Assembly (NCBI GenBank): GCA_032164295.1
Contig: JAJHTX010000003.1
Span: 992,001-1,056,000, forward strand
Reading direction: 5' to 3'
Source: Inonotus obliquus
Taxonomy: Eukaryota; Basidiomycota; Agaricomycetes; Hymenochaetales; Hymenochaetaceae
Length of the DNA stretch: 64,000 bases
Shown here: positions 1 to 64,000 of the stretch, piece after piece
Layout of the letters: each line of letters begins with the position of its first letter
How positions within the stretch are numbered: position 1 is the stretch's first letter
Position numbers and translations under genes: made by a program
The notes under the pieces: generated by a model
Databases searched by the model: none
What the model was told of the DNA's origin: nothing
What the model saw: the letters and a program-made list of their open reading frames with translations, nothing else

Positions 1-383
1 ATACAAAATATTTATTTTTATAACTGGTCCACCAAAAGTCCTTATTTTGGAAAAATAAAAGCACAGAATTATATATAAAGACATTCTCTACAACTCTGTG
101 CTGATGGATTTTGAGTTGATTTGATGTTGATGGAGGAGTTCTGAATATGTTGTGTTGAGACTGAATGAGCCATATCGGGAAGGTGAGGTTAGGCACGTGT
201 CACGTCACACCTAGTCGAGTTTAACTTTCGCCAACCTTAGTAAACAACTAACTCAACGCGTAAAATCCCAATCGCACTCCTCAGCAATGAGATGATGGTG
301 GACATCTAGAGATTATAAAAGAGAATGGGATGCATGAGATGGCGGTGGCAGAAGGAAGAGACGACGCATCGGACTTGAATAAG
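1..383. other. AT-rich intergenic sequence
   Basis: No supported gene or repeat is visible. The only notable point is the 9-mer at 375-383, which recurs at 1115-1123 and may flank the next element. Confidence 0.4.
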
Positions 384-1111
384 TGGGGAGTGGCAATCCC
401 AAAGGTTGATGTGTGCGTTCCCACGAGGCTTGCCGTGCCATGCCGATGATCAGCATATGTCGCACTTTTGAATCCAGCCTTCGTTGAGGTGCAACATCAT
501 CCACAGCACATAGATTGTATCTGAAAAATGTGAAATATATGCATTCATACTACAAGATTTTAAATATGTGTATGTGAAATAATTCTATTAAAAATTGGGC
601 AAGATATGGTACTTTTTTGCCCATATCTCAGAAACTAGGAATGACCAATTAAAATTTTTTTTAATACGATTCAAGAAATCAATGAGAAAATGCATACTGT
701 GAATTCAAATAAGCAAGATTTAAGTTGTGGAAGGCTAAGTACTCAAAAAAACCAAGGGAAATTTGCATAAATGCTATAGTAAAGAACAGTGACGCACGTG
801 TTCTCACGGGTCAACTGGTGATCGATTCACTCAAATTACAGTTGGAACTTTTGCCTCCGGCCTTCAACTAGCTGCGATGACATCCACCATGCATATATTA
901 AGCTATAAAACTCTGTTATATATGTATTAGTACATGTAGAAGCTTTGCGCAAGCTCTATTTGTATTTACTACATTCTATATGCTCTATTGTGGCAAATTG
1001 AAAAGTGCGACAGAGAGATCGGTGCGGATTACTGGATTTGGTAGGTACTTCAGCTCCGACCGAAAAAAACCGTCACACAGGAACCTTTAGGATTGCCAAT
1101 GCCAGTCACCA
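384..1111. mobile_element. Degenerate inverted-repeat element M1 (non-coding)
   Basis: The left end TGGGGAGTGGCAATCCC is the same terminus as the clearer element at 24664-25689. The right end near 1090-1111 contains a decayed inverse copy (GGATTGCC ... CACCA). The 9-mer ttgaataag stands directly left of the element (375-383) and again at 1115-1123, three bases beyond the apparent right end, so a target duplication is likely but not clean. No coding capacity is visible. This is inferred to be an old non-autonomous DNA transposon. Confidence 0.4.
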
Positions 1112-1639
1112 TTATTGAATAAGTATGGAATAAAGTGATGATGTCACACGTGACTGCATACATCTGACTTGTCAACATGGAGAAATTCTGCTAAAGAAGT
1201 CGTTTCTATAGCTTGTAATGAATATACAACGCTTACTGTATCAGTATATGCACTCAACAACTCTAATAAGCTACAAGCAATTCCTAAGAGAACTTCTGGT
1301 TCTCTTGAAACTCTTTTTCCTGGATAATAAGAGATCAAGTATATTTGTTCTAGACTTGTGTAGGTTCGACTATTATTCTAGTTACTTTATAAACACAAAA
1401 TTACAATGATATTTAAACTATAAATCAAACAAAAGGCTTTCTTATTGCCTATATGCAGACCGTTACCATTGTCCTTCCTTATAGCAAACGAGAAACTTTA
1501 TACTATGCTTACAATCAAATGTACGACTTGTACTTTACTTATAATCCAGTTAAAATCGCGATGGATCCTGTATATGCTGACTAAGATGCTTGAATGTGAT
1601 TATATAATGTATATTTGTATAGATTTATTTAGAGATTTT
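1112..1639. other. Intergenic, AT-rich
   Basis: I see no gene here. Short open frames have no recognisable protein character. Confidence 0.4.
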
Positions 1640-2236
1640 CGTGATGTAATACCAAGTACCGCCTCACTTTCTGATTCTCTCCGCTGGAGTCCTGCGTTCA
1701 TTACATTAAATATTCACTACATTGAGTTATTTCCTTTCCACCGTTGGTACGTTGTGGTATTTGAACAGGCCCTCAAGGAGAAATGCAACTACACTATCTA
1801 CACAGGCATTTCTCCATATTGGAATTGGACAATCGGTAGGTACAGAGCTTTCTAAAAATAATTAATTCTTATTACAGTGCACTCCATCATTCGTGGCTAT
1901 TACCACGCTCCTCAGACTCTGCCGATGTTTCAACTCGGACTTCTTCTTCAAGGACTCGGATCCTAACAACGGGATTGGAGGATTGGGAGACCCAAGCAAG
2001 GACTTCAGTGTAACCGACGGGGCTTTCAGCGACTTTACGATCGCACATCCCAACCCAACCCTCATATTCTGCGGCGCAACTTCACCTTGCAGCCATGGGC
2101 TGACCTGGGTGGGTAATCTCAACGGTCTCAAAACATTTCCGGGCATGTATGCGAATTCTACATTTACCACTAGCGCGCTGGACTCTTTGATTAATAATCA
2201 TGCTGGATATTTCTGTGGCTTTCAGGCGGTCTTTGA
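1640..2236 (+). pseudogene. Tyrosinase relic (CuA part)
   Basis: Two adjacent open segments read as a fungal tyrosinase (phenol oxidase, type-3 copper). The first (about 1640-1835) has an H-x6-7-H arrangement leading into FPFHRWYV, the typical copper-A helix, followed by VVFEQAL and PYWNWT. A GT...AG gap of about 45 nt follows. The second segment (about 1890-2230) has NNGIGGLGDPS, VTDGAFSDFT and HPNP, typical of the stretch between the CuA and CuB sites. No start codon, no CuB histidine cluster and no stop of its own are present. At about 2236 the sequence runs into an inverted kinase fragment. This is a truncated, non-functional copy; the family call is strong, the exact edges are not. Confidence 0.7.
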
Positions 2237-2353
2237 GCAGACACAGGGGGTCCGTCAAGGCATCGTAATGGGGCTTGTTGTACTCCTCCGTGTTCGTGAC
2301 GTAGTGGTAATGGACAAGGCGGCGAAGATAGACTTCCTCCGCCCCAAATGCCA
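2230..2353 (-). pseudogene. Fmp29-like kinase C-terminal fragment
   Basis: About 40 codons on the minus strand (YLRRLVHYHYV, NTEEYNKPHYDALTDP) match the C-terminal region of the larger kinase relic at 2992-4829, which reads LYHLRLVHFHYV and NTEKYNKLHHNALSDP. No other kinase domain is present, so this is a detached fragment. It abuts the tyrosinase relic in opposite orientation. Confidence 0.7.
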
Positions 2354-2359
2354 CTTCCA

Positions 2360-2985
2360 GTTATGCCCACCAGAGTAACCTCTGTCACGTCCGCAGGCTT
2401 AAAGTCCCGAACAACTCCAAGTCAAATAATACCAGAGTTGTAGATCAATGCAAAACTATACCTCGTAAAGTCTGAGGACCAACAGATGTCGGCTTCTATT
2501 CTACAGACCAGGTTGTCGTACAGAGTCCATGTACCCTTCACCCCCAAACTGATCCCAAAAGATACAACCGCTTGGTCATTATCATCATCTTTATTATTAC
2601 AGTCCTTATCATCATAGAAGGCAATGGTGGAAAAGGCATCAGAGGGCGGGCCAATGGACACTAGTAACAAACTAGTTTATAAGAGTCATCGACAAGAGCA
2701 CAGACAGGAGACATGACATACTCTTTTGAAAAAGGTCAGTCACTAGCATACCGAGAAGAGTCTTAATCTTCGAGAGAGTGGGTAGTGGAATTTAGGAGGA
2801 GAAAAGCCCAGTGGTCGGGTTTAAGTACCAATCGAAAACCTGATCGGCGGTGTCCATTAATCCGACTGTCGCCAGACTGAGATTTTGGGTTGCTATATGC
2901 TTTCAAAACGTGTTATGCATATTTCTTTCCCAAAAGAGCAGCAGCTCCTATGACCAGAGATCGCGAAGTTGAGATGAAAGTTGCC
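2360..2985. other. Intergenic
   Basis: No gene is supported. A short ATC/ATT-rich low-complexity tract lies near 2575-2620. Confidence 0.4.
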
Positions 2986-2991
2986 TCTAGA

Positions 2992-4829
2992 TCATGGACT
3001 TTTATTCGGCCTGTTATTATATCGCTGATTACAGGCCCTCAGCTTTAGCAGCTCGGCGAGGGCCATGGCCATCTCGTAGTGTTCGTTGGACACCCAGGTC
3101 TCCGTCTCAAAGCCAATCATGCCTCGGCACCCCTCAAAATTCTCGTCCGCTACTTGCAGCTTCGCGCTCAGCTCCTTCGTCTTGCGTAGTTCCTCGGGTT
3201 CGAACGCGACTGGACACGGCACACCTTCCCCCATAAGCCTCCCCCACATCTCCGTTGCCTCTATCAGCATAGTCTTCAGCGCGTGAGTCTCACCTTCCCA
3301 TAGAGCACCGGCTTGGTCGAAAAGGCGGTAGATGAACATGGACACGGGGTCCGACAACGCATTGTGATGGAGCTTGTTGTACTTCTCCGTGTTCTTGACG
3401 TAGTGGAAGTGGACGAGACGGAGGTGGTAGAGTCCCATCGCGTGGCTCTGCTGGGATTGGTCCAGCTCGTCCATGTTCGCCGGCAGTGAGGGTGGGGTGA
3501 GAGCCTGCGAGACCCGGTCATCAGTTCTGCAAGCGACCTGGGATACCAGCGAGGAGAAACATGGGTAGGATCGAGGCGTGTTGCCAGTCGAGCAGGCCCG
3601 TCATTTTCAGCTCGTTAGAGTCTGACGACGTCGACACGATGACGTTGCTTGGCTGGAGATCGGGGTGTCGGATACAGAAATGTGAGAGAATTGAGTTCTT
3701 GGAGACGAGCGAGGATGCGATGAGAAGGTAGCGTTCGAGATTCTTAATGTGGTCCGACGGTGACTGATCCTTATACCTGTAAGCGTCCCTTCTTGCACGC
3801 TGGAACGGTAGTAGCGGTCGACCGAACTTTTCCAGATACGCCAGTTCCTTGCGAGCTGCTGCTACGAGCGCTGCATCGGCGCTTTCGTCTATAGTAATCG
3901 GTTGGTTCAAGGGAGTGAAACAAAAGGCAGAAAGTGGCGTACATGGTCCCCGGTCTACGTCGAGCTGTGATCTCCTGCCGTACCACATAGGCAGTCTCGT
4001 ATCTGGACCAACGCAGAAACGCTCGTCGTTGAGCGGGATGCCCGCTCTCCCGGCCACCTTCTCCAGGTCGTGGGCGTAGTAGAGGATTCAGCCAGCGGGG
4101 AAAGAAATCGACATCATTTGAGACTCGAGTTGAGCAAGTTGGCGCAAGATTGAAACGATATCCGATTCCCCCAGCTCCAGCCATACATTGCTGAGTTTCG
4201 TACCTCTCATAAATTCCATAAAGATGTACTCGGTCTTCGCCGCGTTGTCCGACGCAGGCGAGTATCCGTATACCTGGGGAACAGGCAGCCCAGAGGAACG
4301 GAGGAACTCCATTGTGGCTACTCCGCTGGCCACAGCGTAGTACTTGGGGACAGTAGCCGGGTATGGAATACGAGCGACCATTTGGAAGTCGTCGCGCCAG
4401 GTGATGAGGAAGGTACGATTGAATCCGCCCTCTGCGAGCTTTGATAAGTTGACGATATCAGCGGGACTTCGACCAACGGACTGCGCTGCAAGTCGACGTA
4501 GCCCCTCGACGTCGAAAACGAGCCTCCGCTCTGCATGGCGAAGAGCATCATTAAATCTGAACAAGTCAAAAATACACGCTATAGAACAACATGTATGAGA
4601 CTTACACCCAACGCCCTGACGTGTAGTCGAAAAGGTCGTTATGAGAATTTTCCGTGATGGAGAAGGTGCGACGTGGAACCAAACGTGTTGTGGTCGAGAT
4701 GGAGCTCCTGAAGGAAGAATATAACGAGCGCAGTGAAATTGGAGCTTTCACCGAGTTGAAGAGGAGCCTCGCTCCCAAGGCGGGGCATGCCAATGCATGT
4801 GGGGAAGAAAGTAAGAAACCAGCCAGCAC
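2992..4829 (-). pseudogene. Fmp29-like (APH/ChoK-fold) kinase, disrupted
   Basis: The product resembles the PKL/CAK/Fmp29 group of aminoglycoside-phosphotransferase-fold proteins that is expanded in Agaricomycetes. The N-terminus is rich in Arg and Ser and lacks acidic residues, like a mitochondrial presequence. Exon 1 ends at 4606, a GT-AG intron covers 4605-4557, and exon 2 opens with FNDALRHAERR. Visible kinase motifs are the Gly loop LAEGGFNRTF, ARIPYP, the hinge YIFMEFMRGTKL, the catalytic CIRHPDLQPSNVIV and the metal-binding LLDWQHA. Three defects are seen: an in-frame TGA at 4088-4090, a frame change equal to a 2-nt deletion at about 3519-3521, and no ATG in frame with exon 1. The C-terminal segment (3474-2992) is otherwise intact. 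Family members are usually of unknown function. Confidence 0.8.
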
Positions 4830-4879
4830 GACGTCTAAGGAGAGAGGCTGCAGAATACCTCAATAGCCTCACCTCCTTC

Positions 4880-5269
4880 AGCTCTGAGCTTCGAGTGTAA
4901 ATTCGAGTTAAGGAATGTTGAACACAAATTAGCTGAGCCTAGCTATATTATGTAATACAACTCAATCTTTAGTCAACGAAGGCAATTTATTCGTTAGACC
5001 ACGCAAAAATATTCAAGTTAGAAAAAGGTAGATATGTTACAGTGAATGTAACCCAGCAGCGCGGGGATGATGATGGAGAGCACTAAAAATATCGCCGTCC
5101 GACACAGAATGAATGACTGCTTGCAAGGAGACACCTAGGATCAGCAAGTCCTGAAATGCGAGACATGGATTTCGCAAGTCGTGCAGCTCGTGTGTGTTGC
5201 ACCCATAAGCCTTCAACTTTAAGTTGTTCAACGTAACGGCGGAGAAGCTGCACTCTCAGGGAAGGCCGA
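4880..5269. other. Intergenic
   Basis: Nothing is firmly supported. The minus strand at 5040-5260 has protein-like open stretches that may belong to the disrupted gene just downstream in coordinates. Confidence 0.3.
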
Positions 5270-5698
5270 ATATACAGGGTATGAGACCGTATGAAACTTT
5301 GTCAAGAAGTGGCCATCTGATAGCAGCAAGACACGGGAAGTTACGAGCGAGCTTATCCAGATAGACTCGGCACATCAACTCAGCAAACTTGTCCATGAGC
5401 GAATGGCATACTGGACGCGTCGTGTCCCCAACGTAAATCGTAAGACGACGTACTTCCGGAAGGTATCCAAAAATTCACTGAAGCCAGCGAATAGAAGAGA
5501 GACCGGCAGCACATCAGCGTCCAGAGCGGGAATGTCATCCAGGATTCTGTGACTGGGATTTACTTGAATAATCTCATACTGCCCAGCGAGAGTTGACGGC
5601 GCATCCTCAACAACTTTCTGCTTCTTGAAAAATGCGATTTGTTCAGAAGCATTTGCCTCGATTAACATGCGTTTGCGAGATGCTGCCACCTCTACCAC
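5270..5698 (-). pseudogene. Hypothetical protein fragment, two frames
   Basis: An open segment from about 5698 (first ATG at 5668) to 5375 has a charged N-terminus (AFFKKQKVVED) and the stretch RILDDIPALDADVLPVSLLF followed by FSEFLDTFRK. Similar wording occurs in large uncharacterised Agaricomycete protein families, but I cannot name a function. Around 5396 a second frame opens (KFAELMCRVYLDKLARNFPC, LLDKVSYG) and runs to about 5270. Together they look like one gene interrupted by a frame change. Calling it a pseudogene is inference; a missed intron is the alternative. Confidence 0.35.
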
Positions 5699-5699
5699 C

Positions 5700-6627
5700 T
5701 CTGGTTAATCGAGAGTGGTACCAGCATATGGATCAACTCAACAGCGCCATTCAGCCTACGAGGTCACTCACCATGCCGCTTGAGCACTCCTGAGCTCACG
5801 ATAATGATATCTATAATCTCCTCACCACTAGGTCCAGCAGGGTAGTATTCGCTTAGGCGATCTGAGTTGAGTATACCTGTACGGGTGCAACTGTAACGGT
5901 AACGCGGGCCTGGTTGGGTTGCTTGGTGTAACGTGTAACGCGGGGTCCAGGTTGGCGTGTTACAGGGTATATACTGGTATATATTACTAAAAAAACTCAA
6001 AAAAGCACCAAAAGCGCAAGCAATTTGTCCGAAGTAGGTAAGTTCACCTTCCCCGAACAGCAAGGCCAGGTCTAATACGACAGAAAGTACAAGTTATATT
6101 GTAATTTTCACGGTTCAATGCATGTTCCGTTGGTTGTCTGGTTGCCTAAACAGGGTGTGTAACGCGCAACGCTGCCTTGGTTGGCCATTTCGTCGCTGTA
6201 ACGCACCCCGTCTGGTTGCACCCGTACAGACGTATACAGTACATCCGTCCATTCGTAGCGTTGTTATCACAGCCAAGTAAGTAGGACGGCGCGATGAGCA
6301 GTAGCAGATAGGCAAACTTTGACAGCGACCCAATCCGATGGGATCGCCTCAAGTGTCCCTTTCGATGGTATTTGCCTTGTTCAAGTTTTACCAGCTCTGC
6401 GACTTTTTGCGTTATGAACACCGCAACCGGCCAGGGGCTGCTAAAGCCGGTATCGGGATTATATACAGACGATAAAATCGTCAATTGAAGACGAGTTCAC
6501 CGTGTGAGCAGGGGATGGAGTTCTCGCCGTGTTGATCGGGATTCGCACGGTCGTGTTTTTCCTCGACTTTACTTTTCCACCTCAACTCTCTTCCGCACCA
6601 CCACATTCCCCATTCCCCTCTGCCAAC
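5700..6627. other. Intergenic with GTAACGC-type motifs
   Basis: No gene is supported. Two patches (about 5890-5965 and 6150-6205) carry repeated GTAACGC/GTAACG words, some in inverted arrangement (gtaacgcgggg ... gcgtgttac). A regulatory role for the following transporter is possible but unproven. Confidence 0.35.
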
Positions 6628-8494
6628 ATGAAGAGCTCATCTGCACTCACTTTCAAGTCACCAGTTGAAAAGTCGCAAGAACAAAGCATCTCTTCAGACA
6701 ACGACGGGCAGATTATCACTCCAGACCAGGTCGACGATGCTGAATATCCAGAGGGAGGGTTTCGTGCTTGGATGGTTGTCTTTGGCTCCTTCCTCGTGTA
6801 TTTCGCCTCGTTTGGAGTAATCAATAGCTTCGGCACTTTTCAGGTGACTGCATGCCACTCCGCCTTTATATTTGACTAATTCAGCTCTATGTACTAGGAA
6901 TTTTATATCAACAACTTCCTCACTAATTTCTCTGCAACGTCCATAGCCTTTATCGGCTCCCTCCAAATTACGATTCTCTATGTAACGGGCCCGGTTATTG
7001 GACCGATATTCGATGCTATTGGTTTCAAGGTAACAACGAGTGTTTCCTCTGCTGCGATTGTATCTATGAACTAACATCGCCGTGGTGCTAGTATCTTTAC
7101 CCCATTGGGATGCTTGGGACCGTAGCTTCACTTATTGCGCTCTCATTCACACACGCAAACCAAATATGGCAGCAGTTCCTATCCCAGGTGGGACTTCAAT
7201 TGGAGCAGGCGGTCCTAGCTTAGCTCATTGCTTATTTTTCTTCTAGGGTGTCCTATTTGGTATTTCCGTCGGATTTGGATACTACCCTGCTTTGTCGATC
7301 GTTGGTCATTATTTCAAGCGGCGCCGTGCCCTTGTGATGGGCGTTGTGGCTGCAGGCAGTAGCGTGGGTGGGGTTTGCTTCCCCATCATGTTCTCTCGCC
7401 TATTCACGACAATCGGATTTGGTATGTCGAGTCTTACCTTATCGGATTCCGCTAACCTACGCCATTCTCTCAACCCCAGCTTGGTCTGTAAGGGTTGCTG
7501 CTTTAATCACGCTGTGAGTATTACACCTCCAGTAAAACACCATTATTCGTTATATTCAAAGAAGGCTGATACTCATGTCTTACCCACAGGTTTTGTTACT
7601 CAGTTACGATGCTAATCTCACGAACTAGATTGCCACCTAAACCTTTTCCAGGACTGCGTAATATCGTTGACTTCGGAGGATTCAAGGACCCTCGCTACTC
7701 AATACTTGCAATTGGCTGCGTTCTCGTAAACTTGGGCTTGTACTCCCCATATTATTACATCGGTAAGGCTTGAAGTGCTTCTCCACACATATCCCACTGA
7801 TCTCAGAGAAACAGAGCCGTTCGCTATTCAGTATGGTGTTTCTGACACTGTCCACCCGTACTTACTGTCCATGATAAACGGAGTGTCCTTCTTTGGACGT
7901 ATCATGTCTGTCTTTGTCGTCTCTCAGTCACTCATAGAGGTTGCTCACGCCCTTTTTCTTCACAGTGGCGGTCAGTACGCTGACAAATACGGACGCCTCA
8001 ATATTCTTTGTCCCTGTACACTGCTCTCTGGAGTACTCTGTCTCGCACTCTGGCTTCCCTCGACAAGTGCTGCCCCTCTCATCATTTTTGCTTGCACATA
8101 CGGTATGCACAACTTTATCGCGGTAATTCTCCTAGTTAACGCGTTACTTCCAGGGTTCTTCTCAGGTATCTTCATCTCGGTCTCTTCGGCCGCAGTGGGT
8201 CAGCTCTCTCCCGTCGACAAACTTGGTGCTCGTATTGGGGCGTTCTTCCTACCTACTGCTGTAGCAACACTTCTTGGAACTCCGATTGGTGGTGCTTTCG
8301 TGAAGACTGGTACAAAGGAGGAGTATCATCACGTCGCAATTTTTGCGGTGAGTTCACTTTGTTGATCGAATATCACATGGAGAAGCTGACAATACGTTAT
8401 TTGCCTGCTGTAGGGCGTTACGATTGTTTTCGGAAGCATGCTGCTGTACATTTCCAGATTCCTGTGCTCAAAGGACATCAGGGCGAAGTGGTGA
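6628..8494 (+). CDS. MFS transporter, monocarboxylate-porter type
   Basis: Plasma-membrane-type major facilitator of the fungal MCT-like group. I assemble about ten exons with short GT-AG introns (for example 6844-6898 and 7029-7091). The start is ATG at 6628, preceded by a pyrimidine-rich leader; the stop is TGA at 8492-8494; the protein is roughly 445 residues. The N-terminus is hydrophilic, then [16 protein letters not shown] marks the first membrane helix, typical of this family. [24 protein letters not shown] is the helix 4-5 loop, GRI...[14 protein letters not shown] the helix 8-9 loop signature, and GTPIGGAF lies near the C-terminus. Frames join cleanly at every junction I checked, so the gene appears intact. 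The substrate cannot be read from sequence. Confidence 0.88.
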
Positions 8495-8725
8495 AATACC
8501 CCTGCCAGCAGACACAAAACTAGACGCTCGGTTCATAGTTGGGATACGTCACCTCCATCGCGCATGGTAGAATGGATGCAAATCGATGACAGAGCTATTG
8601 ATTCGAACGAGCGTGTTATTCCTTTCACAAAACACTGACAATAAGACTACCGAAGACTACGTTTAGATAGAGAGGACAGTAGAGCCAAGGCAATGTCTAT
8701 ATTATAGAAAGCTCACCGGTCCACT

Positions 8726-9902
8726 TCAGTTGACAATATGTGCCTGCGAATCGAAGGGGAACTGCAACACCGCAACACCGGCAACAGTATCTTCGTCGGT
8801 CACCTCACCATCCTTGCTCGTAACCAACGCATAAACTGTTCCTTGCAAATTATCAGGAAGCCTCGCCGAGAACGTCCCATCTCCTTGTCTCTCAACGGGT
8901 ACGAACAGTTTCTTAAGACCAGAAAGCAAGGCGAGGAATAGCGGCTCATTGGAGTTTGATTTTCCGAAAGAAAGCGTGATGATTTCTCCAGCCTCGTAGT
9001 TCGTACTCGTTATGTTCAGCGGCGGGAATGCGCTCACCGGCAGAGTAGGGTTGGTTGAGGGGCAGGAAACGATGAAACCGGAGGCAAGTGAGAAGGCTTG
9101 GTTCAGATTCAGTGGTGTCTATAGATGAGAATGAGGATTAGAAATATTGTTCCGACTGGGAAACTGGGAGCCAACCTCGAATGAAGTGGACCACGGGTTC
9201 TGTTTCTTCACTGCTGACATGACCCAAGCAGCCTGACGCGCTCTAAAAAGTCAAGTTATCACGTAAGCATGCATACAGGGAACATGATGGCCGTACTTAC
9301 TCAGTAGCTAGAATGGATGCAGCCCCCGTAATATGGTCGGGGTCTACAAGCAAGTTGGCTGCACCAGTATACGCCGCTGTACCAACTCCCTCAAATATAC
9401 CGCTCAGATCGATAAACGAGGTCACATCCGTCAGAGGACTATCCCATCCACAATCAGTAAAACACCCCAACAACATCAAATCGCAGAATAGCAAAGGATG
9501 CATATGGACTGACAAGGAATATTCACACGGCTGTGTAGCATTAGCACCAAGAATCTCCTCCAAGACCCCTTCATGAGCCTTCTCGTTCTCCCCAATCTGA
9601 ACAATCCGACCACGGACGAAAGGCGGGAAACCGTCCGCTGCGAATGCGGCTTCGTCGAAGAGGGCTAAACCTCGTTGGTAGAAAGAGACTTCGAGGTGTT
9701 CCAGTGTCAAGGCGAAGTTGAGGATGGTGTCGTCTGTGAGTGGAGACCAGCATGAGCATGAGAGGAGGGAAGAGAATGTTTGGTGTAGAAGATCAAGAGG
9801 GAGGTGCGTACCTGAAATATCAGAAGACCATCGTTTGAAAGGCAAGGCGGTAGTACAGGACACAACGATTAAGACGGATGCGACTATATGTGTAACCTTC
9901 AT
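8726..9902 (-). CDS. Secreted ferritin-like protein, Rds1 family
   Basis: The start is ATG at 9902 and the stop is at 8726-8728. I assemble five exons with short introns, for example after SSDIS, after ATQPCEYS, after GAASILATE and after NPWSTSFE. A signal peptide (MKVTHIVASVLIVVSCTTA) opens the protein. A ferritin-like helix pair follows: ILNFALTLEHLEVSFYQRGL and VQIGENEKAHEGVL, with the Glu/His spacing of ferritin-like domains. GTAAYTGAANLL is also typical. The C-terminal exon (9037-8726) is a beta-rich tail with PLNITSTNYEAGE. Fission-yeast Rds1 relatives respond to stress or nutrient limitation, but the biochemical role is unknown. The gene appears intact and is convergent with the transporter upstream of it. 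Confidence 0.85.
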
Positions 9903-10494
9903 GTTGGGCGTTCAAGTAAGGGAGACGACGAAGGAACTGAGGCCTTCAACCCGACAGAGGCAACAGCAGCGAGGTTTAAATAGTTTTCATACTATAACAA
10001 TCTCGATGGTAGGATATACATCGTTGCGCCTCATTATTGAGTGGAAGTAGACAAAATGCGAAGAGCATGTCAAATGTAAACGTACGCTAAACTTGAACAA
10101 CCTGTTCTGATTGAGATCCGCAAAGGCCGACTTGTGTATTTTGGGAACCAGCGCCGCGCTTCGGGGTTTTCGGGCAAGTTTATGCAATCCCTAAGATTAT
10201 AGCAATGTATAAGCAAATGAGTACAAATCAAGGGTTCAGCAGTAAGAAAATACAGGCACGAAGGATTCCATCAAAGTAAGAGCTAGTTGGCGAGTTGCAG
10301 AAAAGACATATTAGGAATGAAATAACAAGAACTTTGTATGCTTCTACAAAGTGAAGGGAGTTGCAGTAGCATATCAGTTTATCAGCAATGGGAAGGACAT
10401 ATCCATTAATTAAACAAACTTGTCATGCGGCAGTGAAAGGAAAGATCAGGATCCCGCCTCGAGAATTAGATCACATCAAGTCATACACTGCAGT
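9903..10494. other. Intergenic
   Basis: Promoter side of the Rds1-like gene and 3' side of the HUA1-like gene. A TTTAAATAG box at about 9975 could serve the minus-strand gene. Nothing else is supported. Confidence 0.4.
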
Positions 10495-12084
10495 TCATTG
10501 GAAAACTCTACCGACTCCATTACAGATCGGACACTGCTCGACGTCGAAGATCATGAAGCTGACAGTCCCAGAACCATCGCAACGCCAGCAAAGACGCCCT
10601 CCGATCCGAGGATCTCCAGGTTGAACGACAACGGAGCCCGGAGGTGGTAATCCTCGAGTAAAATTCAGTTGAGGTGTCGCCATAGATCTCGGAGGTAGTG
10701 GAGGCACAAATCCACAAGAACTCCGTCCACCGAAGCTCATGTACGGACTTGTTGAAGGGCGCCCTGGATATCCGCCCCAGGGACTCGAAGAAGGCCGATG
10801 AGCAGACTGCGAACGTAGAAGGTTTGGTGTAGAGGAAGCAGGGGGAGGTTGGAGAGAGAATTGAGATTGAGAATACTGATGTGGAGGTTTCAAATTTGGT
10901 AGAGGACGCTGAAACTGCGGGGAATGCGGAGCGTACACAATTGCGCCGCTGTACGGTTTTGAATGCTTATCCCAGCATTTTCGGCAAGGGTGAGATGGAT
11001 CGAATGACTAGAGGTTGAAACTCGGTGATCCGTAACATCGGGAGGAATATGAAGAAAGAAATACCTTATAACCCGTGTTGAGGCACTTCTTGCATTGAAA
11101 ACCGTTCGGATAAATCAGTACCCTTCCTTTGTTGAGCAATGGGCGCCCTGGAGTCGGCGTGGTCGTAGGTCTCAGTTCGTCTGTGTTATCGGAAGAGGCC
11201 CGGGGTGGAGGCGGTCCACTAGGAGGAGCATACGGAGAAGTAGAGGAGGAAGGCGATGCGGTTGGTGGTGCACCTTGGGGAGGAGGATAACTTGTTGAAG
11301 GCGCCGACGTTCGACGCACAGGTTCATAATGCTCCGGCCCTGCTTCACTTGAAGAATTGTTCGAAGGTGCAGGAGATGGGCGCCGACCAGATCCTGCTAT
11401 GTAGAAATCTCTAGCAAAATCAGACATGCCATTGCCGGTCGGTGTTTGATTGATGCTTATTGGAGGAATTGGAGCAGATTGACCGGTTCCAGTGACTTGG
11501 GGATGCCGTGGGGGAGGACCATACTGGCCTACAGAACTAGTACTTGGTGTTCCTCGACCAGGATAAGGTCCCCATGTGCCCATGCGACTAGGCATCGGCG
11601 GCATCCCTGTCGCTTGAGGCGTCATGAAAGCACTGCCCTGCGACCTCCCCGTATTTTGGTGCTGCAACGGTAGATTCGGACCAGAAACCTCAGATACTGA
11701 CGGAGCAGGTCGCACGGGTTGGAACGGCCTCCGCGGTCCATATTCCACGGTTGCTTCTCCTTCGTATGGATTAGCCGAGGGTGTATATGCAGGTGGCGGT
11801 TCGGATGGTGCATTGTCATCGAGCAGCGTTGCCTGCAGCTCGGAGGCAAGATCATCGGCCGAAGGTCGGTCTTGGCGAGCGGGGCGTTGCGTCTGCCCTT
11901 GTGCTGAGCTCCCCGGTACAGCAGGCGCCGCCATATCCATCTGACGCGATTCTGACCGTGGCGGGACATCCGACTGTGCTGAAACAGTGGGAGAGTCCGT
12001 GGATGGACCTATGCCAGTAGGTTCTGGTGTCACTGGATGAGAACGAAAGGGATTGTGTATGGAGGGCTTAATGTCCGTGGCCAT
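10495..12084 (-). CDS. HUA1: HUA1-like zinc-knuckle protein
   Basis: Two exons, 12084-11065 and 11007-10495, flank a 57-nt GT-AG intron and encode about 510 residues with an ATG start. The first 330 residues are a low-complexity region rich in Pro, Ser, Thr and Gln. The conserved C-terminal part has GRVLIYPNGFQC, a CxxC pair, NTGYK, then DPSHPCRKCW, PYSGAIVY, and finally PGDPRIGGRLCWRCDGSG with a CPICNGVG knuckle, which resembles DnaJ zinc-finger repeats. This layout matches yeast Hua1, a cytoplasmic protein tentatively linked to actin patches. The symbol is given by similarity; the fungal function is inferred only. It is divergently arranged with the J-domain gene, 404 bp apart. Confidence 0.78.
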
Positions 12085-12488
12085 TATCGCGGACGACGTG
12101 GTGGAGGGAGGACGAAGTACAAGTCGCGGTCCTTGGCGGTGGAGGCTATTCGATGCCTGCCTACAAAGAGACAGATTTGGAAATATAATACGTAATACTG
12201 TGTACGCTAAGGTCCAGAATAGGCAAATGATCGACAGACTGAGGACAAACTTGGTAACTATTTACTTACGTAGCTTAGTACCACAAATGGGATAAACGAT
12301 CGACGGATTACGTCAGTCCGGATTGTCCCTAGTCGATTCTTCACTGCTCATTATATACACTCTCGTCGCTGTTGACAGTGATGACCAGCTTCCCCCACAC
12401 GTCGCCCTTGGACTCGCGGAGTTTAGGAAGACATATCAAAGGTTTCAGGTTATCTAGGACTTTGTAATAGGACAATTAGCCTGTTCCG

Positions 12489-13384
12489 ATGCATTCGGGC
12501 GTCTTCGCTGTACCCAAGCTACTCTCCGCCCACCTCAGTGCATTCCCTGCATGTCTTAATCAGAAGGTATTCATGCGTTGTGCGTCTACTACAAGCACAC
12601 ATAGAAATGAGGAAAGTACCCATACTGTTGCGGTAGAGTTCCCATTTCCGAAGCACCCACGTCCGACACCGTATGAAATCTTCCATCTAAAACCAGGCGC
12701 ACGACCAAACGAAATAAAGTCGAGATGTGCGTCAAGCGCCTTTAATGCAGATGTGTGTGTACTGATATGATGGTTTCGTAGATTACCAACTTGTCCGTAT
12801 ACACCACCCGGACGCAGCACATGCGCGACGATTGCCTTCGAATGTTTCTCATGCACGCTTCCAAGCAATCCAAGCTGCTCACGACGTATTGACTGGTAAA
12901 GCGCGTCGCGGTAGCAATCCTTTTTCTATGCACACGACACAACCAACGGGGAATAAAGTCTATGTTCATCGACGAGCACACCGTTCTCACAATGGTAATG
13001 CCGAATGGGCGCGTGCGGCTGAGGAAGCGGAAGAGCACGCCGACGACCGACAGAAAGATCAGCTCATAGTGCTGGGGGCAATCGCTGTAGGTCGCCATTA
13101 TTCCGCCGTCTAAATTCTCTCATTTACATCGCCATCAAAAACTCCAGGCAATTGGTCTCGCCGTGATTCCTTTCCTCACCTCTACTACCGGTTCGCAAGA
13201 TAAGCATATGACTGCTGTACAGAATTTGGCAGAGGCTCGTCGTGACGCGCAAGAGCATGGCATGATTCGTCGACGTGAAATAAGAAAACGAGTCCGTGAG
13301 AATGAGTTGAATCGGGGGTATGAAGAGAAGGCACTTTCAGGCGAGGACCCTCCTTCGAGAACTGGGCCTGTGGTCGAAGCCTGA
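12489..13384 (+). CDS. Mitochondrial-type J-domain protein
   Basis: Three exons (12489-12726, 12782-13086, 13148-13384) total 780 nt, 259 residues, and join in frame. The N-terminus is rich in Arg, Ser and Ala without acidic residues (FMRCASTTST), consistent with a mitochondrial presequence. The J domain starts at PTPYEIFHL and carries YYQLVRIHHPD, the diagnostic HPD loop that stimulates Hsp70 ATPase. A predicted membrane helix spans the exon 2-3 junction (LIVLGAIA-AIGLAVIPFL), followed by a basic tail (RRREIRKRVRENEL). This layout fits inner-membrane J proteins such as Jid1 or DNAJC30-like proteins; which one is uncertain. Confidence 0.85.
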
Positions 13385-13399
13385 TTTCAAATTATGGCA

Positions 13400-13863
13400 T
13401 CCTTTCTGTAAACCGTGTAAGCCCGTTCTGGATAAGGGGTCTGAAATAATACCCAAACTGATCAGTCTCAGGCACAGATTCGCACTTGGAGATTCGGGCG
13501 ATACGGTGTTTGTGTGGTTAAACAATTGGATTTGTAATCCTCATCTATTCAACAATGTGTAGTAGTCGCAACAATCGCTCAAACCGAGAATCTTTTTCAG
13601 GACATTCCTATTCACTCAGCTCCAGACGCCGTATCTATTAAGCTGTGCAACTCTTTGGGGGCCGTCAGTGCATGAATTAGCTTCAAGCGCAGTGCGCAGC
13701 CTACATCGTGGTGTGATTGATCCGATTTCCGAGCCGGCAATTACCCTGAATGCTGGCAGGCATCACGAAGATTATCACTTGGACATAACAAGCTAAGAGA
13801 AGTACTCGGGATGCCTAGAGTGTTCTTACAGCAGCATGCAAAGTACATCCGTTGAATACGCTG
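13400..13863. other. Intergenic
   Basis: Convergent region between the J-domain gene and the C2H2 gene. No feature is supported. Confidence 0.4.
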
Positions 13864-14307
13864 TCAGGTCAACTTCCAAGGAGGGAGAGATTCAAAGGCT
13901 CTTTTGGTTCTATTTGGTTTCCGCTTCCTTGGCTTATAGCCGTGCTGGCGTACCATATGGTGATGTCTACGAGCCGTGTCGGGAAACGCTGCATTGCAGG
14001 GATAGTAGGGACAGGGATGAGGCTTATCATCGAGGCTTGAAGTAGGGGGAGTCAGAAACGAGCTTTCCATAGCTTTAGTAAGGGCTGCAGTAAATTCACT
14101 TATTCTGATAATTCTCGGAGTTATCTTGACTCGAGGGTGAACAATAATGTCTGGAGGGACCGGCATCAGTGATAGTGAACAGGAAATTCTCTTTGGATTA
14201 CGTACACGAAATGCGTTTCGCCATCGTCCTCTGTCGTACTCTTGAGCAGAGTGTTCAGTGTTGTTCCCGACAGAGGAGAGAAGCCATTCGGGTGACTGGT
14301 AGGACAC
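13864..14307 (-). CDS. Single C2H2 zinc-finger protein, 5' end unresolved
   Basis: A continuous reading frame on the minus strand ends at 13864. It includes VPPDIIVHPRVKITPR and, near the C-terminus, one C-x4-C-x12-H-x4-H finger (CPYYPC ... HHMVRQH) followed by a strongly basic stretch (YKPRKRKPNRTKR), as in small basidiomycete DNA-binding proteins. The frame stays open above 14307 without an ATG. A first exon beginning at the ATG near 14434 (MPTSSSPTHHPS) with an intron is possible, but I could not join it in phase. Function unknown. Confidence 0.5.
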   Translation of the reverse strand: MSYQSPEWLLSSVGNNTEHSAQEYDRGRWRNAFRVRNPKRISCSLSLMPVPPDIIVHPRVKITPRIIRISEFTAALTKAMESSFLTPPTSSLDDKPHPCPYYPCNAAFPDTARRHHHMVRQHGYKPRKRKPNRTKRAFESLPPWKLT

Positions 14308-14439
14308 GATCTGCCATGGATAGAAACGTGAGTCTTTATATGCAGACTCTATACGAGAGACGCGTACTGTTGCAGAATGTCTCTATTTCCAGGGAAAGAA
14401 GGGTGATGAGTTGGGGAGGAGGAGGTGGGCATTGATCGA

Positions 14440-15058
14440 GGGGATGGTTGAGGATGGATGTAGAGAACCAGACCGGCTTCGGAGGCGTGGCCTACGCGTG
14501 CGGGTGTCGATCAATAACTAGTATAGTAGTATGGAATGGAATTATTTGCGGGATCGACGTATTGACTGTGCATGCATTGAATTGGGACCACTCAGTCAGA
14601 AAAGTCAGAAAAGTATCCAGGGAAAGAGGAGATCAAGAACAAAATGTTTCTGTGCAGTTGCTGTTATGTGGGTAGTGGTACAACCAGACATACAGACATA
14701 CAGTCCATTTACACAAGCACAATCAGGGCATGTTGATAAGACTGTGCACAGCTATTCCGCAGCTTATTAGAGCGCCGTTGATGAGTGCCGAGAGAGCGCC
14801 CAGCGCGCAGTAATGCCTAGTAGTAGTACCGCAGCTTGTTCCGCTCAATAAGGGTACCGATATCTCGCAACTGCCTAAATTAGAAAGTAACACGTAATCG
14901 TCCCAGGTGCCGACTCGCGCAGCCACCCGGCCAGTGCCTTACGCAATGATTCGGCACAGCGTTAAAAAGAGTGCGCCTCACAGTCCAGCTGTGCAGCGAG
15001 TAACACCTCTCGATTGCATATTTCGTCGGTCTCAAGTAACGGCAACAAACTATAATAA
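14440..15058. other. Intergenic
   Basis: Upstream region of the Zn2Cys6 regulator. No element is recognised. Confidence 0.4.
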
Positions 15059-18000
15059 ATGCCCCCCGCTCACAGGGATAATGTGGACGTTGAGCTGCAG
15101 CGGGTCCGGAACCGTGAATTGGAGCTAAAACGGATCACGGGTGAGATATCTTGCGCCGAATGTCGCAGGTTTGTCCGATCCCTCTCCTCATGCTTATAAC
15201 AATTCATACTCGTATTTCTCGGCTGCAGATTGAAGCTCAAATGCGATAAGAAAGTACCCTGCTCCTCGTGTGTCCGAAGGGGATGTAAGCAAGTATGTCC
15301 AACAGGAACAAGCACCGGCAATACAGCTCGTCAGATTGTCCTTAACTCGACGCCATTGCCTGATTCGAGCAATAATGACATGGCCCATAAGCTGACTTCG
15401 ATGAGTGAGAGGATTAGGGCCCTTGAAGATGCCCTCGAGATTCAATCCGGAGTGTCTTCGCACCCTCTCCTCGCACCTGAATATCTCGCGATTAAACAAG
15501 GAATTGACGTCGTTGGTCGGCGATCGCATGATAATGCGGATGATGACGCGGATGAACTGTCCGGAGCTTTTGGCACGTTATCGGTTAGCGAGGGCAAGAC
15601 GATGAGGTATCTAGGTGCTTCGGCGGCAGATGTATGTCCTTGTGTCTTATGAAGAACTAGTCACACTAATATCTCCCTCATAGAGCGTGTTACTAATGGT
15701 AATGTCCACCCTGGTCATCAGATCTTTGCTAATCCGCTCTTCAGGAACTCCTCGATCCCGGAACTGAGACGATGTCGATGATCCCGGAAAGCCTGCCTCG
15801 TGAGCTACTACAGGCGAGTACAATGTGGCCCTTTACTCCTGCGTATCTCTCGAAGCGAGAACATGTTATACAACTTGCATCGTATCTCCCGTCTTACGAG
15901 CGCGTCACTTCACTACTAGAAGCATACTTTTCGAACTTGTCTTGGTTCGTTGTAAGTCCCGCCCTTTATCTTTCGTGAATATCTCGACTTTCGGGGTCAT
16001 GGTTCTACGTGGCGTCGGAACGCGGCAGTCGCAGGTGTCCTAACTTTCGCCCCAAGTCTATGTCTCCGGCAGCATTAAAGACGAGAACTAACCTTGAATT
16101 CAGGCACCAGTTGACCGATCTCAGGTAATGGAAGAGATCATGCCTTTCTTCTATCCTCAACGTCGCGCTGTTCCGCCCGACCTTGTAGACTTCGAGCATT
16201 TACACGAGTTGGCACTGCTTTTCGCCCTTTTCGCATGCGGAGCGGTAGCCGATCTCACTCAGGCTGCGATGAATCACGAGGGAGAAAAGTGCTACCAGCT
16301 TTCGCGTGCTGCCTTGGGATTGCGCTCGCTCCTGGACTATGGAACCCTGGCAGCATCTCAGACGCTATTCTTGATTGGGTCATATGAGCTCTATACCGCG
16401 CAAAAAATCTCATCGGAGAGCTCATGGAAATACATGTCTTTGGGCTTGACCATTGCATCTAGTGTAAGTATGCCTGTTTTCGTTCTGAATATTCTGCTCT
16501 AATAGTAGCGAAGATCGGACTTCATCGCGATGCGTCTCGTTGGAATCTAGATCCGAAGACGGTCAATTGGAGGAGAAGGGCGTTCTGGGAGATGAACTCA
16601 AGCGATAAATGGAAGGTACATAGTGTTTCGCATTTGTCGTTGGTGTTACGCACAAATGACACTTTGGACTTGGTTAGTGCCTGGGCTCGGGAAGACCACC
16701 GGTATTTCCTCAATACGCGATAGATTGCGAACTTCCGCTTGATCGTGGTGCCACGGTTGAGGAGGATGGTGTTGTTGTCGAGAGCGGTGAGCATTGAATT
16801 TACCTAATCCAACTAGTTGGCTTATAACTCGCTCTTAGTTTGGCAATGGAAGTATCGCTTCTCGCGAGACGTGCTCCCATTCTTGTTAGAAAGGCTCTGT
16901 GCCGCTCGACCGCCCAAGTATTCGGATATCATGGAAATGGATAAGTTGACTCGCGAGTTCGAACTGCATCCCTTCGTTCACCAGAGGCCGAAACCCAGTA
17001 CGTATGTCTTCAACACGGACGGTGAATATCGAAGTCTCCATCCTTATATCACTCTTTGGTGGAAAGAGATGGGTACGTGATGGCTTGCTTGATAACCGCG
17101 GTAATGTACGGGCCTTGCTGACATCTCGGCTTAGCTCTCCTCTATGTTCACCGTAATTGCTTTGCGCGCGCTTTGCTTGAGTATCCGAGCGATCCGATTC
17201 GGAGTCCATTTGGTCCATCATTTCTTGCTGGTTACCGCTGTTCCGTAACTCTGCTCACTCTACTCGAAGAATCTAACAAGCGTATGGCTCCTATCCTGTA
17301 GGGCGATTCCAGCTCTCCTCATTTCCATCGGTGCTTATTACATCATCAGGGAACGTCTCTGGGTTCTCTGGGCGATCACATTGAGTTGCGCGGTATGTAC
17401 TGGTTCTCTTTCTCAATACCCATGACATCCATCATCTTGAGTGTTTATTGACTTGAATGCCTCAGGTGATGGTTGGCACTGTTGCCTGTCGAGTGTCGAC
17501 AATTAACTTCGCTGCATCAGCACTGAACGAATTTGATAAAGCGATACGCACGTTTGAAGCCGGTGCCAAGCACCCCGTAGCGCGTCATGGGCTGGTACGT
17601 TGATCTATTCCTTTACCTTGAAATCCGACTTCAACTGCGATATTATATCTAATAGAAATTACTGTATCGCATTCGAGAAAGGGCGATGGCTGCGCGCGAC
17701 GCTCAAGAGTCGACTTCGACGGACTCGAACAATGCGGGTAAAGGTTGTACGAATGTGTTAGAGATATCTCGTGCCCATCGTTCAGCTGACGCCTCGGATG
17801 ATGCGGAGGAATTGGATATATTACGCGGGACAACTCGATTCGTCGAACAACGAAATTTCAGTCTCCCAGGCCGGACGATAGAGCATCGTGCAGGGTCGTA
17901 TCTAGAGTTTACGAATCCAGGCGCCACGCCGTCAGCACCATCTAGCGTTTTTTCAACTCCTGACATGAGCTCATCAATGTCTGGCACCACAACGTCGCCT

Positions 18001-18720
18001 CACAAGGGCTTGACGACTCCGGGACCTAGCGCTCGCTCAAGCATATTCTCCGCCATGGTAAGAGATCACGGCATGGACTTGCTTGGGCCGAGTCCGATGG
18101 TTCAGACAAGTGCTGGAAACGCATCCAAAACCGGAGATGCTACGATGCCATTTGAGGCGGGTACTCATCAGTACGATAACTATTTGCCTCCATTTGTTGA
18201 ATCTGGAAGCCAACAGCCAGGTCACACGGCCAAGGAACCGTGCGCTATTGCTCAAAAGCTGGGAACAGCGGACCTGAGTACTCCTCGAATTGTTGAGGAA
18301 CAAAACCAATCCACCCGCTCTGATCAAACGCAGACTGCGCAAACACCGCATCCGGAGCCTATTTTGCCTCCACTCGCTGGGATGAATCAATCCACCTTTG
18401 GCCTTCCGAACTTCGCGAACGAGAGTCCTGATCAAACAGAAAATGTTTATATCCCTCCTTCTACGAGCCCGTTCCCCGCCCTTGACCCGCGGATATTCAT
18501 GTCGTACGATCCAATGGTAGACCCTGCAGATGCTACGAACGAGTTCTTCTCTGGTCCTGTTCCAGATCCTCAGACGTTGGCCGATCTGGACGCCTTGTAT
18601 CAAAAGGACAGTGGGAATACTGTGGAGGAGTGGAATTCATTCATAAAACAGTTCGAGCTTTCGAATCCAGTGAATGAGAATACGGGATACGAAACCTGGG
18701 AAGCGATGGTCTTTTCATGA
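15059..18720 (+). CDS. Zn2Cys6 transcription factor with fungal_trans domain
   Basis: ATG at 15059; about a dozen exons; roughly 950-1000 residues. The binuclear zinc cluster is split by the first intron after CAECR and continues LKLKCDKKVPCSSC, giving the C-x2-C-x6-C-x5-C-x2-C-x8-C pattern. A short coiled coil follows (MSERIRALEDALEI). The middle homology region shows LFALFACGA, GLHRDASRWNLDP, RRAFWEM, GRPPVF and PFGPSFLAGYR, typical of PF04082. The C-terminal exon (17656-18720) is an acidic, Ser/Pro-rich activation-type tail. One junction is unresolved: a TAG at 17299-17301 interrupts the frame just before a helical segment that is open in another frame. The gene lies 1.75 kb upstream of laccase 1 on the same strand, so a regulatory link is conceivable but only inferred. 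Confidence 0.82.
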
Positions 18721-20386
18721 CGGGTCCTAACGCGTTTTGCTATGGCAGCCTCGTTATAGTTGATGCGTAGGCGGAGGATGTTCATGGTCCATGGAGACGA
18801 CGGGATTATGGAGCGCCGGGGATCAGCATATGCATGATATTCGGTTTTAGAGGTCAATGTCCAGGTCTGAATGTTTTCATCGTGTATTTTAGCTAAAGGC
18901 ATGCTATCATTTTGTGTCGCAGAAATCTGTCAAATTATTTAATCTTGTCTTGATTGTTTCAAATTCGTTTCCTTGATGTAACTTACCCAGACTCTACTAA
19001 ACTCCGGTCCAGTAACTTGTGTAGTGTAGTTTACAGCCCCTCTCAATTGCAACCCCCCTTGTTGCACATTATAGCATATCATGTCGAATTTCAAGGCCGT
19101 GTCGCGCATGCTACTTGTCTGACTTTCTTGGTGCAATCTGCTGTTGACGGACCAACTTCTGTCTACACTTTCAAGTTTCGCTCGACTTCGAAGGTACTAG
19201 TATTCGGGTAATTGTGGCCGGGATTCTGTATCTCTTGCCAAGACTTGACTTGTTTGTCCGTATTTGGTGTATGGTACTGTGAACCCATGCCCATACTCCC
19301 ACGAGTCCAAGTTTGCGCAGCAGACAAGCAACCGGTTCGACCTTAGCCCTCGCCAAATTGACTCGTGTGGCCCATCGTCTTGATGTCGAAACCATCGAGC
19401 GATCACCGGACGGTAATATTTTTGCGCGCCCTGCACAAGCGTTTTTCGCCTATTTTTAGGACGTCCCATCGACTGCGGATCTGTCGATCTGGCAACTCCT
19501 CCTTGTGCTAGTACTCCAACTGCGATATAGCGTGCGATACTTACGACTGGTCTGCTTTGCATCTCAGTACTTGAAACGCGATTCTCGTGTATCAGTTAGA
19601 ATTAACGAGGATTACCCGTATGTCTGGTACGCATGGCTGCTTGGTCGATGCCGGTGTTTGGTTGGCTTCAGCGCAACTTATGTACATAAGCAACTCTTCT
19701 CCCAGGAGCGAGGCGGCCGCAACGGTACCGGATTCTGAGCATGGCACGAACCTGACCGCAGCAGGCGTGTTTCATCGAGCTCGACGATACTGGCCCTTCA
19801 GGGCATTACGTATAGTTGGATAGGAGTTCAGATACGAAGCCTAGCTAGAGCGCGTAATGATATTGCGCAGCATCACAATGGGTCATATTATCGTGTCCAT
19901 GTCCGGGAACAGACAATGACCGAGCGCTCAATATTAATCTGCTGATCTTATATGGAGTAGGACCTAATGTCTCTATCCTTGGTTGCAGCTGAAGTATGAA
20001 CTGGATGGGTGTTATATCAAAGAAGACTTGTGCGGGCAATGTTGGCCGTTCCGAATAGACCGACTGGGTCAGCAAGCGCTGCAACAGCGTTGGATGCTAC
20101 AAGTTCTTTGGCAAACAGTGGTTCTCGTCTCCAGGCCCTACAGGAGCGATGGATTGTCCTCGCTACAAACGGTTCCGTGAAGCCACAGGTTCCATCAGCG
20201 TATACCTTTTGGGGGAACCGCATGAACGATTAAGCTCCTCCTTGCATGCTTCTGTGCTGCGCGAAGGCTGTGCGCTACCTAGTTTCGACTTAATTCGTTC
20301 CACTGATCACATCTCACCTAGGAACCTCCTGCCGATGTAACGCGGAAACATTCCATCGCCTATTGGAATCCTCTGCTCTCGAAAGG
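18721..20386. other. Intergenic between regulator and laccase 1
   Basis: About 1.7 kb with no supported gene. Several short open frames on both strands have no recognisable domain. Confidence 0.45.
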
Positions 20387-20393
20387 TATAAAG
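20387..20393 (+). promoter_or_regulatory. TATA box of laccase 1
   Basis: TATAAAG lies 81-87 nt upstream of the laccase 1 ATG at 20474. An inverse CCAAT (ATTGG) is at 20362-20366. Confidence 0.55.
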
Positions 20394-20473
20394 TACCTCA
20401 GGTGTTGAGCCATTTCTCCTCACCAAACACATCTATTTCACGTTCTTTCTAAAGTCGCTCACTGGCTCGTACG

Positions 20474-23208
20474 ATGTCTAATTTTGCTCTTCTATCGTCT
20501 CTACTTCTCGTAGGACTGGTCAAGAGAGCAAGTTCTGCTGTCGTTTCTCAAGATCTCGTCATTGCCAACACTGATGTGTCTCCCGATGGATTCTCTCGCT
20601 CGTAAGTCAACATATACATCGCATCTCGTTCATGTCTCTTACAAACTTCGTACTCGGCAGTGCTGTATCAGTTAACGCGCAGTTTCCCGGTCCTTTGATA
20701 TCCGGAAACTCTGGCGACAATTTCCAGATCAATGTCACGGATAGTCTAACGGATACATCTATGTATCGAGGCACTTCTGTTGTACGCTCAACATGATCGA
20801 TCAGATTGCACGGATTACTCAACAATATTATAGCACTGGCATGGACTTTTCCAAAAAGGCACTAACCAATACGACGGAGTTGCTTGGGTCACACAGGTAT
20901 TCACGTCCCTCCTTTTATCGAAGGAACAGGAGCTGAAAGAATCCATTATAGTGTCCCATTATTCCGAATAATTCTTTCCTGTAAGGTGCTCACGTCTTGC
21001 TTCCGGTGGCTTACTGACACATGCGGCACTCTCAAGATATAACTTTACTGCTTCCGACCAGAGTGGAAGTATGTGAACGAGTAACCATGTTGGATGCCAT
21101 ATCTTATCGACTTTGTTAGCTTACTGGTACCATTCTCATGTTGGAACCCAGTATTGCGATGGATTGCGGTAAGAGGCAGTTCCAGGGATTATTTCAGCGA
21201 GCAGTTTCTTATGCACCATCAGTGGTCCCCTAGTCATCTATGACCCAGACGATCCTCTCGCGGATTTGTACGACGTTGATGACGGTGAGTAGGAAATACA
21301 TTTCTTCATCTCGGACACTGGTTTACAATGGCGAATATAGAAACGACAATTATCACGCTCGCTGACTGGGTATGTTGGCGAAACTGTTATCTGAACGGTC
21401 CCTTACGTGCTTGTGCTCACAGTACCACAATGTTTCCAACACGATATTCCCGAATACTGTACGTTGTTTCCTTATTATATCTCGAAATAATTAGCTCAAC
21501 GATAACGCTAGGGAAATGTCGATCCGTATGTAAAGCAACGGATCAAGTGTAATGCCCACTGAACTTTCTACAGTACCCCCGATGCTACTATCATCAACGG
21601 TCTCGGTCGTTACTCGGGTGGGCCGACAAATTCCGACTTGGCTGTTCTTGATGTTACTCAGGGCCAGCGGTGTGTCATGGTCTTAAATTATACCTTGCTG
21701 TATTCTAAATACCCCTCGCAGCTATCGATTCCGCCTCGTCAGCATGAGTTGCTATCCCTCGTGAGTTCTCATCTAACACAAATAAACATTCTGTAAATCT
21801 GACTTTCCCAAAGTTTCACGTTCCAGATAGATGGTCATAATATGACGATCATTGAGGCTGATGGTATTGAGACTGAGCCCATTGTATGACCTTGCACCAT
21901 CTCTAATTCCTTTGTATTCAATTTAAAGTCTTCAATTTACAGGACGTCGAATCTCTCGTAATTTATCCAGGACAACGCTACTCCTTCGTACTGAACGCCA
22001 CTCAAGACGTCGGCAACTATTGCATGTTTATATTTTCAACGCTCACCCTATTGGTGCTCATTACTATTCGATTAACAGGGATTCGTGCCAATCCATCCGT
22101 TGGAACAACTGGCTTCTCCAACGGAATAAACTCTGCTATCCTGAGATACTCTGGAGCAGATGACTCGGACCCAACCACCATTCAGAACACTGAGGCTTCA
22201 ACAATGGATGAGGCGGATCTTCATGTAAGCGTAACGTACTATATCACTTTGTTCTTAGCTCACGCACCGTTAGCCGTTGGAAGATCTTGTAGTTGTAAGA
22301 CGTTTCAGCAGCTCGCCTAAATCGCACCTTTTTTGACAATTTTTACAGCCAGGAGATGCCGTCGCTGGAGGAGTTGATTACGCACTCAATTTAGTTATCG
22401 GCATTGTGAGTCCCGAGAGCCGCTCGTTTCATTACATGCACATATTTACTACGGTACACATTGGTAGGACCTGACCACGGGTATGCATCTCGTAAATGAT
22501 GTCTCCTGGTCGGATCGTGAGTTTCATCGGTATTTCAAAGTTCCCACAAACACTGACCAAGGATGGTTCCCATGAATGAAATAGCATCGACCCCAGTTCT
22601 ACTCCAAATCCTGTCAGGAGCAACAGCTGCCGCCGACCTCCTTCCTTCCGGCTCTATCTATGAGTTGCCTGGAAACAGCACAATTGAGGTCTCAATGCCA
22701 GGTGGTTTTCCGGTTAGTCCAAGAAATGACCCGAGTTCTTTACTCCCTAGTGCTGATACTTGGTTAGCATCCGATGCATCTTCACGGCCATAATTTCGAT
22801 GTCGTCCGAGTTGCGGGTAGCGATGAGTACAACTATGATAACCCCGTTCGTCGTGACGTCGTCAATATCGGAGCAGCTACGGACAATGTCACTATCCGTT
22901 TCACCACGGATAATGCTGGACCTTGGTTCCTTCACTGCCACATTGACTGGCATCTCGCAGCGTAAGTGATTAACTGTTATTGACACGATCTGCTGTAGTC
23001 TAAATATTGACGTTCATAGTGGTCTTGCTGTTGTCTTTGTCGAGGATGCCGACAACATTGCCTCTTCCAACCCAGTCAGCGGTACGTCCTTAAGCATGTG
23101 CTTTCTCCTATTCCCGTATCTTATTCTATTTTCTCCACTGAAACAGACTCATGGAGTGCCCTTTGCCCCGAATACTCTGCGACGGATCCGGATACTGCCT
23201 TTGAGTGA
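20474..23208 (+). CDS. Laccase 1 (multicopper oxidase)
   Basis: Secreted benzenediol:oxygen oxidoreductase. Signal peptide [21 protein letters not shown]. About 18 exons join in frame from ATG 20474 to TGA 23206-23208, giving about 510 residues. All four copper signatures are present: [35 protein letters not shown] and [12 protein letters not shown]. Ten residues after the type-1 Cys is Leu, the class associated with intermediate redox potential. The usual intron before WIRANPS starts with GC rather than GT (22022-22078, GC...AG); the GT a few bases later would break the frame. Otherwise the gene looks intact. Its 3' half and downstream flank recur at 32.6-35.3 kb as a truncated copy. It is in tandem with laccase 2 and likely acts outside the cell on phenols or lignin-related substrates. 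Confidence 0.93.
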
Positions 23209-24020
23209 TCACACATCCGCAACCTCCAAAATCCGTTCTCCTTCAATCCTTCATGACGAGTTAACAAACTCCGTATTCACCACTCTTTCCCAGAGATTAT
23301 ATAGTGTATATTCAATCGTATTCCGCGGACTTCTATGCAGCTTTCCAGCCAGAAAAATTCGGATGTTTAATGCAATCCATCATTGTCTTTTGAATTTGTC
23401 ACCATGATTTGCCAAGAGATTTCTCACGTTAGTGATCCAGGGCAGAACATGCCGCCACCAAATGACCTGCCGTCCAAATTGAAGAAGCTGATAAAATAAC
23501 GTTATGCTGGACTATTAGTGTCACCGACGATGGGAATAGATCAACAATCACAGCCCTTCTTGAGATCCGATTCCTTGGCAAGAGAGCCTAAACCTGCAAA
23601 CACCGAATGGTGGGGTCCTGTAGACGCGAACACTGAACCTTTCTCTAGCTTTCGGAATAAGAAGAACCGCGCTTGTCACCAAACACAAGCTCCAGCGTTG
23701 TCTGAAAAGTTGAAAGTCTGCTCTCGTAATCATATCAGAATTCGACGTTGTTGACTTTCTCGCACTGGTCTAGCAAGCCCGGCGGCAGCGAGATAGCAAG
23801 TGATCGCACTTAATGGGAGAGTCCGACGATCGCGGTATTAGCTGCGAATGATTTCAGACCGACCCAAAAAGCAACTAACGGGAACCTCACTTACGGAACC
23901 GGTACCTGAGCTAGTCACGATATCGGAGCCGTAAGTCCTAGGAAAAGCTAGAACATGGTGTACTCTCACGAGCCTGGAGCCCTTCTTGTGATACTCGTCG
24001 GGGTACAAAGCTTCAGACGT
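23209..24020. repeat. 3' flank of laccase 1, duplicated at 33.1-35.3 kb
   Basis: The stretch aligns by eye with 33083-33682 and, beyond the inserted element A1, with 35051-35260. Examples are the shared words acatccgcaacctcc/acattggcaacatcc and aatgatttcag near 23850/35150. It has no coding capacity. It marks the donor or sister copy of a local duplication. Confidence 0.65.
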
Positions 24021-24656
24021 AAAGGATACCCCTTCAATATAGTCCAAAATGCAAGTCGGAAAACAGATGCAATCGGACATTCTAAGTCAACTCCAACCGC
24101 CAATGAGCGTGCCTGAAGGCAGGGCCTCTCACACCACAAGATCGGTGCATTGTATTCCATCTGTATGAGAAAAAGGTCAGGAGGAAGCTTGTTTTACGAT
24201 GAAAAACAGATAACATACGAATGAATGTTCGACATGGGACATAGAAAGAAATGCCTCAGGCACGGCAATCAGGAAGCTGTCGATCATATTATGTAATGGA
24301 AGCCTCGTCAGTTATTTCCTAATTCTTCTTATTGAACCATCACTACCATCATCCTCTGTCGTCCCCAACAGCACCGGTACTAATTCTAGTGTGCTTGGGT
24401 CAAGAAAAGGTCACCTGAAGTTCTATAAAAATACTCGTAAGTGCTATAAAGGTACTCATGTAGCGCAGCTATCCCCTATTACTGGTCCTTCGTGCTGACC
24501 AAAGATGAAACGCGAAGAACGGTCCGAGTCTTCAACCATCTGGGGCTAAGTAAGAATATTGCATCAAGGATCGGACCAGATGCCGCTTCGGCTCAGTGCA
24601 AGGAAACCGTATTATTCCGCAGAAACTCATAGCTGAATAACCAAATCGGTTATTTC
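24021..24656. other. Intergenic
   Basis: No gene or clear repeat is visible between the duplicated flank and element M2. Confidence 0.4.
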
Positions 24657-24663
24657 ATATGAG

Positions 24664-25689
24664 TGGGGAGTGGCAATCTCCAAGTGCCGCGCGAGCCCCC
24701 TTTTTTTCAAGCGGAGTTGTAACATCTACCATATATGGTAAGAAACAGCGATCCATATTTACCGCCTTTCGATTCAATGTACCAATCCTTCATGAGACCA
24801 GATAATTAGCATTTTATGAGAAATATACCAGAGAATTAAATAAAGACATTCACTTGATATGATACTAGACAAATTAAGACAAAAATGAGCATACATAGCA
24901 TGTTTTATTGTAGATTACTACCGGTCAACAGTACTCATGGTCTTGAACAAGGTCTTTGGTGATGTTGCTGGTTATTCATTTGTATACACAGTGACTTTCT
25001 AATATGAATATATCAGAAGCATACTATCTGCTATATTTTAAAGCTTGCTATACTGATTCCTTGATGTAGATGGTGTCACTGTATGCATCTCTGAGAAAGA
25101 CTAAGATAAGCACTATGCAGTATCATTGATGGCATTTTTGGAGCTTGTACAGGTACCATGGTATATTTACTTGATTTATCAAATGAATTTTGTGCTTGCA
25201 GACATTTTGCAATATTTTCTTGCATTATTGCTCTTTTGCTGGTTCGTGCACCCATACAAATGCAATGTCACGTGACAGAGTTTTCCTTTATTCGGTGAGA
25301 TTCAATGCACTCTTCGAACACTCAGAACTCACTGAATTTCTCAACGATTTCCATGTAAATGTACAAATCACATTATTTCATGACTATCTTCATTTTGTTG
25401 AGAAAAAATTTTCAAGAAATTATCTAGTTCCTTAGATATGACCTAAAACTATACAATATCTCGGCGGATTTTAGTAAAAGTCAATTTCTTTTTTGAAGAT
25501 ATTGGTCTAAAGACATCAAAGACATGATATACACACTTAATACTAGTGATCTTTGTGATGTGGGAGGGTTACATGGAGTCGAATGTGTCTCTCAAAAACC
25601 GGTCATCGCTTATGCTTAAGCGAGCTCCGGCACGACGCGGCATAGACCGTGAGAACGGTCGTTTTTTTGATAGGGATTGCCACTCCCCA
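24664..25689. mobile_element. Non-autonomous DNA transposon M2 (1026 bp)
   Basis: The ends are a perfect 14-bp inverted repeat: TGGGGAGTGGCAAT at the left and its complement at the right. The 7-mer ATATGAG directly flanks both ends (24657-24663 and 25690-25696), a target duplication. The interior is AT-rich and has no transposase. The same terminus occurs at 384. Superfamily unknown; an 8-bp hAT-like duplication with one changed base cannot be excluded. Confidence 0.8.
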
Positions 25690-25696
25690 ATATGAG

Positions 25697-26165
25697 CGCC
25701 GATTTCATACATACCAGGCTTCAAGGTACCTCGTCTTCTAGAGTTCTGTATCGTATGATATTTAGCTAAAAAAAAGTTTCCCATTTCTATTCTGCACAAT
25801 CCAGCTCGCACATGTTCAAAGCAAAAGAAGCCTTGGCTTGAGTACGCGCTGTACTATTATGGTTCAATGCCAGTTGATATCGCTCACTGTTCGCGGTGGT
25901 CCCTCATGTTGACTACGAACTCTGGCTGGGACATCTGACTTCGGGGAGTCTTTCCTGCCGCCTAACTCCGCCCTCTTCTCGTTGAAGATGCATGTGTTTC
26001 AGCATTGGTTTTCTCGCACGCGGGTAGGGGAAAGAACCGATCTTATTGATGCGTGAGACTTGTCGGTCCCGTAGCAGCGTCGTCACCCGATCTTTACCAT
26101 TTCCGGGCCATTCAACACTAGGATAACCTAACGGGACTATAAGCCAGGATTACGTTGAAGTTGTG
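25697..26165. other. Upstream region of laccase 2
   Basis: No gene. This is the promoter region leading to the TATA box at 26166. Confidence 0.4.
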
Positions 26166-26173
26166 TATAAAAG
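26166..26173 (+). promoter_or_regulatory. TATA box of laccase 2
   Basis: TATAAAAG lies 86-93 nt upstream of the laccase 2 ATG, the same spacing as in laccase 1. Confidence 0.6.
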
Positions 26174-26258
26174 CAGAGCTTGCTGAGGTCCTTTCTCTCC
26201 ATCAGTCTCATTCTCCAGAGTCTGAACTCCTTTGCCTGCTCTTTGTTCTTCTCCAGAC

Positions 26259-28942
26259 ATGCAGTGGAAAGCTTCACTGCTTGCTGCCGTATTAACGGCT
26301 CTCCGTCTTTCAGGAGGAGTCGGTGCCGCAGTCGTCAACGTCGACCTCAACATTCGAAATGCTCAACTTGCTCCAAACGGCGTCAGTCGCTCGTGAGCGT
26401 TCCATCTTCTCCTCCTTCACGTATGATCTTACTGACTCGATCTACGAAAGGACGGTTACTGCAGATGGTGTATTCCCGGCGCCTCTCATCTCCGGAAATA
26501 TTGGAGATCAGTTCCTCGTAAGTGTCTACATGATTCCTGGTTCGTTGTAGAAGTTACTGATATTTCTATGCAGATCAATGTTGCCGACAACTTGACGGAC
26601 TCGACGATGTTGAGGGCTACATCGATTGTATGTAACTTCTCTTGCAAACTATCTCAAGTTCACGTACACAAGCTGGAAACATTCACCGTCGGTTTCCTAT
26701 AGCATTGGCACGGCTTCTTCCAACACGGGACCGCAGAAATGGATGGCCCGGCTTTTGTCACTCAGTTCGTATATGAACATATTTTTACTATTGGCGACCC
26801 GTACTCAAGTGACCAAACTTCTTAGATGTCCCATCGTACCGGAGCAGAGCTTCTTGTCAGTCCTTCCCTCCTATGATCGACTAGAAGCTAACATTCTACA
26901 TCTTCTTCAGATACAACTTTTCGGTCCCCGACCAGTCTGGCACATACTGGTATCACTCCCATTTATCGACCCAGGTAAAAATATTGGCTGCATTCTCTTG
27001 TCTCATGCACTGACTGATTTGAACACCAGTATTGTGATGGCCTTCGGTAATTTGCTTGGTTCATGAAAGCCCTTCCTTCTCTGATCTGTGATTAGTGGGC
27101 CGTTCGTTGTATACGACCCGAACGATCCGCACGCTGACTTATACGATGTTGACGACGGTGAGCCTTCCATGGGAATCACTACAATAAAATACTTAACAAA
27201 CTTTCTAGAATCCACGATTATAACTCTCGCGGATTGGTACAATGAGGTCTGTCTTTTCGTGTTCATAAAGAAACAGTTTTTGCTGAGGCCACTTTCAGGT
27301 CGCTCCCAATCTATTCCCCAATGCAAACAACGGTACACCGTAAGTATAGGTTCAATCCCACATTCACTAGCTAACCAGATGCATAGTACTCCGGACTCCA
27401 CTACAATCAATGGAAAAGGCCGTTCTGCTAGTGGAGGTGAACTCGCCGTCGTACGTGCCCAGCCAGGAAAGCGCCATCGTTTCAGGCTCGTCAGCGCGAG
27501 CTGCTTCCCTTCGTAAGTATCTCCAATTTTCCATTCAGTATTACAACTGAACTGGCCTAGGTATACTTTCTCCATTGATGGACATAACTTGACTATCATC
27601 GAGGCAGATGGCGTAGAGACGGAGCCAGTTACGGTTGACTCGCTGACCATTTTTGCTGGTACTGTACCACTTCATGCTTACTCCATGAATTTCGACTGAT
27701 CCCCGTATGACTATTACAGCCCAACGCTACTCTTTCATAGTGAGTTTTATGCCTACGCATTTCCCCTTTGCTCCAACTATATTAACACCTTACAGGTTAC
27801 GGCGGATCAGCCTGTTGACAACTATTGTAGGCGTTTATACAAGAACATTTATATGATTCAGTTACTTATGGTGTTGTGCTTATAGGGATACGAGCTATTC
27901 CGTCAGCAGGATCGACCAGTACTGCGGGTGGCATCAACTCGGCTATTCTCCGCTATGATGGTGCACCGGACAGCGAGCCCTCTTCAAGCGCGAAGGCCAA
28001 CCCTGTTCTCCTTAACGAGGCAGACCTTCACGTAAGTACACTTCCATCGATCGTGCAGAGAGTATACTGAACTATTGGTTGCCACTTGCAAAAGCCGATT
28101 GTAAATCCGGGTGCAGTAAGTGAAATGCATAGGGGTACTCAGACTAGCATGCTGATGCGTCATGTCCGCATAGCCTGGTGAAAAAGTCGTTGGCGGAGCT
28201 GACGTTGTCTTGACCATGCGGATTGGTCGAGCAAACGGCCAGTTCAATATTAACGGTGAGCTGATCCATTAGTAAGAAGCAACCAACCTAATCCTAAGAC
28301 TTATCGTAGGTGTGCCGTTCAACAACCCGAGGAAAGTCCACTTGTCTGTCTTGGGACCAAGGCTTTACTGACGAACTCGTGCAGTGTTCCAATCCTGCTA
28401 CAGATCTTGTCCGGTGCAACACAAGCAACGGACCTTCTCCCATCCGGCTCAGTATACACGTTACCTTCAAACAAGGTCATTGAGGTCAATATCCCAGGAG
28501 GTGGCAACGTATGTTCTAAAAACATTTCTTTTGCCCCACACAAGTCTGATTCAAATTACTTAGCACCCCATTCATCTCCATGGGCACACATTTGACGTGA
28601 TCCGGGTCTCCGGCAGTACTGAGTACAACTTCGACAATCCAGTCCGCCGCGATGTCGTAAGCGTCGGCGGAGGCAGTGACAACGTCACCTTCCGTTTCGT
28701 CACTGATAACCCTGGACCTTGGTTTATGCATTGCCACATCGACTGGCATCTGGAAGGTGGCTTGGCTATCGTCTTCGCTGAGGCTCCGGAGGACGTTCCT
28801 GCGGTTACGCCGCCGGGTGGTATGCTCTTGGTTCATTGGACATCCGTTCTAGATTATTAATTGTTAACCTCATATAGTCGACTGGACAAACTTGTGCCCA
28901 ACTTACACCAACCTCAACCCAGACCTCAATATTGTTCATTGA
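26259..28942 (+). CDS. Laccase 2 (multicopper oxidase)
   Basis: Secreted laccase with signal peptide [20 protein letters not shown]. Exons join from ATG 26259 to TGA 28940-28942 with many short introns at positions shared with laccase 1. Copper signatures: [35 protein letters not shown] and [12 protein letters not shown], with Leu at the axial position. The C-terminus is [10 protein letters not shown]. One splice donor is altered: the intron 28332-28384, between NNP and [11 protein letters not shown], starts GAAAGT instead of GTAAGT. The next GT would shift the frame. The protein chain is otherwise intact, so this is either a tolerated GA-AG intron or an early step to inactivation. The sequence differs throughout from laccase 1, so the tandem pair is not recent. 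Confidence 0.9.
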
Positions 28943-30152
28943 ATTATCTGCTATTGGAGTGTTAAGGATGGATATCAGGAGCCATGAAAGGGCTAATATA
29001 TAATTTCATTATTTGTCGTTTATCCGATTAAGTCTATTTAGTTCCAAATCAATGCTTATGCAATCCCCCCTGACTTGGGTCCACTTTCGAAACTGCTTGT
29101 CGTGCACAAGAAAACGATTGAATCCTGCGTCAAAGTGTGAAGTTTTATGGCCCGGAGTAGTTGGTCTGCAGCAACAAAATAACTGACTCCTCGTGCGGTT
29201 CATTGTACTACTTGAAAGCACTCACCTTTGACTCGGTTACTAGCGGATATGAAGCTTGAAGGGTTCACTGATGAACTTGATAAGACCGATACCCTGAGTT
29301 GCCCTCCGTATTCCTTGTTTTCAAGCTTCTCAATAGCATCCTTGATCTAAATTGCTTTGATTCCGCGGCCGCGGCAGTCATTTCCTTGGCCGACGAGCCG
29401 CGCTCAAAGTCCTCGACAGCGATCCAGAAGCAGCTTTCAAAAGAGCATACCACCAGTAATCGAGTCGGTTTGCTGTTGTAAATGGTATCGTCTTGGATGT
29501 TCAGACTGATCTGCCCCATCATCTTATGCGTACATCTCGCTTCAGGCAGCTTCGTCCATCGCCTGCACAACGGATAAGCGCGCATTTATCCTTCTCATGT
29601 TCGCCGTTGTTTGCCCATATGATGGTTTGGTTCGAGAAAGACTCGAGTTTCATTTTCATATTTTCATTCATTAACAAATGAATTTGATTTTATGTAAGAA
29701 AGGCTTGGAGGCCCTAATTACAAAGGGAAAGACATAAACCCTAAAGAAAAATTTAGCCGGGTGAAAATGTCCGGACAGCCCAAAAATAATCCAGAACCCT
29801 AGCGAGCAGAAACTCAAACCGGGGAACCTTCCAAGCGGGGAAAAACAAAGAAAAACCCCTGACACGTAGTCGCAATCCCGCAGAAAACAAACCTCACTAG
29901 TGAGGAAAAAACCCGCGAGGACGACCTTTAGAAATTAAATATCGGATCTGGGAGTCGGCAGGGAGATGCCCCGCCTAACCCGTCAACCGACTTACATGAA
30001 AGCGCCCTGAGAAAAATGCACCGCCCCTACTTTTGATACTGCATCCTCGCTTCCCCGCTATCTCCCTGCTGTTTGAACCCCGTACACCACGTTTGAGGGA
30101 GCAGCCGCATCCGGCGGCGTCTGGCCTGGTTACTGGTGTGATGTCCTGGGTC
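28943..30152. other. Intergenic
   Basis: No supported gene. Near 30105-30140 a short stretch (catccggcggcgtctggcct) is partly repeated at about 30710-30745, on the other side of the solo LTR. Confidence 0.4.
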
Positions 30153-30701
30153 TGTTACGCCTTGCACTGTCAGAGAAGTCGATCACGCAGATCAGAGACG
30201 TCGACGGTCACAAGAAGGCGAGCTACCACTTAGTCACAAAAGACCTGAGTCTGCGATGTAGGTGATAGTACTAGATTAGAACGTCTATCTAATATACAAG
30301 TGTCATACGACTTACCTGCAACGTAGGTGATAGTACTAGAACAAGAGAGTGGGGAATCCCTAACTCTCTGATCCAGCCTTATATACACTTTGGTCGTGGG
30401 TAAGTTCTACTCTAAATAGGTGCTGATTAGCAGCAAGTAAATATGAACAAACAAACAATGGGGCCCGACGAGTCAGCAAGAATGAGTAAGGATGAATAAG
30501 CGTCGTCGGGTCAAACGGAAAGAAGAATAATAAGTCAGCAAGGATGAGTAAATGGGAAATGAAAACGAGATAAAGTTGTTATAGATTGTAATTAGCTAAG
30601 CCTGTGTGTATTAAGTAAGGAGCGTGGTTAAAAGAATGTAAATATGTGTTTGACGAAAAAGAGAGAGGCCATATAAAGGAAATGGAAAAGTCGTCGTAAC
30701 A
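30153..30701 (-). mobile_element. Solo LTR E1 (gypsy-type, 549 bp)
   Basis: The termini TGTTACG...CGTAACA are inverted, and the 5-mer GGGTC flanks both sides (30148-30152 and 30702-30706). Read on the minus strand it has a GTGTATATAAG promoter box and the stretch TGACTCGTCGGGCCCCATTG, both shared with the LTRs at 53424-55692 and 63687-64000. No internal region remains, so it is a solo LTR. Confidence 0.82.
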
Positions 30702-30706
30702 GGGTC

Positions 30707-32619
30707 GCTACATCCGGTAGCATCCGGCCTGGTTACTGGCGTGAAACCCGCATCTAGCGTATGGAACCCCTTTGGGCTCGCCAACGTCTGCTGCTTCGAG
30801 AGATATTTGGGCCTGTATCTAAAGGCACCCACCCTAGTTTTGACAGTGAAAAAGGAGGCGGAATCACCCATTACCCCCAATTTACCCTAACGAAGAAGGC
30901 CGTGCGATCGTCTTTTCAGAGTGTCGCAATCTTCGGGCTGACTAAATAGTAGCTCTGGATCGGGTAAACCGACTGTGAGAGCTTGTTATACGAAATGAGC
31001 CCATGCGCCCTGAAAAGAAGTTGGCTGTGGGAGAGTCGTCAATAGCCAATCAATGGCCATCGCAAGTTAATGAGACTAAGGCAGGGGGTGAAGGCCCCGC
31101 CAGACATGTCGCGCCAATGTGCGTCGAAACGAGTGCGCCAGAGCACAAGTGAGCCGTGTTGTGGACAAACGGAAATCCTTAGTCTAAGGGAGAGGCGAGG
31201 TGCCCTGCCGGTTTTTGACGAACTGGTCGGTCACCAGCATAGTTTCCATCGTAGAGTGAAGAGAAGAGTGAACAGTCGCGGCGAGCACGTATGCAAGCCC
31301 ACTGCAGTCGGCCAGGGCTACCTAAAGGCTCCACTGGGCTTATGACAGGGTCTCCAGGAGGGGCACCATCCCACACACTCACAGATGTGGTGGTGGTTAA
31401 AGAGAAAGGTTTCATTCATGGCAAGCCAAGCGAACACGTGCAGAATAATCGGTTAGATCAGCACACCTTATTTGGAAGGGGATCGACGCGGTCGGTTCAA
31501 GCTCTTCGCTTCGTTCTTTCCTCGACCTCACTCTTTCGCAGGTGGAACTGCAGAAGTAAGTGGAGTATATTCCAGGCTGCTTGACGCGATATTCATCTAT
31601 GCTTCTTGGCTGCCGTTTGCTTGCTGCGACTAAGACCATGTGCGTGTGGGTTAGGAGGCGCTTGAGATGCGAAGATCAAGTTCGCGCCGGTAGGAAGTGT
31701 ATAACTCCATCGTCGCACAGTGCAAGACATGTGCATCAACCTTCAACTCAGAGGACTATAATGAGCCCGATTCACTTTACGGCGCGTGGTTCAGGGTACA
31801 AGAAGTGGAGGTAACTGTTCTTACAAAATTCAGCATAAGCGGATGATGGACCCAGGTTACAGGTATGGTCGCTTTTACTTCCTCTCCGTCTCTCGATGTT
31901 GATGCTTCTTGTCACCCTGTTCTGGATCTAGTGTGAACGTTGTGCTCACAAGTCCGCTTTGGCGAGTTTCTCGTCGAATCAGGGCCCGTCAAGATTTCGT
32001 CGTACTCTGAGCTCAGACTTCACCTCATATGCAATTCCTACCTTGCATCGATACCGCCGCGTATCCAAGAAATACCGACGTGCAACGGTGGCTGTTAACA
32101 GCTTGCCGACCTCCTTGAAGACTATAATTAAAGACCCTGCCACTTGAGACCACATACGCGTCATCTGTTCTTTCACCTGGCTTGCCTCATCCGACTCAGT
32201 TTCTGTGAAGGTACTCAACTGGCATGCTGCTTGCCGAATCTCCCTCCCTCTTCAAAATGTAGCTAGCATCAGCGTCCGTGGATCGGAACCTATCAGAAGT
32301 CGCGTAACAGTGACACAGACAGTTTCGTAGGGTGTAGTTCATCGAAATCTGGAGTCTTGACTGTCATCAAAGTGAGCAACAGCAACAATGAGTGAGACCA
32401 GCTGGAACAACGACAGGGTCAACGGGCTGAAGAACTCTTCAATGCTGCCGAAGTGAGCCATCTAAAACTTTGATAATTGGGAGACTGCCACATACTCAGG
32501 TCCGGGACTCCGACAAGAACGGTAACTGTACCTGGACGTCACAGATTCGTGACAGACATTGTGCGCTAGGCTGTGTTCGGGACAGACACCCGATGAGTCG
32601 TTCCCCAATCATCCGAGCT
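30707..32619. other. Intergenic, no recognised gene
   Basis: About 1.9 kb with scattered short open frames on both strands, none with a recognisable domain. It may contain old relics that cannot be identified by eye. Confidence 0.4.
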
Positions 32620-33083
32620 TGTATGGATGTGGAATCCCATTGCGGAGTTGACTACGCACTTAACTTGAACATCGTCATTGTGAGTCCGAACAGCTGTTTG
32701 TTTCTCTACCTGCATGTATTCACTACTGTACGCATTGGTAAGACTTGGCTACAGGCATGCATCTCGTGGATGCAGCCCTGGTCGGATCGTGAGATTGTAT
32801 CGGCGTTCCAATGTATCCATACTCACCGAGCAGGGGATCCTTTCCATCAATGAAACAGAATCAATCCCCATACTTCTCCGAGTGCTATCAGGGACATCAT
32901 CCGCCGCTGAACGCCTTCTGTCTGGCTGTTGACTTTGTTGAGGACGCCGACAACATTGCCTCTTCCAATACAGTCAATGGTGAAATGCACCATTCTCCTA
33001 TTCCCGTCACATACTGTTCCAGTCTCACCGCCGAAACAGAGCCCCGGAAGGCCCTTTGTCCCGAATACTCTGCAGCGTATCCA
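32620..33083 (+). pseudogene. Truncated laccase copy
   Basis: The sequence parallels laccase 1 from its GVDYALNL exon (22366) through the following intron and [13 protein letters not shown] region. It continues to the '[12 protein letters not shown]' area, then jumps to [12 protein letters not shown] and the last exon (CPEYSA..PDTAFE). The jump removes the part that carries the HPMHLHGH and HCHIDWHL copper ligands. The stop codon TGA has become CGA. There is no 5' half. This is a dead fragment made by duplication and internal deletion. Confidence 0.82.
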
Positions 33084-33682
33084 GATACTGCATTTGAACG
33101 ACCACACATTGGCAACATCCAAATCTGTTCTCTTTCAATTCTTCAATACAAGATAAAAGCTTCTGATTCTGTCACTCTTTCCCAGAGATGAGATAGAATA
33201 TATTCATATTCCATCGTATTCCGCGGACCTCCAGTAAGGAATGTTCTGCTCAAGTTCCGGATGTCTAGTTCAATCCATTAGTGTCTTTTGAAGTTGTCAC
33301 TAGGAGTAGCCAAGTAATTTTTCACGTTGGTGATCCAGGGCGGAAGACGCTGGCATCAAACGATTTGCTGTCAGAATTGAAGAAACGGATAAAATAGAGC
33401 GAGCTGGACTGACAGTGATTCCGATGGGAACAAAATTAGATCAACTATCACACCATTGAAACCCGCGCGCGCTTCTTGAGATTAGATTCCTTGGCAAGAG
33501 AGCCCAAACCTGCAAATACAGATTGAAATCAATCATTTAGGCGCAGAAATGGCGGGTTTCTCTAGATACAAACACTGATCCTTTCTCTAGGGATTGATCG
33601 AAATTTTACACTACTCATAGGCCCAGGTACCATCTGGAAAGAAAGTTTGGTCCCCTAATCATATCAGATATTAGATACCGAT
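33084..33682. repeat. Duplicated laccase-1 3' flank, left part
   Basis: Continues the similarity to 23209-23760 and is interrupted at 33682/33683 by element A1. It resumes at 35051. Confidence 0.65.
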
Positions 33683-35050
33683 AAATGTGCGAGATCGCGT
33701 CCAGTACCGGAGGTACCGAGACGAGGGGTGTATGGTTTTAAGTGGGGGAGGGCTAATATGTGCCGGTACTTAACCAGTACGGTCACGGTACTTGTTGTCT
33801 ATGAAAAGGGGGAGTGAATGGATGGGCCGGAAGTGAAGGGTATGTGATTCTGGTATGAAAAGGACAGGTTAGAATGTGGGAAAAACTTCGGTACAGGTCG
33901 GTATGGGAGAGAACGTAGCAAAACAAGAGTCTAATACCATGGGAAAAACCTCGGTACAGGTCGGTACAGAAAGAAAGGGGTCGGTACCGTGGGAAAAATG
34001 TTGGTACAGGTCGGTACTTGAACGAACGGGTTCGGTATGTGCAGAAACGTTGTAAAACAAAAGCTCAGTACAGAAACGAAAGGTGGATGTGCAGAATTCA
34101 AAGGATAACAAAACATCGGTACCGTGGGAAAAATGTCGGTACAGGTCGGTACTGCAAGGAAACTGCTAGCACGGGGTGGTATAGCAAGAAACAGTCTGGG
34201 GGAGGCTGGTGGCTGAGAGTGTTGACTGGACTGGGAAGGAAACCTGAGCCCTCACACGGGAGGCTAACTCTGAAGGTTCACTTGAGACGGAACTGGGATG
34301 GGACTGGGACGAAGCTTGAGATGAGACTGAGATGGAACTGAGAAGGGGGTGAGGAAACCCGAGCCCTCACGTTAGAGGCTAGCTCCTAAGATTACCTGCA
34401 GAGCTACTACGTACAGGAGGAGATATTTATACTACTATACTGTAGTTAGCTCATAAATCCAAAAGGAGAAAGTAGAAAGGAAGATCAAAACAAAGAAAAG
34501 TCTGAAGAAAATGTAACAAGGAAAGTGAACATTGCAGTGCCATCAGGGGGACAACAAGAAAGGGTTAGGGAGGACAAGATACCAATGAAAACGTAGCATA
34601 TAGTACCCCTGGATGAAAAGTCCTCAGGACAAGAGATATGCGCCCCTGCTGATTGATACCGACATGTTCCTGGTGGTACCGGACCTGAAAACCTTAATGG
34701 ATACTGACCCTGAGCTTTTCCAAAGAACCGGCATGCATAGTCCAACCATCAGGAATGAATACCAGAGAGGGAGACGTCCGATCCATGTCTTGAGAGCATG
34801 TCGAATTGTCAATTTGTCTCGGTACCGGGTTTCTCGGCACTCGGTACTCTCGGTATTCTCGGTACCGGGTTTCTTGGCGCTCGGTACCGGTACTCTCGGC
34901 ATTCGGTACTTTGAGAAATGGGACCAACGGTTTCTCTAGGTGTGCTGGTGGATACTGTAAGGTGTAGATGGGACCGTACCATAGCATGGGGTAAGCGTAG
35001 AATGGGATACCGGGGTTGATACCGAGCTCAGCCGCACGTAGTTCTCTTCA
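33683..35050 (+). mobile_element. Unclassified element A1 (1368 bp, non-coding)
   Basis: Flanked by the 5-mer CCGAT on both sides (33678-33682 and 35051-35055). It begins AAATGTGCGAG and ends GTTCTCTTCA. The interior is dense in GGTACC, CGGTAC and CTCGGTAC words, with a tandem-like array near 34818-34910. A TATA-like tract is near 34425. It is nearly identical to A2 (37567-38922). No transposase or reverse transcriptase is encoded. The ends are not TG...CA and no clear inverted repeat is present. Confidence 0.82.
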
Positions 35051-35260
35051 CCGATATTCTTGTACTGAGCTCGTAGGCCGATGAGATAACGAATGGTCGC
35101 ATTTTATGGGAGAATCTGACAGTCGCGTGTGTTTGCTGGGAATGATTTCAGGCCAAATAAGTAAAGGACCAGTCACCAGGAAAAAGTCGCACGGCTTACA
35201 TGAACATTTACTGTAAATGGTGCCTGGCACGGCGCCGAGACACTTTTAGCCAAGCAGAGT
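35051..35260. repeat. Duplicated laccase-1 3' flank, right part
   Basis: Matches the laccase 1 flank near 23790-23900 (for example gcactttaatgggag-like and aatgatttcag stretches). Shows that A1 landed inside the already duplicated segment. Confidence 0.55.
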
Positions 35261-35454
35261 TTTGAATACTTCCTATATATAGTAACTCGTGTCGATCTTC
35301 TTGTCCCACTTTCCGTGCCCCCACTAAATCTCTTGAATATGCAGTTCCAATGAGTTCAAGCAATTTGTCCCTTCCTTTCAACATAAAAAGGCTTTTGATA
35401 ATTACCCAATATGTAATACACCAAATCTGAGTCTACTGTTGATAATGTTGCCGT

Positions 35455-35625
35455 TGTCCGGTCCTGGACCACAAGGACTGCAGACCGGAACTGGACCGAA
35501 CCTGTAGTCTGGTCCAGTTCCAGTCCAGTCTGTACAGTCCAATAACAGTCCGGTTCGGTGTCCAGCCAGTGGCATTATTTGTGGACCGTGTGGACTGGTC
35601 CGGACTCTGGAATGGACCCTGGACT
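35455..35625. repeat. Subterminal GGACC/GGTCC repeats of the hAT element
   Basis: Many short repeats of ggacc, ccggt and ctggacc in both orientations stand just upstream of the transposase frame. Such subterminal repeats are typical of hAT elements. I could not fix the terminal inverted repeat or 8-bp target duplication. Confidence 0.5.
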
Positions 35626-35724
35626 GAAGCTAAATAGTGTGGTACTTAGTCAAGTTACCAAATCTGTCAAGAACTGTACATCACCTGGAGAGAAAAAAAA
35701 TGGAAAAATTATTGGAAATTTCCA

Positions 35725-37561
35725 GTGTTGGATCCTGATAAGCCCGCATTGTGCTCAGATGGGACTTTGAAAGATGCATCAGAATTAGAATGGCTGAACT
35801 CACCCAGCGATGACACCATGCTATTGCTACCGATTCCTAATGAAGCACCTCTGAGTGCTTCTCCCGTCGGTCACAAGACTCGCCGCATGCGGTCATTACG
35901 GCATACCGCTCTATCAGCAAAATACTGCGCAGCCATTTTGGCTGACCAGTGTGACTCTGATAAGGATCCTGTATTCACTGCAAATGAGGACAACACACCT
36001 GCATTGAGGAAATGTAAACCAAACAGGCTAGTCAAGGGCCTGGTACAGTCTATCAAGAAATGCAAGACACACGAAAATGATTCAAAGCCAGAATCTGTCG
36101 CCGGTGAGTTCATAAGGATATGCACACATTTTCTGACCAACATACTTTATTCACATTCACACAGATGACAAGGAACCGACACCTACTCCACCAGCAACTG
36201 TCATTGCTGAGCTTGATACAGACGATGAGAACTTCAGTGTGCAACTAACGAAGCAGAAGAAGAGTGATCGAAAGGCTGATATACTTACTATTGCAGAGGA
36301 AATTCAGATAGAGGGGTACAAAGGTTATCGGTGCACAATTTGTGTGTAAGTTGAGTCTTTTCGCAAAAGAAATATGCGAGTTACTCACTTACTGTAGTTC
36401 CCTTTGTGCAGAAAGTTGTTTGGATGGTAAACCAGACTGGAAAACCATCCAGACAGACTTTCATGGCAATACAACTACCATTCGCAAATATATATCTCGC
36501 AAATTTGACACTCATTTCATTAAATACTGGGAGGAATATACAGCAAAGGGCCTCCCAGTATGCGATACCTACCTTTCCGAGATGGATATGGTGAAATTCG
36601 AGTGATTGAGGAATGCAGAGAAATGTGACAGGCAAGTTCTTTTGTGAGTTATCTTATTTCTTATACCGATCCCTATTGAACAGCTTCCTGTTACAGAACC
36701 CCTCATCAGCACACACTTGACAGCTTTCTCAAGCCATCAGTATCATGGTCAAAGAAAGAGCTGCAAGAGCTCATCCTTAAATTCATTATTGAGACTGACC
36801 AGGTGAGATTTGGCTTTAATACTTAGTCAACTGTGTAAACAAGTATGTAGGCCATCAGCATTGTCGAAACAAAGTCATTCTGTACTTTGTTGGCTTATCA
36901 GCATGGTAGCAAGGCAAGAGACAACGATGTCCCACACCGGACAAGAATGTTCAGTATAGTGACAGACTGGGCACGCAAAGTGGTAAAGGACATTCAGGAC
37001 GAGTTACAGGTGAGTATTACATTTATTTCTAGCAACTCCTGGTCTACTGCTAAGTATTTATCAGAAGGCCTTGGGCCAAATCTCTATTACGTTTGATGGA
37101 TGGACTTCGAAGTCCATGTCCTCATACATTGCAGTAACATGTCATTTCCTCGATAAAGATTGAAAGTTGGTCTCACAGCTCCTGTCCTTCTGTGAGCTTG
37201 ATGGTACTCATAGTGGTGAGAATCAAGCTGCACACCTGTATCAGGTTGTGGCAAAGTACAAGATCGAGAGAAAGGTACATTCTCTCATAGATATAGCCTT
37301 GATATCTTACTCATTTATTACTCTAGTTAATGAGCTTAATGGCAGATAATGTTTCTGTAAATGACGCAACTATTCGATTTTTCACTGATTTGTGTCAAAA
37401 GCAGGCGGGAATTAAGTATGATGCAGACGAGCAGCCGGCCCAGTACGTTTTTATACTCTCACTGCTACTCTAGTCCATTCTTGCCTTTGCTAACATATGT
37501 CACCACAGCTGCTATTCCCATGCAGTAGCCCTAGCTACATGAGCATTTGTGAATGCACTCA
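35725..37561 (+). pseudogene. hAT transposase, N-terminal and central part
   Basis: Several exons, with intron-like gaps, encode a basidiomycete hAT transposase. A cysteine pair (YRCTIC) and a following W/H-rich segment (IRKYISRKFDTHFIKYW) resemble a BED zinc finger. The catalytic-core part contains ITFDGWTSKSMSSYIAVTCHF, LMADNVSVNDATI and CYSHAVALAT, the usual landmarks around the second and third acidic regions. In-frame stops occur (about 36602, 37162 and 37540). At 37566 the gene is cut by element A2 within the codons reading NALSA. Confidence 0.75.
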
Positions 37562-37566
37562 GCGCT

Positions 37567-38922
37567 AAATGTGCGAGATCGTGTCCGGTACCGAAATACT
37601 GAGACGAGGGGTGTATGGTTTTAAGTGGGGGAGGGCTAATACGTGCCGGTACTTAACCAGTACGGTCACGGTACTTGTTGTCTATGAAAAGGGGGAGTTA
37701 ATGGATGGGCCGGAAGTGAAGGGTATGTGATTCTGGTATGAAAAGGACAGGTTAGAATGTGGGAAAAACTTCGGTACAGGTCGGTATGGGAGAGAACGTA
37801 GCAAAACAAGAGTCTAATACCGTGGGAAAAACCTCGGTACAGGTCGGTACAGAAAGAAAGGGGTCGGTACTGTGGGAAAAATGTTGGTACAGGTCGGTAC
37901 TTGAACGAACGGGTTCGGTATGTGCAGAAACGTTGTAAAACAAAAGCTCAGTACAGAAACGAAAGGTGGATGTGCAGAATTCAAAGGATAACAAAACATC
38001 GGTACCGTGGGAAAAATGTCGGTACAGGTCGGTACTGCAAGGAAACTGCTAGCACGGGGTGGTATAGCAAGAAACAGTCTGGGGGAGGCTGGTGGCTGAG
38101 AGTGTTGACTGGACTGGGAAGGAAACCTGAGCCCTCACACGGGAGGCTAACTCTGAAGGTTCACTTGAGACGGAACTGGGATGGGACTGGGACGAAGCTT
38201 GAGATGAGACTGAGATGGAACTGAGAAGGGGGTGAGGAAACCTGAGCCCTCACGTTAGAGGCTAGCTCCTAAGATTACCTGCAGAGCTACTACGTACAGG
38301 AGGAGATATTTATACTACTGTACCGTAGTCAGCTCATAATTCCAAAAGGGGAAAGTAAAAAGGAAGATCAAAACAAAGAAAAATGTCATAAGAAGAATGA
38401 ATACAGTATAGCCGTCAGGGGGACAACAAGAAAGGGTTAGGGAGGACAAGATACCAATGAAAACATAGCATATAGTAACCCTGGATGAAAAGTCCTCAGA
38501 ACAAGAGATTTGAGCCCCTGCCAATTGATACCGACGCGTTCCTGGTGGTACCGGACCTGAAAACCTTAACGGATACCAACCCTGAGCTTCCCCAAAGAAC
38601 TGACATGCATAGTCCAACCATCAGGAAGGAATACCAGAGAGGGAGACGTCCGATCCATGTCTTGAGAGCATGTCGAATTGTCAATTTGTCTCGGTACCGG
38701 GTTTCTCGGCACTCGGTACTCTCGGTATTCTCGGTACCGGGTTTCTTGGCGCTCGGTACCGGTACTCTCGGCATTCGGTATCTTGAGAAATGGGACCGAC
38801 GGTTTCTCTAGGTGTGCTGGTGGATACTAGAAGATGTGGATGGGACCGTACCGTAGCATGGGGTAAGTGTAGAATAGGATACCGGGCTCAATACCGGGCT
38901 CAGCCGCACGTAGTTCTCTTCA
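37567..38922 (+). mobile_element. Unclassified element A2 (1356 bp, non-coding)
   Basis: Nearly identical to A1, with the same ends. The 5-mer GCGCT flanks both sides (37562-37566 and 38923-38927). It is inserted in the hAT transposase gene, whose coding sequence resumes at 38928. Confidence 0.85.
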
Positions 38923-38927
38923 GCGCT

Positions 38928-39265
38928 GGGAAACTGAAGGATTGCAGGGCTGGGAGTTCTGTGGATGAGGATGAGGATGGTGATGACGACAACGAGGGTG
39001 CCTCTGCTCTGTTATCAAACCTTGAGGAGGTAGTTGATAGTGACCGCCGCATCAGTACTGATGCAAAGGTCCTAGCAAAATTACTAGTGAAGATTTGTGC
39101 ATTTGTGGCAAAGGTACACTTTTCTTACACTTATCATTGCAATGCTAATGATTTCTCTCCAAGGTTTGTAAGTCCCCTGGCGTGAAGAAGTACCTTTGGA
39201 CCTGCATCAAAATAAGCACAGGGTCAGATAACCAGGCCAGAAAACTCGAATTAGTCCCATACTGT
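38928..39265 (+). pseudogene. hAT transposase, middle piece
   Basis: The transposase continues after A2 with an acidic linker (VDEDEDGDDDNEG), then ALLSNLEEVV and KICAFVAKV. After an intron-like gap it reads CKSPGVKKYLW and ARKLELVPYCAM. The latter leads into the conserved C-terminal region of hAT transposases. It is cut at 39270 by element B1. Confidence 0.7.
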
Positions 39266-39270
39266 GCGAT

Positions 39271-40989
39271 GAATGTGCGAGAACGCGGCCGGTATTAGAA
39301 ATACCGGATGAGGGGGGTACGATTTAGATGCGTTGGGAGGGCCGGTACGTGGCGGTACTAAGTCGTACAGTCACAGACAAGTCGTCAAGAGAGGATAGTA
39401 GGGCCTGGCTGGATTGATGAGTACAGGAGACTATAGGTGACCGCTCAAGAGGAGAGGTATCAGGAGACGATCAATACCGAGACGAATCCGTCGATACCGA
39501 GTCGTCTGGTGTCCGGTATTACGGTAGAGAGAACGAAGCAGTAGAGGAAGCGAGCTGAGGAGGTGTTTCTGATGGGACTGGTCGTGAGACGAGAGACGAG
39601 GGCGACGAAGACGAGAACGACGACTACCGGTATCGATACCGGTGACTACGAGACGAGACGAACGAACGGGGACTTGAACGGTATGAGCAAAACCCGGACC
39701 TTCACTCTGGAAGTTCCTCTCCGATTAGCTGCTTCGCTACAGTAGAACATGCAGGCTATAAATACCATAATACCGTAGCCATTCAAGATACCAAATGGGG
39801 GTTTTTACAAGTCAAATCGTACCGTAATCCGGTACAAGAAATGGAACATAAGGTCGAATTGAATGTAAAATTACAATCAGGGGAAACATAAGATGATGAA
39901 TGAATAAGAAGTTTTATCAGGGGGTAGCTAAGAATAGGGTGGGACGAGACAAGAACCCAATGAAAACTCACGACGAGTGATACCGAGGTAGGGCGGCGAT
40001 ACCGACGTCGACCAGCGCTAAATTAAGGACGTGTCTCAAGCTACCGCATGGGCGCTCCTGGCGATGTCCCTGTCGTAGGAGAAGCACGTCATCCTGATTT
40101 ACCTTTGTTCCGGTATCATGATCCGTGCGGCGTCAGTCTGGGCGTCTACCGATCGATCGGACGGCGTGCTCCGATGTTGACGTGTCGGTACAACCCAACC
40201 TTGGCAATGGGGTACTCTACCGTTCGGTACCAATCAGTACCCTGGGATCGTCCCTGAGCATCGCTCTAGCCCCTCGATATCGACCGGTACGCGTCGCCTG
40301 ACTCGACTGGGCATTGCTTGGCTTCCCCTCCGAGTCGGATCGATGGCCTCCTCCGAGATCGAAGCAGCGTACGGTGGACTTGATTCATTTCCCAACCTTC
40401 CTCTCGACGTAGATCTCCGATGGCGTGGTCTCGACCTAGCACACGTAACGAACTCCGGTACCGGAGCGGACCATCGGTATCAACACCGGTATCGTCGGTA
40501 TCGATGCATGGCGGTTCGGAAGGGCATACCGTCGGGCTTGGAACCTCGACCATGATCCAACTCTTCGCAGCAACGTATGGCAGACCGAGTGCAGCTTTGT
40601 GAGCCTTTTTCTATGGTATGGGCTGTCGAGGGCGTAGTATCGACTAGGTGTGGAGTATTAAGCGTCGGTATCAGGACGGGTGGACGGTACGGTATCGGTA
40701 TCATCGGTATCGAAGTCTGGTGGTTCGGTACTATGATGGAAGACGGGCGTAGGGATTGGTGATTCGGTATTGGCGCAGAAGTGGACCAGTTCTCAATCGT
40801 TCTTAGCCTTGTCGAATTGCAGAAGCCTCGTACTTTGTTGAAACCGCAGGCGTAGATAGGACGGCAGAAGTACCGTGGTCCGAAGAGAAGTAAGAAGCGG
40901 TAGAATCGCAGAAGTATTGTTAATTGGAAGAAGCGGTAGAATCGCAGAATTAAGCCCATATCGATCGTAGCCTCCGGTATTCCTCTTTA
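39271..40989 (+). mobile_element. Unclassified element B1 (1719 bp, non-coding)
   Basis: Flanked by GCGAT on both sides (39266-39270 and 40990-40994). Begins GAATGTGCGAG and ends CTCTTTA, similar to the ends of A1/A2. The interior is rich in CGGTATCG and GGTACC words and contains the 18-bp perfect palindrome ACCGGTATCGATACCGGT at 39626-39643. A CTATAAATACC box is near 39740. It is almost identical to B2 (53531-55235). The long frames in it lack protein character. Confidence 0.83.
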
Positions 40990-41130
40990 GCGATGTGCTG
41001 GGAAACATGGGAAGCAGTCCTTGAACGCATGCTCGTATAAAAGAAGGTTTACGCAGTGGATATGCAGATGAACACTTATCTAACCTTTATCCTTGTAGCC
41101 CATTAATCTATTTATCAACACTGCAGATGA
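40990..41130 (+). pseudogene. hAT transposase, C-terminal remnant
   Basis: Directly after the right target duplication of B1 the frame reads CWETWEAVLERMLV and then stops. This continues ...LVPYCAM on the other side of B1 and confirms a single interrupted gene. The rest of the C-terminus, including the usual dimerisation (hATC) region, is missing; an LTR begins at 41142. Confidence 0.6.
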
Positions 41131-41141
41131 TGTGCCTGACT

Positions 41142-42077
41142 TGTCATAAACACTTTTGTTTCTTCTTCTTTTTATTTCCCTCTTTGCTTACCTCATCATC
41201 CCCTTTACTAATTATGCTTACTACGATCCTATTACTAATAGTCCTTCCTTACTAATTCCTTTCTATCATCTGACCTTAGTCCGTTCCGGAAGATTCCGGG
41301 GACATTCTATGATGTTCTATCTCATTCCATGACTCGTATATAGATAGTAGGTAGTTCACGTGCTCTCAGAGTATAAGTAGGTGGCGCGTTCACCTGTATT
41401 CCCCAGTTTCGACCTTGTCAATACACCGGCTAGTGTCGTTCAAGCTCACTCTCCTCTCTCCCCTCTACTCTTCCCGATCAAGTTAGTGTAGCCTGGCCCT
41501 CTATTGTGAGCTGGCCTAAGTGCGTCACTGACAGAAGGTCAAAACTCCCCATCACCACTCTACACCCTTGATCACCCTGGCACTCCACATAACTCTCTGG
41601 ACCCATGACCAACAAATCCATCACTACACCACCAACAGCGTCACCGTCAACTGTGCTATATCCTTTGTCATTGCTTTCTGGATCTTCCGTATCGTGCTCT
41701 CGTTCACTGAAGCAGGAATACCTGGTGCAGGGAGACAACCTCCATTCTGACCCAACCCGATCTCTGTTCCACCTCTACAGCGCCAACCACCCCGCTACTA
41801 CTCAACCACTTTTGAACCTGTTAGTGATCCACCCTACCCAGTAGTCATCGACTTGACAGGTGACAACTCCAACTAAACCTATTTGATTGGTATTGTCATT
41901 GAACGGACTCCTACCCCTGCCACCTCTGCTATTGTTGTTTAGACCCTGCATAGTAGTTACCTGACGTTATCTGTACCCTCTTATTGGTTGTGAAGTGTCA
42001 CCCCCTGGCCTTGTTTGCCAGTTGACTAGACACCTCTCTCAATCAGTGCTGCCTGATGGGGATCGTGAGATCCAACA
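41142..42077 (+). mobile_element. 5' LTR of gypsy element G1
   Basis: Starts TGTCATAAACAC and probably ends GATCCAACA (about 936 bp), with a GTATAAGTAG promoter box at 41371. The same start is seen at 62579 (minus) and 56302 (minus), and the same end at 55696 (minus), which supports both termini. It carries a small ORF with a membrane helix and an IDLT motif (41532-41876). The 3' end is less certain than the start because no complete partner LTR is present. Confidence 0.65.
41532..41876 (+). CDS. LTR-borne small ORF, membrane helix plus IDLT motif (G1 copy)
   Basis: An open frame begins after a TGA at 41529-41531, without ATG. It reads ITLALHITLW, then one hydrophobic helix AISFVIAFWIFRIVLSF, a proline-rich tail and YPVVIDLTGD before TAA. 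One in-frame TGA at 41748-41750 interrupts it. Homologous frames occur in G3 (53052-53294) and G5 (61897-62214). A cagAAGGTC acceptor-like site at the 5' edge suggests it may be a second exon. VIDLT is the classic core of a SUMO-interaction motif. The function is unknown to me. Confidence 0.5.
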
Positions 42078-42294
42078 GACCAGCAGTGCCTTGTGGAGAG
42101 CAGACATATCATTAGAACTCTAATTGTGCTTGCGTCTTATTCATTAACAATAGGTAGTGTTAACCTGCAGATAGTCGTCACCGTCCATTCCCCTTGAAGG
42201 ATTTTAACCTTGCTGGTGTATGCAATCACCAGTAGACTTCCAAACCATCTGAAACCCTCCATCTGACACATCCGAGACCTCCAGAACCTTCCCC
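42078..42294 (+). other. G1 leader between LTR and gag
   Basis: Begins GACCAGCAGTG and contains TAGTGTTAACCTGCAG. Both stretches recur in the G3 leader near 53290-53423, so it is a shared untranslated leader. I recognise no standard TGG-type primer binding site. Confidence 0.5.
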
Positions 42295-42657
42295 ATGGCT
42301 GAAGGAAATGTACCACTCCCTCCGCCTCTAGGAGAAAATCCGCAAGGACCCATCCTAACTGAAGAGGATGTGAGCTGTATCGCGAGATATCTCCAATCCC
42401 AGCGAGAAATTGACCGCATCCTTGGCGAAACTGATGAACAGCCCCAAGCTAGAAGCCGTAACAGTCACATGGCTAAACCCGAAGAGTTTGATGGATGAGA
42501 CTTCGATAGATTCATGCAGTCTATCCAACTGTATATTCTGGCAAACAGACATGACTTCAAAGTGGACTTGGATAGAATCCTGTTCGTACTGTCGTACATG
42601 AAGGAAGGCACTGCCAACCTGTGGGCCAAAAATTACATCGAAGAATATCTTGCAGAT
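42295..42657 (+). pseudogene. gag: G1 gag, N-terminal part
   Basis: Starts ATG at 42295 (MAEGNVPLPPPLGENP). After an in-frame TGA at 42496 it continues DFDRFMQSIQLYILANRHDF and LDRILFVLSYMKEGTANLWA, the retrotransposon-gag capsid fold. At 42657 it is interrupted by D1 and resumes at 45861 after the duplicated CAGAT; across the gap the frame is exact (YLADEEVG). Confidence 0.8.
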
Positions 42658-42950
42658 TGTTAATTCGGCGAGGTGCTGATCTGGTAGGATCGGCGTCTAG
42701 ATCTGGTTGTTACCTCGAAAGAGGGGTTAATCCAAATTCACTATGCTACTATAGCTGTGGAATCAATAGCTACCTTAGGGGATGTGTTAAGCTCCGTCTA
42801 AAACAACTATCAACCAACTTCTGTAGCCTGTGGTCTAATACTATTATCATAATGTTAGTTATACTGATAACTAAGTGATAACCTTAACTGTCTGAAAGGA
42901 TTGTGCTGAAATTTTGATTCGATTAGGAACGCCGATCGAAACTACCCCGG

Positions 42951-43727
42951 ATGGGACCGGTTAATTTCACTGGCCGGAGACGATCAGGATCGACAGCGAG
43001 AAGCGAAGAACACGCGAATCTAATACAATCCGAAGCCGACGATCAAGAAGCATCGGCTAGCAACGCTAATCCCGACGATCACACTAAACCTTCGCAAACG
43101 ATGCAACAAGTACAGCAACCTCCAACAGCTTGCTATAAATGCAGAAGAGTGCGACAGATCATCGAAGACCTACACAAGATAATACTACGGGAGGCAACGG
43201 GCATGTTGACATATCATGTGTCCAGCGAACGAGCAACAGCTTATTGAGAATACCACAATCCCCCGGAGGTCATTCGAAATCGCACGAGGTCAACAATAGC
43301 AATGGATACGGCAATAGGCATGCAACCAAAGACGCACTGGACAATAGTAGGAATCCACGACATATTAGCACTCGAGTGCCCAAGCACATTCGTGGAGATC
43401 AGTGCAGACTATGTTACGAACCGCCGATCACCGATAACAGCGGCATGGGTTGCAAACACACTCAGGGAACTATGGGCATACTGCAAAGCTATTCGACTAC
43501 AAGGAGACCTATACCTAGGCTGGAGAATACCTTCGAACGATACTCGACGAAGTGTACGGCTACTCATCGCCATAGGCACATACGTTAAACCACCTTGGTT
43601 TCCCCACGATGATATCCGATGTCGAATCACACTTGACGGCCCCGAACAAGAGTCCCGAGGCGACAAGCAAATCACAGCCTTCATAGCCCCAGATGCTATA
43701 CAACGGAACCCCGACGGAATTCCTTAA
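42951..43727 (+). pseudogene. U3-type ORF of unit K, one in-frame TGA
   Basis: ATG at 42951. The first 60 residues are polar and low complexity, then CYKC and a helical region (IIEDLHKIILREA). A TGA at 43245-43247 interrupts the frame, which then stays open to 43727 (AIGMQPKTHWTIVGIHDI, ITAAWVANTLRELWAYCKAI, YLGWRIPS, YVKPPWFPHDDIRCR). Position and length resemble the D1 and D2 ORFs, and a CxxC precedes the helical part in all three. Homology is tentative. No known family is recognised. Confidence 0.4.
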
Positions 43728-44057
43728 ATGCACGAGCAACTGCGGACGAGCGAACTTTAACTACGGCGCAGCCATGCAAAACCAATGGCATACGAACACG
43801 CATTCAATGACTCACTCACTGACTCACTCTATGCACAGGGCACAGCACAAGGCCGACCCCGAGCATAGGTTTCAATTCAGTTCAAGTCAAGATGAGTCAA
43901 CGCCGAGTCATCGCCTTGCACAGGGCGCAGTCGATGAGTCAATCCGCAGCAGAACAATAGGAATACCAGACGAGTTTGGAAGCTAGAATAACGAATCAGG
44001 TCGAGAGTAGGAACTACGGAGCGTAGGAAGTGGTCCGTCCACAACATGAGGAAAAGG

Positions 44058-44065
44058 TATAAATA
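44058..44065 (+). promoter_or_regulatory. TATA box of unit K
   Basis: TATAAATA, about 330 nt after the K ORF, followed by GTTGTAGAC and a CT-rich tract. Confidence 0.45.
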
Positions 44066-44771
44066 GTTGTAGACTTAGACCGTAGCTCCCCATCTTTCTT
44101 TCGATCGTCTTGTACATCGAGTCCTCTTAGGCATCTAGCTTCTAATCTGAAGACCACCTAATCTGCTTAACCTCTCTTACTCTACGGCGTGGAACGATTG
44201 ATTAGTCGCCCACCAACTAGAGAAGCTTGCGAACGGCAACCTACCGGAGTTTAGCTGGGTACTTGTCCTACTAGCCTGTCAACGAGGTTAAGGCCCGACT
44301 TGATCAGATAAACGAGAGCGTCTGAGGCAACACTTAGTATACTTGGGAATCTGCCCTGCTTGTGAAAACCGAGTAGGCTCCGGAAACTCTTAGAAAAGCA
44401 TCGCCGAACCCGTAACACTGCGGACCGTCCTACTGTGGTTACTGTATAGTCCCTTTAGGGCGAGCGTTTTCTAACACTGTCTGTACTAACACTTGTTGGA
44501 CACGATAAGAGAGGTATGAGAGATCAATGCTTACCACACTTTGATCAATTAGCACTCAGGCTGACGATAGGGAGAGACAGTCTAGCTGCTATCCGTATTT
44601 TACCTAAGCTTCAACTCACACTGTTGATTAGCGTAAGGAGTGTCGCTCTCAAGTACTTATTGGGTTCTTAGTGTGGAGGTTGTTTATCGATCAACTGGAG
44701 ACTTTCTGTGAGGTTTACTCTGAGTCTCTGGACTTGGATTAAACTGCTGGGTTGGCCCTACGATGGCCTCC

Positions 44772-44779
44772 TATTTATA
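44772..44779 (-). promoter_or_regulatory. TATA box of unit D1
   Basis: TATAAATA on the minus strand about 240 nt after the ORF stop. It is followed by GGAGGCC and GCAGTTTAATCCAAG, which are also found behind the D2 TATA box. Confidence 0.5.
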
Positions 44780-45018
44780 CTATTTTACATGCCTGTCTAG
44801 TATAGGAATTATCTACTGTTGGTCTGTTCGCTTCAATGTAACTACTTTCAGACCTAGTCATACTCGATGCTAGCTGCTGTGCATTGCCGTATGACTTGTT
44901 CATATCGGTTCCGGTCATACCTGTTCTCCTATGACTCTAAATACCTTATGTCATATTCCTATTACCTTTCAGTCCTCGTCTTAGTAATCTATCCCCATCC
45001 ACTTAGTCTGGTGCTGCC

Positions 45019-45798
45019 CTAGTGCATTACATGGTCGAGGTTCATAACGTGTGATCGGCTTCGAAGCCGTCGATCAAACTCTGCCATGCTTGGTAATGTT
45101 TGGGTCACGTGCCATACGGGTGTCTGGATCGGCTCTGTCTGTGTTCCTACACTTCGCCATCTTGGTAATGTTATTGCCCCAGGTGTGTCGATGTTATTAA
45201 TTACTTGCTGCACTCTAATGTATCCTGGTGCTACTGCTATGTCTGCTAGTGATCTGCCTCGGATTCCTTTGATCCTTATTATTCCTCCATATCGACCTTC
45301 CTTTACTTCTACAACTGTTCTTCCTCCTGTCAGTAATTGCTTAAGTCTTTGGACTAGATAGTCGGTCCACTTGTAAGCTGACTCTCTTGCGATATGTTCA
45401 GGTTCATTCCTGTATGGTATATCGATGTCTAGTACTGCTACATCGCATTGGTGATTATCTTGTTCTGAAGCCACGTTTCGTATTCCTATTGCCAATAGGA
45501 AGTAATGATTATCGTATGAGAGTAACCTAACTTCTCGTTCATAAGCCTTCCATACAGTTGTATTCGGTTTATAGTTCATTACAATGAATTGTCTCCTAAT
45601 CATAACGTCCGATTGTCCCTTGACGATTGCTGAGTATGTTATTTCCTTCAGTATCTCTCGAAGTAGCTTTTCTGCTATCTCATGTGCTGGTCTACATATG
45701 CTACAATACTGTAACACTCCTGGTCTTGGTGTTGCTGGTATTATTGGCTGTTGTAGTGCTCGTGTAACCGCATTCAACCTTTCCTGTATCCAATTCAT
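45019..45798 (-). CDS. Unknown LTR-borne protein, D1 copy (259 aa)
   Basis: Intact frame from ATG 45798 to TAG 45021-45019. I do not recognise the family. Visible features: amphipathic start MNWIQERLNAV; LQQPIIPATPR; a CSIC cysteine pair at residues 32-35; helix LLREILKEITY; KAYEREVRLLSYD; LLAIGIRNVA; CDVAVLDIDI; VVEVKEGRYGGIIRIKGI; PGYIRVQQVINN; and a basic C-terminus. No signal peptide or membrane helix. The D2 copy shares the order and many residues (WIQERL, QPI.P.TPR, C..CRPA, EITY, MIRR, KAYERE, IGIRNVA, YGGVIHLQGVQG), so protein coding has been kept since the copies diverged. It lies in the U3 position of a solo LTR-like unit. Confidence 0.65.
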   Translation of the reverse strand: MNWIQERLNAVTRALQQPIIPATPRPGVLQYCSICRPAHEIAEKLLREILKEITYSAIVKGQSDVMIRRQFIVMNYKPNTTVWKAYEREVRLLSYDNHYFLLAIGIRNVASEQDNHQCDVAVLDIDIPYRNEPEHIARESAYKWTDYLVQRLKQLLTGGRTVVEVKEGRYGGIIRIKGIRGRSLADIAVAPGYIRVQQVINNIDTPGAITLPRWRSVGTQTEPIQTPVWHVTQTLPSMAEFDRRLRSRSHVMNLDHVMH

Positions 45799-45860
45799 AT
45801 TGGAGTTACTTCGGTTATCAATCAGGCTTAGTAATAGTGAATTGTATTGCTTTTCTAACA

Positions 45861-46567
45861 CAGATGAAGAAGTAGGGCCAAACTGGGAAGAGTTTCTAAA
45901 GCTACTGAAAGAGTCATTCCAAGACCCGAATAAACAAGCGACGGCACAAAATGAACTGGCCAACTGTCACATGGGAAAAAATGATACTGCAGAAACATTT
46001 TTCAGTAAATTCGACATTCTGAGGTGCACGGCAGGTTACGTCAAAAACCACGATGCTTACCTTATTCAGTTAATCAAAAATGCAGTACCAGAGGGTCTTG
46101 TACGACGAGTTTATCAGTCAGGAATGCTACCAACGGACTACGAAGGATGGAAAAAAGTTATCATCCAATTGGTCAAGCTGGAGAGATGCTGGAATGACCG
46201 AAAGAAAGTCCATGCACCATTTCAACCAATCTCCAAACCAGCAACTCACCCAGAGGCCCTCCCTCCTAAACCAGCACCACTGACGGACCAATGCAATGCA
46301 ACAGGCGTCACGTTTGGGGGAAGGGGGCAGCCCATGGAAATGGACCGAGCACGCTGCAAAGAACGTTGCTATTATTGTGGAGACCTTGGCCACATAAAAG
46401 CCAACTGTCCTAAGCGAGTAAAGCAGATTTGTGCATCCATCCGGCGGATGACAATGGATGAGAGACAGAATTGGGTAAACACCCTTAGCCATGTCAAAGA
46501 AGACGACGTGTCTGAAGAACAAGAGGTGTTTGACCAACAGGAGGATTTTGCGGTGTCCCAGCAGTGA
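45861..46567 (+). pseudogene. gag: G1 gag, C-terminal part with zinc knuckle
   Basis: Resumes the capsid frame (EEVGPNWEEFLKLLKESF, ELANCHMGKNDTAETFFSKF, MLPTDYEGWKK). It ends with one CCHC knuckle CYYCGDLGHIKANC and an acidic tail, stop at 46565-46567. Pol lies in the -1 frame and overlaps the stop region, as in many Ty3/gypsy elements that use -1 frameshifting; I did not identify a specific slippery site. Confidence 0.8.
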
Positions 46568-47664
46568 TCGCGGCACTGACTGGGGTAAGTTTGGGCTTGA
46601 TTTATTTAATGGGCACTTTTTCTCAAACGGGCACTTGTAGGATACAAAATAGCATAGAAAAACCACCCCAAAAACAATCAAAAACCCCAAAACCCAAAAA
46701 AACCTTATCTAGTGTAGATAGTGATGATGACTCAGATTATTGTAATGGCTGCGGACAGTATCGGATCTCAGACTTATGCCCCTGTGTAGAAGAATACTAT
46801 GGATCTGGTCTGGACCCTGAATGTAACAAAGTTTCTTTTAACCCTTCTTCTTATTCTCTTTCTTCTCTTTCTTCAAGCCGAAAGCCCAAACTGAAAACCG
46901 CGAAAAATGAATCCTGCCAGAAGGGTCCCACTCGATGCAGTAGAGATTCGTTACCTAAACCACATACTGCCCCTTGGGTAGTGAGGCGAATCAGAGAAGA
47001 CTCATTGAGCGAGGCCCAGACGGTCCTAAAGCTGTGGATGTGAAAACAGAGGCACAGTGAAATAATTGAAGGACTCGTGCAGAACCTTCAAAAACTAAGC
47101 CCTGTGGAAGCTGAAGCAGCAGTGCAGCAATTAGCTGCATCTAAACAATTTGTTCGAGACAGTCAGGGGCAGCAACTTACTGTCTCTGTAATGCTTCGAA
47201 CTATGGACAATGGAATCCAGGTTCAAACGTCAGCCCTATTAGACAGTGGTTGTACCGGCTCCTGCATAAGTCAAGCATTCATTAAGAAACATGGAATTGA
47301 GACACAAAAGACACCATTACCAGTTCCTGTTTACAATGCTGATGGAATACTGAACAAGTCAGGCACAATCACTAGTTTTGTCAGGATGTGTATGACTGTT
47401 AAAGACCATTTGGAGCTCATCGATTTTGCAGTCACTGATCTAGGCAAGACCAATGTCTTTATTAGATTTGAATGGTTAAAGTTACATAACCCCAGCATTG
47501 ACTGGCAGAATCAGTCGATCACTTTTGATCGCTGTCCTGAAAGCTGCAGGTATATCCATCACCAGAAAGACATTGATAAGGATGATGATGAAGAACTGTT
47601 GCCAACAGAGGAACTGGAAGAAACGGACAGGATATTCTTCACATGGTACCACGAAACTCGTTAG
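46564..47664 (+). pseudogene. pol: G1 linker and aspartic protease
   Basis: The frame runs through an acidic, Ser-rich linker. It then reaches LPKPHTAPWVVRRIREDSLS and the retropepsin motif ALLDSGCTGSCISQ, followed by VPVYNADGILNKSG and LKLHNPSIDW. In-frame stops occur at 47041 (TGA) and 47662 (TAG). The G3 protease (50525-51565, minus) is the closest relative in the window. Confidence 0.78.
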
Positions 47665-50524
47665 GTTGACTCTGTCACTATAAACTTGCCTTTTGTTAAA
47701 GAATTTGAAGACGTGTTCAGTGCAGAGAAATTTGATCAACTACCGGAACATCGCTCATGGGATCACGCTATTGAGCTCACACCAGGGTTCAAACGCACCG
47801 ATTGCAAGATCTACCCACTAACCCGAAATGAGCAACTAGCACTAGACGAGTTTCTTGAAGAAAACCTCTGTAATGGCCACATTTGCCCCTCGAAATCCCC
47901 AATGGCATCTCCCTTCTTCTTTATCAAGAACAAAGATGGGAAACTGAGACCTGTTCAAGATTATCGGAAGCTAAATGAAGCTACAGTCAAAAACAAATAC
48001 CTGCTTCCCCTGATACAGGAACTTATAGATGCTGCGTGCTATGCCAAACACTTTACCAAGCTTGATGTACGTTGTGGATACAACAACATACGCATTAAGG
48101 AGGGAGACAAATGGAAGGCTGCTTTCAGGACCAATAGAGGACTATTCGAACCTACGGTGATGTTCTTCGGACTTACGAACTTGCCTGCTACTTTCCAAGG
48201 ATTCATGAACGAGATCTTCTGAGAATTAGTTAACGAGAGAAACATTGTCATATACTTAGACAACATTCTCATATTTGCAGAAGACCAAGATCATCATAAT
48301 GCCTTGGTGCGGAAGGTCCTTCAGGTACTAAGACAACACAAACTCTATCTGTGATATGAGAAGTGTTCATTTGCTCAACCAACCATAGAGTACCTGGGAC
48401 ACATTATTGGAAATGGTGAAGTATGCATGGATCCTCGCAAAGTAGCTGTGGTGCAAGAATGACTGATACCAATAAACAAAAAGGAATTACAACAGTTCAT
48501 CGGCTTTGTCAACTACTACTGCAGGTTCATCAAAGGCTTCAGTGGAATAGCAAAGCCACTGCACATCCTCACAGGCAACACAGATTGGAAATGGAGTGAA
48601 GAGGAACAGAAAGCTTTTGACCAACTGAGACAAGCCATTATGGAGGAACCAGTATTAGCAGTTCCTACTGATGAAGGCCAATTTCGTGTTGAAGCAGACT
48701 CATCCAACTTCGCAAACAGAGCGGTACTTTCTCAACTAATTGACGGAAAATGGCGGCCTATTGCATATCGATCTCAAGCGTTATCCTCAACAGAACACAA
48801 CTATGAGATCTATAACTGAGAGTTGCTGGCAATCATGGAGGCACTTCGAGAATGGCGCCAATATCTTCTGGGAGCTCGACACACCTTTGAAGTCTGGACA
48901 GATCATCTTAACCTCCAGTACTTCAAAAAGCCCCATAAGCTCAATTATTGTCAAGTCCGCTGGCTTACCAAACTTGCAGAATACGACTTCGTCCTCATCC
49001 ACAAACCAGGTCGCAAAATGACAAAAGCAGACCTCCTCTCGAGACGAGCAGGACATGAGAGGGGGGAGAACGACAATGCTGACCTCATTTTGTTAAAACC
49101 TGAGTGGTTTGTTAATGAACTAGAAACAGCCATCAGTATGGATGATATTGAATTGTTGCAGAGGATCAAGCGTGCCAGCAGAAATCGAGACCGTTGAGTA
49201 GAGAAAGCACTGCAGAATGAAGAGAAGGACTGGACTGAGGATGAGACGGGCATAGTAACATGGCAGGATCACATCTACATTCCCAGAGACAGACAGTTGC
49301 ATGAAGACATTATACGCCAGCATCACGATTCTCCACTAGCAGGACATCCAGGGAGATACAAAACCTAGGAATTAATCACACGAAACTACTGGTGGCCAGG
49401 AATCCAACGTGATGTTCGAGAATATGTAACAGGATGCGACATCTGTCAAAGGATGAAACCTCGTCGAGTCAAACCGGCAGCACCACTGGTACCAAACGAA
49501 ATACCAACGGAACCATGGAAGGTGATCTCCATAGATCTGATTGGAGAATTGCCCGAATCACAAGAATACAATGCCATCTGTGTAATTGTCGATTGTTTCA
49601 GCAAACAAGTTCATGCCATACCAACGACGACAGTACTAACTTCAGAAGGCATTGCTCGAACACTGTGCGATCATGTATTCAAACTCCATGGTATTCCAGA
49701 AAAGGTTATCAGTGACCGGGGCCCTCAGTTTGTATCCAGCTTCATGAAGAACCTCTACAAACTCCTAGGAATCACAGGCAACCTGTCCATGGCTTATCAC
49801 CCTCAGACAGATGGACAGACGGAGAGGATTAACCAAGAAATTGAACAATATCTCCGCATCTTTGTCAACTATCGACAGACGGACTGGGCAGATTGGCTAG
49901 CCTTGGCCAAATTCAGTTACAATAACTGAGAACAATCGTCTACGGGCATGTCACCATTCTTCGTTAATCATGGCAGACACCCCAACAAAAGTACACATCC
50001 CAGATGAGAAGTAACAAACGAATCAGCGGACCAATTTGTAAAGAGAATGGAGCAGATAAGGACAGAAACAGAGGCGGTGTTAAAAAAGGCAGCAGCTACC
50101 ATGAAGAGGTTCTATGACCGAAGCAAGGGACAGTCCATTGAGTATCAACCAGGAGATCAAGTTATGCTCGAAAACACCAACCTAACCCCTCTATGTCCTA
50201 TGAAGAAGTTGTTCGAAAAACGCTATGGACCCTTCAAAGTAATCAAGAAGGTTGAAGCCTCAGCCTATGAACTACAAATACCTCGGACTTGGAAAGGACG
50301 AATACACCCTGTCTTCAATGAAGTGTTACTTTCGCCTTACCATAAACCAAAGTATTCCGGGCAGCAACAAGAACCGCTGCCTCTGCCCAAGATAGTTGAA
50401 GGAACTACCGAATATGAAGTGGAGAAGGTAGTCGACGTCAAGGTATAACGGGATAAGTGGAAGTTCTTAGTACATTGGAAAGGTTACCCAGCAGAGCAAC
50501 ACACTTGGGAACCAGTCGAGAACC
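47665..50524 (+). pseudogene. pol: G1 reverse transcriptase, RNase H, integrase and chromodomain
   Basis: One continuous frame, broken only by stops (48220, 48352, 48460, 48817, 49195, 49366, 49927, 50005, 50446). RT: PSKSPMASPFFFI, RPVQDYRKLN, FTKLDVRCGYNNIRI, MFFGLTNLPATFQ, and YLDN where family members have Y-x-DD. RNase H: EWRQYLLGARHTFEVWTDH. Integrase: H-H-C-C region (QHHDSPLAGHPG ... GCDICQRMK), core IDLIGELP, FSKQVHAIP and DRGPQFVS, and YHPQTDGQTERINQEIE. Chromodomain: KWKFLVHWKGYPAEQHTWEPVENH. This is a chromovirus-type Ty3/gypsy pol. It ends abruptly at about 50524 without a 3' LTR. Confidence 0.85.
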
Positions 50525-51565
50525 ATCGTTTTCATCCCTCCACTGTTCCCACTCCTCTTCCTCTTCGTCTGGTTCATCTTCCACATTGCCAACCTTGGGT
50601 ACATATCCACAGTCTTCAGGACAGCGGGTGAATGCAATCTCCCCTGTAGTCCAGTCTATACTGGGATTGTGATGATGTAGCCATTCATGTCCTATGAAGA
50701 GGTGTGTGTCTCCTAGCTCTGTAACTGCCAACTCTATTACTTCTGAGTGGTCTTGCACTGTCATTTGAAGTTTCACACATTCAGTTACTGCTCCATTAGC
50801 ATTCGATGTCCCATCTGCATTATAAACAGGGAGTGAAATGGGCAGTTTCTTTGTGGGGATGTTGTTGGCTTCTACGATTGTTTGACTAATGCAAGATCCT
50901 GTGCAGCCGCTGTCCAGTAATGCTGCAACCTTCCATTTCCACAGATTATCTAAGCGCTGTAGTGTGACTGGTAACGTGAGTTGTGACATTCCAATTTTGC
51001 ATACAAAGCGCTTGGGCCCCTTTAAACTTCTTACGGCAGCAAGAGCTTCTTCTTTCGACAGCTTATTGATAGAGGTGATCAGCTCTTCTGTAACTTCAGT
51101 GCGCCGTCCAGAAGGGGTCCATCCTTGCAATACTGACAAGGTGTGGTTGAGTTTGTCTTCTTTTAAACACTTTACTACCCATGCCACGGTATGAGGAATT
51201 GGAAGGTCTCGGAGACTCTTCTTTGGATGGGTTTTCTTGTGTGTGGATTTTTTGTTCTCCTCTGGCACCGAGAAGTGAGAAAAAAGAGAAGGAGTTGAAG
51301 AAATATAATCAAGAGAAACAGTTGCGTTCGAATGTGGTTTTTCTTTATAAATATCTTTATTAGAAGAAAGATCGAAAGAGAAATTATAGGAGTATTCTAC
51401 AAGAGGATGTTTTTCTAATTCTACTTTTGCGATTTTTTGTGGGTTTTGTAGGGGTTTTTCATATAAGTTACATGGATCGACTACCAGGTCATCGCATTCA
51501 AAAGAGTCCATATAAAAGGTGCCAGATTCGAAGTATTCTTCATCCCCAGCGCATACCACATTCAT
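50525..51565 (-). pseudogene. pol: G3 linker and aspartic protease
   Basis: On the minus strand: LPIPHTVAWVVKCLKEDKLN, protease motif ALLDSGCTGSCISQ, LPVYNADGTSN, VTELGDTHLFIGHEWL and a terminal acidic tract (EDEPDEEEEEWEQW). RT and integrase are absent: the sequence ends at about 50525 against the G1 chromodomain in opposite orientation. G3 is therefore truncated at its 3' end. Confidence 0.75.
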
Positions 51566-52804
51566 GCCTGAGGGGTAATAAAATCCTGTTCTTCGGCCGG
51601 TTCTTCTTTGGCCATTTCCCCAGTGCTACTTCCAGTTCTTCTTCGGCTGTTTCCTTGGCCTGACGTATGCGGTCGCACTCTGTTGCCCACTCCTCAAATT
51701 CTGTAGGTTCTATCTTCTGAAAGATCTCCTGTATCTTTACTGCTTGATTTGGACAGAACCTTGCTATATGTCCTTGTTGATGACAGAAGTAACAGCCGTT
51801 ACTGCAGTTTGCCCAATCCATTACGATTTCCATGAGTTGACCGCTGCCTCTATATGTAACTCCTGTTGCATCTCGTCTCGCTGCTGCTGGTGGAGGTGGG
51901 CCTGGAGGAGGACAATATGGAGGAGCCGGTGGTGCAGGGTTTGTGCGATGCTGAGGTTGAGGACAATGAAGAAGGGCTCTAGGGATGTCACTTTGTCAGC
52001 CATGTTGTAGCATATTTGGTGTTCCGTATTGTCAGCTTGAGAGATCGCATTTTTCCAGTCTTCATACGTAGTAGGGAACATGCAAGCTGTGGTTTAATAT
52101 ACTTCTGGAAGGACACCTTGTTGCAGGAGATGGATTACTATACTATCATGAGCATTCCCAGCTAGACCTGCATCGGTACGGAGCATTTCAAAGCGAGAGA
52201 AGAAGTTTCGGGCTACTTCATCTTTCTTCTGACGACAGGCTTGTAACTGCTCCCAGGCTTTCTTTGATTTGTTCTGGTCTTTGAAGGTAGCATTGAGTAG
52301 TGCCAGGAACTGTGCAAAGGTTTCCCCTATTGCTATTAGTCCAGCTGGGGTTGTTCACTGCGCTATGAAGCTCCTTGCCCAGGTAGCTGCTTCTCCACCT
52401 TTCATATACAATAGGATGAAGAAGATCTTGCTCTCATCGTTTGGAAATTTTCCTCACTCTCCTTGCATGTACACCACGCAGGAATGACGAAAGTCTTCAT
52501 ATTCGCTTACTAGCCCTGAGAACTCTATGGGTCTAGCAAGGGTCAACTTGGTGGACGTAGCTGGCTGGTGTGGAGCCTGAGGCTGTGGCATTACGTGTGC
52601 TACTCCCATTGCCACTGCCTGCAAACTTGCTTGGATGACAGTCAAGATGGCATTCCATTGATCAGGAGTGAATCTACCAGAGGGAGGTGGCGTTGGTGGT
52701 CGTGGTGGTGGTGGCAGTTGTTGAGGCGGTGGAGGATTGGGAGGTCCCGGTGGTGGTGGTGCAAGTGCAGCAAATGCAGGAATGGGCGATGCTGGTCGTG
52801 ACAT
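51540..52804 (-). pseudogene. gag: G3 gag, several breaks
   Basis: N-terminal Pro-rich region (PPPGPPNPPPPQQLPPPPRP), capsid stretches LTLARPIEFSGLVSEYEDFR and LYMKGGEAATWARSF, FFSRFEMLR and FPTTYEDWKN, then the zinc knuckle CYFCHQQGHIARFC near 51780. Stops and frame changes occur, for example around 52455, 52350, 52085 and 51840. Confidence 0.7.
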
Positions 52805-53051
52805 TTCTTCGTCAGTGGACCACTCTTCGTCTGAGGAGTTGGTGGTAAGGGTTTTTCAATGTAAGGAGACAAGCGAGGTGGAGTATGATCTAGACCGTCT
52901 AAAACCAGCAATACGTGTAACTGGAAGTAGAGTGTCGGTGCATGGGCATTTTCGGGGTTGGTCGGGTGATGCATTTTGTTTCCTTCTATAGATGAGCCTT
53001 CGTTTGTACCTCCTTCGCCTGCTTGTGTATGATGTAAGCTTGGCCAGTTCT

Positions 53052-53294
53052 TTAATCTTCCTGTGTTAGATCGATAATGGGAGGGTACGGAGGAGGAGGT
53101 CGGACTGGAACGGGTTTCGAAGTTGCTCGGCGGCGAAAGTGACATGGTGCGAGTTCTTCCGAGATGGCAATGACAATTCGAAAGATCCACACATAAGCTA
53201 CAACCGTTAACACCCAACTAATCCACACGTGGTCTGTTTCCCAGTTCCACACACACCTTTCGTGAGCCCAGAGAGTAATCTTCAGCACCAGTTT
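53052..53294 (-). CDS. Small ORF, membrane helix plus IDLT motif (G3 copy)
   Basis: Uninterrupted frame after a TAA, with no ATG: LVLKITLWAHERC, a hydrophobic helix VLTVVAYVWIFRIVIAI, RRRATSKPVPVRPPPPYPP and IIDLTQED before the stop. It matches the G1 and G5 frames in order and spacing. Here it lies between the leader and gag, not in the LTR. The intact frame in this copy argues that it is coding. A missing ATG suggests splicing or a non-AUG start. Confidence 0.55.
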   Translation of the reverse strand, partial: KLVLKITLWAHERCVWNWETDHVWISWVLTVVAYVWIFRIVIAISEELAPCHFRRRATSKPVPVRPPPPYPPIIDLTQED

Positions 53295-53423
53295 GGCTTA
53301 CAGGTGACGGACATTGGCGACTACCAGACTGCAGATTAACACTACCTGTCGCTAAGGGACCAGACAGAGCACACTTAGAGTGTCAACGATTCGCCCAGAT
53401 TTCCGCAAGACACTGCTGGTCTG

Positions 53424-55692
53424 TGTTAGGACGGATGAGGTGGCGGTGCACACTCGAGGCCTGTTCTCACGAAGGTCGTCTGGTGACAACCTCTACTGCG
53501 TCTTGGGGAGAGTACACAGTCGTCGGCGATGAATGTGCGAGAACGCGGCCGGTATCAGAAATACCAGACGAGGGGGGTACGATTTAGATGCGTTGGGAGG
53601 GCCGGTACATGGCGGTACTAAGTCGTACAGTCACAGACAAGTCGTCAAGAGAGAATAGTTGGGCCTGGCTGGATTGATGAGTACAGGAGACTATAGGTGA
53701 CCGCTCAAGAGGAGAGGTATCAGGAGACGATCAATACCGGGACAAATCCGTCGATACCGAGTCGTCTGGTGTCCGGTATTACGGTAGAGAGAACGAAGCA
53801 GTAGAGGAGGCGAGCTGAGGAAGTGTTTCTGATGGGACTGGTCGTGAGACGAGAGACGAGGGCGACGAAGACGAGAACGACGACTACCGGTATCGATACC
53901 GGTGACTACAAGACGAGACGAACGAACGGGGACTTGAACGAGATGAGCAAAACCCGGACCTTCACTCTGGAAGTTCCTCTCAGATTAGCTGGTTTGCTAC
54001 AGTAGAACATGCAGGCTATAAATACCATAATACCGTAGCCATTCAAGATACCAAATGGGGGGTTTTTACAAGTCAAATCGTACCGTAATCCGGTACAAGA
54101 AATGGAACATAAAGTCGAATTGAATGTAAAATTACAATCAGGGGAAACATAAGACGATGAATGAATAAGAAGTTTTATCAGGGGGTAGCTAAGAATAGGG
54201 TGGGATGAGACAAGAACCCAATGAAAACTCACAACGAGTGATACCGAGGTAGGGCGGCGATACCGACGTCGACCAGCGCTAAATTAAGGATGTGTCTCAA
54301 GCTACCGCATGGGCGCTCCTGGCGATGTCCCTGTCGTAGAAGAAGCACGTCATCCTGATTTACCTTTGTTCCGGTATCATGATCCGTGCGGCGTCAGTCT
54401 GGGCGTCTACCGGTCGATCGGACGGCGTGCTCCGATGTTGACGTGTCGGTACAACCCAACCTTGGCAATGGGGTACTCTACCGTTCGGTACCAATCAGTA
54501 CCCTGGGATCGTCCCTGAGCATCGCTCTAGCCCCTCGATATCGACCGGTACGCGTCGCCTGACTCGACTGGGCATTGCTTGGCTTCCCCTCCGAGTCGGA
54601 TCGATGGCCTCCTCCGAGATCGAAGCAGCGTACGGCGGACTTGATTCATTTCCCAACCTTCCTCTCGACGTAGATCTCCGATGGCGTGGTCTCGACCTAG
54701 CATACGTAACGAACTCCGGTACTGGAGCGGACCATCGGTATCAACACCGGTATCGTCGGTATCGATGCATGGCGGTTCGGAAGGGCATACTTCGACCATG
54801 ATCCAACTCTTCGCAGCAACGTATGGCAGACCGATTGCAGCTTTGTGAGCCTTTTCCTCTGGTATGGGCTGTCGAGGGCGTAGTATCGACTAGACGTGGA
54901 GTATTAAGCGTCGGTATCAGGATGGGTGGACGGTACGGTATCGGTATCATCGGTATCGAAGTCTGGTGGTTCGGTACTATGATGGAAGACGGGCGTAGGG
55001 ATTGGTGATTCGGTATTGGCGCAGAAGTGGACCAGTTCTCAATCGTTCTTAGCCTTGTTGAATCGCAGAAGCCTCGTACTTTGTTGGAACCGCAGGCGTA
55101 GATAGGACGGCAGAAGTACCGTGGTCCGAAGAGAAGTAAGAAGTGGTAGAATCGCAGAAGTATTGTTAATTGGAAGAAGCGGTAGAATCGCAGAATTAAG
55201 CCCATATCGATCGTAGCCTCCAGTATTACTCTTTAGCGACATACGTCCAAGGTGATGAGTCTTGAGTAATGCACACGTCTAGGAACAGTATATAACTAAG
55301 ATGTCGTGGTGGTAAGTAGATTGAATAAACTAAGTAAGTACAAGAGAGGAATACCTAAGACGTCGTGGTGGTAAGTAGAAGAGTCGAGTGGAGAAGACGA
55401 GATAAGATCTATCTACTTATATACACCTGGATTGTGGGAAGATATTACTCTAAGAAGGTGCTGTGCAGCAGCATAATAATATAACCAAACAATCAATGGG
55501 GCCCGACAAGTCAGCAAGAATGAGTAAGGGTGAGTAAGCGTCATCGGGGTTGGGGCGGAATTAGTAATGCGGTATTAGTAATGTATCGGGATGGGGCGGA
55601 GGGAGTCATAAGGTATTAGTAATGAAAGGAAATTAGTAATATAAGGGAATATGAAATAAGAAAAGACGAAAATAAGGAAAAGCATTTTTACA
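53424..55692 (-). mobile_element. LTR E2, probable 5' LTR of G3, split by B2
   Basis: On the minus strand it starts TGTAAAAATGCTTTTCC at 55692 and ends CGTCCTAACA at 53424. Without the inserted B2 it is about 559 bp, close to E1 (549 bp). It shares GTGTATATAAGTAGATAG and TCGGGCCCCATTG with E1 and E3. The G3 leader follows directly (CAGACCAGCAGTG). Confidence 0.7.
53531..55235 (+). mobile_element. Unclassified element B2 (1705 bp, non-coding)
   Basis: Almost identical to B1 (39271-40989), with the same ends and the same 18-bp palindrome (53886-53903). Flanks are GCGAT (53526-53530) and GCGAC (55236-55240), a 5-bp duplication with one changed base. A 15-bp stretch present in B1 near 40530 is missing here. 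Confidence 0.82.
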
Positions 55693-55695
55693 GTC

Positions 55696-56302
55696 TGTTG
55701 GATCTCATGATCCCCATCAGGCAGCGCTACTGAGTGAGGCATTTTGTCAACCGGCGAACAAGGCCAGGGGCAACACTTCACAGTAAGATAGGAAAGGCTA
55801 GGTAGACGTTGGTAACTACTATGCAAAGTCTTAACAGTGACAGCAGAGGTGGCAGGGGTAGGAGTCCGTCGTTCAACGATACGACACGAGGCAAAGTAAA
55901 GATAAAGGTAATGACGAGTAAAGGGATAGAACAACAAGAATAGCTTTGACCTTATATCAGCGACAGCTAACAGCACTGGTTTACTGCTGGGCTATGCCTT
56001 TACTCAGTCGCAGCAAAGAGAGTAGTAAAGAGAATAGATTGGGCTGCTGCTAACCGGAGGTTAGATCAGGTCAAAGCTATGGTACAGGGAAGTACTACGA
56101 GCTACTTATATACCCTACAGTGTGGCTGTGCAACAGCTACTATTACTAAGCTAGTATTCTAGAAGGTTCTGGATCAGGTGACTAATTACTAAGAGATGAT
56201 GACAAATAAGGAGTGCATGTGATTAGAAGATCAGGTGATGGGAAAATAAGGGAAAGGAAAAGAAAAGAAAAGAAAATGAAAATTAAATATGAGTTCATGA
56301 CA
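55696..56302 (-). mobile_element. LTR F (607 bp)
   Basis: On the minus strand it starts TGTCATGAACTC at 56302 and ends GATCCAACA at 55696, the same termini as the G1 LTR, with a GGGTATATAAG box near 56108. It is joined to the G2 RNase H remnant on one side and, after three bases, to E2 on the other. Its 3' part keeps an open frame (TPTPATSAV, PWPCSPVD, LPDGDHEIQQT) that also follows the IDLT motif in G1. Confidence 0.6.
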
Positions 56303-58280
56303 AGGTCATATTGTGACAGTAGTAAGTGCCATGCACTTTGTCATAGTGTGAGTCGGCGCGGTTCTCTGTAATATGTGAGGTTCTTGTGGTCACACCATAA
56401 AGTGACTGGGTGTGGTGATCCAAGTAGATAGTGTCACCATGTGTTAAGTGCCCATATAATTGCCAGAAGTTCCCTGTCATAAATCTGATAGCGCTGTTCG
56501 GTTGGTGAAAAGGTTTTTGAAATGAATCTGCAGGGTTTTAGGTCTTCATTTTTATCATATTGACGCAGTACTGCTCCAGATGCTACTTTCGATGTGTCTG
56601 TTTCCAGTATAAATGGTTTGGTCTTGTCTGGCATAAGCAGGATCGGTTCATGTAAAAATGCTTCCTTGAGTATTTTGAAAGCTTGATCGCATTCAGGTGT
56701 CCATTGCCAGGGTTTGGTAGATTGTTTGACTGCATCCAATGGTCGAGCAATGTCTGCATAGTGGTTGATGAATCATCGGTAGAAGTTGGCAAATCCTAGG
56801 AAACATTATACATCCTTGGCTTTTGTGGGAATGGGCCAGTCCCTAATTCCAGCCACTTTGGCAGGGTCCATCTGCATATGGTCGCTTGAAATGATGAGTC
56901 CAAGGTATTCGACTGTTCCTTGAGCAAATGTGCATTTCTCCGGTTTGAGGTAAAGATCATTATCCATCAGTTTCCGCAATATCCTTGTTGTTTTGTCTTG
57001 TAGTTCCTTCAGTGTTTCTGCATAAATCAGGATGTCGTCCATGTAGATAACAATTTTGTTCTTGTTTAATTCGTCCCTAAAGATTTCATCCATAAATGCC
57101 TGGAATGTTGCTGGAGAATTGCATAAGCCAAAGAACATGACTGTCAGTTCGAATAATCCCCTGTTTGTTTTGAATGCTGCTTTCCATTGGTCTCCATCCT
57201 TGATCCGTATGTTGTTATATCCCCATCGCACGTCCAGTTTGGTGAAGTATTTTGCCCCCTTCAATTTGTCCAGAAGGTCACTGATCAGTGGTAAGGGGTA
57301 TGCATTTTTTACCATTCCTTCATTTAACATGCGGTAGTCTTGGCATGGTCGCAGGGAGGAGTCCTTTTTTGCTACAAAGAAGAATGAGGATGCTTGGGGA
57401 GATTTTGATGGGCGTATATATCCTTTGCGGAGGTTTTCTTCAAGAAATTTATCGAGCGCCAATTGTTCCTTGGGTGCTAGTGGATAGACCTTGCAGTCTC
57501 GAGATATGAAGTCCTTCTTCAATTCAATTGCATGGTCGCATGCTCGGGATGGAGGGAACTGTTCAGAGGATTTCTTGTCAAATACCGTTAGAAATTGATA
57601 GTATTCATGTGGTATTATCTCCTCCAATGTCCTGTTTCTAGAGCCTTTTGGTGCCTGCTCTTGGGCCAACCTAGTTGCCACTGTGGTTCTGTTGAGGTGG
57701 CATTCGGGTTCTTCTTTGACATATGCTCGTAGAGTCCATGGTACGGTAACAGGAGAGTTGTCCAAGTCTACAATCTTTTCTTTGGTTGCTTGGTGAATAG
57801 TGAGTGTCTTGCTAGACCAATCAATCTGAGGGTTAATCTTCCTAAGCCAGGGTAGTCCCAGAATAACAGGGGTTTTCCCTATGTCTGCGATGAGAAGTTG
57901 TTCCATTCGAGTGTCTCCAATAACAATTCATTGTAATGCATATTTCGAGATAAGTCCAGATTTGTTTATAGTGTGATCTGCATTTCGAGCAGTGATCGGA
58001 TGTGCCAAAGGAAATTCTTTGAGTCCATGAAGAGTGGTTATGTTTTTGTTAAGAAATACCCCTTCTGCTCCTGAGTTTACGAGTGCTTTGGTTTCAACAG
58101 TTTTCCCTCCCCAGCAGAGCTTTATAGGAATGATGAACGACTCTGTATTCGGTTTAGATATTACAACTGGGAAGATTTATACTTTAGGCGGTGATAGCGT
58201 CGACCTATTCTGCCTGATTAAAAACCCTCATCTGCCAGGAAGTTGAAAACTGTGTCCCTTTCTTCAGATGTCATGGATTT
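56303..58280 (-). pseudogene. pol: G2 protease, reverse transcriptase and RNase H
   Basis: Protease region near 58080 reads ALVNSGAEG, where DSGA is expected, so the catalytic Asp is lost. [16 protein letters not shown] follows. [48 protein letters not shown] and an intact YMDD. RNase H: WQWTPECDQAFKILKEAF, FILETDTS and YDRELLAIIWALNTW. Stops include TGA near 57930, TAA near 56803 and TGA near 56776. The RNase H remnant reaches 56303 ([15 protein letters not shown] region in shifted frames) and is cut by LTR F. No integrase remains. Confidence 0.78.
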
Positions 58281-58775
58281 TGTTTTTCTCCGTGGAGGGT
58301 TCGTTGATCTTTGATCGACGGACCAATCTGGCTAATTCCTCGGGTTGAGGGGTTAATCCAAATTCTACAATACTGGTTATGGAATTGCTAATCACCTTAG
58401 TGGACTGTGTAGCTGATCCGATCTGAAACAACTAGCAACTAACTGATATTGCAGTTGAACCTGATATTATAATCGTACAGTATTAAGTCGGCGTGAAGAC
58501 GCGGTTGTTATACTGATTGTTATTCACGATAAGGGAATATCGGGAATCGCACTACGTTGGGAGTAGCTCGTACCGTGCAGACAATAGGGAGGACAATCTA
58601 GTTGCAATCCATATTTTAGCTTTACTTCGATTTCACACAATCGGTTCAGTTCAGCCGTGTCGCTACTAGTAATTTACTGGCTCGCAAGTAATTGATGTTA
58701 CGATTTAACTTAGGGACTTATGGTAGGGTCCCTTGACTTGGATTAAACTGCTAGGTCGGCTCTACCATGGCCTCC

Positions 58776-58782
58776 TTATATA
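58776..58782 (-). promoter_or_regulatory. TATA box of unit D2
   Basis: TATATAA on the minus strand, about 150 nt after the ORF stop, followed by GGAGGCC as in D1. Confidence 0.5.
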
Positions 58783-58931
58783 CTAATTTACATGTGTGAC
58801 ATTACTACCTTGTTACTTACTGTTTATAGTATTTATCTGTCTTTTCCTCCTATGATACCTGGTCCGTGCTTTCTCTTTCCTTTCTTCCTTATTCTACTAC
58901 CTCTGTGTTACTAGCCTTCTCTTCGTTTAGT

Positions 58932-59717
58932 TTAGTGTAGTGGGCGGTACCATCTTGTAGACAGGTTCGATTCCTGTGTCGGTAACGGCACTTGATCCAA
59001 TTCAGCTATTCTAGGTAATTGCTGAGTCAGCTGTTCTTGTCTCTCTCTTGTTTGTATTTCGGTTCTTGATTGCATTGGTAGGATCGGTCGTGGTATAGTT
59101 AACCAATTTCGAATTGTTTGTATTCGTGTATATCCTGACGTTGTCCTTGCGCATTGTAGGGTCATCCCTTGTACTCCTTGCAGGTGTATTACTCCGCCGT
59201 ACTGTTCCACCTTTACTTTCATTATGGTATACCCGTATGGTAATCCTCGGCTTATATAATTCATTATCCAATGCCCCCAAGCATATGCAGTTCTCTCGTT
59301 CGTTCCGGTTTGGTCTCGCTTGTAGGCAATGTCGACATCTACTATAGCTGTGTCGCATCGTTCGTGTCTTCCTTCTTGTGCTACGTTTCGTATTCCGATC
59401 ATCATTACAAAGTATCCGGCATCGTAGGATAATACTCGTATTTCCCTTTCATAAGCTTTTGTATTTGTTTGGTTAGGGTCGTAGGTTAGTTCTACAAATC
59501 AACGTCGTATCATTATGTCGGCTTGTCTGTTCATTATATCCCCGTACGTGATCTCTCTGATTAATTCTCGCATTAGTCCTCCGGCTAGTTCTTTAGCTGG
59601 GCGGCACGTGTTGCAACATCGTAATATATTGCTTCGCGGTGTCGGGGGAACAATGGGCTGTTCTAGTACTTGTATTACTGCCGCTAATCGCTCTTGTATC
59701 CAACGTAGGATGCTCAT
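58932..59717 (-). pseudogene. Unknown LTR-borne protein, D2 copy, one in-frame TGA
   Basis: Homologue of the D1 protein with the same length (about 261 codons). ATG at 59717 (MSILRWIQERLAAV), CNTC cysteine pair at residues 35-38, LMRELIREITY, then a TGA at 59501-59499 where D1 has Gln. The frame continues FVELTYDPN, KAYEREIRVLSYD, MMIGIRNVA, CDTAIVDVDIAY, VEQYGGVIHLQGVQG and ends at 58932. No frameshift separates the copies despite strong nucleotide divergence. Confidence 0.6.
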
Positions 59718-59765
59718 AGTTATTGGCTTATTAATGATGGATAACACTATCTTTCTAACAGATTT

Positions 59766-61361
59766 CACGATAGCCCTTATAGACGCTGCCTTGTCTCTGG
59801 GTGCCTCTTCTTTGGTTTCTTCCTCAGTTATAAATAGTTTAGGGTTCTCCTTTTCCTGAGTTCCCTCCTCATAGTATCCAGTTTCCGCATGACAAATGTT
59901 CTTATTGAATCTGGTGTCTTTGTTGAAGTTAGACCGTCCTTTCCATTATGTGCGATCGTTGAGTTGCTTGTTCCAGGGTTGAGGTTGGTTGTCGCTTCGA
60001 TTATTCTTGGGGCATTTATGTGATATGTGCCCAGTCTGTCCACATCCAAAGCATCTTCCTTCCCTGAAGTATTGTCCCCTTTCTTGTGTAGAAAGTCTTC
60101 TAATTCCAATCTGATCTACATCCATTGCATCAAGGTCTTTAGGTGGATTGGAAGAGTTGCCTCCAGTCGGGTTAAAGTATGCTGCTTGTGCATTATGAAG
60201 GCATTCAAATCCTGCATCGATTTGTCTAGCTGCTTTATACCATCCACTCATATCAGTTGGAAGATTCTCCCTGGTATATATCGCTTTGAGTATTTCTGGC
60301 TTGAGCCCATTTTGGAATTGTTGTACCAGAGCTTCATAGTCGTTGATGTTGGCTCTATGGGCCAGTACTTGGAACTGGGCAATGTATTCATCAACACGCT
60401 TCTTCTGTTTGAGGCGGTCAAGAAGGAATTTTGCTTCTCCTTTGACGTCCAAGTGAATGAACTGAGGATTAAATCTCTGATCTATGAAATCATTGTATGT
60501 CCATTGACCGAGGTTAGGACCTTCTTGTTCAAGGAATAGGCTTGCAAATGCTGCAGCTGTATCTTTGGTGCAGTATGATAGGACAAATAGAATTTTCTTC
60601 ATATCCATGTCATAGACGTGTGAGTTGATCATCAGATAAACCTCGCATGCCAGTTTAATTTCTCTTGCATGCCTTGCTGAGCTGTCAAAAGATGATAGGC
60701 GGTTGAGTCCAATCTCTGAAGGCCTTCCTTGAGGAGGTATATTCCCTTGAGGTATTCCTCCAGGTGCTCCTCCTGGTGGTCCTCCTCCTCCGCCTCCTCC
60801 TGGGCCTCCTTCTCCTTCTAGTCCTACTCCTCCTCCTCCTCCTCCTCCTCCTTCTAGGTTAACAGGAGGGTTAGGAACAATAAGTGTTTGTGCTTGTATA
60901 GTGGCAGATTTCATGGTCACGTTCAAGGTTGGGGTTTGGCTTGGTTCAGTCTTCTGTATTGATATCTTAGTAGGTTTATTCTGAGTGTCTTCTGGGGTTT
61001 CTTTCTGTTCTTCAGATGATTCCGCTTTGTCGCTTGATTCTTTGTTCGAGTCTTTATTGGCTGCAGAGAATCGTCCAGTACTCGAGGATGCAGCTATCTG
61101 TTTTGGTGGTTCAGGTATCGACTTCTCTGGTTTTAGTCGCGGGTCGTATACTTTCCACCTTCCTTCTTGTTCATTGTAGAACAGTTGATATTTCTTTCCT
61201 TCGTAGGCCAAGTAATAGGTCTTCCTTTCTTTGTCCCACTCAGCCCCTCTGGGGAGCTTTCGCTGCTGTTCATCGCCTCGATCAATAGTGGGCCTAAACA
61301 CAGCAGTGTTGGCAGTTTGGAGAGCTTGACCTAATGTTAAGGCAACACAGGTCTTACCCAA
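59766..61361 (-). pseudogene. gag: G2 gag with poly-Gly tract and zinc knuckle
   Basis: A long frame (471 codons from 61361 to 59946). WDKERKTYYLAYEGKKYQLF near the start, an acidic/Ser-rich region, a Gly-rich tract encoded at about 60740-60850, capsid EIKLACEVYLMIN, WTYNDFIDQRF and NLPTDMSGWYKAARQI, and one CCHC knuckle CFGCGQTGHISHKC. It ends at 59946. A second short frame (to 59828) and then TEEETKEEAPRDKAASIRAIVKS lead to the D2 insertion. No ATG precedes the first conserved residues; the frame is open from the LTR boundary, so the start is unresolved. Confidence 0.75.
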
Positions 61362-61368
61362 CCACCGA

Positions 61369-61896
61369 TGATATAATCAGAGGTCTAGTTCACAAGGACA
61401 CTTCCTGTCTTGGAAGGTTGAGTCAGAGTTCAGAGGTTCAGTCAGCCTGAAAGGCTTAGAGTCAAGTTGAGAGACCAGTAGCTGTATTGCACTGAAAGTA
61501 TAAGAGGTCAAGCTGAGGAGTCAGGTCCCTCATACATGGGGTTTATATAGACTACATGTCCTTAGGCAAAGTGGGAGAGAGTGATGGAGGAAAAGGTGAA
61601 AGGGCATACTAGAGTCAGGGGGACCTCTACCAGTAAGCGCAAAGTGGTACATGTGCTTCAGTGGAGTGGAGTGGAGTCTGGTGGAGCAAAGTGGGGTGAG
61701 ACCATGTGGGTGCAATGTAGGATAAATAATAGAACAGTGAGAACGCAAAGTAAATGAAAGAATAGCATGTGCAATGTGTGATATAAATAATGACTGAGTT
61801 GAATCAGCAAGGATGAATAATAAGGGATGACCAAGCAATGATAACTGTTGAAGTCTTAAGTAATCCCAGTTTGCCTAATAGAAATTCTTTGTAACA
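61369..61896 (-). mobile_element. 5' LTR of G2 (about 528 bp)
   Basis: On the minus strand it starts TGTTACAAAGAATTTC at 61896 and probably ends ATTATATCA at 61369, with a CTATATAAACCCC box near 61550. It is inserted in the IDLT motif of the G5 small ORF (VIDLT is read across 61897). The sequence TGGTTGGGTAAGACC four bases after the end could be a primer binding site. Confidence 0.55.
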
Positions 61897-62214
61897 GTTA
61901 GGTCGATGACTACTGAGTAAGGTAGGTCACTAATGGGTTCAGGTGTGGTTGAGTAGTAGCGGGGTGGCGGTTGACACGGAGGTGGGACAGGGATCGGGAC
62001 AACTCGGGGTCATCTCCCAGTACTGGGAATTCCTGCCTCAGTGAATGAGAGTACAAGACAGAAGATCCAGAAGGCAATGACAAAAGAGATGGCACGGTTA
62101 ACAGTGACGTTGTTGGTAGTGTAGGTATAGATTTGTCGACCGTTAGTCCAGAGAGAGATGTGAAGTGCCAGGGTGATCAAGGGTGTAGAGTGGTGATGGG
62201 GAGTTTCGACCTTC
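61897..62214 (-). pseudogene. Small ORF, membrane helix plus IDLT motif (G5 copy)
   Basis: LITLALHISLWTNGRQ, helix AISFVIAFWIFCLVLSF, a TGA near 62012, then PVPPPCQPPPRYYSTT and SVVIDLT, cut by the G2 LTR. Closest to the G1 copy. Confidence 0.5.
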
Positions 62215-62579
62215 TGTCAGCGATGCGCTTAGGCCAGCTTACAATAGAGGGCCAGGCTACACTAACTTGATCAGAGAGAGTAGAGGGAAGAGAGGAGAGT
62301 GAGCTTGAACGACACTAGCTGGTGTATTGACAAGGTCGAAACTGGGGAATACAGGTGAATGTGCCCCCTACTTATATCCTGAGAGCACGTGAACTACCTA
62401 CTATCTATATATAAGTCATAGAATGAGATAGAACATCATAGAATGTCCCTAGAATCTTCTGGAACGGACTAAGGTTAGCTGGTAGAAAGGAATTAGTAAG
62501 AAAGGACTATTAGTAAAGGAGATGGTGAGGTAAGCAAAGAGGGAGATGAAAAGAAGAAGAAATAAAAGTGTTCATGACA
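61897..62579 (-). mobile_element. LTR fragment of gypsy element G5
   Basis: On the minus strand it starts TGTCATGAACAC at 62579 and matches the G1 LTR closely through the promoter (ATATAAGTAGG) and the small ORF. It is truncated at 61897 by the insertion of G2. The other half is not identified in the window. Confidence 0.7.
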
Positions 62580-62652
62580 AGTGAATTGTGTTGCCTTTCT
62601 AACACTGAGGCCCTTGTTTTTCTGGATAAGAATTCGAAAAATTTCAGAGTAT

Positions 62653-63311
62653 AGGAAAAGATGTGTCCTTTGAACACCCAATTCAAATCCGCCCCAGAGC
62701 ATGCTACACACAACTTCTCTCAGATTTAATTGCATAATATTAGAGTCTACTACTGGTAATATATGCTGATTTTTTTCTGAGGCTGGATCTGTGCTGGAAA
62801 AATTAATATACTTCTACAAAGAAATAAAGGAAAATATCACAAAACCCACTCCTTTGAACACCTTGTAATATAATATTACGCTAATGCTTGGTTACGGTAA
62901 ATTACAATCAAGTGCCAAGAGATCTAAATAAGTCAATGTGTCGATCACTTTGTCTGTCACGCTTGCAACTGTTTATGAAATATAAATTGATTGAATGTTT
63001 ATACCTTCATGAAACTTGGAACAAACATAGCCAGAGTAGTACTGCCTATGTACTTACTTTACTGAGTATATGCCTAGAGACATTGCAGGTCAAACTACTT
63101 TAGATACAACTCGATAAGTTTCACCAATTTCTGACAGTAGATGATTTTTATAAGCTCAAAAGCTTGCCCAAATTCTATAAAATTTTGCAAACACATTTCT
63201 TACTTTACTCTTCATATGTGGTAATTTTTCTGAGGTGAGAAACAAAGAATTGAGTGAGAGAAGCAAAGGTGTTCAAAGGAACAGACCTGTTTAAAGGACA
63301 CATCTTTTCCT
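62653..63311. mobile_element. MITE with 24-bp inverted repeats (659 bp)
   Basis: Left end AGGAAAAGATGTGTCCTTTGAACA (62653-62676) and the inverse of the right end (63288-63311) differ at one base. GTAT flanks both sides (62649-62652 and 63312-63315), a 4-bp target duplication. A partial subterminal repeat (ggtgttcaaagga) lies near 63269. AT-rich, non-coding. Confidence 0.78.
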
Positions 63312-63315
63312 GTAT

Positions 63316-63686
63316 GCACCCGAATGTTTCCGGATAACAACTGCAACGATCACCAAGACCCCCATCAATCCAGATAACAATTGACAGATCAACGTGCTAC
63401 TCACCTGGTTGATTCTGTCTTACAAAACTCAAATGTATTATGAGAATCAATAACCAGATATGGGTTTTGTAGTCTTGTATGTGTATTGGATACTTCAATT
63501 GTTTTTTCCATTCTAGATACATTAAAAATTCATTATTTTCGGAGCCCCCCGCCAAAATCCAGATAAAAAAGGGTCTAGGGACATGCATGCTCTTGGTTTT
63601 CCATTATAAAATGGGTGTGAAGCGCCCTGAAAAATCCACATAAAAATTTCCAGATCCTGCAAGGGCCTCAAAAGGGATTGGCGGGG
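63316..63686. other. Intergenic
   Basis: No gene or repeat is recognised between the MITE and LTR E3. Confidence 0.4.
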
Positions 63687-64000
63687 TGTAAGAACACTTT
63701 TCCTTTTTCGTCTTTTCTTATTTTTTGTATTCTATTATATTACTAATTTCCTTTCATTACTAATACCTTATGACTCCCTCCTCCTCATTCCGATATATTA
63801 CTAATACTGCATTACTAATTCCGCCCCAACCCCGATGATGCTTACTCACGCTTACTCATTCTTACTGACTCATCGGGCCCCGTTGTTTATTTGTTTATAT
63901 TGTTATGCTGCTGTGCAGCACCTTCTTAGAGTAATACCTTCCCACATTCCAAGTGTATATAAGTAGATAGATCCTGTCTCGTCTTCCCCACTCGACTCTT
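63687..64000 (+). mobile_element. LTR E3, cut by the window end
   Basis: Starts TGTAAGAACACTTTTCC. Shares TATTACTAATTTCC, TCGGGCCCCGTTG, GCTGTGCAGCACC and GTGTATATAAGTAGATAG with E2, in the opposite orientation. Whether it is a solo LTR or the start of an element cannot be seen. Confidence 0.75.

Follow-up and report, generated by a model that had tools for sequence, protein, structure and literature searches.

Accessory genes inside the U3 region of an LTR are, to our knowledge, known mainly from a few vertebrate retroviruses, i.e. Sag of mouse mammary tumour virus (MMTV) and the 3' end of lentiviral nef; a literature search on U3 genes returned MMTV as the one known case. In the self-primed element Tf1, the RNA supplies its own primer with its first 11 nt; a single gag-pol frame is present, and accessory genes are not known from it.

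In rice tungro bacilliform virus (RTBV), the frames upstream of the main frame are cleared of AUG over about 900 nt so that ribosomes reach the main frame, and splicing gives access to an accessory gene further downstream (PMC5902531). The sORF2 elements of Drosophila (MDG1 group) are Ty3/gypsy elements with a short transmembrane protein, and the sORF2 gene is located downstream of pol in some Lepidoptera (PMC11952523). A search of open-licence papers, PMC3248453 among them, turned up no ORF in a fungal LTR, no leader free of AUG and no start codon created by splicing of the kind described below.

The window analysed here, i.e. the whole stretch of 64,000 nucleotides from Inonotus obliquus (contig JAJHTX010000003.1, positions 992,001 to 1,056,000), carries two solo LTRs, termed D1 and D2, with homologous ORFs in U3. 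The explanation developed below, which we consider probable as a whole, is that D2 is the solo LTR of a chromovirus with a complete accessory gene in U3.

The D2 unit and its parent element

The D2 unit (Table 1) has TGTT at the start and AACA at the end of its plus strand, and is flanked by an exact 5-bp duplication (GATTT), as reported in the initial annotation. The unit is inserted within another Ty3/gypsy element, represented by a gag frame (59946-61361) and an RT frame (56806-57906), both on the minus strand.

Matches to Fungal_trans (PF04082; 37) and HET (PF06985; two) in the genome (36 Mb, 30 contigs) support a fungal host. A search of this genome, in which 40 of 114 candidates were scored, yielded at least 41 DNA matches to D2. 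The best 30 of these 41, the window copy included, were taken as a sample of LTRs and comprise 12 solo LTRs with identical 5-bp flanks, ten 5' LTRs followed by a PBS, TCTGGATTAAACTCCC, and eight 3' LTRs directly preceded by a PPT, GAAGGGGGAG. Seven 5'/3' LTR pairs showed 3, 0, 4, 1, 1, 0 and 0 differences over 1454-1479 bases; the LTRs of a pair are near-identical, and transposition was therefore recent.

The D2-type element is about 11.3 kb long with an LTR of about 1.46 kb. In the full-length element L031 (contig C1), whose LTR is 92% identical to D2, gag comprises Ty3_capsid and zf-CCHC domains, and the pol frame of 1521 codons comprises protease, RT (RVT_1), RNase H, integrase and Chromo domains in this order (Pfam); a Pfam scan of the element's extra frames gave no match, and the gag or pol frames are interrupted in several other full-length copies. 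The TG...CA ends, 5-bp duplication, paired LTRs, PBS, PPT, pol order and chromodomain were all found, as for a Ty3/gypsy chromovirus, and D2 is almost certainly the solo LTR of a recently active element of this group. A parent element had been postulated elsewhere in the genome, and full-length Ty3/gypsy copies with two D2-matching LTRs are indeed present. The identification of D2 as a DNA transposon is ruled out by the gag/pol domains and by the LTR copies with PBS and PPT.

The element is like the fungal Ty3/gypsy chromoviruses (Metaviridae) in its Ty3-type capsid gag, CCHC knuckle, pol with chromodomain, and 5-bp duplication. It is unlike them in having a U3 gene, two AUG-less frames before gag, and, after pol, an internal TATA box with a predicted spliced membrane-acidic gene.

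Table 1. Features of the D1 and D2 units (window positions) and of full-length elements L031 and L043 (positions as prefixed)
Feature	Position	Strand	Remarks
D2 solo LTR	58281..59760	minus	1480 bp; TGTTAG...AAACA on sense strand
Target-site duplication GATTT	58276..58280 and 59761..59765		exact, both sides of D2
U3 ORF of D2, first piece	59502..59717	minus	72 codons, ATG included; TGA follows (59499-59501)
U3 ORF of D2, second piece	58932..59498	minus	188 codons and stop (58932-58934)
TATA box TATATAA of D2 LTR promoter	58776..58782	minus	33 nt upstream of predicted R start
Block conserved between D1 and D2	58728..58794	minus	87% over 68 nt; TATA box into R
Predicted 5' end of R, AGTTTAATCCA	58739..58749	minus	self-primer; would pair with PBS of full-length copies
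D1 solo LTR (family A), first part	44476..45860	minus	98% to LTR of full-length L043
D1 solo LTR, remaining R/U5	42658..42894	minus	split off by insert 42895-44475
U3 ORF of D1, homologous to that of D2	45022..45798	minus	open, 259 codons; ATG 45796-45798
Predicted ORF1 intron	L031 9357-9410; L043 2243-2290	minus (L031)	
Internal TATA box and predicted spliced membrane-acidic gene	L031 1619-2341; L043 9512-9951	minus (L031)	

The D1 unit and family A

The D1 unit belongs to a second family, termed family A, and has its own target-site duplication (ATCTG). Identities between family A and D2-type elements are 53% for gag, 72% for pol, 34% for ORF1 and 31% for ORF0, and 43% for the U3 proteins of D1 and the D2 family. 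When the D1 and D2 LTRs were compared by blastn (E <= 1e-5), three short blocks were obtained, of which the strongest extends from the TATA box into R (Table 1) and the others lie in R/U5; the U3 coding part is too diverged for alignment. The conserved R/U5-like part that had been described for D2 was thus recovered as a block at the U3/R border common to the D1 unit.

The insert in R/U5 of D1 (1.58 kb) has an 8-nt repeat of LTR sequence at its flanks, and pieces of it were seen, by eye, to adjoin two D2-type solo LTRs (L006 and L008). The window also contains direct repeats (39266-40842 and 53526-55088; 97-98% identity) about 14.25 kb apart. No Rfam match was obtained in the window, and Pfam and PDB searches with two of its long ORFs were likewise negative.

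Coding evidence for the U3 frame

The U3 ORF starts with its own ATG 44 nt into the D2-type LTR, and its stop codon precedes the TATA box. The ORF start is the first ATG of the LTR in all 30 sampled LTRs, and the frame is open for 253-261 codons in 23 of the 30. The ORF of about 260 codons that was initially noted in D2 stands as a real gene of the family, but the copy in D2 itself is broken by one in-frame TGA after 72 codons.

Shared variable columns, i.e. those with a variant common to at least two copies, numbered 17, 10 and 51 for codon positions 1, 2 and 3 (of 253 each) among the 30 D2-type LTRs, and outside the frame 39 of 649 columns behind it and 2 of 46 before it were variable; indels were of 9 and 15 nt within the frame and of 1-2 nt outside. 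For nine copies picked from the open ones, dN/dS (Nei-Gojobori) was 0.09-0.30 in 35 of 36 pairs, and 1.52 in the one other pair, in which just one change is synonymous. Against three others, the interrupted copy of the window gave 0.26-0.29.

Family A was represented by 17 sequences (14 fetched copies, the window copy, and both LTRs of one element). Their variable columns by codon position were 26, 16 and 51 of 259, with indels of 3, 6 and 21 nt. The start ATG is present in 15 of the 17 and the first 250 codons are without stop in 14 of the 17, an open fraction that is not a fair sample because the fetched copies were mostly picked from those listed as open. The full-length element L043/L044 has ATA instead of the U3 start ATG in both LTRs. 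Since dS is saturated between the families, the demonstration of selection comes from comparisons inside each family and from the protein alignment, not from inter-family dN/dS. This codon-level variation argues strongly for a protein gene under purifying selection, and we regard this assignment of the U3 frame as very likely.

A tblastn search with an outside homologue (P0001, see below) identified 123 genomic matches, of which some are fragments and one is the D1 ORF of the window; by identity they fall mainly into two groups, near 57% and near 42%. Two loci, L047 (C6:2914900-2915800) and L048 (C5:1214300-1215100), hold relatives of the U3 ORF that contain many stops and have a low GC content (0.36 and 0.30, respectively); repeat-induced mutation was not clearly indicated in these two by simple dinucleotide indices.

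Predicted transcription start and self-primer

The PBS, TGGATTAAACT, can pair without mismatch with AGTTTAATCCA (11-bp duplex), and in both families AGTTTAATCCA follows the TATA box at a distance of 33-34 nt. The R motif AGTTTAATCC was found in all 30 D2-type LTRs, and TATATAA in 27 of them, with TATATCA in two and another sequence in one; the TATA box that had been reported behind the frame of D2 was confirmed (Table 1). The U3/R border in D2 was accordingly placed at window position 58750/58749 (start site predicted). With the start predicted at R, the whole U3 ORF is upstream, and therefore only the copy in the 3' LTR would be part of the RNA. The nearest ATG upstream of the predicted start is 44-45 nt away (in nine 5' LTRs of the D2 type and in one LTR of family A), a position that is in keeping with the predicted start site.

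The D2-type element is like Tf1 and other self-primed elements in that all 11 nt of the PBS are complementary to the predicted beginning of the transcript, and unlike Tf1 in that it has accessory genes.

The leader, ORF0 and ORF1

The distance from the predicted start to the AUG of gag is 2545-2550 nt in six D2-type full-length copies, and this leader contains 0, 1, 1, 0, 1 and 0 ATGs (C1, C2, C8, C3a, C9 and C3b, respectively) vs. 23-25 expected from dinucleotides; the single ATGs are at differing places (610, 723 and 2311). The leader of family A has two ATGs in 2597 nt, vs. 24 expected. In the four leaders tested for all 64 trinucleotides (the three ATG-free D2-type copies and the family A copy), ATG was the most depleted; in gag-pol of the same four copies, ATG is slightly above expectation, and the leader of C1 has 30 occurrences of the reverse complement, CAT.

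Two frames of the leader are conserved between the families, ORF0 (129/140 codons) and ORF1 (514-537 codons), and on this pattern the element appears to hide extra genes from ribosomes by start-codon avoidance. Between ORF0 and ORF1, an intron of 48-54 nt (GTAAAG or GTAAGG ... TAG), the length of which varies without respect to multiples of three, is predicted (Table 1). Its removal would join A|TGGCTTAC (A|TG GCT TAC) to yield an ATG in the frame of ORF1, in six of six D2-type copies and in family A. The intron sites were picked by eye in one copy per family and the remainder was then checked; the independent support for the intron amounts to two families, because the six D2-type copies are closely related. 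The predicted ORF1 protein has MAY as its first residues and a hydrophobic segment close to the N terminus. For ORF0, no splice-assembled AUG was found at one homologous place in both families.

The genomic RNA would thus begin with an almost AUG-free leader of ~2.5 kb that acts as a shared 5' exon: the unspliced RNA would be scanned through to gag, and the spliced RNA, with the 48-54 nt intron removed, would gain the AUG of ORF1. The long frames before the main frame that are nearly without AUG, in the D2-type element and in family A, are like those of RTBV and the badnaviruses (leaky scanning); the D2-type element is unlike RTBV (PMC5902531) in the length of this region (about 2,550 nt vs. 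about 900 nt) and in that a predicted intron assembles the ORF1 AUG, which would be an alternative to initiation at a near-cognate codon.

Genes behind pol and proposed expression of the U3 protein

At the end of pol, both families have an internal TATATAA(A/G)G motif, followed 81-101 nt on by the ATG of a small membrane protein. The first exon of this gene is 105 nt long in the six copies with the motif (five of six D2-type copies, and family A); C3a has no match to the motif. The predicted introns, picked for the longest resulting frame, are 49 nt (D2-type) and 47 nt (family A) in length, and the acidic second exon that follows has 190-206 codons in four D2-type copies, 100 in C2 and 101 in family A. 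The membrane-acidic gene is followed by the PPT and then by the U3 gene. A candidate splice acceptor at the PPT, CAGATGCATTCYTAG, is identical, by eye, in one copy per family; this acceptor and the internal promoter are sequence predictions. As a short transmembrane protein gene in a Ty3/gypsy element, the membrane gene is like sORF2 in layout; it is unlike sORF2 (PMC11952523) in its size (101-206 aa), its acidic tail and its split by a predicted intron.

The U3 gene of the 5' LTR would be silent because transcription should start at R, downstream of it, and the copy in the 3' LTR, near the end of the RNA, would be the source of the protein. Splicing to the PPT-side acceptor would put the U3 AUG first; the leader is nearly without AUG, so that a transcript spliced in this way could reach the U3 AUG. 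Alternatively, the AUG could be reached on a transcript that starts at the internal TATA box. We think it fairly likely that a spliced or subgenomic RNA serves to produce the U3 protein from the 3' LTR; retroviral nef or sag is reached by a similar route.

It is rather unlikely, if worth consideration, that the U3 protein is instead translated as a downstream cistron of an internal-promoter mRNA, or by host read-through, and not from a spliced RNA of its own: the order of TATATAA(A/G)G at the end of pol, predicted spliced membrane-acidic gene and U3 ORF in both families would suit such translation, but several AUGs and a complete gene precede the U3 ORF on that RNA, on which the membrane gene, not the U3 gene, supplies the first AUG.

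Two other arrangements were rejected. A start of the U3 ORF upstream of the LTR, via the PPT, is not general, with the frame of the family A 3' copy being without ATG; a 1-nt deletion before the U3 ATG in L059 (family A) also speaks against an upstream start, and in the 3' copy of L031 (D2-type) the frame through the PPT is open with two ATGs, and an upstream start is possible there. The second arrangement, in which the membrane gene's first exon would be joined to the U3 frame, does not fit in phase (hand reading).

Homologues and putative function of the U3 protein

Successive searches of 5.8 billion proteins gave one, six and seven matches (P0001-P0007; best E-value 8e-111), all of them unnamed and located on contigs of at most 1887 bases. 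The homologues show identities of 41-85%, and those with the N-terminal part present (P0001, P0003, P0004 and P0007) start within six residues of the same W. Conserved motifs are CxxC, RRxF, YERExRxLS, DIDIxY or DVDIxY, (D/E)xK, and GYxR; the pI is 9.25-9.56 (four members).

No relative of the U3 protein was detected in Pfam, PHROG, NCBIfam or PDB at E <= 0.001, the best weak match (0.019, one member) being to a PHROG without known function. As for known U3 protein families, there was no Pfam-A or PDB sequence match at this threshold, and a remote relationship is possible; a scan of viral_contigs, from which near records of the genome may be absent, gave no match. Two AlphaFold2 models of different members (pLDDT 60 and 57) have the main order of helices and strands in common, and comparison of both low-confidence models to a structure library gave no convincing fold match.

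The U3 protein, basic, CxxC-bearing and of mixed alpha/beta type, would regulate the RNA or the promoter of the element, which is the weakest step of the proposed mechanism. A nucleic-acid-binding regulator of the element's own RNA or promoter is suggested only tentatively as the likeliest function, because charge, CxxC pair and place are what point to this role; with no database relative and with low-confidence models, the function is therefore a guess.

The main rival, which we hold to be unlikely, is an enzyme (metal-dependent nuclease or nucleotidyl transferase) that would act in replication or against host defence. DxD and (D/E)xK patterns are found at the active sites of nucleases and nucleotidyl transferases, and D124-x-D126 and (D/E)164-x-K166 are conserved in D1, L031, L003, P0001, P0002, P0003, P0005 and P0006; P0004 ends after D124-x-D126, and P0007 ends before it. 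In a comparison with PD-(D/E)xK nucleases, the acidic residues and the lysine are kept, and the models are of low confidence and without a fold match.

Copy-number control, i.e. a U3 protein that limits the element itself and a gene that is preserved by its LTR location after solo-LTR formation, is improbable: the frame is intact over its normal length in nine of 12 solo LTRs, but young solo LTRs would be open anyway, and a solo LTR has no visible promoter for the U3 gene because only 43-62 nt of LTR precede the ATG. A captured host gene unique to D2 is ruled out by the 123 tblastn matches in the genome, the two LTR families and the seven outside homologues, and with the codon-level selection in addition, a host gene captured only here or a chance open frame is scarcely credible.

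Comparison with U3 genes of retroviruses, and implications

The likeness to accessory ORFs in U3 of vertebrate retroviruses, which the initial annotation had pointed out, holds for position: as in MMTV Sag and nef, the frame of the D2 family is inside U3 before the promoter and would be usable only from the 3' LTR. It does not extend further, in that no sequence or fold relationship between MMTV Sag or nef and the U3 protein was found; the host is a fungus, and the whole frame, from its ATG on, is inside the LTR. Whether a complex-retrovirus gene layout was reached independently, with AUG-poor leader, A|TG start of ORF1, internal promoter and a U3 protein family made from the 3' LTR only, we consider an evenly balanced question.

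If the AUG-free leader and the splice-assembled start codon are true, splicing alone would divide one RNA between Gag-Pol and a membrane protein. The two predicted membrane proteins, with no recognised envelope, bear on whether such elements pass between cells. The U3 gene described here is, by its codon pattern, one that is kept under selection in fungal LTR retrotransposons.
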